Of a stretch of 38,600 bases of DNA, positions 1 through 38,600 are shown one piece after another (within the stretch, counting starts at the first letter, position 1; each line of letters starts with the position of its first letter). A program made the translations under genes and the position numbers. A model generated the notes under the pieces. The model made no database searches, was not told the DNA's origin, and was given only the letters and a program-made list of their open reading frames with translations. Origin of the DNA: Desulfobacterales bacterium (GTDB lineage: Bacteria; Desulfobacterota; Desulfobacteria; Desulfobacterales; JAAELO01); assembly GCA_024226555.1 (NCBI GenBank), contig JAAELO010000354.1, positions 1-38,600 of the forward strand, given 5' to 3'.

Positions 1-1249
1 AATTTCGTCCGATTTTATGAAGAGCCTGGATGGTTTTATCACCCTCTTCAAACATCTGATCAACATCTGTGTAGTTTAAACGATCACTGACTTTAATGAT
101 TGTGGCTTCAATTTTGTAATCAATTATCTCAAAAAGTCTGGAGATATTTATCATAACACTTATGCAGGGTCTTATTTCACCCTCTTTCAGACTACATATA
201 TTCTCAGAAAGTACAGGTGGCAGCATTGGTACCTTATCATCAGGCATATATATTGAACTTACCCTGTCAAATGCATCATCATCTATACTATCTCTTTTTG
301 TAACGTACATGGAAACATCAATAATATGAACTCCCAGGATATAATTTTGCCCATCCTCCTGAAGGCTCAATGCATCATCAAAATCCTGTGTGGATTTTCC
401 ATCTATAGTTATACACCCAATATCGGTATAATCTTTTCGATTGGAAAAATCATAGCTGTCAAGCTTATCCGAAATGCTGTCACAGTTTTCTAAAACCTCT
501 TTGGTAAAATCTTTTTTTACCTTGTTTCTTAAGATATCAAGATTTTCATCGATATCCCACACCCCTAATCTGACAAGTAATCTAAACAATTGATTTCCGG
601 CGTTTATTCCAGCCCGTTCCAAAATCAATTTTGCTTCTTTAGAATCTTTCCCAAGGTTTTCATAGAGATAATAAGACTTTAAAATCGCAACTATATCTTC
701 CATATCCTTAGGTATTTCAGGATTTGTTTCGTTTGACACTCTGTTTAACCAATTACTACCTTCTTCGATAAGTTTTTCTCTCTTTTTAGTGTTTTCAAGT
801 TGGAGAAGAGTTGACTCAATTTTCTCCTCAGTGTTTGGAAAGAATTCATCATTATTAAACTTAAAATATATTCTATTGTCGAAAAAAGCTCTTATTACGG
901 CAGATTCATGATCGGATGTCACTTTCTCAGAAAAACAGTACTCACTCATCTCTACGATATTGATCCATTCGGTTTCCTCTTTTAGAAGATCCCAAAGCTC
1001 TTCAATATTGATTTTTTCTTTTAAGGCACTTCTCACTGCAGCTTTTTCTTTAAGCTTTCGGATTATACTATCCCGGCCTGAATTTGTATTGATTTTTGAC
1101 TTTGAAGTATGAATTATACGGCTTTGCCCGATATTGATCTCTTTATCATTCTCAGAGAGTAAGCGAAAACGTTGTTTTTTTATTTCAAGTACAACACCGA
1201 CTACTATTTTTCTTTGATCGATGTATTCTATAATATTTCCAGATTCCAT
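1..1249 (-). CDS. RNB-domain exoribonuclease (RNase II family), 3' end outside window
   Basis: An open frame runs uninterrupted from the ATG at 1249-1247 to the window edge, giving about 416 residues of an incomplete protein. The N-terminal 60 residues look like the small beta domain found in RNase II-like proteins of anaerobic bacteria. A helical region follows. Near residue 290 comes the RNB active-site motif TIDGKSTQDFDDALSL, whose clustered aspartates bind Mg2+ for 3'-5' hydrolysis of RNA. The family is usually 600-700 residues, so roughly the last third is missing. No strong Shine-Dalgarno precedes the chosen ATG, so the start is less certain than the family. The likely role is cytoplasmic RNA turnover. 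Confidence 0.88.
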   Translation of the reverse strand, partial: MESGNIIEYIDQRKIVVGVVLEIKKQRFRLLSENDKEINIGQSRIIHTSKSKINTNSGRDSIIRKLKEKAAVRSALKEKINIEELWDLLKEETEWINIVEMSEYCFSEKVTSDHESAVIRAFFDNRIYFKFNNDEFFPNTEEKIESTLLQLENTKKREKLIEEGSNWLNRVSNETNPEIPKDMEDIVAILKSYYLYENLGKDSKEAKLILERAGINAGNQLFRLLVRLGVWDIDENLDILRNKVKKDFTKEVLENCDSISDKLDSYDFSNRKDYTDIGCITIDGKSTQDFDDALSLQEDGQNYILGVHIIDVSMYVTKRDSIDDDAFDRVSSIYMPDDKVPMLPPVLSENICSLKEGEIRPCISVMINISRLFEIIDYKIEATIIKVSDRLNYTDVDQMFEEGDKTIQALHKIGRN

Positions 1250-1398
1250 AAATACAATAGTTATCAAAAGCCGTATTGAAAGTCAACGCAGAGTATTCAA
1301 ATATTTATATAGACAGGTACCTTAAAAAAATGATCAGAATTAATTTTTAACAAACAATTTTTATTGATTATATCCTTTAATTGAGAGATGAAAAGGTT

Positions 1399-2121
1399 AT
1401 GAAATATAATGAGAATGAAATCACAGTTCTGGAGAGGGGAAAGGGGTGGCTTATAGTATATAAACCCCCAACTGTAAGTGTTCATAACAATCCTGATTAT
1501 GACCTTGTTTCATCAATCGCAAAATTAATTAAAGATAAAAATCTATCAAAAGAGATCTCTTTTGATTCAGAATTTGGTGTAAACCCTGTTCACAGACTTG
1601 ATAAAGAGACAAGTGGATTAATAGTTCTTGCTTGCAAAAAAGATGTTTTCACATATCTGTCAAATCAATTTATGGAAAACAGTGTTGGTAAAAAATATAC
1701 CGCACTTGTGCATGGTAAATTGGCTAATAAAGACTGGAAAAAATGGGATTCTCCTTTATCAAAAAAAGCAGGAGGTAGAAAAAATCCAAAGGGAACCGGA
1801 AAAAAAGTTCAATGTGAAACCCAATATAGAGTAATAAAGGATTCGCAACATTACTCACTTATTGACATAAAACTTATAACGGGAAGAAAACATCAGATAA
1901 GGCGCCATGCTGCACTTTCCAAAAATTCTGTTGTTTGTGATAACAGATATGGATCAAAAAAAGCCAATGATTTTTTAAAAAAAAGTTTTGGATTTACAAG
2001 ACTTTGTCTCCATTCATATTCAATATCACTTGAATTTATGGATGGTAAACATAAAACATTCGAAATAGATGCTGTTCCAGATTCAATTAATGACTTGGTT
2101 GAAAATGATTCGAAAGTTTAG
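1399..2121 (+). CDS. RluA-family RNA pseudouridine synthase
   Basis: This protein of 240 residues would isomerise specific uridines in rRNA or tRNA. The signature HRLDKETSG lies at residues 65-73, with the catalytic Asp at 68. A second conserved block, TGRKHQIRRHAA, lies further on. There is no N-terminal S4 domain, so it resembles the short RluA/TruC-like forms. I chose the ATG at 1399, preceded by GAGAG about 11 nt upstream; a TTG at 1381 in the same frame has no ribosome-binding site. The stop codon TAG directly abuts a family-1 repeat. The target nucleotide cannot be read from sequence. Confidence 0.9.
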   Translation: MKYNENEITVLERGKGWLIVYKPPTVSVHNNPDYDLVSSIAKLIKDKNLSKEISFDSEFGVNPVHRLDKETSGLIVLACKKDVFTYLSNQFMENSVGKKYTALVHGKLANKDWKKWDSPLSKKAGGRKNPKGTGKKVQCETQYRVIKDSQHYSLIDIKLITGRKHQIRRHAALSKNSVVCDNRYGSKKANDFLKKSFGFTRLCLHSYSISLEFMDGKHKTFEIDAVPDSINDLVENDSKV

Positions 2122-2240
2122 GGGAATCTCTAATAACCTCTCTTTTGTTGTTATTTCCAAAAAAAACTGTAATAAAATCGGCTCGTTATTTTTTGAAATG
2201 CCTTGTATTTCATCAAAAATTTTAATTATTAGAGGTTCGC
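2122..2240 (+). repeat. Family-1 MITE-like repeat, copy A
   Basis: The left end GGGAATCTCTAATAA and the right end TTATTAGAGGTTCGC form imperfect terminal inverted repeats around a core with AAAAACTGTAATAAAATCGG and CTCGTTATTTTTTG. The right arm contains CCTTGTATTTCATC. TTA flanks both sides (2118-2120 and 2241-2243). The core is nearly identical to the copy at 37532-37660 in opposite orientation. A second right-end-like stretch (ATTAGATATTCCC) follows at 2250-2262, suggesting nested or tandem insertion. Confidence 0.85.
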
Positions 2241-2266
2241 TTAGGTTATATTAGATATTCCCATAA

Positions 2267-2396
2267 GGGAATCTCTAATAACTGATCTTTTTGCGAAACA
2301 CAGCGTTATAACAAAAATAAAACTGTAGTAAAATCAACCCGTTGTTTTTTGTTATACCTTGTTTTTCATCAAAAATTCTAATTATTAGATATTCCC
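2267..2396 (+). repeat. Family-1 MITE-like repeat, copy B
   Basis: A complete copy of 130 bp starting GGGAATCTCTAATAACTG and ending ATTATTAGATATTCCC, with the same internal blocks as copy A (CGTTATAAC, ACTGTAGTAAAATC, CATCAAAAATTCTAATT). It is flanked by ATAA at 2263-2266 and again at 2397-2400. This direct repeat looks like a target-site duplication, because the inverted repeat would predict TTAT on one side. Confidence 0.85.
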
Positions 2397-2445
2397 ATAA
2401 TAGAAAAAACGCATAGATTCTTACATACATATTGAAATTCCCTGT

Positions 2446-2499
2446 TTGACATCAATTCTCTCAGAATATAAATAAAATAGCTAATTCGGTCATAGCTAT
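2446..2499 (+). promoter_or_regulatory. Candidate promoter and inverted repeat upstream of the dehydratase homologue
   Basis: TTGACA at 2446-2451 is followed by AT-rich -10 candidates: TATAAA at 2467 (15-bp spacer) or TAAATA at 2469 (17-bp spacer). Just downstream, ATAGCT (2477-2482) and AGCTAT (2494-2499) form a perfect inverted repeat that could be an operator or a leader hairpin. The gene starts about 95 nt later. The rest of the 2397-2593 gap shows nothing else. Confidence 0.35.
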
Positions 2500-2593
2500 A
2501 CAAATAAAAAAATCTTAAAAAACAGAGTCAGAATTTAATGAAAAATATACTAGAGATTCCTTAATCTTAATTCTAACTCCTAATGGTGATAAA

Positions 2594-3733
2594 ATGAATG
2601 ATGCGATCCTGAATAAAGTTCAAATGCTTGCAGAACAGAACATAACTGATATTGAAAACTTCAAAAAAGATGGAAGAAAAGTTGTAGGACTATATTGTCT
2701 ATACTCACCTGTAGAATTAGTTGTTGCTGCAAATGGAATTCCACTGACACTTTGTGGAACTAAAAACGATCCGATAACTGTAGCAGAAGAGAAACTGCCT
2801 CGTAATCTTTGTCCTCTGATTAAAAGCAGCTACGGTTTTGCACTTTCAGGAACATGCCCTTTTTTTAATTTTGCAGATTTTATAGTAGCTGACACAACAT
2901 GTGATGGAAAAAAGAAGATGTTTGAACTAATGCAGGAGATAAAACCAGTTCATGTTCTACAACTTCCTCAAAACCAGGAAAAATCAAGCTCTCTCCCTCT
3001 TTTCAGAGGAGAGGTTGAAAAAATGAAAAGCCTTATTGAACATGAAACAAAAGTAGAAATCACAGATGATAAAATTAAAAAAGCAATTTCTCTTATGAAT
3101 AGAGAAAGAACAGCTAAAAAAGATTTGATGGATCTTGCTAAACTCACACCATCTCCAATCACAGGAACTGAACTAATCACGATACTTTTTAAAACAGGTT
3201 TTTTTGCCAATAAAGAAAAAGGTATTGAGATGCTAAAAGAGATAACTTCTGAGTATATTAAAATCCATGAAGAGAAAAAAGGGCCATACAATGAGAAAAC
3301 TAAAAGAATCTTGCTAACTGGTGTTCCTGTTGGATTAGGCTCAGATAAGGTTATCCGTATTGTTGAAGAAGCGGGTGGAAGTATTGTGTGTTTTGAAAAT
3401 TGTAGTGGATATAAACAGGCTTTCACAGTAAATGAAGAGGAAGACCCAATCACTGCATTAGCAAAACAATATCTTGAAATTCCATGTTCAGTTATGAGTC
3501 CTAATCAAAAAAGATTTGATCTTTTGGATGAAATGATAGAAGGATTTTCAGTTGATGGTATAATTGATCTTACCTGGCAAGCCTGCCACACATATAACAT
3601 TGAAGCATTTAAAATAGCTGAAGTTTTCCAGAAAGAGAAGAGGATACCACTTCTTCATCTTGAAACAGACTACTCAGAAACAGATTCAGAGCAATTACGA
3701 GTCAGAATAGAAGCTTTTCTGGAAATGATATAG
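2594..3733 (+). CDS. 2-hydroxyacyl-CoA dehydratase family protein (YjiM / double-cubane-cluster type)
   Basis: This protein of 379 residues matches the HgdB/FldC superfamily and, motif for motif, the E. coli YjiM-like branch: NLCPLIKSSYGFA near residue 71, TTCDGKKKM at 101-109, ENCSGYK near 268, CSVMSPNQKR near 298 and QACHTY near 329. Cysteines at 35, 54, 73, 88, 103, 266, 270, 298 and 331 could ligate Fe-S clusters. Family members with this layout include the double-cubane [8Fe-9S] proteins, which are reduced by an ATP-dependent activator and act in low-potential reduction; the physiological substrate is generally unknown. The usual activator (YjiL/HgdC-like ASKHA ATPase) is not visible in this window. 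GGTG lies 5 nt before the ATG, and an intrinsic terminator follows, so it looks monocistronic. Confidence 0.87.
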   Translation: MNDAILNKVQMLAEQNITDIENFKKDGRKVVGLYCLYSPVELVVAANGIPLTLCGTKNDPITVAEEKLPRNLCPLIKSSYGFALSGTCPFFNFADFIVADTTCDGKKKMFELMQEIKPVHVLQLPQNQEKSSSLPLFRGEVEKMKSLIEHETKVEITDDKIKKAISLMNRERTAKKDLMDLAKLTPSPITGTELITILFKTGFFANKEKGIEMLKEITSEYIKIHEEKKGPYNEKTKRILLTGVPVGLGSDKVIRIVEEAGGSIVCFENCSGYKQAFTVNEEEDPITALAKQYLEIPCSVMSPNQKRFDLLDEMIEGFSVDGIIDLTWQACHTYNIEAFKIAEVFQKEKRIPLLHLETDYSETDSEQLRVRIEAFLEMI

Positions 3734-3745
3734 AGGGGACCTCCC

Positions 3746-3773
3746 GGGCAGGTTTGTATAACTGCCCTTTTTT
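3746..3773 (+). terminator. Rho-independent terminator after the dehydratase homologue
   Basis: GGGCAG at 3746-3751 pairs with CTGCCC at 3762-3767 and is followed directly by six T residues. It starts 13 nt after the stop codon. Confidence 0.85.
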
Positions 3774-3795
3774 ATATAGGGAATAATTGAAATAA

Positions 3796-3983
3796 GGAAT
3801 CTAATAACTGTTCTTTTTGCGAAATACTTCGTTATTACCAGTAAAAAACTGCAAACTTTATAAAGAAAAACCTTTTAAATGAACCTGAACCGATTCGTTA
3901 TTTTTTGTCATGCAGAGATTTTATAAAACTATAGCTTTTATAATCTGTATTTCATCAAAAAAATCTAATTATTAGAGGTTCCC
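3796..3983 (+). repeat. Family-1 MITE-like repeat, enlarged copy C
   Basis: The left end is GGAATCTAATAACTG, missing a few bases. The right end is AATTATTAGAGGTTCCC. At 188 bp it is longer than the 120-138-bp standard. Extra sequence sits in two places: after AAAAACTGC, and between CATGC and TGTATTTCATC. The second insert is a hairpin (AGATTTTATAAAA pairing with CTTTTATAATCT). The copy lies between convergent genes. Confidence 0.8.
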
Positions 3984-4007
3984 AATAGTAAAAGTATGAG
4001 AATTTTT

Positions 4008-5789
4008 CTATGACTTAACAAATTCTTTAAAAGAGTCTGAAATGGATTTGTCATCAAACCTTTTCATTGGATCTTCAAGCCAGAGAGTCGTGGCGCTGTC
4101 AACAAGGTTTTCAGATATTATACCAGTAAACACAGAATCATTCATCAAGGATGTGGCCATGGTATTGTTAATCATCTCTTTTCTTAGAAGAATACTTAAC
4201 CTTCTCATCTCTAACTTCTCAAATTTTTTGACTTTGGTTCTGGCTGATTCAAGGTTTGAAATTGCTGATTGATCTCCAGGATTTTTTCTTAAAAAATCGT
4301 TATTTCTTATTATATCAGCTATGTTTCTCCTGATCAGGTTATACTCTTTTTTGATATATTTATTTTCAGAATTCATATAGATTGCGATGTTCTTTTGAAG
4401 TTCTCGAATCTCTTTGACCATCTCCACAATGCTTCTGCAGGTTATTTTATATTTATAACCAACACTACGATACTCTTTATTCATATATTTTTCAGCCTGA
4501 ACAATAAAATCAAGTATTTCACTATACAACGACTTGATCCTTTCAATATAGACCTGATCAACATCTATAGCTTCATTTTTAAATGTTCTTACAACTGTTT
4601 TCATCTCCTCATCTGACCAAACTTCGTGCCTGTGAAGTCTTAAAGATTGTACCATAAGATGGGACACACTATCGTATAGATGTTCTGTTTCTTTGTGAAT
4701 TGCAATAAGTGCAGCTAATGGAATTTTAATTACTTCAAGGTCGAGATATCGAGGCCTTCCCCTTCTCTCTCCTTTAAAAATAAAAAGTGTTTCCAGAAAC
4801 TTAACCAGCCTTGCTGTAAATGGAATGATTAAGGCAACACCAAGGATATTGATAATTGTATGAAAAAGGGACAGTTTCATTGCTATATCATGTTCCGCAA
4901 TACCAACAAAGTTACTGGCAAAATCAACAAGGTCTTTTAAAAGATAAATAAAAACAATTGCAAAAAAAGCCATTAATGTTTTGAAGATGAAATGGGCGAC
5001 TGCAAGTCTTTTACCATTTGCATTTGATGCAAGAGACCCTAATATTGCAGTAACAGTTGTTCCCACATTTGCACCTATTGCCAGGGACAGTGAGTTTATG
5101 TATTCAACCTGGCCTGAGGCTACTGCGGTAATAATCAGTGCGATTGTCGCACTGCTTGACTGGATTATAATAGTCATGGCGGCGCCAATAATAACATATA
5201 TGGCAACTCCCAAATACCCATCCATGGCAAACCTGGCGAGGTCAATTCCACTTTTAAGATTTTCAAAACCATCTTTCATATAGGAGATACCAAGAAAAAT
5301 AAAACCAAGTCCTAATAGAATGTTTCCAAACCCTTTGGTAGTATTCTTCTTAAAGAACAGAAAAAGGACACCAAAAATAATCATTGGCATTGCATAGTTT
5401 GAAATCTTTATCTTAAGACCAAATGCAGAAACAATCCATGCGGTTGCAGTAGTTCCAATGTTAGCTCCAAATACAATTCCAATTCCATTGGAAAGAGCGA
5501 GGAGTTCAGCTGATAGAAACGATATTGTAATTACGCTTATTAAAGATGAACTCTGAACAATTGCAGTGGCTATAAACCCACTGAAAATTGACTTTGGAAG
5601 AGTATTTGTTGTCTTTTTGAGTATCTTCTCAAGGGCTCCGCCTGTAAACATCTTAAAACCATCTTCCATGAAAATCATTCCAACCATAAAAATAGCAATA
5701 CCAGTAGCTATGGTTGCGAAATCATTGCTAAATGTTATGCTGTAACCAAGTAATAGAAATACAGGTAAAAAAATAAATTTACGAACCAT
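4008..5789 (-). CDS. Na+/phosphate cotransporter family protein with C-terminal PhoU-like domain
   Basis: An inner-membrane protein of 593 residues. The first 330 or so are hydrophobic and hold two Na_Pi_cotrans repeats, each with QSSS (79-82 and 210-213) and GAN(I/V)GTT (108-114 and 239-245), the residues typical of sodium-coupled phosphate transport in NptA/YjbB-like proteins. The remaining 250 residues are charged and helical, as in the PhoU-like domain fused to these carriers. I chose the ATG at 5789, with CAGGAG 7 nt upstream; a TTG one codon earlier is also in frame. The gene stands alone between a repeat-filled convergent gap and a divergent promoter region. Confidence 0.9.
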   Translation of the reverse strand: MVRKFIFLPVFLLLGYSITFSNDFATIATGIAIFMVGMIFMEDGFKMFTGGALEKILKKTTNTLPKSIFSGFIATAIVQSSSLISVITISFLSAELLALSNGIGIVFGANIGTTATAWIVSAFGLKIKISNYAMPMIIFGVLFLFFKKNTTKGFGNILLGLGFIFLGISYMKDGFENLKSGIDLARFAMDGYLGVAIYVIIGAAMTIIIQSSSATIALIITAVASGQVEYINSLSLAIGANVGTTVTAILGSLASNANGKRLAVAHFIFKTLMAFFAIVFIYLLKDLVDFASNFVGIAEHDIAMKLSLFHTIINILGVALIIPFTARLVKFLETLFIFKGERRGRPRYLDLEVIKIPLAALIAIHKETEHLYDSVSHLMVQSLRLHRHEVWSDEEMKTVVRTFKNEAIDVDQVYIERIKSLYSEILDFIVQAEKYMNKEYRSVGYKYKITCRSIVEMVKEIRELQKNIAIYMNSENKYIKKEYNLIRRNIADIIRNNDFLRKNPGDQSAISNLESARTKVKKFEKLEMRRLSILLRKEMINNTMATSLMNDSVFTGIISENLVDSATTLWLEDPMKRFDDKSISDSFKEFVKS

Positions 5790-5973
5790 CAAAATACTCC
5801 TGTTTCAAGTACTTAAAATGAGGGTTTTCAAACGAAGTTAATGGTCAGAGATGAGTTATTATTACTTTATTATAGAGGTTTTCTGGCAAAAAGGCAAATT
5901 CAGTTAATAATTTGCACCTTATTTAGGCTTTCCTAAAATAAATAACAGTTGAATTTTTAAAACTTTTCGATCT

Positions 5974-5994
5974 ATACTTTTTTTTGAAAAGTAT
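5974..5994. promoter_or_regulatory. Inverted repeat in the divergent gap before the hydrolase gene
   Basis: ATACTTTT (5974-5981) and AAAAGTAT (5987-5994) are perfectly complementary around a 5-nt spacer. It lies between two divergent genes, 36 nt before the hydrolase start, where it could be an operator or leader hairpin. It vaguely recalls the TTTTGAAAA core of repeat family 2. Confidence 0.3.
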
Positions 5995-6029
5995 GGTTTC
6001 TTTAAATTAGCATGAATCTGGAGGAATAG

Positions 6030-6884
6030 ATGGATATTGCCCAAGATGTATCTGATATAGAATCTTACGATGGGATAACTTCAAAATTAACTTTTTTTAC
6101 AACACCGAATATTCAAAATAAACCTGTCATTGTTTGTCTTCCAGCAATGGGTGTTCCAGCTTCAAAATATGAAAAACTTGCAATTAGTCTTGCAAAGTCA
6201 GGTCTTAATTCAGTAACAGCAGATTTAAGAGGAATCGGAAAAAGTTCAGTTCGTGCAAAAAAAAATAATTTTGGATACCATGAGATGGTAGAGTATGACT
6301 GGCCATCAATTATTTCTGAAGTAAAGAATAAATTTCCTGAAAACCAGCTTTATCTTCTTGGACACAGCCTTGGAGGCCAGCTGAGTGCTTTATATGCAGC
6401 AATAAATCCAGATAATATTGACGGATTAATTTTTACAGCAGCTTGTTCCATCCATTTTAAAGGATGGGATTTCCCCAAAAACATCGGTATTCTTATTGGT
6501 ACTCAGACAGCTCGTCTTATTACTGAGATAAAGGGCTATTTTCCCGGAAGAAAACTTGGGTTTGGAGGAACAGAATCCAGGCAGGTCATTAGGGACTGGT
6601 CAAGAGTTGCTCTAACCGGTAAATATAATATTGAAAACAGCCCCCACAATTTTGAGAATATGTTTAAAAACTTTAAAAAGCCCATTCTTGCCCTGTCTTA
6701 TGAAGGGGACCATTTTTCACCTGAAAAAGCTGTCCATAAGCTATGTAATAAACTTGAAAATTCAGATATTACATATAGGCACTTAACACCTGAAGATCTC
6801 AACACAGATAAACTAGATCATTTTTCTTGTATGAGATTAACAGATGATCTTTCACCAATTATAAAAGACTGGGTATTAAATTAG
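6030..6884 (+). CDS. Alpha/beta hydrolase (predicted serine esterase/lipase-like)
   Basis: A cytosolic-looking protein of 284 residues with the alpha/beta-hydrolase fold. The nucleophile elbow GHSLGG is at 111-116 (Ser113). The likely catalytic Asp is 227 in YEGDHFSP, and the likely His is 264 in LDHFSC. Early blocks CLPAMGVPASKYEKLA and DLRGIGKSS resemble the predicted alpha/beta hydrolases of COG4757, which have no assigned substrate. A strong GGAGGA precedes the ATG by 5 nt. No signal peptide or membrane segment is seen. It appears monocistronic, with a partial family-1 repeat shortly after its stop. Confidence 0.85.
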   Translation: MDIAQDVSDIESYDGITSKLTFFTTPNIQNKPVIVCLPAMGVPASKYEKLAISLAKSGLNSVTADLRGIGKSSVRAKKNNFGYHEMVEYDWPSIISEVKNKFPENQLYLLGHSLGGQLSALYAAINPDNIDGLIFTAACSIHFKGWDFPKNIGILIGTQTARLITEIKGYFPGRKLGFGGTESRQVIRDWSRVALTGKYNIENSPHNFENMFKNFKKPILALSYEGDHFSPEKAVHKLCNKLENSDITYRHLTPEDLNTDKLDHFSCMRLTDDLSPIIKDWVLN

Positions 6885-6921
6885 TTAGAAACTTCCTATA
6901 TTTAAGTCCAAACAGATTTAA

Positions 6922-7012
6922 GGGAACCTCTGATTATTAATATTTTGATGGAATACAAGGCATTTGTGAAAATAACGAACCGATTTTATTACAGTTTTTT
7001 TTAGTTATAGTG
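6922..7012 (-). repeat. Family-1 MITE-like repeat, partial copy D
   Basis: Starts GGGAACCTCTGATTATTAA and carries GATGGAATACAAGGCATT, AACGAACCGATTTTATTACA and a T-run, which is the right half of the element in reverse orientation. The other terminal repeat is lost. It lies between convergent genes. Confidence 0.75.
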
Positions 7013-7063
7013 GGATAGTTTAGGATATAACTATTAAATAGGACACACCTGTTTTTTAAAGGA

Positions 7064-7726
7064 CTAAATAATAAATTCCATACAATCGGAACTTACAAAA
7101 TCCATAAGATGCATATCAAGATTCAGCTTTGAGAGTTTTTCACCAACACCAATAAATTTGTAACCAATATCTTTTGCAGCTTTAACATCCCATTCACCAT
7201 CTCCGATATAGTAATAGTCTTTAAAACTGTTGGTTTTGTAATATGATTTTGCTTTCTCTTCAGCAAGCTTCATGATCTTAACTCTATCATAACTGTCGTT
7301 CGAAGATGCAAAAGGAATCTCTTTCAGGTCAAAACCACTTTTTTCAAGTTTAAAAAGGGCGCTTTCCTGCCACCCACCTGTTGCAATTGCAACAGCAACA
7401 TCATCTTTTTCTATCAAGTGATTGATTAAACTGTTTGCACCATTGATCTCTTTAAAGTTACTTTTATCATGATTATACAAATTTTCAATATATGAAACGA
7501 AGGCATTTTTAACACCTTCCTCCTCACCTTTTGTCATATCTCTTTTTTTGTCTGTTTTAACAATCTCATTTAAAATCCCGGAATCTGTGACATATTTGTA
7601 ATCTCTCCAATCTGTGGAAAAATTATCAATTTTAAGAACACTCTGTACAGCTTTTTGGAAGAGCTCTTCATCATAGGCATATGATTCTGTCAAAGTCCCA
7701 TCTATATCAAACATCACAAGTTTCAT
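7064..7726 (-). CDS. HAD-superfamily hydrolase (phosphoglycolate phosphatase-like)
   Basis: A protein of 220 residues with the HAD motifs. Motif I is FDIDGTLT (nucleophile Asp7, acid Asp9). Motif II is ATGGW near 115-119, with its Thr at 116. A downstream Lys lies near 150, and motif IV GDGEWD (175-180) binds Mg2+. An alpha-helical cap lies between motifs I and II, as in phosphatases of the PGP/beta-phosphoglucomutase type; the substrate is not predictable. The chosen ATG has GGAGGG 5 nt upstream and overlaps the TGA of the radical SAM gene as ATGA, so translation is probably coupled. It is the last gene of a three-gene operon. Confidence 0.87.
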   Translation of the reverse strand: MKLVMFDIDGTLTESYAYDEELFQKAVQSVLKIDNFSTDWRDYKYVTDSGILNEIVKTDKKRDMTKGEEEGVKNAFVSYIENLYNHDKSNFKEINGANSLINHLIEKDDVAVAIATGGWQESALFKLEKSGFDLKEIPFASSNDSYDRVKIMKLAEEKAKSYYKTNSFKDYYYIGDGEWDVKAAKDIGYKFIGVGEKLSKLNLDMHLMDFVSSDCMEFII

Positions 7727-9459
7727 TTTTCCCTCCAAATGATATTCTCTTCAAGGCACTGTATAAAGAAAGGATTATCTTTATCAAAACTCCCTTTAAA
7801 ATTTTTCAGATAGTTATCTTTTTCATCTGATAACTCTTTTTCTATTATTTCATTATCAGCAACATAAAATATATAATTTTGTAAATCTTCATTTAGTATA
7901 TCTGAAAGATCATATAGATCAATAATTCCTTCATTTATCAGGTTTAAAATTTCATATGGGTTATGATTAAAAGTAACAAAAAAGGAATCCGGATTTAAGA
8001 AAAACTCATTGTCTCCTTCTTTTACGTTCTCCTCCTCCATCAAAAACGCTGTGTATCCAAAATATGCAGCAATATCTGAAGCAATTATACCCTCTTTTAT
8101 TTTACCCTTTTTAACAAAAACATCTTCCAGAAAATCCCTCTGGATATTAACGATGGAGTCTCCTTTAATATCTTTAAATGATTGTTCTTTTTCTATAAGA
8201 TAATTACTGAACTCTTTGAAAAATTGTGAGGGGTTAATATCAAGAGAATTAACAATTATTGAAAACCATGGAACAGCTTTTCCCTGGCTATAAAAAATAT
8301 CACAGGCTTTTGCTATATAGTCAGCTTCTTTTAGATCGTCCCTTGAAAACTCTTTAGATTCAATAACTCTGTATGGATTTTCCTTCTCAAAAGTTAATCC
8401 AAAACCATCTGCCGTTTCAAAAAGCTTTGTTCCAGGAAGAACAGAAAGAGGAAATATATCAAGATGATTTGGTACAAGGGATAGAGCATAATCAATACTT
8501 GTAAGAAAACCTTTTAATGTATCATGTGGAAGTCCATATATAAGGTCAAACCCATAAACCACACCATGTTCATGTAGAAGCAAAATGTTATCGGTAAAAA
8601 CCTCAATATCAATTGTTCTGTTTATATTTTTCAGAACATTTTGATCGCAGCTTTGCAATCCGATCTGAAGTGAGCAGTTTATCTGTGAAAAAAGGTATGC
8701 CAGCTCTTCATCTATGAATTCCGCTCTAATCTCAATTGAATAATGTATATCAGGAGCATATTCTATAAAAAGCTTTAAAAGTTCTTTTGCTTCCTTCCTG
8801 TTGTAGTTGAAGGTAGGATCAAGAACGAAAATTTCTGACACATTATTTTCATTGAAGAGTTTGAGCTCTTCTATAATCCTGTCAATTGGAAAGCGCCGAA
8901 TACCATGTTCGCCCCGTGACTCAAAACAGAAATCACATTTAAAGGGACATCCCCTGGATAGTTCCCACAATGCACCTTTATAATCCTTTAAATTCAGGGT
9001 TCCATCAAGATATGGAGATGGCAGAGAATTGAGATCAATACAATCAGATTTTTCAGGACTGTTTTGCTCCGTGAGCTTATCAAGAAGAGAGACTATTTTT
9101 TCTTCCCCCTCACCTTTGATAACATAATCTACAAGCGGATCATTATTAAGATTATCAAAGTCAGCTGTTGCTTCAGATCCGCCTAAAATAATTGTATAAT
9201 CCTTATCATTTTTCAGATTTTCAATAATATTAAAAACAAAAGGTCTGTTCCATACATACAGTGAAAAACCAATGAAATCTGCATTAGCTTCATGGATTTT
9301 TCTGATGCAGTCATCCATCGAATCAGTAAGATAAAGATCCAGTAGTTTTGTATTTATATCGCCACATCTCCTGATATTTGAAGCGAGCATGGCTGCTCCA
9401 AGTGGCACAGATTTTGGTGATTCTTCAATATGTACTGAAACAAAAAGTATTGTATACAT
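7723..9459 (-). CDS. B12-binding-domain radical SAM protein (DUF4080 type)
   Basis: A protein of 578 residues. Residues 1-130 resemble a cobalamin-binding Rossmann domain (LGAAMLASNIRR near the start, LGGSEAT near 93, VIKGEGEEKI near 113). The radical SAM core follows, with the cluster motif CPFKCDFC (Cys171, 175, 178). The C-terminal 200 residues are consistent with DUF4080. Such proteins are predicted to use a [4Fe-4S] cluster, SAM and B12 for difficult methylations or rearrangements; the reaction of this subgroup is unknown. The start ATG overlaps the TAA of the ywbE-like gene as TAATG, and the stop overlaps the HAD gene, so the three form a tight operon. Confidence 0.9.
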   Translation of the reverse strand: MYTILFVSVHIEESPKSVPLGAAMLASNIRRCGDINTKLLDLYLTDSMDDCIRKIHEANADFIGFSLYVWNRPFVFNIIENLKNDKDYTIILGGSEATADFDNLNNDPLVDYVIKGEGEEKIVSLLDKLTEQNSPEKSDCIDLNSLPSPYLDGTLNLKDYKGALWELSRGCPFKCDFCFESRGEHGIRRFPIDRIIEELKLFNENNVSEIFVLDPTFNYNRKEAKELLKLFIEYAPDIHYSIEIRAEFIDEELAYLFSQINCSLQIGLQSCDQNVLKNINRTIDIEVFTDNILLLHEHGVVYGFDLIYGLPHDTLKGFLTSIDYALSLVPNHLDIFPLSVLPGTKLFETADGFGLTFEKENPYRVIESKEFSRDDLKEADYIAKACDIFYSQGKAVPWFSIIVNSLDINPSQFFKEFSNYLIEKEQSFKDIKGDSIVNIQRDFLEDVFVKKGKIKEGIIASDIAAYFGYTAFLMEEENVKEGDNEFFLNPDSFFVTFNHNPYEILNLINEGIIDLYDLSDILNEDLQNYIFYVADNEIIEKELSDEKDNYLKNFKGSFDKDNPFFIQCLEENIIWREK

Positions 9460-9650
9460 TATAAAATCTCTTTTACTCTCCCAACGGAACCACATTCAAG
9501 ACGCACTTTTATTCCGTGTGTATGTTGGGGCGATTTTGTAAGAATATCCTTAATGATGCCTTTTGTTAAAGTCCCGCTTCTTTGATCTTTCTTAAGTACA
9601 ATATTTACAGTTAAGCCCTTTTTTAAATTAGCTCTTATAGTCCCACTCAT
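9459..9650 (-). CDS. ywbE: YwbE family small protein (DUF2196)
   Basis: A protein of 63 residues that is end-to-end recognisable as YwbE/DUF2196. Conserved blocks are NIVLKKDQRSGTLTKGI, ILTKSP, HGIKVRLE and VGRVKEI. The family is widespread, small and functionally uncharacterised; the basic, beta-rich composition would suit RNA or nucleic-acid binding, but that is inference. AAGGAG lies about 7 nt before the ATG. It is the first gene of an operon with the radical SAM and HAD genes and overlaps the former by one base. Confidence 0.9.
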   Translation of the reverse strand: MSGTIRANLKKGLTVNIVLKKDQRSGTLTKGIIKDILTKSPQHTHGIKVRLECGSVGRVKEIL

Positions 9651-9691
9651 TGTAACTCCTTTTTATAACAAATAATAAGTTTACTGGATCT

Positions 9692-9720
9692 ATCATACTG
9701 CAAAGATATCTTACAGGCAA
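9692..9720 (-). promoter_or_regulatory. Sigma-70-like promoter of the ywbE - radical SAM - HAD operon
   Basis: On the minus strand TTGCCT (9720-9715) is followed after exactly 17 bp by TATGAT (9697-9692). The predicted start of transcription lies about 35 nt before the ywbE start codon. Confidence 0.55.
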
Positions 9721-9975
9721 AAAGTTATTTTTAAGTTATAATTATCAAAAAATTTAATTTTTTTTTATTAAAAAAACATATTCACGTATTTCTGTAAATA
9801 GTTGTATAATTAATGTTTTTCAATGATATCAAACCTGTTTTAATCATCTTTTTATTGACAAAAGGTTAGGCCTATGAGGAATATGAATCTTTATTTGTGT
9901 AGAAGTAATGATACTCCGGGTTTCATAAAATCACACTAATAAATCCAATGATTTTATATACCGGGTCAATAAAGT

Positions 9976-10094
9976 GAACTTCTAATAATTAGAGATTTGA
10001 TTGAAATAGATTAAAAGTTTTTTTTATAAAAACTTATTTTTTGCTCTTTTGGCGATCGAGCGTTCAGTCATTTTAGAATTATTTGGAGATTCCC
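9976..10094. repeat. Family-1 MITE-like repeat, diverged copy E
   Basis: Begins GAACTTCTAATAATTAGAG, contains TTGATTGAAATAGATT and a T-run followed by TTTTGCTCTTTTGGCGATCG, and ends TTATTTGGAGATTCCC. The ends match the family; the core is poorly conserved, so this is an old copy. It makes up part of the leader region of the ferredoxin gene at 10117. The rest of the 9721-10116 gap is AT-rich, with a TATAAT-like box at 9805-9810 and an imperfect hairpin around 9925-9963. Confidence 0.6.
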
Positions 10095-10116
10095 AAATTT
10101 AAGAAATATAAAGAAT

Positions 10117-10347
10117 ATGGACAAAATAAAGTTCAGAAGTGAAAGATGCAAAGGGTGTGGACTTTGCGTAATTGCATGTCCCAAGGATGTATTAAAAATC
10201 GGAGCAGAGCTTAACCGTGCAGGTTATCCTGTTATTGAAATTACTGATATGGAATCTTGTACAAGCTGCACTTTCTGCGCAGAGATATGTCCTGATGTTG
10301 TTATATCGGTATTTAAAAAAATGGGAGATAAAAAAGGTGGCAAATAA
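10117..10347 (+). CDS. 2-oxoacid:ferredoxin oxidoreductase, delta subunit (2x[4Fe-4S] ferredoxin)
   Basis: A protein of 76 residues with two CxxCxxCxxxCP motifs (Cys11, 14, 17, 21 and Cys48, 51, 54, 58), each binding a [4Fe-4S] cluster. It passes electrons from the TPP-bearing core of the enzyme to free ferredoxin. It is the first gene of a four-gene operon in the order delta-alpha-beta-gamma, typical of KorDABC and VorDBAC systems. The alpha start lies inside its last codons, so the two are translationally coupled. Confidence 0.93.
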   Translation: MDKIKFRSERCKGCGLCVIACPKDVLKIGAELNRAGYPVIEITDMESCTSCTFCAEICPDVVISVFKKMGDKKGGK

Positions 10348-11398
10348 AGAACTTGTAAAAGGTAATGAAGCCATTGCAATGGGGGCTATTGAAGCCGGCT
10401 GCAAATTTTATTTTGGTTATCCCATTACGCCTCAAAATGAGATTCCTGAATACATGGCTAAAAACCTTGATAACGAAGGCGGTACATTCGTTCAGGCAGA
10501 GAGTGAGGTCGCATCAATCAACATGCTCTTAGGGGCTGGATCTACAGGATCAAGAGCTATGACCTCATCTTCGAGCCCTGGTATCTCTCTTAAACAGGAA
10601 GGCATCTCATATATGTGTGGAAGCCAGATTCCTGGTGTCATTGTAAATATGAGCCGAAGTGGACCCGGCCTTGGTGGAATCTCTCCATCCCAGGGCGATT
10701 ATTTCCAGTCAACAAGAGGTGGTGGACATGGTGATTACAGAACTATGGTTTTAGCACCAGCTTCTGTTCAGGAAAATTACGATCTCACCATGAAAGCATT
10801 TGATCTTTCAGACGAATATAGAAATCCTGTCCTGGTTTTGGGAGACGCACTTTTAGGTCAGATGAAAGAGCCCATTACAAGAAATAAATATAAGAAAAAA
10901 GAGTATAAGCAGGACTGGATTTTAGATGGGGCAAAAGGTCGTGAAAGAAGACGCATCAAATCCCTCTACCTTGCAGATGGTGATTTGACAGATCACAACT
11001 GGATGCTGTTTGAAAAATATGAGAGCATGAAAAAAGATATTATGTTTGAAACAAAATATCTTGAAGATTCAAAAATGGTTATTGTTGCATTTGGTTCTGT
11101 AGCAAGAATCCTTAAGTCATCCATTGCTATGGCAAGGGAACAAGGTATGAAAGTAGGTCTTTTCAGGCCAATTACTCTATATCCGTTCCCCACAGAAGAG
11201 CTTTCAAAAGTTGCTGATTCTATTAAAAATTTCATGTCCATAGAGTTAAGTACCGGACAGATGATTGAAGATGTGAAACTTTCTGTTGGTGCACAAAATA
11301 CAACAGTTGATTTCTATGGAAGACCTCCCGGATCTATACCATCACCTGATGAGTTTCTTGAGGAGATAAAAACAATTTATGAAAAAAGGATTAAATAG
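10337..11398 (+). CDS. 2-oxoacid:ferredoxin oxidoreductase, alpha subunit (VorB/KorA type)
   Basis: A protein of 353 residues. GNEAIAMGAIEAGCKFYFGY and PITPQNEIPEYMA at the N-terminus mark the pyrimidine-binding half of this enzyme family, and the GLFRPITLYPFP region belongs to the C-terminal transketolase-like domain. With the beta subunit it decarboxylates a 2-oxoacid oxidatively (branched-chain 2-oxoacid or 2-oxoglutarate) to the acyl-CoA, or runs in reverse in some anaerobes. I chose GTG at 10337, with GGGAGA about 8 nt upstream, which overlaps the delta gene by 11 bases. A longer reading from 10217 would only translate the delta gene in a second frame. The overall look is closer to VorB, but substrate assignment is tentative. 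Confidence 0.9.
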   Translation: MANKELVKGNEAIAMGAIEAGCKFYFGYPITPQNEIPEYMAKNLDNEGGTFVQAESEVASINMLLGAGSTGSRAMTSSSSPGISLKQEGISYMCGSQIPGVIVNMSRSGPGLGGISPSQGDYFQSTRGGGHGDYRTMVLAPASVQENYDLTMKAFDLSDEYRNPVLVLGDALLGQMKEPITRNKYKKKEYKQDWILDGAKGRERRRIKSLYLADGDLTDHNWMLFEKYESMKKDIMFETKYLEDSKMVIVAFGSVARILKSSIAMAREQGMKVGLFRPITLYPFPTEELSKVADSIKNFMSIELSTGQMIEDVKLSVGAQNTTVDFYGRPPGSIPSPDEFLEEIKTIYEKRIK

Positions 11399-12136
11399 AT
11401 GAAGCAGGTATTTAAAAGACCGGAGAGTTTGGTTGATGTACCTACGCATTTTTGCCCGGGATGTCATCACGGAACTATACATAGACTGGTTGCAGAGTGT
11501 CTGGATCATTACGGATTAAGAGATAAAACAATTGGGGTTGCATCTGTTGGTTGCTCTGTTTTCATGTATGACTATTTTGATGTAGATGTCGTTGAAGCGC
11601 CACACGGTAGAGCTCCAGCAGTTGCAACTGGTGTTAAGAGATCAAAACCAGATCATTTTGTTATGACCTATCAGGGAGATGGGGATTTAGCATCAATTGG
11701 TGCAGCTGAAATTATACATGCAGCAAACCGGGGTGAAAAACTAACTGTCATTTTTGTAAATAATACTGTTTATGGAATGACAGGTGGACAGATGGCTCCA
11801 ACAACCATGATTGGTCAGGAAACAACAACTTCACCATATGGTCGTGAAGAGGAGTCCGCAGGCCCTCCCATTCGTATTGCAGAAATAATGGCAGGATTAG
11901 GTGGAACGTCATTTGTTGGAAGAGGTGCTGTTGATACTCCAAAAAACCTGATGAAAGCAAAAAAGATGCTTAAAAGGGCTTTTGAAGTTCAAATCAATAA
12001 TGAAGGATTTGGCTTCATGGAGTTTTTATCAACATGCCCAACAAACTGGAGAATGACAGCTGAAAAAGCAAATGAAAGAATAGCAGACGAGTTAATACCA
12101 TACTTTCCACTTGGGGTTTTTAAAGGAGATAAATAA
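11399..12136 (+). CDS. 2-oxoacid:ferredoxin oxidoreductase, beta (TPP-binding) subunit
   Basis: A protein of 245 residues carrying the thiamine pyrophosphate site: GDGD at 93-96 followed by NN at 121-122 and YGMTGGQ. An N-terminal CPGC (Cys19, 22) plus a further Cys near 52 would ligate a proximal [4Fe-4S] cluster. Together with the alpha subunit it forms the catalytic core. The ATG follows the alpha stop immediately, and its own stop overlaps the gamma start (TAATG). Confidence 0.93.
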   Translation: MKQVFKRPESLVDVPTHFCPGCHHGTIHRLVAECLDHYGLRDKTIGVASVGCSVFMYDYFDVDVVEAPHGRAPAVATGVKRSKPDHFVMTYQGDGDLASIGAAEIIHAANRGEKLTVIFVNNTVYGMTGGQMAPTTMIGQETTTSPYGREEESAGPPIRIAEIMAGLGGTSFVGRGAVDTPKNLMKAKKMLKRAFEVQINNEGFGFMEFLSTCPTNWRMTAEKANERIADELIPYFPLGVFKGDK

Positions 12137-12678
12137 TGTATTTTGACACTATAATTGCCGGATTCGGCGGGCAAGGGGTAATGCTTATTGGTAACATCCT
12201 TGCTTATGCAGGAATTGCAGAGGAAAAAAATGTAACATACATGCCTGTTTATGGTGTTGAGATGAGAGGTGGAACAGCAAATTGTACGATTGTTGTTTCA
12301 GATGATGAGATTGGTTCTCCAATTATTCAGAATCCTGTATCAGCTATTATCATGAACGTTCCATCCCTTGATAAGTTTGCTCCAAGAGTAAAAGATGACG
12401 GATTTATGATTATAAATTCAACTCTTATAACCGAGGAGGATATGAAGCCTTTTAATAGCAAAACATATGCTATGGTTCCAAGCCGTGACATTGCAATAGA
12501 ATCTGCCGGAAACGAGAAACTCGCAAATATGGTTGTTTTAGGTGCAACTATTAAGAAAAGCGGGATAGTTCAGCTCTCTTCCATGGAGAAGGCTCTTACA
12601 GCCGGACTTGATAAAAGGTATCATCATCTGATTGATGCCAACCTTAAGGCTCTTCAGGGTGGAGCAGATTTCGTATAA
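12136..12678 (+). CDS. 2-oxoacid:ferredoxin oxidoreductase, gamma subunit
   Basis: A protein of 180 residues with GFGGQG at 9-14 and MRGGTANCTIVVS, hallmarks of the gamma domain of pyruvate/2-oxoacid:ferredoxin oxidoreductases (Pfam POR), which helps position CoA. It is the last gene of the operon, overlapping the beta stop by one base and followed seven bases later by a strong terminator. Confidence 0.93.
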   Translation: MYFDTIIAGFGGQGVMLIGNILAYAGIAEEKNVTYMPVYGVEMRGGTANCTIVVSDDEIGSPIIQNPVSAIIMNVPSLDKFAPRVKDDGFMIINSTLITEEDMKPFNSKTYAMVPSRDIAIESAGNEKLANMVVLGATIKKSGIVQLSSMEKALTAGLDKRYHHLIDANLKALQGGADFV

Positions 12679-12684
12679 AAACAG

Positions 12685-12716
12685 AAGCCTCTTATTTATC
12701 AATTAAGAGGCTTTTT
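12685..12716 (+). terminator. Rho-independent terminator of the 2-oxoacid oxidoreductase operon
   Basis: AAGCCTCTTA (12685-12694) pairs perfectly with TAAGAGGCTT (12704-12713), and the T-run continues to 12716. Confidence 0.9.
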
Positions 12717-12746
12717 AATTAGAAGTCATCTCAAAAATACAAAACC

Positions 12747-12768
12747 AAAGCTTTTTGTAAAAAGCTTT
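12747..12768. repeat. Near-perfect palindrome between the oxidoreductase operon and the macrodomain gene
   Basis: AAAGCTTTTT and AAAAAGCTTT are separated by two bases. It follows a terminator that already ends the upstream operon, so it may be a repeat or a regulatory palindrome rather than a second terminator. Confidence 0.4.
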
Positions 12769-12849
12769 ACCAAAAACTTATGATGGCACTTCGTGCAAAA
12801 AAACCTGCAGCACATCTTAGTTTAGTAAAAAGCAAATAGCTCTTTAAGA

Positions 12850-12865
12850 GTTATTAGAGGTTCCC
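12850..12865 (+). repeat. Family-1 repeat, right-end remnant
   Basis: GTTATTAGAGGTTCCC is the exact right terminal repeat of family 1. The matching left end is not recognisable upstream, so the rest of the element is lost or badly diverged. Confidence 0.6.
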
Positions 12866-12908
12866 TATATTGGCTTATAAACAAATTACTTTAAACAGGG
12901 TTTATACA

Positions 12909-13421
12909 ATGGACAATATAATAATAGTCAAAGATGATATAACCACAGCGGCTGTTGATGCAATTGTAAATGCTGCAAATCCAAAAATGCTTGGTGGTGG
13001 AGGTGTGGATGGAGCAATTCATAGAACTGCCGGACCGAAACTATTGGAAGAGTGCAGGAAAGTTAAATCAACAAATGGAATTCGCTGCCCTTTCGGGGAA
13101 GCAAGGATTACTCCCGGATGTGATTTGAAAGCAAAATATGTGATACATACTGTGGGGCCAAGATACCGAATTGAAAAAGATCCAGAGAAATTATTAACTT
13201 CAGCCTATAAAAATAGCCTCGATCTTGCTATATCAAATGGTTGTGAATCAATAGCTTTTCCTGCTATTTCATGTGGAGCATATGGTTATCCACACAATGA
13301 TGCAGCAAAAATTTCTACCTCTGTATGTAAAAGACCAGAATATAAAGACTTAAAAATATACTTCTATCTTTTTAGTGATCAACTTGTAGATATCTGGAAA
13401 TCTCAATTAGAATCTGTTTAG
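12909..13421 (+). CDS. Macrodomain protein (ADP-ribose / O-acetyl-ADP-ribose hydrolase, YmdB-like)
   Basis: A single macrodomain of 170 residues. VDAIVNAANPKMLGGGG and DGAIHRTAGP hold the ADP-ribose-binding asparagine and the glycine loop. IRCPFGEARITPGCDLKAKY and FPAISCGAYGYP complete the fold. Members remove ADP-ribose from proteins or nucleic acids or deacetylate O-acetyl-ADP-ribose. I chose the ATG at 12909, with CAGGG about 9 nt upstream; a TTG at 12870 also opens the frame but lies within repeat-derived sequence. Its TAG stop borrows its G from the adjoining family-1 half-repeat. Confidence 0.9.
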   Translation: MDNIIIVKDDITTAAVDAIVNAANPKMLGGGGVDGAIHRTAGPKLLEECRKVKSTNGIRCPFGEARITPGCDLKAKYVIHTVGPRYRIEKDPEKLLTSAYKNSLDLAISNGCESIAFPAISCGAYGYPHNDAAKISTSVCKRPEYKDLKIYFYLFSDQLVDIWKSQLESV

Positions 13422-13462
13422 GGAAACTCTAATAATTAGAATTTTTGATGAAATACAAGGCA
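13422..13462 (-). repeat. Family-1 MITE-like repeat, half copy F
   Basis: GGAAACTCTAATAATTAGAA followed by TTTTTGATGAAATACAAGGC is the reversed right half of the element. Beyond 13462 the similarity stops. It lies between the convergent macrodomain and MipA genes. Confidence 0.75.
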
Positions 13463-13540
13463 ACAAGTTATGAAGTTGTATATAATCATACCACGAATGA
13501 CTTGCAACGATGTATTTACGGCAAAATCGGTAATACTAAA

Positions 13541-14347
13541 TTAGAATTTATATGATAACCCTATAGCACTAAAATATTGGTCTTTATCCTTTACAATGGG
13601 ACTATCCGCTGCATCAGATACAAGTCTTGTATAATTCCCAATAATCTGAATACCCCAGTTTTTTGAAAGATTTAAAATTCCAACAATGTTTGCACCTACT
13701 GACTTGAAACCTGCCTCAGCAGTATAAACAGCAAGTCCGGATTGTGAGGACTGGGTTGAATTTACACTAAAATATTTCTCCATATATTTATCACTTGCAT
13801 AGGTAGCTTTTACACCAGTTACTATAATAAAAGCCTTACTTAAAGGCAGCATCAGGCCTAATCCATAATTACATTGATATCCTGTATTTTCACCAGTAAA
13901 CTGTTTTTCGTACCCTGCGTTTAAAGATAGCAGACCTAATTTTATTTTAAGTCCCACATTACCTTTTGCACCATCTTCAACGTCTCCTAATCCATTCAGA
14001 TCTGTAGAATCGTCTTCATTTCTACCAGCTTCATATCCAACAGCGGTTGTTAATTCAACGAATTTTCCTTTCCATAAGAACATTCCAAGTCCATCTATAT
14101 TAAAAAAATACCTGTCATATTTTATTTCAATTATTGGAAACCCAATTTCGTTATAATCATCAGAACCTTCATAATTGGGCTTATATATTCCCATCACACC
14201 TATTTTTATGAAATCTTCATCTCTCTCTTTTCTTTTATTTTCAACTCTCTCTTTTCCCTTTTTATACTTTGATTGAGCAAAGGAATTTTCAACTAAAACT
14301 ATTGTAAATAATCCAACTATTAAAATCATTATTAAATTACGGGTCAT
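13541..14347 (-). CDS. MipA/OmpV family outer-membrane protein
   Basis: A protein of 268 residues. A Sec signal peptide spans about residues 1-24 (hydrophobic core ILIVGLFTIVLV, cleavage after SFA). The mature part is rich in alternating strands, has the family-typical GVMGIYKPNYEGSDDYN near the start, and ends in YKF, an aromatic C-terminus typical of beta-barrel insertion. MipA-like proteins were described as scaffolds for murein enzymes and are often regulated by two-component systems. It follows the kinase gene by 23 nt, with GGAGATG before its ATG, so it is likely the last gene of the efflux/two-component operon. Confidence 0.85.
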   Translation of the reverse strand: MTRNLIMILIVGLFTIVLVENSFAQSKYKKGKERVENKRKERDEDFIKIGVMGIYKPNYEGSDDYNEIGFPIIEIKYDRYFFNIDGLGMFLWKGKFVELTTAVGYEAGRNEDDSTDLNGLGDVEDGAKGNVGLKIKLGLLSLNAGYEKQFTGENTGYQCNYGLGLMLPLSKAFIIVTGVKATYASDKYMEKYFSVNSTQSSQSGLAVYTAEAGFKSVGANIVGILNLSKNWGIQIIGNYTRLVSDAADSPIVKDKDQYFSAIGLSYKF

Positions 14348-14370
14348 TGCATCTCCAAAATTAATATTTT

Positions 14371-15639
14371 TTAAAAAACAAGTCTTGCTATTGTACCACT
14401 TTCAACAGAACTTTCAATCTCAAGTTTCCATGAAAATCTTAAACAAAGTTGTTTTACAATCGATAATCCAAGGCCAAAACCTTTACTGTCTGCACCTTTA
14501 ATATGAGCCTTTGTAACATGTTCCAGATCATCTTTGTTAATTCCTGACCCTGTGTCTGATACTTCAATATAATCCTCTTTTACTTTAATACTAACACTTC
14601 CGGTATTCGTATAATTGAAGGCATTACGTATTAAGTTTGTAACAGCTATTTTAAAAACGGGTTCCAGGGTATTTATGTCTGGGTTTCCATCTGACACAAC
14701 TGAAACCTTAACATCCTTCCCATGAAGAAGATATCTGTTATCATCAATACAACTTTCAACAACATTTTTAACATTACATAAAGAAAGATTTTCTTCCACA
14801 TTTGATTCGCGACCTAACCAAAGAAACGTTTCAATTGTCGTTTCCATATCCTTAACTGATCTTTCTATTCTTTTAAGGGTGTCTTCTCTTTTTTCCTTCT
14901 TCTCATCAGGAATATTTTGTAAAAGTTCAACAGCACCCTTAATTATTGTTACAGGAGTCCTCAATTCATGGCTGGCATCCCGTGTAAACTGTTTTTCTCT
15001 TCCTATAAATGAATTTATTCTTTTCATTGAATCCTCCAGAGCAACTGCTAAAACACCAACCTCATCCTCTTTAAACTCATCTGATAGATCAAGCTGAAGG
15101 TTTTCAGGATCTGTTTTTATCACCATACCATAAAGCTTTTTAATGGGATTAATTAGTTTGCTGGATGTATATAAACCAACTATCAAGCTAAGAAAAACAG
15201 ATGCTATAAATCCATATATTAATATGTCAATGAGCCTTCTTTTTCTGTTAAGTAATTTGTCTAAAGCTTTATCATCATGCAAAATATATAGTACTTTACC
15301 ATCTTTAAGAGTTTTTATTGCTATACTGTATCTGCCACCCATATCACTACTAAAATAAATACCATCACTTAGTTTCTCAGTTTTTATTCTCGTATCCATT
15401 GGTAATTCCTCCCTTCCAATGTATAGAGAACTAAACAGAAAATATCTGATTCCCTTTCCATCACGATAATATTTTTCTGTGAAGAATTTAATCTCCTCTC
15501 CAAATCGTTTCTTTTGCATATCTTTCTCAACATACTGGGAAGAGATGTAGATAAAAATTGCGTAAGAGCAGGACAGCATAAAACCAAATACACAAAAAGA
15601 CAGAAAAATTGAAAAGCGATAGCTCTTATGAAACTTCAT
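14371..15639 (-). CDS. Sensor histidine kinase
   Basis: An inner-membrane kinase of 422 residues. TM1 is about 9-32, followed by a small periplasmic sensor domain of about 100 residues, TM2 about 137-158 and a linker with HAMP-like features. The dimerisation domain has the H-box FTRDASHELRTP (His224). The ATPase domain has NLIRNAFNYTN (N-box), VSDTGSGI (G1) and GFGLGLSIVKQL (G2). It starts 3 nt after the regulator stop, so the pair is co-translated. The signal is unknown; the context suggests a toxic compound or envelope stress handled by the pump. Confidence 0.92.
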   Translation of the reverse strand: MKFHKSYRFSIFLSFCVFGFMLSCSYAIFIYISSQYVEKDMQKKRFGEEIKFFTEKYYRDGKGIRYFLFSSLYIGREELPMDTRIKTEKLSDGIYFSSDMGGRYSIAIKTLKDGKVLYILHDDKALDKLLNRKRRLIDILIYGFIASVFLSLIVGLYTSSKLINPIKKLYGMVIKTDPENLQLDLSDEFKEDEVGVLAVALEDSMKRINSFIGREKQFTRDASHELRTPVTIIKGAVELLQNIPDEKKEKREDTLKRIERSVKDMETTIETFLWLGRESNVEENLSLCNVKNVVESCIDDNRYLLHGKDVKVSVVSDGNPDINTLEPVFKIAVTNLIRNAFNYTNTGSVSIKVKEDYIEVSDTGSGINKDDLEHVTKAHIKGADSKGFGLGLSIVKQLCLRFSWKLEIESSVESGTIARLVF

Positions 15640-15642
15640 TAA

Positions 15643-16332
15643 TTAATCCTCTGAATATATTTTATAACCAACACCATGGATAGTATGGATTAGATTTTTT
15701 TCAAAAGGTTTGTCTATCTTTTGTCTCAATGTATAGAGATGACTTCTCAAGGCATCACTTCCAGGTGGCATATCTCCCCAAAGTGAGTGTTCAAGATCTT
15801 TTCTTTTTACAACATTGGGTGAGGCTTCCATCAAAACCTTTAAAATATTCAAACATATTTTATTTAATTCGATCTGTAATCCGCTGCGGAATACTTTTAA
15901 TGAACCAGGCTCAAGGGTAAGATCGCTTACGGAAAGAGTTATTTCTCTTTTTTTTACTTCTCTTTTTGCAAGAACTTTCACTCTTGCATAGAGTTCCTGA
16001 AGTGCAAAGGGTTTTACAAGATAGTCGTCTGCACCTGAGTCAAAACCTTTCAGTTTGTCGTCAAGTGTATCCCGTGCTGTTAGCATTAGAACGGGTGTAT
16101 TATTGTTTGCCTCTTCACGTAATTTCCTGCAAACACTTAAACCATCCATCCCCGGCATCATAATATCTAAAATTATGATATCGTAAATTTCAGTGAGAGC
16201 AAGATGCAAACCACCAATACCATCATGGGCAAAATCTATTATATGCCCCTTTGTTTCGAGGTAATCACCAATATTTTCTGCAAGATCCCGGTTATCTTCC
16301 ACTATTAAAATTCTTAAATTCGTATTTTCCAT
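15643..16332 (-). CDS. OmpR/PhoB-family response regulator
   Basis: A protein of 229 residues. The receiver has acidic residues at 12-13, the phosphoacceptor Asp56 in IIILDIMMPGMDG and Lys107 in DDYLVKPFA. A winged-helix effector domain ends in LRSHLYTLRQKIDKPF and HTIHGVGYKIY. It is paired with the kinase immediately downstream and lies in the same strand block as the TolC, RND and fusion-protein genes. Four GTGAAAT boxes on an 11-bp period before the first gene of that block are the kind of direct repeat this family binds. Confidence 0.93.
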   Translation of the reverse strand: MENTNLRILIVEDNRDLAENIGDYLETKGHIIDFAHDGIGGLHLALTEIYDIIILDIMMPGMDGLSVCRKLREEANNNTPVLMLTARDTLDDKLKGFDSGADDYLVKPFALQELYARVKVLAKREVKKREITLSVSDLTLEPGSLKVFRSGLQIELNKICLNILKVLMEASPNVVKRKDLEHSLWGDMPPGSDALRSHLYTLRQKIDKPFEKNLIHTIHGVGYKIYSED

Positions 16333-16367
16333 TTTAACTCCACTAAGAGATTATTTATGAAGTCCCA

Positions 16368-17732
16368 TTAATATATCAGGTTTTTACCTGTATACGAATT
16401 TATTTTTTCAATAGACTTCTTTACAGACACGAGAGACTGTATAAGTTGTGATTGTGATTTTACAAAATTCTTTTGAGCTTCATTCAGACTTACAAGGGAT
16501 TTAAGCCCTGCTCTATATTCCTTTTCAACAAGATCCCTGTTTATCTTTAAAAGCTTCACATTGCTTTTTTGAAGATCATATTTCTCCTGTGCAGCTGTAA
16601 GTTCATCAAAAGCATCATTAAGATCAGACTTAATATTTATTTCAGCATTCTTTAAAGTAAGTTCTGTTTCTTTTTTTAAGGCTTTTGCTTCAGAAACATT
16701 CGCTTTTGTAAGTCCGCCTGAAAATATATTGAAGCTTATGCTGATACTTGTATTTGATTCATAATCATCACTATTGAAATCCATATCATCATACCTTGAA
16801 GCCCCATGGGTATAGCTTAAACTAACATTTGGATAATAACCAGACTCTGCTATTTTAATGCTCTTTTCAGCCTGTTTTACAGAGTATTCATACTGCTTAT
16901 AATCCGGCCTGTTTGAAATTGCATATTCTGTCATTCCCTTTAAATCATATGATAAAACAGATTTTCCTATTTCACTATTCAGTTTATTTAATTTAAGCTG
17001 CGCAGGAAACCTTGCAGTATCTACCCCAAGAAGAGCTGCAAGACCTGACATAGCTACCTTATAATCCTTTCGGGCATCTATCAGCGCCGAATTTGAAGAG
17101 TTCACTTCGATTTTAAAATTAAGCACATCGCTTAAAGAACCTTTACCAAGTCTCTTTTTATTTTCTGCATCTTTCAACTGCCTCTGATTATAAGCTCTGT
17201 TCTCCTCTTCAATACGAATACTCTCCTTTGCTTTCTGCGCGTTATAGTAACTTTGAGAAACAGACCAGATCAAAGTTCTTCTTGCATCTTTCTCTGCTTC
17301 TACCTGGGATTTTTTACCAAGCTTTGCATAATTATAGTTGGAACTGTTAAGAAAACCATTAAAAAGAGTCAAAGTTACCGAAATGCTCGAACTGTATTTA
17401 TCCTGTGTTTCAGGTAGAGTTGAGCTTTCAAAAGCATTCTGCCTTGTTCCGGAACCTGTGTAATCCACAGATGGAAAAAAAGCTGCGACCTTTTGCCTTA
17501 CCTGCTGGTTTGCCTGCTTAATTCTCTCTTTAACTGCCAATACTGATGGATTATTAGCAGTTGCTATTTTCTTTGCTGTTTCAAGATCAAGGTATTGAAT
17601 ATTTTTAAGAGATTCTAAGCTATAAACTTTCTCTATCTTTTGCTCTTTTTGAGCACTCTCAGAAAATGCTGTTGTAGTCAGTATAATAATAATGGATATA
17701 CCACTAATAAAAATTCTCATTATATTCTTCAT
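16368..17732 (-). CDS. TolC-family outer-membrane efflux protein
   Basis: A protein of 454 residues with a signal peptide of about 25 residues (hydrophobic core FISGISIIIILTTTAF). The mature part has two long alpha-helical repeats, as in TolC channels. Typical motifs are AKKIATANNPSVLAVKERI at the start of repeat one and NRPDYKQYEYSVKQAEKSI in repeat two. It would form the trimeric exit duct for the RND pump encoded upstream. A 173-nt gap with a family-2 repeat separates it from the pump gene. Confidence 0.9.
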   Translation of the reverse strand: MKNIMRIFISGISIIIILTTTAFSESAQKEQKIEKVYSLESLKNIQYLDLETAKKIATANNPSVLAVKERIKQANQQVRQKVAAFFPSVDYTGSGTRQNAFESSTLPETQDKYSSSISVTLTLFNGFLNSSNYNYAKLGKKSQVEAEKDARRTLIWSVSQSYYNAQKAKESIRIEEENRAYNQRQLKDAENKKRLGKGSLSDVLNFKIEVNSSNSALIDARKDYKVAMSGLAALLGVDTARFPAQLKLNKLNSEIGKSVLSYDLKGMTEYAISNRPDYKQYEYSVKQAEKSIKIAESGYYPNVSLSYTHGASRYDDMDFNSDDYESNTSISISFNIFSGGLTKANVSEAKALKKETELTLKNAEINIKSDLNDAFDELTAAQEKYDLQKSNVKLLKINRDLVEKEYRAGLKSLVSLNEAQKNFVKSQSQLIQSLVSVKKSIEKINSYTGKNLIY

Positions 17733-17807
17733 TATATTTTTATTCCTTCTTCATTGATATCCGTTGTAAGTCATTAAAAAACTCTTAACTTACTTTGTTA
17801 TACAAAA

Positions 17808-17838
17808 CCTGTTTATCAACCTTTTCAAAAGGTTGGAC
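17808..17838 (-). repeat. Family-2 intergenic repeat, core only
   Basis: CCTGTTTATCAACC followed by TTTTCAAAAGGTTGGACCC is the reverse complement of the family-2 core (CCAAACTTTTGAAAAGTTTG then ATAAACAGG). It lies between the RND and tolC-like genes, where its hairpin (AACCTTTT/AAAAGGTT) may affect mRNA stability. Confidence 0.6.
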
Positions 17839-17905
17839 CCCAATAGTAAAAACATGATTTTAAGTTTTTACGCTTACAGGGGATTTTTGTTTTTTATTAT
17901 TTTAA

Positions 17906-20900
17906 TTAACCCATTTTTATAACAGGTTCTGTTTCTGTAATAGTCGTAACAGACTCCTCTGTTTTATACTTAGGTTCCACCTCTTCACGTGTTTTCCACT
18001 CTCCATGGACAAGAATGCACCATGCTAATCTTAAGTCATTTAAGATAACCATAAGGCATGGAATCAGAACAAGTGTCAGAACAGTTGCCATTATAACTCC
18101 TGCTGCAAGAGATATCGCCATAGGAATCAACATTTGAGCATCAGGGCTTGATTCGATTATGAGTGGTAAAAGACCAGCCACTGTACTGATACTTGTCAGC
18201 ATAACAGCTCTAAACCTTCTGACTCCAGCCATGGTAACAGCATCTATAAAGGGAACCCCCTCTTTCATGTTCTGATTAATTCTGTCAATTAGTACAATCG
18301 CATCGTTTACAACCACACCTGTTAGTGCCACCATTCCAAAAATACTTAACATTGAGATCACATGCCCAAGAAGGTAATGTCCCCACAAAGCTCCAATAAG
18401 TCCAAAAGGAATGGATGTTAATATGACAAACGGTTGGATGTAAGAGGTGAACATTGTCGCAACAATCATATAAATACCAAATACAGCGAGTGGAAACCAT
18501 ATGTACAAGCTACTGAATGTCTTATCGTTTCTCTTTGAGTCACCTTTAATAACTATATTGACATCAGGATATTCAGCTTCTATATCACTAAAAAAGTTCT
18601 TTGAAAGATCCTGGATGATATCACCAGCAGAAATCATAGTCGCATCAATTTCAGCACTAACCTTAACACGTCTGTAACCATCAGCTCTGGTGATTGTTGA
18701 GTAACCAGGACCGTAATGGATATTTGCAACAAGATTTAAAGGGATTTTATAGTTCTTATCAGTTCTGATCATAAAATTCTCAATACTTGAATATCTCTTT
18801 CTTTCATCATCTGAATAACGAACATATACTTTAATGTTTTCATCACCCCTTTGAACAGAAACAGCTTCCTCTCCGTAGTATCCGTTGTATACCTGACTCG
18901 CAAGATCATTTACAGTAAGACCATAGGCTCTTGCATCCTCTTTCAAAGTAAAAGTAATAACGTTTTTTCCAGGTGAATTATCTGACCAAACCTGAGTCGT
19001 CCCTTTAATTTTCGTAAGTTTTGCCAGGATTTTCTTCTCAGCTGCATTTATGCTGTCAAAGTTCTTCCCATCAACACATATTTCAACTGGTGCACCGGGA
19101 GGCCCCTTTCCATCAGAAACAAAAGTAAGAGATTTTACTCCGGGAATATCTCCCACCTCTTTTTGCCACATGATATTCAGGTCTTGAGTGTGAATTCCTC
19201 TGTCTTCGGCATTCAAAAGGATCAGGCGCACGCCGGCAAGGTTGCTTTTCTTACTACCGGAAGACCCAAGACCTTCACCAAGGGATTGTCCATAAAGTGA
19301 ATAAATATTTTTAATAAGTGGATCACCACTTTTTGTTTTGATTTTAACAGCGAGTCTTTTAGCAGCAGCTTCAATTTTTTCAACGGCCTTTTCCGTAGTC
19401 TCAAATGTAGTTCCTTCAGGATACTCAATATCAGCAGTAACCACATATCCATCACGGGATGGAAATACCTGATATTTTATAAAGCCACCCATAAACATTC
19501 CTGCTGTCAGCAAAAGAACCATGACAGATGAAGATACGAGCAGATATCTGTATTTTATAATCCTCTCAATAAAAGGGCGATATATTTTATCCGAAAATTT
19601 CTCCATACCTTCACTCGTAAAGGTATGAACCTTATCTATATATTTTAATATAACGTTTTTAGGTTTCTTCTTCTTATTAGGATCAGGCAGTTCAGAAAGG
19701 TGAGCAGGAAGAAGTATTAAGCATTCAATTAAAGAGATCGCAAGACACGAAATCACAGCAACCGGGAGGCACGCAACAAATTTACCCAAAACGCCATCTA
19801 TATGAGCAAGTGGAATAAAAGCAACAATGGTAGTTAAAACAGCAGCAACAACCGGCATTCCAACCTCAGACACTCCGTTTACTGCTGCCTGAAGTGGAGG
19901 AACTCCTTTTTGTCTCTGGACATAGATAGCCTCACCAACAATAATAGCATCATCAGCCACAATTCCAAGCACCATGATAAGTCCAAAAAGAGTCAGCATA
20001 TTAAAAGTGTTACCAGTAAACCAAAGTATCGCAACACCACCAACTAAAGATACCGGAATTCCCATACCGGCCCAGAATGATAGCCTTGTATCAAGGAAAA
20101 ACCACAGTATTGAAAAAACCAGAAGTAAACCGATAAAACCGTTTTTTAAAAGAATTGAGATAGTTTTCTTGGTTTTTAATGAGTTATCAGCTAAAACACC
20201 AATTTCAGAACCTTCAGGAAGCATTTTTTGTTTTTCAGAAAGATATTTTTTCACAGCATCAGCAATTGTTATAGAATCTTCAAGCTCAGTTTTAAATATA
20301 TCAATAATGACCGCAGGTTTTTCGTTAATTCGTGTTTTCAGTTTATCATCAACAAAAGAATCCTTGATTGTTGCAATCTTATCAAGGGTTATCAATTCAC
20401 CCTCCTTATTTGCAATAACAACAATATCAGACAGTTCTATCCCTGAATATTTTCTTCCAAGAGTACGAACACGGATCTCCTCATTATTGGTTTTTATTGT
20501 TCCACCCGATTTATTTAAGCTGGACTTTTTAATAGCACTGGAAACATCAGAAAGAGTTAAACCATACTCCCTCAACTTTACTTCAGAAACTTCAACGCTT
20601 ATTTCATATTCACGTGTAGTAGCTATATCAACCTGAGAAACCTCAGGCAGTTTCAGAATTTCATCCTCAATTTGACTCCCCCACTCTTTCATACGACGCT
20701 CTGACATATCGCCCTTAATAAATAAGGTCATAACAGAGTGTTTTATAATAGGTTCTGAAACAACTGGAGTCTCTGAATCATCAGGAAGATCCTGCAATGA
20801 ATCGATTTCGTTTTTGATACTATCTACAAGTTTACCAGTATCATAACCTTTTTTAACATTCACAATCACAGAGCATGAATTCTCACTGGATGATGAAGTA

Positions 20901-21142
20901 TACGAATCAATTCCTTCAATCCCTTCTATAGCCTCTTCAACTTTCCTCGAAACCCCCTCTTCAACCTCTTCAGGATCAGCTCCGGGATATGCAACCGATA
21001 TAACAACCTTATCAAGGCTCATGTTAGGCATCTCTTCCTTAATCATCATAGATGCAGCAATTCCGCCAGCAATAAAGATTGTAATTAAAACAATATTCGC
21101 AAAAACAGTGTTTCCAGCAAATTTTTCGAGTATCTTGTTCAT
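17906..21142 (-). CDS. RND-family efflux transporter permease (AcrB/HAE type)
   Basis: A protein of 1078 residues, the usual length for an RND pump. TM1 lies near residues 13-33. A periplasmic porter domain follows to about 325. The central TM block contains GIVADDAIIVGEAI with the adjacent Asp397-Asp398 of the proton relay. A second porter domain comes next, and the final TM block contains SIFGMVALTGVVVNDAIVLI. It would drive drug or metabolite export with proton motive force, together with the fusion protein and TolC homologue. The start overlaps the fusion-protein stop as TAATG. The substrate is not predictable. Confidence 0.94.
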   Translation of the reverse strand: MNKILEKFAGNTVFANIVLITIFIAGGIAASMMIKEEMPNMSLDKVVISVAYPGADPEEVEEGVSRKVEEAIEGIEGIDSYTSSSSENSCSVIVNVKKGYDTGKLVDSIKNEIDSLQDLPDDSETPVVSEPIIKHSVMTLFIKGDMSERRMKEWGSQIEDEILKLPEVSQVDIATTREYEISVEVSEVKLREYGLTLSDVSSAIKKSSLNKSGGTIKTNNEEIRVRTLGRKYSGIELSDIVVIANKEGELITLDKIATIKDSFVDDKLKTRINEKPAVIIDIFKTELEDSITIADAVKKYLSEKQKMLPEGSEIGVLADNSLKTKKTISILLKNGFIGLLLVFSILWFFLDTRLSFWAGMGIPVSLVGGVAILWFTGNTFNMLTLFGLIMVLGIVADDAIIVGEAIYVQRQKGVPPLQAAVNGVSEVGMPVVAAVLTTIVAFIPLAHIDGVLGKFVACLPVAVISCLAISLIECLILLPAHLSELPDPNKKKKPKNVILKYIDKVHTFTSEGMEKFSDKIYRPFIERIIKYRYLLVSSSVMVLLLTAGMFMGGFIKYQVFPSRDGYVVTADIEYPEGTTFETTEKAVEKIEAAAKRLAVKIKTKSGDPLIKNIYSLYGQSLGEGLGSSGSKKSNLAGVRLILLNAEDRGIHTQDLNIMWQKEVGDIPGVKSLTFVSDGKGPPGAPVEICVDGKNFDSINAAEKKILAKLTKIKGTTQVWSDNSPGKNVITFTLKEDARAYGLTVNDLASQVYNGYYGEEAVSVQRGDENIKVYVRYSDDERKRYSSIENFMIRTDKNYKIPLNLVANIHYGPGYSTITRADGYRRVKVSAEIDATMISAGDIIQDLSKNFFSDIEAEYPDVNIVIKGDSKRNDKTFSSLYIWFPLAVFGIYMIVATMFTSYIQPFVILTSIPFGLIGALWGHYLLGHVISMLSIFGMVALTGVVVNDAIVLIDRINQNMKEGVPFIDAVTMAGVRRFRAVMLTSISTVAGLLPLIIESSPDAQMLIPMAISLAAGVIMATVLTLVLIPCLMVILNDLRLAWCILVHGEWKTREEVEPKYKTEESVTTITETEPVIKMG

Positions 21143-22368
21143 TACTTATCTCCTATTCTCTGAGCAACAAGGCTTTTGTCCTGAACATTTAAAAGAGCAT
21201 TTTCAAGGGGAGAAACAAGCTTAGATGTAACAACAATATCACCAGGTTCAATTCCAGAAGATATGATAGCGTAATCATCATCGGTCTTTACTACTTCTAC
21301 AGGAACAGTTAACAGTCTGTTATTTTTAGAGACATAAACAGTATTTTCATAGCTGATTGAATTTCTTGGTACTTTAATTACATTTTCGATGGTTTTACCT
21401 GGGATCAAAACCTTAACAAACATTCCATCAACAATTGGAAAGTTTTCAGAATTTTCTTCCCCGGCTTTAATCCTCACAGCGAGATAAACAGTTCTTGTCT
21501 GGGAATCAAATTTTATAACCCGATCAAGAATACCGCGACTTTTCGTTTTGTTATCTCCCGTCCAGATCACTTCACATTGTGTTTTTTTGATATTGTTAAA
21601 CCAGACTATGTTCTTGCTGTCTTTATTATCGTTAAAACCAAGATATTTTTTAGCATCAAGACTCCCAACAGGAAGCTCAATCTCAAGCACAGAATCATCA
21701 GAAAGCGTGGTCAGTTTAGCCCCAGTAGTTACATATTGCCCTTTCTCAATTGCAACATAACTTACCCTTGCATCAAAAGGTGCCACAACAGTACATCTCT
21801 TTAGGTTAAGTCTGGCAGTTTTAAGGCTGTTTTCAATCTGGTCCAGTTGATCCTTATTACTATTATAAGTCTGCTCAACAGATTCAACATTGGATAGAGT
21901 CCCTGTATTACTCTTTTCAAACAACTCTTTAGTTCTTAAATACTCCTTTTTAGAAAGCTCAAGAGTTCGCTTCAAAGTTTTGAACCTTTTCTGATTCACA
22001 TCAACACTGTTTTTATAATCTTCAGGATCAATCTTAAATAGAACCTCACCACTCTTTATAATTCCACCCATTTCAAGGTTAGGATGAATGTAAGCGACTT
22101 TACCCGAAACCTCAGGTGAAATATCCACAGAATTTAATGATGCAACCTCACCAAAACCAGTAATTAAAACACTCACATCTTCACGTACAGCAGTTATAGC
22201 CTCAACATTCACAGGCCTTTCTTTAATAACCTTCTTTGCCGGTGGTCTCTTCATCGCTCCAAGACCAACCATAACTAAAACACCAAACAACAAAATAGCT
22301 GAACAGATCGCAACCCTTGCGATTATCAACTTGCCCGATACCTTTGTTTCACTTTGTTTAGTTTCCAT
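21142..22368 (-). CDS. RND efflux periplasmic adaptor (membrane fusion protein)
   Basis: A protein of 408 residues. One N-terminal membrane anchor lies about 15-37. The lipoyl/barrel-sandwich half-motif VDISPEVSGKVAYIHP precedes an alpha-hairpin of about 75 residues. The second half-motif is VAPFDARVSYVAIEKGQYVTTG, followed by a beta-barrel and a membrane-proximal domain. It bridges the RND pump and the outer-membrane duct. It is the first gene of the block and shares a TAATG junction with the pump gene. Confidence 0.93.
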   Translation of the reverse strand: METKQSETKVSGKLIIARVAICSAILLFGVLVMVGLGAMKRPPAKKVIKERPVNVEAITAVREDVSVLITGFGEVASLNSVDISPEVSGKVAYIHPNLEMGGIIKSGEVLFKIDPEDYKNSVDVNQKRFKTLKRTLELSKKEYLRTKELFEKSNTGTLSNVESVEQTYNSNKDQLDQIENSLKTARLNLKRCTVVAPFDARVSYVAIEKGQYVTTGAKLTTLSDDSVLEIELPVGSLDAKKYLGFNDNKDSKNIVWFNNIKKTQCEVIWTGDNKTKSRGILDRVIKFDSQTRTVYLAVRIKAGEENSENFPIVDGMFVKVLIPGKTIENVIKVPRNSISYENTVYVSKNNRLLTVPVEVVKTDDDYAIISSGIEPGDIVVTSKLVSPLENALLNVQDKSLVAQRIGDK

Positions 22369-22407
22369 ATCTATATTTTCCTTTCTTAATTTTTATTAAG
22401 TCTTAAG

Positions 22408-22467
22408 AAATTTATAATAGACAGGCCGTGAAATAGTCGTGAAATGAATGTGAAATTATCGTGAAAT
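22408..22467 (-). promoter_or_regulatory. Efflux-operon promoter with four 11-bp-phased GTGAAAT boxes
   Basis: On the plus strand GTGAAAT occurs at 22428, 22439, 22450 and 22461, exactly 11 bp apart; read with the operon the box is ATTTCAC. Direct repeats on this period are the known binding pattern of OmpR/PhoB-family dimers. The -10-like TATTATAAAT lies at about 22410-22419 on the minus strand, placing the proximal boxes over the -35 position, as in activated promoters. The fusion-protein ATG is about 40 nt further on. The regulator encoded at 15643-16332 is the obvious candidate (inference). Confidence 0.7.
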
Positions 22468-22520
22468 TTCTCAAAGGTATAATTGAAAAGGATTTACGAA
22501 AGTAAAAAAAAGAAAAACCT

Positions 22521-22561
22521 CCTGCCGGAGGGCCAAACTTTTGAAAAGTTTGATAAACAGG
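22521..22561 (+). repeat. Family-2 intergenic repeat, short copy
   Basis: CCTGCCGGAGGG then CCAAACTTTTGAAAAGTTTG then ATAAACAGG. Compared with the copy at 38393 it lacks the middle block (CTGAAATAAAATG / TTTGCTTTTATTTT). The central palindrome is perfect. Confidence 0.75.
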
Positions 22562-22595
22562 TTATGAAATATAAAATAAATTTGACATCTCTTTT

Positions 22596-22626
22596 GTAGG
22601 GTGTGTTAAAGCCCTTCCAACGCACC
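22596..22626. repeat. REP-like palindrome (GTAGGGTG ... CGCACC)
   Basis: GTAGGGTGTGTT, an 11-nt spacer, then AACGCACC; the arms pair with one G-T wobble. It resembles the GTAGGGTGCGTT/AACGCACC palindromes dispersed in many bacterial genomes, a resemblance from memory. Only one copy is seen here. Confidence 0.4.
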
Positions 22627-22718
22627 AACAAGAAATATTTTAATTTAAAAGAAGCTAATATAAATCAATAATTTAAGAAATAATACAGAGGTTTTAATAA
22701 TTTAACAAAACCTGTAAA

Positions 22719-22744
22719 GGTTTGTTGATAAAAGTCAACAAACC
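22719..22744 (-). terminator. Candidate terminator of the orphan nuclease gene
   Basis: GGTTTGTTGA (22719-22728) and TCAACAAACC (22735-22744) form a perfect 10-bp stem with a 6-nt loop, 18 nt after the stop of the minus-strand gene. The T-run beyond it is weak (TTTACAGGTTTT), so it may be inefficient. Confidence 0.5.
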
Positions 22745-22762
22745 CTACAGAACTATTTATAG

Positions 22763-23830
22763 CTAATTGGGTTCGTATTCAGAGATAATTTCTTTGATTC
22801 GGTTAGAATATTTAAAAATATCGTCTATTTGTTCAATTTCAATTCGTTCTTCATTTTTCTCTTTAAAAACACCAATATACTTTTGATTATAATTAAAATG
22901 AAGCCTACAAATAGGTTTACGGTTGTTATCGTCTAACAAAATACCACAATAGCTTTTGGTATCTCTCATTGTTACACGTTTTACGTCCATAACTTCACTA
23001 AGAATTGCTTTAACAACATTATAGCCATCTATTTCATCTTGGGTTGTTACGATACCATCTTTAATTGGTTCTGATTCATCTATTGTTTCTTCTTCATTAC
23101 TTGTTGGCTCTGAATCATTTGCAGATAAGGCGGATTTCAGGCGTTCATTAACTCTCTCATTTATAAACTGCTTTCTGGCTTCTTTTACAATAGGTGTGAA
23201 TTGCTCAAGAACTTGCTGTGTTATGCGACCATCATAAATCTGACCAGCAAAAAAACGAACAAAAGCTTCAGAAGGGTTTTTTAGTTCTTCATCAAGAATC
23301 TTCTTAATAGCTCCTGTATATTTTAAAGTGCTTGCTGTTGTTAGTATATCTTCAAGGGAGAAGGAAGATTTTGTAAATTTCTTCAACTCCTCTATTTGAT
23401 GATCTTCAAAATGTAATATATTAAATTCAAAAAATGGTTTCGAATCCATTTTATTTTTATCATCAAGATCTGAATAAAACCTATAAATAACACCATTTGT
23501 TAGTATTGCAAATCTTGCTTCTGTGACAGAAAAATAACGATATAATTGAGAAGCGTGCTCATTATTAAGTTCTACTCCTGACCATTTACATTCTATTAAC
23601 ATTATAATTGAATCATCTTTTTTAATTACATAATCAACTTTCTCACCCTTCTTTTTCCCAACGTCTGCTGTATATTCTGGAATCACTTCTAAGGGATTAA
23701 AAACATCATAACCAAGGGCTCCAATGAATGGCATTATAAATGCATTTTTTGTTGCTTCCTCAGTATTAATAAAATCCATTTGTTTAGGAATCCGTGAAGC
23801 AAGATCTTTAATGCGGTCAATTAAGTCCAT
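22763..23830 (-). CDS. Orphan PD-(D/E)XK nuclease-like protein (type I restriction R-subunit N-terminal domain)
   Basis: A protein of 355 residues. The first 160 match the HsdR N-terminal/endonuclease-like fold: an early acidic Glu in EEATKNAFIMPFI, then Asp66 in KVDYVI, Glu80 and Lys82 in IECKWSG, the layout of the PD-(D/E)XK active site. The rest is a helical linker and a C-terminal module (YCGILLDDNNRKPICRLHFN) often attached to such stand-alone proteins. No helicase domain and no methylase or specificity gene are present, so it is not a complete restriction system. A strong GGAGGA precedes the ATG. It lies divergent to a candidate RNA gene and an antirepressor-domain gene. Confidence 0.8.
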   Translation of the reverse strand: MDLIDRIKDLASRIPKQMDFINTEEATKNAFIMPFIGALGYDVFNPLEVIPEYTADVGKKKGEKVDYVIKKDDSIIMLIECKWSGVELNNEHASQLYRYFSVTEARFAILTNGVIYRFYSDLDDKNKMDSKPFFEFNILHFEDHQIEELKKFTKSSFSLEDILTTASTLKYTGAIKKILDEELKNPSEAFVRFFAGQIYDGRITQQVLEQFTPIVKEARKQFINERVNERLKSALSANDSEPTSNEEETIDESEPIKDGIVTTQDEIDGYNVVKAILSEVMDVKRVTMRDTKSYCGILLDDNNRKPICRLHFNYNQKYIGVFKEKNEERIEIEQIDDIFKYSNRIKEIISEYEPN

Positions 23831-24079
23831 GTGTCCTCCATTGATAATCTTATAAAAGATTAAATTGCATATAATAAGATTGTTTTTATACCATCAATTG
23901 CAATTACTAAAATTAAAAAAAAGCCTATTCAAAACGATTTTGAGAAAATATTTTTAAATGAGATGTATTTAAAAATGATATTTAGTCATACAAATTTAAA
24001 ATAAACTTGTCAACATAGTGAAATTATTTAATACATATTTAACTTTATGCTTGCAATTTTTAGATAGTCGGAGTATTTT

Positions 24080-24363
24080 TTTTAGAAATAACACAGGCGA
24101 AGATGCAAGAGACGCCAATCTCCTACATCTTCTGATCTATGAACTTAATATGAAAAGGATATTAAGCCCATGACTTCGAGTTATATACCAGAACTATTAG
24201 ATCAAAGTCAATTCGATAAGAAGAATTGTAGGAACTTTAATCTGTACAAAGGTTTTGTATTGTTGCGGATTGAAGTAACACTCTTACTTTCGTGTTTCAT
24301 TCAAAAGTTTACAGATTTTATTAATCCCGGATTGTTTTTATAAACGACCACGGGATTTTTTTT
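24080..24363 (+). ncRNA. Candidate structured RNA with intrinsic terminator
   Basis: No gene of ordinary size occupies 23831-24464, yet a strong terminator ends this segment. Perfect helices visible by eye: GAAGATG/CATCTTC (24099-24105, 24126-24132) with an inner GAGA/TCTC; TGATCTA/TAGATCA (24133-24139, 24198-24204) enclosing CTTAATAT/ATATTAAG (24144-24151, 24159-24166); CAATTC/GAATTG (24209-24214, 24223-24228); and AATCTG/CAGATT (24239-24244, 24312-24317) enclosing ACAAA/TTTGT. A weak promoter TTGCAA/TATTTT (24051, 24074, 17-bp spacer) would start it near 24085. No tmRNA, RNase P, 6S or riboswitch signature was recognised. A rival reading is a 57-codon frame at 24170-24343 with a poor ribosome-binding site. 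The 23831-24050 stretch is plain AT-rich promoter-like sequence. Confidence 0.4.
24322..24363 (+). terminator. Rho-independent terminator
   Basis: AATCCCG (24323-24329) pairs with CGGGATT (24351-24357), with an inner GTTT/AAAC helix (24334-24337, 24342-24345), followed by an eight-T run from 24356. It terminates something on the plus strand upstream of the antirepressor-domain gene, in a place with no recognised protein gene. Confidence 0.8.
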
Positions 24364-24380
24364 GGATGGTATTCGCCTAA

Positions 24381-24432
24381 GATGGATCCACAGCTCTTTT
24401 TTATCGATTTTCACAGGACTTGTGGTTCCATC
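24381..24432 (+). promoter_or_regulatory. Leader hairpin before the antirepressor-domain gene
   Basis: GATGGATCCACAG pairs with TTGTGGTTCCATC with one mismatch and one wobble, around a 26-nt loop. It lies between the terminator and the start codon at 24465. A small TTAGG/CCTAA repeat overlaps the ribosome-binding site AGGAA. Confidence 0.4.
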
Positions 24433-24464
24433 GAAATTAAATTCTAACTTAGGAACCTAAAATA

Positions 24465-24782
24465 ATGAATCTACGGACCGAAATCCCTATTTTGTCTATC
24501 AGCGTGAGCAGTGAAACACCAAGAGTGAATGCCTATGAACTTTATGTTTTTCTAAAAGCAGATGTACCTTTTAAAGCATGGATCGAAGATCTGCTTGATG
24601 GCTATGAAGGCTTTCATAGCTATATAGCAATTAAAGAACCTGCTATTGGAAGAAGGGATAGAGCTAACATGGTTTACTATATAAATTTAAGAATCGCAAA
24701 AATTGCAGCATTAAAAGCAGCTTCAACGCTTGGAGAAAGAGTCTATGAATATTTCAAAAGTTATGAAAAAAAAGAAAAATAG
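24465..24782 (+). CDS. AntA/AntB antirepressor-domain protein
   Basis: A protein of 105 residues. VNAYELYVFLKADVPFKAWI (about 21-40), then GYEGFHSYI, GRRDRANMVYYINLRIAKIA and GERVYEYFKSYEKK follow the order of the phage AntA/AntB antirepressor domain (VNA-x-ELH-FL ... W ... GF ... DY-LT-x-MAK ... G-x-x-x-R-x-YF). Phage antirepressors usually carry a second C-terminal domain; here the protein stops after the N-terminal domain. AGGAA lies about 9 nt before the ATG. No other phage gene is nearby, so it is either a domesticated regulator or a prophage relic. The partner it would antagonise is not visible. Confidence 0.7.
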   Translation: MNLRTEIPILSISVSSETPRVNAYELYVFLKADVPFKAWIEDLLDGYEGFHSYIAIKEPAIGRRDRANMVYYINLRIAKIAALKAASTLGERVYEYFKSYEKKEK

Positions 24783-24807
24783 TCTATTACAAAAAGCACT
24801 TTTTTCA

Positions 24808-24874
24808 TATCAAACTTTTCAAATGTTTGGGAAAAAATAAAAGCAAAGCATTATATTTCAGCACCAGCAGGGGG
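24808..24874 (-). repeat. Family-2 intergenic repeat, long copy
   Basis: Read on the minus strand it gives CCCCTGCTGGTGCTGAAATA, then AATGCTTTGCTTTTATTTT, then CCCAAACATTTGAAAAGTTT and GATATG, parallel to the copy at 38393-38461. It lies just after the stop of the antirepressor-domain gene. Confidence 0.7.
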
Positions 24875-24964
24875 ACTTTTTCTTTCTATACCACAGACAT
24901 TGATAAACGAGAGCAACATTAATTAGGTCAGCAATCAGTTATTAAAGGTTCACAAATTACATAA

Positions 24965-25095
24965 GGGAACCTCTAAAAAATAGAAATTTGATTGAAATAC
25001 AAGGGTGAGAAATAAATAACGAGGCGATTTTCCAACAGTTTTTTATTTCAAACAACGCAGTAGTTCGGGTCAAAGAGCAATTTTTAGAGATTCCC
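24965..25095 (-). repeat. Family-1 MITE-like repeat, copy H
   Basis: A full-length copy of 131 bp in reverse orientation: it starts GGGAACCTCTAAAAAATAG, has TTGATTGAAATACAAGGG and AATAACGAGGCGATTTT inside, and ends AATTTTTAGAGATTCCC. ATAA stands on both sides (24961-24964 and 25096-25099), as a target-site duplication would. It lies between convergent genes. Confidence 0.85.
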
Positions 25096-25100
25096 ATAAT

Positions 25101-26135
25101 TTAATTCTTACCATAAATTCTTTTGGTATTATATCTGTAAAATCCTGCCTGTTCCTCTATTTTTATAGTTTTTGCCATATCACCAAAAACATTTTTTCTT
25201 AGTTCATTAAGCTTTTCTTCTTTTTCATCTCCAACTGATTCGGAGTTAATTGAATCATAGTTTTTTCTATAATCACTGCCTTTTTCCCACTCTTTATCTT
25301 TTGCCATATCGTAGGATTTTAGAAATTTTACTTTCTTTTCCGGCATGCCCATAGCAGTTCGTATGTTTTCTATATAAACATGTCTTTCTTCATTTTCCAT
25401 ATCTGTTAAAGCATTCTGAATTGATCTGTTTTCAATTACCATTACTGCTAATTTTTCACTATTTCCAGAAATGAAAGATTCTGAATTATCGCCATAAAGA
25501 GCATTAATTGTTTCTCTGAATTTTATTACTTTTTCAGAAAAAGAATCATCTGTATTTTCAGCAAAATCCTTTACAGCACTGTTTGTTTTACTGTTCTTTA
25601 TCTCCTGAGCCCATATTTCATCGGCATCCTTCCCGAAAAACTCCCTTCTTTTATCCATTATTTCATTTAAAGAACTGTTACTGATAAAGTATTGCGGATT
25701 TTGTTCTATCCATGAATTATAAAGATCTATTTTATTTGTTAATAATATAAGCTGTTCATAAAGATCAGGAAATGCAGCTTTAAGATATTGCTCAAAAAGT
25801 ATTTTTGTATCCTGACCTGGATATTTACTTTTTAAAAATGACCTTAACTCTCTTATAAACTCATACTGCTTTTTCTTAAACAATATTTCAAATTCATATC
25901 TGTTTTGAATATTTGCAACCGTTTCTTTAAAAAAAATTTCATTTTCATGGGCATATTTAATCTCTTTTATTAATACTTTTTTATCAGAATCTGTTTTCTT
26001 AATGTTGGATTTATTATGCTCAGAAACCTGGTTTTTATCTGATAAATCTCTCTCATCAGATCTAAAAACTGAGTTGACTAAAAAGGCGACACCTAAAAAA
26101 AGCACTGATATTAATATTAAATTTTTAATTTTCAT
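25101..26135 (-). CDS. Lipase chaperone (lipase-specific foldase, LifO type)
   Basis: A protein of 344 residues with one N-terminal membrane anchor (about 4-23), a low-complexity charged linker, and a long alpha-helical periplasmic domain. The C-terminal pattern FYRYNTKRIYGKN and the position directly after a secreted lipase gene fit the steric foldases that fold family I lipases in the periplasm before secretion. Overall similarity to the textbook Pseudomonas/Burkholderia proteins is low, so the name rests partly on the gene pairing. The lipase stop is 78 nt upstream, with a strong hairpin in between. Confidence 0.75.
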   Translation of the reverse strand: MKIKNLILISVLFLGVAFLVNSVFRSDERDLSDKNQVSEHNKSNIKKTDSDKKVLIKEIKYAHENEIFFKETVANIQNRYEFEILFKKKQYEFIRELRSFLKSKYPGQDTKILFEQYLKAAFPDLYEQLILLTNKIDLYNSWIEQNPQYFISNSSLNEIMDKRREFFGKDADEIWAQEIKNSKTNSAVKDFAENTDDSFSEKVIKFRETINALYGDNSESFISGNSEKLAVMVIENRSIQNALTDMENEERHVYIENIRTAMGMPEKKVKFLKSYDMAKDKEWEKGSDYRKNYDSINSESVGDEKEEKLNELRKNVFGDMAKTIKIEEQAGFYRYNTKRIYGKN

Positions 26136-26169
26136 ATTTTAATTGGTCCTGATATCAATCATAGGGATT

Positions 26170-26195
26170 CAGGTGTGTTAGTACAAACACACCTG
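26170..26195 (-). promoter_or_regulatory. Intergenic hairpin between the lipase and foldase genes
   Basis: CAGGTGTGTT (26170-26179) and AACACACCTG (26186-26195) form a perfect 10-bp stem with a 6-nt loop. No T-run follows on the minus strand, so it looks like an mRNA-stabilising or processing hairpin, which could keep lipase mRNA above foldase mRNA. Confidence 0.55.
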
Positions 26196-26213
26196 ATTTA
26201 AAGATGGAATTAT

Positions 26214-27491
26214 TTAATTATCATTTTTAGCAATATAGTCGATCATTGCTGAGTAGTAACCAAGCTCATCAAAGTGTAAGCCTCTGAAACCATTTGTTAA
26301 GATACCAAATGGCAGGGTTATCTCCTGGAAATGTCCAATGTCAATTACTCCATCCATGCCATTTAGCTCAGGGTCTCCCATTTGGACACGATCTACTATA
26401 TCAGCATTTGTAACAATACCTGTCCATGAAATTTCACTAACTTTATCATCTTTAAAATAATTTCTTTTGTATCTCATTCTTGTTCCAATATGCTGGGAAT
26501 AAATTGGAATGAATCCATCATCATCATTTAAAGAGGAAGTATTTTCTCTATCACAAGTATCCAGCTTATCCGAATCCATTTCATAAACATTTCCATCTAT
26601 ATCACCCGATAAAAATATAAGTGCCTGCATTGGAATTGATAGCTGGCTCTTTTTCCTCGCTGTCATAAAGGATACATATTTTGCGACATGCTTATCAGAA
26701 AGAGGAACATTATCATTAAAATGTTTAATACCAGTATCTCTTCCATCGCTGTCATCAATATCATAGTATGCCATACTCTTAAGCATCTCTTCACCGATGC
26801 TTTCTTTACCGGATTTAAATTCACCGGAAATAATTCCACACCACATTTTCTCAAAAAACCACATCATTGTGGAATAAAGAAGAATGTTTGATTCTTTTAG
26901 TTTATACATTGTATTTGCTATACCAGAACCACGGTGGCAACCGGATACACTTACAAGAACCTTAACAACAGGATATCCATATCTGTCAGCAAGAAGTTTA
27001 GCAGCATAACGACTATCAATTGTCCCCTGTGAGTGAGCTATGATGTTAATAAAAGGTCTGTTTGCTACAGGTATAGAGGCAATAAGGTTTTTTATTTCTA
27101 CAAGGTTCATATCATCAACCTCTTGAACAGGTTTATTTACGAACTCGCAGATTTTTTCAAGAATATGGGTTTTATTTATCTCTTTATATAACTCAAACCC
27201 TCTAACGTATGTATTTTGAAGGGATGTAAGCTTGACTTCATGAACAACCTGCTTTTTGCTAATTTTTCTGTTACATTTCATTTCAAAAAAAGAATCACAG
27301 GCATCTCCAGCGAAAGTACCAAGGTCATCTCCAAAATAATGAGTTCCAAAACCCATAGCTTTTGTCCATCCCAGAACACCGTGGACCATATAAACAGGAT
27401 GATTTGTTTTATCAGCTTTTGCAAAAGCAGTTGAGTGTGTAGATACAATGAAAAATGACAGGATAATTGCAAACAGAACAGTATTACGCAT
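26214..27491 (-). CDS. Secreted triacylglycerol lipase (alpha/beta hydrolase)
   Basis: A protein of 425 residues with a clear signal peptide (about 1-24, ending TAFA). The oxyanion-hole region PVYMVHGVLGW is at 32-42, and the nucleophile elbow is AHSQG at 152-156 (Ser154), a common bacterial lipase variant. VSVSGCHRGSGIA follows, like the SxxxPHRG block of family I lipases. The GHFQEI-type histidine region lies near the C-terminus. It is longer than Pseudomonas lipases (about 285 residues), with inserted segments around 45-140. I chose the ATG at 27491, with GGAG about 5 nt upstream; an in-frame ATG at 27569 would add an unlikely N-terminus before the signal peptide. It forms a pair with the foldase gene. 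Confidence 0.87.
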   Translation of the reverse strand: MRNTVLFAIILSFFIVSTHSTAFAKADKTNHPVYMVHGVLGWTKAMGFGTHYFGDDLGTFAGDACDSFFEMKCNRKISKKQVVHEVKLTSLQNTYVRGFELYKEINKTHILEKICEFVNKPVQEVDDMNLVEIKNLIASIPVANRPFINIIAHSQGTIDSRYAAKLLADRYGYPVVKVLVSVSGCHRGSGIANTMYKLKESNILLYSTMMWFFEKMWCGIISGEFKSGKESIGEEMLKSMAYYDIDDSDGRDTGIKHFNDNVPLSDKHVAKYVSFMTARKKSQLSIPMQALIFLSGDIDGNVYEMDSDKLDTCDRENTSSLNDDDGFIPIYSQHIGTRMRYKRNYFKDDKVSEISWTGIVTNADIVDRVQMGDPELNGMDGVIDIGHFQEITLPFGILTNGFRGLHFDELGYYSAMIDYIAKNDN

Positions 27492-27667
27492 AATAACTCC
27501 TACAGATAAGAATTTTAGTTTTACCGATCCTATGCAAGAACAAGGTGCGGCGACGTAAACAGTGTTCATTCTTTAGCGACAAAATTTCTATAATTTTTTA
27601 GTTGAAACAAGACTTTTATATAAACTAAAAAACCTAAAATAATATCAGTATAAAATGATTTGAGATA

Positions 27668-27702
27668 ATTATTTGTAAAGACAATTTATATTTACAAATA
27701 AT
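27668..27702. promoter_or_regulatory. Perfect 12-bp inverted repeat upstream of the lipase gene
   Basis: ATTATTTGTAAA and TTTACAAATAAT are separated by 11 bp, in the divergent gap between the lipase (-) and DUF3786 (+) genes. It could be an operator for either gene or a remnant of a repeat. The rest of 27492-28165 is AT-rich and contains one family-1 repeat. Confidence 0.4.
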
Positions 27703-27769
27703 GATTTGTCAAGATATTTTGTGTGCAAGATATTATTTAATTGTCCAATAAAAAAATCCAATATATCAA

Positions 27770-27907
27770 GGGAACCTCTAATAATTAGAATTTTGATTGA
27801 AATGCAGCGTTTATAAAAGTTTTATTTATAAACATTACAACAGTTTTTTTTAGTAATATCGGTTGTTTTGGTTTTGTTCGGTTAAAAGACGGTTATTAGA
27901 GGTAACC
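27770..27907 (-). repeat. Family-1 MITE-like repeat, copy I
   Basis: A copy of 138 bp in reverse orientation: it starts GGGAACCTCTAATAATTAG, has TTGATTGAAATGCAGC, and ends GGTTATTAGAGGTAACC. An internal hairpin (GTTTATAAA/TTTATAAAC) replaces the usual AAGGC segment, at the place where the enlarged copy C also carries a hairpin. The T-run after ACAACAG is retained. Confidence 0.8.
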
Positions 27908-28165
27908 TTTAAAGTCGGGATATAGAATTCCTGCTATTTGAATGGAATCTAACAATAATTTACTATGGAACATTAAAAAAAAATTATTAAATCTCTGATA
28001 TTTTGGAAATTTTAATAATTTAATTAATCCATAGACTATAAGTACATACTGGTCATACAGAGAATTTTTAAAAATTAACTATTGGTTTTTAGGATAAAAA
28101 AATTAAAAATTTGTGGATTTTAATCGGTCATAATTATAAAATATTTTGAATTAAGTGGAGGAAAA

Positions 28166-28756
28166 ATGTCTAACGTAATAGATCCTGTTTATTTTAAAGC
28201 ATTGGCCGAAAGAGACCCTGAGAGTTTGTGTAAAAATGCATTGTGTTCATATGACAATGAAGAAAGGTCGTACACATTAAGCGTCTGGGATGAAGACTTT
28301 GTAGTAAAACCACTTGAATCAAAGATTTTAAAAATATCTGATTCAGAATATAACGTTGATATACTACTGGGTCTTACAATAATTTATTATCTTCTTTATT
28401 CTAATGATTTTCGTATTACTGGTGAGTGGATTTCAGAAAAGGATATTCCCGGTGGAACAACTTTTTTTACCGGACCACACACAATTCCTACAGGTTTGAT
28501 AGATAAAAAATTTCCAATCATTGCTGATTTCAACAGTAGATGTGAGAGGTTATCAGGAAAAAGAGTAGATATGGGAGATGCTGCATATTCATTCAAAATC
28601 CTTCCGAGGGTACCTGTGGCAATTATTTACTGGAAAGGCGATGACGAATATCCGGTTCAATCCAAGCTTTTATATGACAGATCTATAACAAAGCATCTTA
28701 CACCTGATATTATATTTGGTATGGCAGTTGAGGTTTGCAGGAAGTTTGCCCTGTGA
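28166..28756 (+). CDS. DUF3786 domain protein
   Basis: A protein of 196 residues consistent over its length with DUF3786, a family known from anaerobic bacteria with no assigned function. Recognisable blocks are PVYFKALAERDPESLCKNA at the start, ILLGLTIIYYLLYSNDF, GGTTFFTGPHTIPTG and PRVPVAIIYWKGDDEYP. It has a few cysteines and no signal peptide. A strong GGAGG lies about 6 nt before the ATG. It is convergent with the next gene, with only 40 nt between stops. Confidence 0.8.
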   Translation: MSNVIDPVYFKALAERDPESLCKNALCSYDNEERSYTLSVWDEDFVVKPLESKILKISDSEYNVDILLGLTIIYYLLYSNDFRITGEWISEKDIPGGTTFFTGPHTIPTGLIDKKFPIIADFNSRCERLSGKRVDMGDAAYSFKILPRVPVAIIYWKGDDEYPVQSKLLYDRSITKHLTPDIIFGMAVEVCRKFAL

Positions 28757-28796
28757 TAAACGAATCGTCTATATAAAAAGGGAAATACGAATCCGA

Positions 28797-29609
28797 TTAG
28801 TTTTCATTTTTCCTTAAAGAACGATATTTATATTGCAGTTTCTGCAATCTCTTTTGTCTGAACTCGGCACTACGTTCCCAAACCTGTTTAGATATTTTTG
28901 GATATTTCTTGTAAAATTGATGGCTAATTACAAAATAATAATTTTTTGTTTTTATAATTGGTTCAGCCATACTAATAGATTTAAATTCCTGTGGATATTT
29001 CTTCAAAATATCATCGATAATTTGCACATGGGCAACAATACCATCTATTCTTTTAAGGGATAGTTGCTGCAACATGGCATAATTTCCAGCGGCATTCTCT
29101 TCAATAAGGTTTCCCGACTTTCTTAAATCATCAACAATGGAAAAGCCAATTTCAGCAACGATCCCTTTTTTATAGCTTATATTAATAAAGCGATTCGTTT
29201 TGGGGTTATAACCAACCGAGGATTTTTTTAAAACATAGAGAGCATAGCTCCCTGTTAAAAGGCTTTTGTTTGGATCTATTTCTCCATCAGTTTTATAAGG
29301 ATATATTGCAAATTTCTTACGAGAAGGTTTATAAGAAGCACCAGTAGAAGATACGGTTCCATATTCTAATTCTGTCCAAATACGTTTCGTAGGAATACGT
29401 TTAATTACTACTTTTATAGGAACTTGTTTTTCAATAAATCGTACTGCTTCAATATATATGCCTGGATTTTCCTTTGGGAAGTATATTCCTTTCCCCATTT
29501 GGTATGGAAAAAGTTCATGTTCAGAGAAAGCAAATGTTAATTTAGGTTCTTCAGCGTACACCACAAAAACATTAAGAAAAAAGAGTACACTCGCTAATAT
29601 TTTCTGCAT
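28797..29609 (-). CDS. Periplasmic solute-binding protein, family 3 (transporter substrate-binding domain)
   Basis: A protein of 270 residues with a short signal peptide (about 1-19, ending VVYA). The mature part shows the two-lobed family 3 layout: ENPGIYIEAVRFIEK, SYKKGIVAEIGFSIVDDLRK in the hinge region, LKRIDGIVAHVQIID, and FVISHQFYKKYPKISKQVW near the end. No permease or ATPase gene is adjacent, so it may be an orphan binding protein or sensor-like protein, as is frequent for this family. A strong AAGGAGG precedes the ATG. The ligand cannot be read. Confidence 0.78.
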   Translation of the reverse strand: MQKILASVLFFLNVFVVYAEEPKLTFAFSEHELFPYQMGKGIYFPKENPGIYIEAVRFIEKQVPIKVVIKRIPTKRIWTELEYGTVSSTGASYKPSRKKFAIYPYKTDGEIDPNKSLLTGSYALYVLKKSSVGYNPKTNRFINISYKKGIVAEIGFSIVDDLRKSGNLIEENAAGNYAMLQQLSLKRIDGIVAHVQIIDDILKKYPQEFKSISMAEPIIKTKNYYFVISHQFYKKYPKISKQVWERSAEFRQKRLQKLQYKYRSLRKNEN

Positions 29610-29725
29610 GATATCCTCCTTTTATTTTGAGTGTTTATTAAAAAATTTTTCTCTTTTTTTCCAAAAACAATGACTGCTTAAAAATAGAGAGCAGCCAATT
29701 TTAGTAAAGTATTTGAGGTGTTATT

Positions 29726-29744
29726 TAACATAGGATCTATGTTA
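29726..29744. promoter_or_regulatory. Operator-like palindrome upstream of the solute-binding protein gene
   Basis: TAACATAG and CTATGTTA are perfectly inverted around GAT, about 115 bp before the start codon at 29609 and 75 bp beyond the Lon stop. The compact 19-bp dyad looks like a repressor site. Confidence 0.35.
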
Positions 29745-29820
29745 TCAAACTCTTATATAATAATAAAACATTAATATGGAATTAGAGTGAGTAAACCCTT
29801 TTTATTTTCTAATATGCTAT

Positions 29821-32067
29821 TTACACTTTATTCTTTTTAAGACTTTTAAGGTCCTCTTCAACTCTTTCTTTCATTCTCTTTTCCACTTCGTGCTTTGTTA
29901 TACCCATAATGACTCTGTAGACATTATAACGGGTTTTGCAGAAATAGATATCAAATGGGTCTTTCTTTTCTTCACTACGGAAGATTCGAATACCTGGAAT
30001 TCCATCTTCTATAATCAGATCAGCATCGCAGTTAACAAGTAATGGCTCGATATCCTGTCTGTTTTGCCAGGGAATACAAGCACCTTCCATTTTGAGGTCA
30101 AGATCCATAATGGACCTTACTTTTTCAGTTACACCACCTACTGCAAGAACAATATCACCAGTTAAAGAACCGGTAATTCCATATTTAAGATTAACGGGAT
30201 GGTTAATAAAATCAGAAATAAGACCAGCATCCATTGCAACAGAAGCACTATCTCCTTCAACTCCTCCATGGGCCTGAATATATTCGACATGCATCTCATA
30301 ACCTATATTTGGAGAACCGGTCTCTTTTATTAGCTTTTTAATTGCTGCACGAACATTCTGAGCTGCAGCTTTAGCAATTTCACCTGTTTTACCAGGGGCA
30401 GAAACTGTATCGGAACCCACTGAAATCTGGCAATGAATGGGAAGAGGTTGACCATACATTCTTCCGCTTCCTGAAGTAATTACAGAAAGTCCTGTTACAT
30501 ATCCAATTGCATCAGTAAGTGAATAAATATGTTTTTTCAGATCCCCTTTGTGCTTTACCATATCTTTGGAAAGAGCGCCTTCAAGGGGGATATGATCAAT
30601 CAGAGCCTTCTTTACATGCTTATCTGTAACAAGGGGCGAATTTTCAAGAATAGCTTCATATTCTGCTGTTTTAATCAATCCATTTACCGGTCTTAACACA
30701 CTGCTCAATTTACCTTCGGAACTTCTGCACCTTAGCTCCTTTACTATCTCAAGAACGGCGCTCTTTGCAAATTCCCGCTCTTTTAAAATATAATCTTCAG
30801 GCAGGGGTTTACCAAATATCTGTTCACTTCTCTTTCTAACACCTTCATAACCCTCTTCATCTATGACTTCCTGCCATGTATTGGTAAGTTCTTTACCAAA
30901 GGAAATAATCTCCTGCTTTATATATTGAGTAAGCTCTTTTATTGTTTTCTGATTTTCAGGAACAGAACTTTCCATTACTATTACTTCACCCTTGTCTTCA
31001 ATTCTACTTAAGAAAGCGCCATCACCTTCTTTACGTAAATATTCAAGAGTGTCATGATTACAGCATGCTATAAAAATGTTATCAGCTATTATACTATCTT
31101 CTGATCTATCTGCCGCACCACTTCCTGAATTTTGTCCACCCTCTAAAATATATTTTTTACTTTGCATTATCTCAAGAAGATTGGACATATAGCCTACCTT
31201 AACTAATGTCTTAAGCTCATCTATGCATATAATTGGTGATTTTGCATGTGCGCCGAGAAATGCTCTTCGGTGGATAGGAGTTTGAAGGTTGCCAGATTGA
31301 TATGGATCATGTCTGAAACCACCTTTCATGTTCCGATGTTCAGGTTCAGAGATATATGCCATCATACTCTCCTCTTTTCTGGGGTCATACAAAATTTCAG
31401 GGATCATATCCTGGAATTTCTTTACTACGTATGTCTTCCCATCGGAAGCATTTCTCTGAATTTTTTCCTGAACTTTGTTATTATTTTCCTGTATAAACAT
31501 GAAAATTGCACCGATCCCTGTGAAACCGGTGATAACGAAAGCAACAGGAAAGAAAACTCCTGCAATCATGCTTAAAACAGTTGCAACAATGAAAGTGTAC
31601 TTTACTCTTCTAACCTTTTTTATAAGGCCGGATAGGGAGAATTTCTCAGTACTGTTTTTCACCTCTTCGATCTTGTCTTGCAGATGACTTATCTGCTTGT
31701 CAATAACAGAAGGATTTTCATAAGCTATACGCAGGTTATTCTCATCTTTTCCAGGATATGCAACGATAGCTTTTTTTGGCTTTATGAAATCTCCAAGAGA
31801 TTTATCTAAAACTTTATTGAACATCTCAGCAAGTAAGGACTTGCCCGTACCTGGTTTTCCAACCATTAAGATATGGCCTTTATTTTGGGCAATTTTTCTT
31901 ATCGCCCATTTTGCTCTGTCCTGAAAAATAACTTTTTCTATGGGATCTTTCGGTACTTCAATTTTTGAAGTATCTTCCATAAAAAAGAGATTCTTTTTTA
32001 AGGTAAAGGGATAATCAAGCACTTTTGCTATATCAAGATAGTCTTTTTCATTATATTCTGTATTCAT
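29821..32067 (-). CDS. Archaeal-type (LonB) membrane ATP-dependent protease
   Basis: A protein of 748 residues. The AAA+ module starts early, with Walker A GKPGTGKS at 70-77. A membrane insert with two hydrophobic segments lies about 170-207, as in LonB. Walker B is PIICIDELKTL. The C-terminal Lon protease domain has the catalytic Ser607 in GDSAS and Lys649 in GGVTEKV, 42 residues apart, matching the Ser-Lys dyad spacing of Lon. There is no LonA-type N-terminal domain. I chose the ATG at 32067, ten bases after the stop of an uncharacterised gene, so the two are probably one operon. It would degrade membrane or misfolded proteins at the inner membrane. Confidence 0.92.
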   Translation of the reverse strand: MNTEYNEKDYLDIAKVLDYPFTLKKNLFFMEDTSKIEVPKDPIEKVIFQDRAKWAIRKIAQNKGHILMVGKPGTGKSLLAEMFNKVLDKSLGDFIKPKKAIVAYPGKDENNLRIAYENPSVIDKQISHLQDKIEEVKNSTEKFSLSGLIKKVRRVKYTFIVATVLSMIAGVFFPVAFVITGFTGIGAIFMFIQENNNKVQEKIQRNASDGKTYVVKKFQDMIPEILYDPRKEESMMAYISEPEHRNMKGGFRHDPYQSGNLQTPIHRRAFLGAHAKSPIICIDELKTLVKVGYMSNLLEIMQSKKYILEGGQNSGSGAADRSEDSIIADNIFIACCNHDTLEYLRKEGDGAFLSRIEDKGEVIVMESSVPENQKTIKELTQYIKQEIISFGKELTNTWQEVIDEEGYEGVRKRSEQIFGKPLPEDYILKEREFAKSAVLEIVKELRCRSSEGKLSSVLRPVNGLIKTAEYEAILENSPLVTDKHVKKALIDHIPLEGALSKDMVKHKGDLKKHIYSLTDAIGYVTGLSVITSGSGRMYGQPLPIHCQISVGSDTVSAPGKTGEIAKAAAQNVRAAIKKLIKETGSPNIGYEMHVEYIQAHGGVEGDSASVAMDAGLISDFINHPVNLKYGITGSLTGDIVLAVGGVTEKVRSIMDLDLKMEGACIPWQNRQDIEPLLVNCDADLIIEDGIPGIRIFRSEEKKDPFDIYFCKTRYNVYRVIMGITKHEVEKRMKERVEEDLKSLKKNKV

Positions 32068-32077
32068 TTTTAAACCA

Positions 32078-33259
32078 CTACAATTTATTGTTACTAAAAC
32101 CTGACATTGAGTCAAGGAGATACAATTTTCCAGCATCTGTTAATGGAGTTTCCTGTTCTATTTGAGTATAAAGGTCAGGAATGTATTGTTTTACATCATC
32201 TAAAGCTCTTAAATCATGCATAACTGAGATGTTTGTATATAAACCTCTTTCCCCCTCATCATTATCTGTGAGCTTTGAAAATGAAACAACACGTTGAAAA
32301 CTATTTAATATCTCTGCAAAGTTTCCCTTTTGTTTCAAATTGATAGAGTTTAAGTTTTGTCTGAAAATTTTTGGAAGATACATATTTGTATATTGAAATT
32401 CAATTTTCTTTGTAAAGAAAAACTTATAAGCAACAGCTTTTTCATTCATACATTCAGCTATAGATTTTTGAAGTTCATTATCAGCCCTTAAAGAGTGCTC
32501 AAGTAGGATTGGGTACGCTAACTTAGTATCATTTTCAACCCAGAACTGGAATTTATCGTTTTTATCAAAAACACAACACTTTGCATCACCATTGTGACCC
32601 AATTTAAGAAGTTTGTATTTTTGATCAGGGTTAAATTTAGAAAAATTAAATCCCCTCATTTCAAAGATGCCATTTGTCAGGTATGATCTGTTTAAACTCA
32701 CTTTTACATCGTGATAGAGATTATCCAATATATATTGTGATTTTTCAGAAAGGGTTCCATTCAGAATAAGGCTATAAGCATTACCACCAGGGTCCTCACA
32801 TACAGCCTTAATATCTGTAATGCTTTCAAGATCAAGTTTTTTGATTTTTTTGCAAATAGGATCATGTGGTCTTAACTGGCTGTTAAGATTATTCAAATGA
32901 TTTTTCAATCTCATGTCAGAAAAGTTGTATTGTCTGGAATTTTGATAGTTTACAAACTTCTCTTTTTCGCTCTCATTAGTTTTAACTAATTTTTTGAAGA
33001 AAAAAGGAAGAACTTTTCTGAAATTCTTTTTGAAAGCATTAAAAAAAGAATCTTTATATGTTACTTCAAAACCAATAACTACATCCAACACTTCAATCAG
33101 TTTTGGATTAAGAAGATAATAACCCAGTTCTGAAATTTCATACTCTTTAACAGGTCCCTCAAAAACCTCGCCACAAATATCAATGTTGTTGTAATCGGGA
33201 ATTTCACCACTGGAAATCACCCACATATCACTATTTATATGAGAACTTACTTCATTCAT
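32078..33259 (-). CDS. Uncharacterised protein co-operonic with LonB
   Basis: A protein of 393 residues that I do not recognise. It has no signal peptide or clear membrane segment. The composition is charged, with many Asn, Lys, Asp and Phe residues. A short basic-aromatic stretch (NAFKKNFRKVLPFFFKKLVK, about residues 79-98) could be a membrane-associating helix. No catalytic motif stands out. The ATG at 33259 has GGAG 9 nt upstream; a TTG five codons earlier is also in frame. Its stop is 10 nt before the Lon start, so it may be a substrate, adaptor or regulator of the protease (inference from position only). Confidence 0.7.
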   Translation of the reverse strand: MNEVSSHINSDMWVISSGEIPDYNNIDICGEVFEGPVKEYEISELGYYLLNPKLIEVLDVVIGFEVTYKDSFFNAFKKNFRKVLPFFFKKLVKTNESEKEKFVNYQNSRQYNFSDMRLKNHLNNLNSQLRPHDPICKKIKKLDLESITDIKAVCEDPGGNAYSLILNGTLSEKSQYILDNLYHDVKVSLNRSYLTNGIFEMRGFNFSKFNPDQKYKLLKLGHNGDAKCCVFDKNDKFQFWVENDTKLAYPILLEHSLRADNELQKSIAECMNEKAVAYKFFFTKKIEFQYTNMYLPKIFRQNLNSINLKQKGNFAEILNSFQRVVSFSKLTDNDEGERGLYTNISVMHDLRALDDVKQYIPDLYTQIEQETPLTDAGKLYLLDSMSGFSNNKL

Positions 33260-33479
33260 TAAAACATACTCCAAACCTTATGATAAAAATTGTAATGGTT
33301 TTTTACATTTTTTTCAAAATAAATCAATAGTTTATGGATTTTTAATAGATGATTTTGCAGGGCATATAAGGTATTGAAATTATGGAGAATATTGCATATA
33401 AAGGAGGCGTTTTAATCGCGGATTTTCTAAATATTGCACTGCAAAAAAAAGGAGATATAAACCATTTTAAAACCTGTGT

Positions 33480-34451
33480 TTATACAAAATGTATGTCCCC
33501 TGATATGATTCTTTCAATAGAACCATCATCAGAACAAACCCTTAACACACCATCGTCTTCAATATCTTCAACAACGCCCTTAATTTTTCTTTCGAAAATT
33601 TCAATCTCAACTCTTTTTCCGATCATATCAGAATGTTTTTTCCACTCTTTCATAATATGATTAAAATTTCTGTTTTTTAAAATATTATAAAGCTTCTCAA
33701 AGGATTTCAGGAAACTTTGTGTTATCAGTTTTCGTTTAAATTTTTCTCCGGTTTCAATATGTAGCGAAGTTGCGATGTTTTTTATTTCTTTTGGGAAACT
33801 AACCGCTTCGGTATTTATGTTGATTCCAATTCCAACTATAATGTAGTTTACAGAGTCCATTTCAGTGCTAACTTCCGTTAGTATTCCACATATCTTTTTT
33901 CCACCTAAAAGAAGATCATTTGGCCATTTTATTTTTGGTTCTACTTTTGTTACAGATTTGACAGCTTCAACCATGGCAATTGCTGTCATAAGTGTTGTGA
34001 TTGCTACCTCTGTGGGGGCTAAAGGTGGTCTTAAGATTAATGACAGAAAAATACCACTACCCTTTCCAGTATACCAGGATCGCCCTTTTCGCCCACGACC
34101 CATTGTCTGTGATTCTGCGATAACTATAGTACCTTCTTCAGCACCCTCTTCAGCAAGATCTCTTGCCTTTATGTTTGTAGAGTCCGTTTCATCAAAAAAA
34201 ACAACTTTTTTTCCAAGGGTTTTTGTTTGGAGTCCATCATATATTTCATCAGGCAATAACAGGTCTGATTCTTTTAATGAGTAACCTTTTCGCGGCAGCG
34301 ATTCAATTATGTAACCCATTTTTTTTAATGAGGAGATATGCTTTGAGATCGCAGCACGACTTACATTTAGCTCTTTACTTATATATTCACCTGAGACCCA
34401 GTTGTCTATGTTTCTCTTTAAAAATTTTAGTATCAAATCTCTGGTTTTCAT
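33480..34451 (-). CDS. birA: Bifunctional biotin--[acetyl-CoA-carboxylase] ligase / biotin operon repressor
   Basis: A protein of 323 residues. The N-terminal winged helix (about 5-60, VSRAAISKHISSLKKMGY) binds DNA. The ligase domain has the biotinyl-AMP loop GRGRKGR at 118-124 and KWPND at 175-179. A C-terminal SH3-like domain ends the protein. It attaches biotin to carboxylase subunits and, in the bifunctional form, represses biotin genes. AAGGA lies before the ATG, and a family-1 repeat ends only about 15 bp upstream. No biotin gene is in the window. The 33275-33479 gap shows nothing convincing. Confidence 0.94.
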   Translation of the reverse strand: MKTRDLILKFLKRNIDNWVSGEYISKELNVSRAAISKHISSLKKMGYIIESLPRKGYSLKESDLLLPDEIYDGLQTKTLGKKVVFFDETDSTNIKARDLAEEGAEEGTIVIAESQTMGRGRKGRSWYTGKGSGIFLSLILRPPLAPTEVAITTLMTAIAMVEAVKSVTKVEPKIKWPNDLLLGGKKICGILTEVSTEMDSVNYIIVGIGININTEAVSFPKEIKNIATSLHIETGEKFKRKLITQSFLKSFEKLYNILKNRNFNHIMKEWKKHSDMIGKRVEIEIFERKIKGVVEDIEDDGVLRVCSDDGSIERIISGDIHFV

Positions 34452-34465
34452 TAATAATCCTTTGA

Positions 34466-34560
34466 GGTAACCTCTAATAACCGCCTTTTGATTGAACTTA
34501 TTGTTTTGTTAACTAACATTGCAGGTTTATAATTTCAATACAAAACAGATTCATTTGAAG
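34466..34560 (+). repeat. Family-1 MITE-like repeat, partial copy J
   Basis: GGTAACCTCTAATAACCGCC and TTTTGATTGAACTT match the left arm. After that the similarity fades, and no right end is seen before the next copy. A stretch at about 34540-34562 (GATTCATTTGAAGGTTTATA) resembles, reversed, the extra segment inside copy C. It occupies the leader of birA. Confidence 0.6.
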
Positions 34561-34574
34561 GTTTATAAGATTGT

Positions 34575-34704
34575 GGGAATCTCTAATAACCGCCTTTTAA
34601 TCGAACTACTTCGTTATTACGAAAAAAAAACTGTTGTAAAACCGGTTCGTTATTTTTACTAATGCCTTGTATTTCAATGAAAATTCTAATTATTAGATGT
34701 TCCC
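34575..34704 (+). repeat. Family-1 MITE-like repeat, full copy K
   Basis: A copy of 130 bp: it starts GGGAATCTCTAATAACCGCC, has CTTCGTTATTACG, AAAAACTGTTGTAAAACCGG, TTCGTTATTTTTAC and GCCTTGTATTTCAATG inside, and ends ATTATTAGATGTTCCC. It lies in the divergent gap between birA and the membrane-protein gene. This is one of the best copies for defining a consensus. Confidence 0.88.
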
Positions 34705-34774
34705 TTATGTAATAAAATATTTAAATATGATATTACCTTATTATACTATGAAATTTCTCTGAGAAAGAAAAGAT

Positions 34775-35230
34775 ATGGATTTTATAAATAACTTATATGG
34801 TGATATTTTTGACAGAATATTTAAGCTTATTCTGTTACTTCCAGTTGCTGTAATTCTCTTTTCTCTTGCAGCCTATTTTGTTAAAAAATCAGGATGGTAT
34901 AAGCATATTTTTATCTCGGCTTCACAGTGGATAATCAGTATTCCATACGTAAAGCAATTAGCAAATTATACACCAAAAAATATCAATGAACGAGTTGTGA
35001 AATTAAAATCGTGGATATTAGGGATTAGTGGAACTTTACTGTTCTCTTGTTTTGTTCTGGTTGGAATAAGAATTGAGATCAATGACACTCTAAATGATTT
35101 ATTAATAACAGGGATTACTTTTTTTGCTGGAATATATATTTTCATTGAATTGATATTTTATAGATATAAAACAATCAGGGACGATAAATATAAAAATTAT
35201 CCGATAAAATTAGTTTTAAAAAACTACTAA
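34775..35230 (+). CDS. Small inner-membrane protein, unknown function
   Basis: A protein of 151 residues with three predicted membrane segments (about 14-37, 80-101 and 108-130) and a basic loop between the first two. I do not recognise the family. GAGAAAG lies about 7 nt before the ATG. The following gene begins within or just after its end and may have been co-transcribed with it. Confidence 0.65.
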   Translation: MDFINNLYGDIFDRIFKLILLLPVAVILFSLAAYFVKKSGWYKHIFISASQWIISIPYVKQLANYTPKNINERVVKLKSWILGISGTLLFSCFVLVGIRIEINDTLNDLLITGITFFAGIYIFIELIFYRYKTIRDDKYKNYPIKLVLKNY

Positions 35231-35259
35231 AAAATTATTTCAATAGTATAGGAATTTTA

Positions 35260-36123
35260 TTGTCTTTTTTTTTGATCTTAATGCCTTTTTTTATGGTCCA
35301 CTCAAAAACCTACCAAAAGGTTAGTGTCGATAAATTAAATGCTTCATCATCATTAAATCAGGCAAACTCTGGAGAGTTTTTCCCCCATAATATTCTTAAT
35401 GAGAATTCAAACCCCTGGATTGAAGGTAAAAGTAGTGATGGAATAGGTGAATATGTGGATATGCATTTTACTACCAGCTTTAGATTTAATAGAATTTCTA
35501 TTATTAATGGTTTCAACGATAAAATAAAATTTAAAAAATATAACTGAGTAAATGAATTGGAAATTAAAACAAAAGATTATACACGAACTGTTGTTTTAGA
35601 AGATAGTAGTAAAGCCCAGAGCTTTAATTTCGAGAAGAAAATCAAAGTAGAAAAGATAAGATTTTCAATTGTTTCGGTATACAAAGGCAGTTCTTTCAAT
35701 TCAACCTGTTTATCGAAAGTAGTATTCTTTTTAAACGAAAATAAGGTGAGTATTGGCTTAATACCAAAATACAAACTTTGTTCAATAGAAAAAAGAATGG
35801 ATCACACCTTTTATACTTCTGATAGTTTTGGAAATTTTTCTGAGATTTCAATTGATAATTATGGTGAAGTTAAAACTAAAGAATGGAATAAAGGATTTAC
35901 AAGCAGAAAAGGCACCTACATAATTGATATGCAGACTTTAAAAAAGAGAAGTGTTATTAAAATCGGCCCTCCTGAAGAGGCCAGGATATTAAGAGATTTA
36001 TGGTCTGCAAAAATTGTATTTTCCTATGATGATAAAACATCTTATGAGGATTATCTTTTTGAAGATTATTTAGAACTGAAACTAAACAATAGTTCTAATA
36101 ATACATTTGAATTTACAAAATAA
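35260..36123 (+). pseudogene. NADase-type glycan-binding (discoidin-like) domain gene interrupted by in-frame TGA
   Basis: Two reading blocks in the same frame are separated by a TGA at 35545-35547. Joined, they give one protein of about 287 residues with a hydrophobic N-terminus. LNASSSLNQAN, NILNENSNPWIEGKSSDGIG, GEYVDMHF, ISIINGFNDK, KIRFSIVSVYKGSSFNSTC and LSKVVFF follow the NADase-type glycan-binding domain. At the TGA the family usually has Arg (N-R-V-K), so CGA to TGA is the likely change. The second block stays open for 191 codons after the TGA. The start is also doubtful: TTG at 35260 has AGGA upstream, while a better signal peptide (SFKKLLKNYFNS first) would need ATT at 35209 to be an ATG. 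The last 120 residues are unrecognised. Confidence 0.7.
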
Positions 36124-36216
36124 TGAATATTAATTTCAAAGAATACAGGACTAAGATATACTCTCTAAAAGTGAGTTAAATCACAATCTGTTATTGTTTT
36201 GTCTTGCTACACAACT

Positions 36217-36345
36217 ATGGCATTTTTCTTTCTTGGAGGCCTTCATCTAAGTATTGCCAGGCCTTTTATGCAAACCTTTGTTATTGTTGATCTGATACCT
36301 GGGATATCCTTAATACCTGTAGGTTATTATATAGGGAATCTCTAA
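36217..36345 (+). pseudogene. Possible membrane-protein gene fragment cut by a family-1 repeat
   Basis: A short open stretch encodes a hydrophobic peptide of 42 residues (MAFFFLGGLHLSIARPF then TFVIVDLIPGISLIPVGYYI) that reads like part of a multi-spanning membrane protein. Its last three residues and stop are supplied by the left end of the repeat at 36334. No ribosome-binding site is seen and upstream sequence has stops. It may equally be chance. Confidence 0.25.
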
Positions 36346-36425
36346 CAACTGCCTTTAGATCGAACTACAGTGTTTTTCCCAAAAAAGAACTGTTTGTATA
36401 TTTTCGTTCACCTGAATGAAAGCTG
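36334..36425 (+). repeat. Family-1 MITE-like repeat, partial copy L
   Basis: GGGAATCTCTAACAACTGCC, then GATCGAACTACAGTG, AAAAAAGAACTG and a diverged TTTTCGTTCACC match the left two thirds. The right terminal repeat is missing. Apart from this copy, the possible fragment before it and the terminator after it, the 36124-36507 gap shows nothing. Confidence 0.65.
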
Positions 36426-36452
36426 AATATATGTATAGGGAGGTTTAACCAA

Positions 36453-36476
36453 AATCCGGTCTAAACAGACCGGATT
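36453..36476 (-). terminator. Terminator of the nitroreductase gene
   Basis: AATCCGGTCT (36453-36462) and AGACCGGATT (36467-36476) form a perfect 10-bp stem with a 4-nt loop, 31 nt after the nitroreductase stop. On the minus strand it runs into a short T-run (ATTTTGG). The same stem could also stop transcripts from the opposite side. Confidence 0.7.
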
Positions 36477-36507
36477 GTCGTTATGGAAACTGTCGCTTAT
36501 GTAAAGA

Positions 36508-37332
36508 TTACTCTGACCAGGTAATAACTGGTTGCTTTCTTTCGGTAACTCTTCTGTATTTGAATTTAGGATATCCAACCATCATGCCACCATTAAAAGC
36601 ATGATCATCTGGAAGACCTAAGGCTTTTTGAAGTGGTTCATATGAATTTGCAGCCATTTGCAGAAAACCTGCCCAACATGTTCCAAGTCCCATTGTTGTT
36701 GCTGCAAGTTCAAGATAGGTTAGAGCAATAGTACAGGTTGCCTGTGACATAACATCTTTTTTATGAGCATGTGCAATAATTAAAGCCGGAGCATCTCTAA
36801 GTACCATATCCTCACCAGCTTCCCATTTTTTTATACCGATATCAAGCCCCATCATAGTAGCAAAATCAGGTTTGTTTTCAACCATCCATCCTGCCCACTC
36901 GATCATTAACTCCGCTATTTTCCGAACTTTATCTTTTCCATTAATTACATGCCACTGAGCTCCCTGTAAATTGTGACCCGATGGAGCATATCTGGCATTT
37001 TCAATCAGTTTCACAAGTTCATCTTTTGGTATCTCTTTTTCTTTGAACTCACGGGTTGAACGTCTTTTTCTTAAAAACTGAATCCCCTCTTCAGAGCTAA
37101 TTTCAAGCTCTTTTTGGATAAGTGGAAAATTCTCTCTTTTAAGATTTTTATGTTCAAAGCAATCTTTTGGACATGCTGCAACACAATGTCCACAATGGAT
37201 ACACATCATCTCTGCGTGTTCAACAGGTTGTGGGATTTTATTGTCATCTGGCTTAATAAGACCCATCGGACAAACGCCTATACACACCCCATCCTTTGCA
37301 CATTGTTCCTGATCAACTATAAAAAGACTCAT
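36508..37332 (-). CDS. Nitroreductase family protein with N-terminal ferredoxin domain
   Basis: A protein of 274 residues. The first 60 hold two cysteine clusters (Cys11, 17, 21-Pro and Cys44, 47, 50, 54-Pro) for [4Fe-4S] centres. From about residue 83 comes an FMN-binding nitroreductase fold: RKRRSTREFKEKEIP, NARYAPSGHNLQGAQWHVI, GLGTCWAGFLQMA and GYPKFKYRR. Such fusions take electrons from ferredoxin-type donors to reduce an unknown acceptor via FMN. The gene is monocistronic, with a terminator downstream. Upstream, two TAGTAAC copies 17 bp apart (37374, 37391) could be regulator sites. Confidence 0.9.
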   Translation of the reverse strand: MSLFIVDQEQCAKDGVCIGVCPMGLIKPDDNKIPQPVEHAEMMCIHCGHCVAACPKDCFEHKNLKRENFPLIQKELEISSEEGIQFLRKRRSTREFKEKEIPKDELVKLIENARYAPSGHNLQGAQWHVINGKDKVRKIAELMIEWAGWMVENKPDFATMMGLDIGIKKWEAGEDMVLRDAPALIIAHAHKKDVMSQATCTIALTYLELAATTMGLGTCWAGFLQMAANSYEPLQKALGLPDDHAFNGGMMVGYPKFKYRRVTERKQPVITWSE

Positions 37333-37531
37333 TTTTTCTCCTATTTTTTAATTTTTAGAAAAACTAATACCTTTAGTAACCATTGTAAAGTAGTAACTTA
37401 TTTGTTAGATAATAACCCTTTGGTATGCAATGCCTATTTACAGGCTTTTATAAATTTATTTATTTTTAAAGAATTAAGATTTTACAAATATCCTTTTTAA
37501 CACTTAATCTCAGAAATTGTTTATAGCTTAA

Positions 37532-37660
37532 GGGAACCTCTAATAATTAAAATTTTGGATAAAATACAAGGCATTTCAAAAAATAACGAGCCGATTTTAT
37601 TACAGTTTTTTTTGGAAATAACAAAGTATTTTGCCAAAAGAACAGTTATTAGAGATTCCC
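37532..37660 (-). repeat. Family-1 MITE-like repeat, copy M
   Basis: A full copy of 129 bp in reverse orientation: it starts GGGAACCTCTAATAATTAA, has ATAAAATACAAGGC, AACGAGCCGATTTTATTACA and TTTTGGAAATAAC inside, and ends GTTATTAGAGATTCCC. The flanks share TAA. Its core is nearly identical to copy A 35 kb away, arguing for recent spread. It lies just before a broken cupin gene. The remainder of 37333-37531 is the AT-rich promoter region of the nitroreductase gene. Confidence 0.88.
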
Positions 37661-37700
37661 ATAATATTTTTATAATTTGATCTTTGTCTTTTTCTTCCTT

Positions 37701-37826
37701 ACTCAACATGAAGGTATACCAATACTTCCGGGACAAATTCATAAAGTAGAGAACTTAAAAAATGAGGATGTCGAATTTCTTGTTATAACATCTCCAATGA
37801 TTAATAGTGACAGGGTTAATTGTTAA
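37701..37826 (+). pseudogene. Cupin-domain gene remnant (3' end only)
   Basis: In one frame 37707-37826 encodes HEGIPILPGQIHKVENLKN then EDVEFLVITSPMINSDRVN and a stop, the typical last strands of a small cupin (PG-x-x-H-x-x-x-N). The frame opens only at 37665, the conserved first cupin half is absent, and there is no start with a ribosome-binding site. A family-1 repeat ends 40 bp upstream, so the gene was probably truncated by an insertion or a deletion beside it. Confidence 0.6.
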
Positions 37827-37862
37827 TAATGAATAATAAAATAAAGAACAAAGGAAAAAAGA

Positions 37863-38384
37863 ATGTCTATAATAGTTGTTGATGTTGAAAGTGATGGACC
37901 AATACCCGGAGATTATTCAATGGTATCTCTTGGTGCAGTAATTGTTGATAAGAATCTGAACAAAACATTCTATGGTAAATTGAAGCCAGTTAGTGAAAAT
38001 TGGTTACCAGATGCTCTTAAAGTTTCAGGTCATTCAAGGGAAGAAACTCTTAATTTTGATGAACCTGTAAACGTTATGGAGGATTTTGCCAAATGGATAA
38101 AAAAGGAATCTCCTTCAAGACCTCTTTTTTTCAGCGATAATAATGGATTCGACTGGCAATTTATAAACTGGTATTTTATCCATTTCACAGGAAAAAATCC
38201 CTTTGGTTTCTCATCTCAAAATATAGGTTCTTTATATAAAGGACTTGTAGGAGATATGTTTAAAAATTTCAAACATCTTAGAAAAACTGCACATACACAT
38301 AATCCTGTTGATGATGCCATGGGTAATGCCGAAGCCATTCTACATATGAAAAAGGAGATGGGTTTAAAAATTAGTTTAAAGTGA
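37863..38384 (+). CDS. DEDDh-family 3'-5' exonuclease
   Basis: A protein of 173 residues. The exonuclease I motif is VVDVESDGP (Asp7, Glu9). A second acidic motif lies in FFSDNNGFDWQF, and the third is HNPVDDAMGNAEA with its His and Asp, giving the DEDDh set of DnaQ/RNase T-like nucleases. At this size it is the bare nuclease domain without partners, and could trim DNA or RNA 3' ends. AAAGGA lies about 9 nt before the ATG. A family-2 repeat follows the stop by 8 nt. Confidence 0.85.
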   Translation: MSIIVVDVESDGPIPGDYSMVSLGAVIVDKNLNKTFYGKLKPVSENWLPDALKVSGHSREETLNFDEPVNVMEDFAKWIKKESPSRPLFFSDNNGFDWQFINWYFIHFTGKNPFGFSSQNIGSLYKGLVGDMFKNFKHLRKTAHTHNPVDDAMGNAEAILHMKKEMGLKISLK

Positions 38385-38392
38385 AAAAAAAT

Positions 38393-38461
38393 CCTGCCGG
38401 AGCTGAAATAAAATGTTTTGCTTTTATTTTAATCCAAACTTTTGAAAAGTTTAATAAACAG
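38393..38461 (+). repeat. Family-2 intergenic repeat, long copy
   Basis: CCTGCCGGAGCTGAAATAAA, then ATGTTTTGCTTTTATTTTAA, then CCAAACTTTTGAAAAGTTTA and ATAAACAG. It follows the exonuclease stop directly and parallels the copy at 24808-24874 (reversed). The palindromic core recurs at 22521 and 17808. Confidence 0.8.
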
Positions 38462-38477
38462 CTTTTTAATAAAAATA

Positions 38478-38539
38478 GGGAATCTCTTCTTCTAAGTAAC
38501 ACTTTTTATATATTATGTGTTATTAGGCAGTTAGGTTCC
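38478..38539. repeat. Short family-1-like element
   Basis: GGGAATCTC at the left and TTATTAGGCAGTTAGGTTCC at the right resemble the family-1 ends, but only about 62 bp lie between them, including a TAACAC/GTGTTA inverted pair. It looks like an internally deleted copy. A separate perfect palindrome (CCAGAATA/TATTCTGG, 38538-38555) follows. Confidence 0.5.
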
Positions 38540-38556
38540 AGAATATCTATTCTGGA

Positions 38557-38600
38557 GGAGTCGCTAATAACTGATCTTTTTGCAAAACACATCGTTATAA
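38557..38600 (+). repeat. Family-1 MITE-like repeat, copy cut by window end
   Basis: GGAGTCGCTAATAACTGATC then TTTTTGCAAAACACATCG and TTATAA match the left arm of the element, closest to copy B. The rest lies outside the window. Confidence 0.7.

Follow-up and report, generated by a model that had tools for sequence, protein, structure and literature searches.

What is the strongly folded stretch of DNA that precedes a small antirepressor-like gene in the window (the whole stretch that was analysed, 38,600 nucleotides of contig C354 from a Desulfobacterales genome), and do the stretch and the gene belong together? The preliminary description of this DNA had answered with a structured, terminator-ended RNA placed before a lone antirepressor-domain gene, and had regarded the two, together with the divergent gene on their other side, as a system-like locus. 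The divergent gene (22763-23830, minus strand) has a match to HSDR_N, the AntA-type gene (24465-24782, plus strand, 105 aa) lies approximately 100 nt downstream of the RNA segment, and the neighbours across 17.9-32.1 kb of the window appear, by eye, to be chromosomal. Inspection by eye of the ORFs listed for 12 other AntA loci brought up no HSDR_N-like protein. The view of a system-like locus was right for the RNA with AntA. On the far side of the AntA gene, an inverted-repeat element of MITE-like appearance occupies 24962-25098, with arms (TAAGGGAACCTCTAAAAA and TTTTTAGAGATTCCCATA) that are 89% complementary and 101 nt apart, and stretches resembling it are also present in C755, C847 and C406.

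The RNA of the window, hereafter RNA1, is assigned to 24080-24363 on the plus strand on the basis of its fold and of two covariance models (R2 and R1, see below), its putative start being placed directly 3' of the -10 box of a promoter-like site (24051-24079, plus strand). This site, recognised by eye, consists of TTGCAA (24051-24056), 17 nt and TATTTT (24074-24079); it is absent from the output of an automated pattern scanner, and several other copies show, again by eye, TTGATT or TTGCTT as -35 box at the same place. The segment 24046-24362 folds with a minimum free energy (MFE) of -73.4 kcal/mol, versus -57.9 ± 5.05 for dinucleotide-shuffled sequences (z = -3.07), and none of 100 shuffles folded as well. 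Starting from the 5' end, the plus strand holds a bipartite helix 1 (24099-24132; arms 24099-24105/24126-24132 and 24109-24112/24119-24122), a helix 2 (24144-24166; CTTAATAT/ATATTAAG, 24144-24151/24159-24166), the loop and 3' arm of which contain AGGA and which is directly followed by an ATG, and a TGACT/AGTCA helix (24171-24210; 24171-24175/24206-24210), which is helix 4 of the covariation test described below. A further helix, AATCTGTA/TACAGATT (24239-24317; 24239-24246/24310-24317), was found by sequence complementarity, agrees with the MFE fold and encloses the variable 3' part.

The segment ends in an intrinsic terminator (24323-24363, plus strand), in which an AATCCCG/CGGGATT stem (24323-24329/24351-24357) with an inner hairpin within its loop is followed by T8. 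This hairpin appears in the thermodynamic fold of 24046-24362, and a similar terminator hairpin with a different stem is found at the same place in the C612 copy. The pattern scanner reported no terminator within 23000-26000; its loop limit is 8 nt, and the actual loop is longer. With the helices and the terminator stem present in the sequence and the fold beyond all shuffles, the structured, terminator-ended RNA of the preliminary description is confirmed. The second hairpin that had been noted in the AntA leader (24376-24453) is likewise present in the sequence, but we consider it unsupported, since 10 of 200 shuffles fold equally well and no counterpart was seen by eye in other AntA leaders.

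A DNA search of the own genome (7.69 Mb in 904 contigs, with 3.7% contamination) with the window RNA gave six matches, the window included. With a profile from five copies and then with the covariance model R2, an approach that the preliminary description had suggested, RNA1 was found at nine places (136-170 bits), namely the window (C354), C488, C812, C111, C78, C627, C847, C612 and C303. In C303 (L041; L006 2054-2353), the RNA1 copy is followed by a different 99-aa frame in place of AntA, of which a broken second copy exists in C493, and a cobalamin riboswitch lies downstream (L006 2566-2759). Upstream of the AntA genes of C755, C903 and C406 we observed a different conserved non-coding block, RNA2. 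The search of the genome with RNA2 listed 41 matches, two of which are second pieces, leaving 39 places, some of them partial. Together with three further places that a profile revealed beside genes of a second small-protein family (YVGLT), this amounts to at least 42 RNA2 places, a lower bound with 40 of 86 candidates scored. In total, RNA1 and RNA2 occupy at least 51 places (9 + 42), some partial.

RNA1 and RNA2 probably form one superfamily, characterised by a two-step hairpin, a second hairpin and then an ATG, because the model of each RNA finds members of the other in place. R1, the RNA2 covariance model built from 34 sequences, recovers seven of the nine RNA1 copies (17.6-28.2 bits), each match beginning exactly 10 nt upstream of where R2, the RNA1 model, places the start; on the window it matches 24085-24222 on the plus strand (25.8 bits, E = 0.003). 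The copies of C78 and C627 were not recovered by R1. Conversely, R2 recovers three of six RNA2 loci in place, with 13.7-18 bits. It should be kept in mind that these kinship scores are low, and that the search with R1 also gave matches of 15-20 bits at senseless places or on senseless strands. The copies that were looked at begin at a promoter-like site and end in a terminator-like hairpin, and several RNA2 copies that stand on their own show conservation of the 3' region together with a terminator-like hairpin approximately 550-750 nt further on.

Neither RNA could be assigned to a known class. At gathering level, no Rfam family was found in the window, as the preliminary description had anticipated, and in eight loci with RNA1 or RNA2 the sole match at this level was the cobalamin riboswitch in L006, which lies apart from the RNA. 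A permissive scan of 23830-25110 gave two weak matches that were far under the family thresholds, and the best match in the permissive scans was that of L20_leader to the opposite strand of L052 (E = 0.043; 23.9 bits versus the required 58.7). Known Rfam classes were therefore rejected for RNA1 and RNA2.

Two further features of the RNA2 loci may be mentioned. Firstly, an AT-rich hairpin of varying sequence and similar shape seems, by eye, to be located directly upstream of helix 1, for example AGTAAAA...TTTTTACT in L052 and CAATAAAAAC...GTTTTTATTG in L049. Secondly, a kissing pair could form between GGGCAG, which belongs to the 5' domain, and CTGCCC, which is found in a terminator-like hairpin loop. 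In the stretch searched, the hexamer is situated in a predicted hairpin loop at 16 of 30 loci (L043-L047, L049, L050, L052, L054, L059, L060, L064, L065 and L068-L070), while three have it outside a loop or half paired and 11 are without it. The stems differ between the two RNA2 types; since the copies are related, we regard this candidate contact as a lead rather than a test.

If these sequences are maintained as RNA, their helices should be kept, and the preliminary description had pointed to compensatory changes as a check. Homologues do keep the helices, and compensatory changes are strong in RNA2 and modest in RNA1. In helix 1 of RNA2, 94.7% of the cells are paired, versus 35.7-51.5% when the partners were slid by one to three columns. 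The same helix has 40 double-change cells versus 14.0 in shuffles, with none of 500 shuffles reaching 40, although it should be noted that related sequences may surpass such shuffles without structure. The number of pairs with double changes in this helix is closer to the shuffles (6 versus 4.6; 59 of 500 reach 6), and its nine pair types are no excess over the 10.7 found in shuffles. For the nine copies of RNA1, in an alignment that was not structure-fitted, 89.6% of the cells are paired overall, versus 34.3-47.8% with partners slid, and five pairs show double changes versus a shuffled mean of 1.8, a value that 3 of 500 shuffles reached. Helix 2 (97.2% of cells paired, 7 of 8 pairs invariant) is conserved without covariation, and the TGACT/AGTCA helix is paired in 94.4% of cells, with 5 of 6 pairs invariant. 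In helix 1, the outer part of which is paired in 73.0% of cells, 4 of 11 pairs changed on both sides, each in one of the nine copies. The covariation in RNA1 is thus thin, the double changes being carried by single sequences. Moreover, two slid controls scored higher in covariation (0.078 and 0.077) than RNA1 itself (0.067), its pair types were not above those of shuffles (242 of 500), and in the consensus that RNAalifold itself derived from the alignment the first hairpin is paired differently, at a covariation term of +0.92.

The ATG that follows helix 2 opens a frame within RNA1 (24170-24343, plus strand), and one may ask whether this frame and its RNA2 counterpart represent a functional short peptide gene. 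The ATG is indeed kept across all aligned copies, and the RNA2 types differ by an in-frame length of 3 nt, with the codons that were translated being free of stops. The codons themselves tell otherwise when single-base codon differences are counted. The first 22 codons in the nine RNA1 copies show 5 synonymous and 31 non-synonymous differences where 8.0 synonymous ones are expected without constraint, and the corresponding 17 codons in 33 of the 34 RNA2 sequences (L100 was left out) show 13 synonymous and 43 non-synonymous differences, with 12.9 synonymous ones expected. That this test is able to detect selection on a protein is evident from the 12 AntA genes, which served as a control and vary mostly at third positions, with 185 synonymous and 131 non-synonymous differences versus 72.9 synonymous ones expected. 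In addition, the RNA1 frames stop at differing places, and the stretch CGTCAACGCCTCTTT is kept at the nucleotide level, its three four-fold sites being invariant in 34 of 34 sequences. We therefore rejected the short peptide, which we regard as highly improbable: it is the RNA itself that selection keeps, and the frame within it is not kept as protein, contrary to the possibility raised earlier that homologues might conserve this frame instead of the helices.

The AntA gene turned out to be 'lone' in a restricted sense only, as the RNA-AntA pair recurs across the genome. There are 12 full-length AntA copies; in addition, C862 has a 5'-truncated one close to the end of a contig, C198 and C414 contain fragments, and C124 gives a very weak match. 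Nine of the ten full-length genes with at least 1 kb of upstream sequence have one of the RNAs there, RNA1 in C354, C612, C111, C78, C488 and C847 and RNA2 in C755, C903 and C406; C337 and C838, with less than 0.7 kb before the contig end, were left out of these ten. The exception is C611, upstream of which neither RNA was found but a reversed 299-aa frame that, by reading, is a putative tyrosine recombinase. In C612, an integron integrase (TIGR02249; L026 505-1464; 435.9 bits, cut-off 265) is encoded directly upstream of the RNA1-AntA copy and in the same direction.

A comparable association exists for the YVGLT family, which has 28 matches in the genome, fragments included. RNA2 lies upstream on the same strand in 14 of the 17 YVGLT loci that have no internal stop and at least 1.4 kb of upstream sequence (C380, with the gene in two pieces, was counted); the loci without it are C755:64713, C898:8152 and C456:76320. 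The chance that a random gene has one of the 51 places within 1.5 kb upstream on the same strand is approximately 0.005. Viewed from the RNA, the 30 RNA2 loci L042-L071 (of the 39 places) comprise three with AntA, 10 with YVGLT and 17 with neither. When three of these 17 are excluded for having less than 450 nt downstream, neither gene is present at 14 of the 27 loci with enough downstream DNA, and the contigs of these 14 are missing from the AntA and YVGLT match lists. The co-occurrence of RNA and small-protein gene is therefore tight but not obligatory. Wherever the two are paired, RNA and gene share a strand and the RNA comes first, at a distance of approximately 100 to more than 1000 nt with repeats in between.

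Both partner proteins are small (approximately 100-120 aa), and no similarity between the two families was detected. The assignment of an AntA/AntB domain, made before any database search, is upheld by matches to PF08346 at E ≤ 0.01 (best 1.3e-5) and to phrog_5817, 'anti-repressor Ant' (best 7.9e-10), in 12 of 12 paralogues, as for phage AntA/AntB antirepressors. It needs qualification for the window copy, which like C611 (21.2 and 20.7 bits, respectively) stays under the curated Pfam cut-off of 27; unlike the phage proteins, moreover, the family has 12 paralogues in one genome and shows no further domain. In the window protein the match spans residues 21-79 of 105 aa, and there is no other Pfam match that would indicate a second domain. 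This protein is without the short C-terminal tail present in the 11 other full-length paralogues and, having lost it, may be decaying. Across the 12 paralogues, the AntA genes are under strong purifying selection, as judged from the excess of synonymous differences reported above. The predicted AntA structure (pLDDT 73.2) weakly resembles DNA-binding proteins, the best matches being Mbp1 and DdrC with E-values of 0.52 and worse. For YVGLT (pLDDT 75.5), the fold search found nothing in the PDB at E ≤ 0.001, its best match having E = 0.97. Its profile matches distant WYCGIT proteins, which we take to be GIY-YIG-like, in 3 of 389 genomes of the order (one being G036). The idea that YVGLT is GIY-YIG-like comes from this profile match and finds no confirmation in Pfam, PHROGs or the fold search.

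The immI region of phage P1 (c4 RNA, icd, ant) likewise has an antirepressor gene that is preceded by an RNA on its own strand, and the preliminary description had likened the present layout to it. In a c4-like arrangement, the small RNA would pair with the leader of the antirepressor gene and block its expression. The AntA domain and the position of the RNA are as expected for such control, and at C847 the energy of the RNA-leader duplex was reached by only 1 of 100 shuffles. However, at each of the nine loci at least 9 of 60 shuffles matched the longest run of complementarity that the RNA has with the AntA leader, so that this run exceeds shuffles at none of them, and the duplex energy is unremarkable at the other eight. 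The P1 antirepressor has an effector domain beyond AntA, and no such domain was identified by Pfam in the window protein; the present family further differs from immI in its dozen copies and in the related RNA that also occurs without the gene, as at the 14 partnerless RNA2 loci. No viral, phage or plasmid relative of the protein was found. Antisense control of the c4 type was therefore rejected, and we attach very little probability to it.

A more serious alternative is that the RNA is a cis-acting leader, i.e. an attenuator or riboregulator in which the terminator or the ATG after helix 2 controls the downstream small gene. The invariable order and strand at every paired locus are what such a leader would show, as is the terminator hairpin that precedes the gene; furthermore, the ATG follows helix 2 in all nine RNA1 and 34 RNA2 aligned sequences, many of which have, by eye, an AGGA-like stretch before it. 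These properties have to be set against the variable distance between RNA and gene with its intervening repeats, the 14 of 27 RNA2 loci that are without such a gene and the fact that one RNA would have to serve two gene families without detected similarity. Altogether, a cis-acting leader seems possible, but rather unlikely.

Several copies share sharp left ends. The matches of C488 with C812 (91.8% identity over 378 nt) and with C78 (88.6% over 438 nt) begin 7-10 nt upstream of the -35 box, BLAST giving no match beyond that point, and L052 and L062 (91.5% over 667 nt) have a common left end further up, again with unrelated flanks. These boundaries suggest that the unit was copied as a discrete piece. 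RNA and protein parts also appear to have been re-combined between loci, judging from the sequences: the AntA gene of C755, which follows RNA2, is nearest to those of C612 and C111, which follow RNA1, and the AntA genes of C611 and C78 are 91-92% identical from approximately 7 nt before the start codon while their upstream sequences differ. No transposase, terminal repeat or target duplication could be tied to the units. Mobility is accordingly suggested by the left boundaries, no terminal repeats or target duplications having been seen by eye at the unit ends. Close downstream of two RNA2 copies, Y1 transposase genes are present on the minus strand among REP-like palindromes (L059 613-1158 by match to PF01797 and L068 765-1448 by similarity; coordinates relative to the RNA), and the L059 and L068 counterparts are 90.6% identical.

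The discrete left boundaries with unrelated flanks could equally be those of a non-autonomous dispersed repeat of the MITE or REP kind, in which any folding would serve the spread and AntA would ride on the same element. The many RNA-only copies, the richness of the genome in other repeats and the proximity of the Y1 transposase genes to L059 and L068 agree with this explanation. Yet the layout from promoter to terminator and the compensatory changes speak against it, as do the strong co-occurrence with protein genes and the purifying selection on AntA, and by eye there are no terminal inverted repeats at the unit ends. We consider a mere repeat of this kind unlikely.

How far do RNA and protein extend beyond this genome? 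In 389 genomes of the order, R1 found its own genome and one weak match (G354) and R2 its own genome and another weak match (G104); in 365 genomes of the phylum, R1 found its own genome only. For the matches listed, these wide searches scored seven candidates per genome under stricter filters, so that distant members may have been missed. An exact 22-base RNA2 pattern was not encountered in genome_contigs or viral_contigs, from which the own genome was possibly left out. As for the protein, an AntA alignment confirmed no relative in genome_contigs (42 pattern matches) or viral_contigs (20), a further AntA search found one paralogue and no match in phages or plasmids, and among 58 genomes the window AntA protein was present in its own alone. 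The G104 match (L124) was taken as false, since it shares sequence with the end of an opposite-strand coding frame, and helix 2 is not formed. The G354 match (L116 1501-1646, 37.5 bits) resembles the RNA2 5' domain with helix 1 and helix 2 down to the ATG and precedes a 118-aa ORF, the genes beside which are, by eye, mobilisation-like. It could be a distant relative of the RNA in the form of an mRNA leader; its kinship is unproven, as the single homologue found for this ORF (in G387) has, by eye, no such leader and R2 did not find L116. The best reading of these searches is that the RNA family is lineage-restricted, within the range that search filters and sampling define. Among the papers listed by searches of the open-licence PubMed Central literature, none reports such an RNA family in its title or the opening lines of its abstract.

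Some known systems share part of this anatomy. In type III toxin-antitoxin systems (ToxIN), an RNA is followed by a terminator and then by a small gene, as is the case here. This class was rejected, because 23900-24900 contains no tandem repeats and the downstream protein has no match to a toxin family, neither Pfam nor PADLOC giving ToxN, CptN or TenpN. HEARO or omega RNAs occur as scattered units with many RNA-only copies. According to excerpts of two reports (PMC9755519, PMC12286853), the HEARO or omega RNA with IscB or IsrB is a structured RNA in the 5' region of the protein gene, an arrangement that the present loci resemble. In contrast, RNA1 and RNA2 have no Rfam match, and a scan of four window proteins around the RNA showed no HNH or RuvC nuclease, the recurring partners being AntA and YVGLT with their approximately 100-120 aa. 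ROOL, GOLLD and OLE are described, in an excerpt of one of these reports, as long structured bacterial ncRNAs with still poorly understood functions, of which ROOL and GOLLD are encoded by phages or prophages, often near tRNA islands (PMC12286853). They differ from the present RNAs, whose many copies lie beside small-protein genes and match no Rfam family.

As anatomy, a dispersed structured RNA that is often paired with small proteins is well supported. From the observed copies, adjacency, covariation, selection pattern and left boundaries, we are led to a preferred reading to which we would give an even chance: a dispersing ncRNA gene that is restricted to its lineage, is often accompanied by a small-protein gene and most likely acts as RNA together with the protein. 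Many copies of the RNA are followed by a separate small-protein gene, of AntA type as in the window or of YVGLT type; the unit appears to have spread to unrelated sites by being copied as one piece, with RNA and protein parts re-combined. The RNA may act in trans, either controlling the small protein family or serving as its partner, and the whole may constitute an RNA-protein module, selfish or domesticated, in which AntA is the DNA-binding part. It should be noted that the fixed upstream order on the same strand fits cis control as well, and that two partner families without detected similarity on one RNA superfamily fit no simple cognate pairing. By analogy with omega RNA systems, one could go further and imagine a new class of self-spreading element, in which small DNA-binding proteins (AntA or YVGLT) would be brought to DNA or RNA targets by a structured RNA whose apical loop varies, full copies carrying the gene and RNA-only copies using the protein in trans, in an omega-RNA-like manner without a nuclease; we put this forward as a speculation that we consider unlikely.

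It is unusual for one bacterial genome to have a related structured RNA at approximately fifty places and for this RNA to be tied to two families of small proteins. As the protein gene is present at some copies and absent from others, the loci lend themselves to simple deletion and trans-complementation tests. If RNA and protein act together, the AntA domain, known from phage switches, would gain an RNA partner, and these loci would offer a small system in which the origin and spread of RNA-protein elements may be studied.
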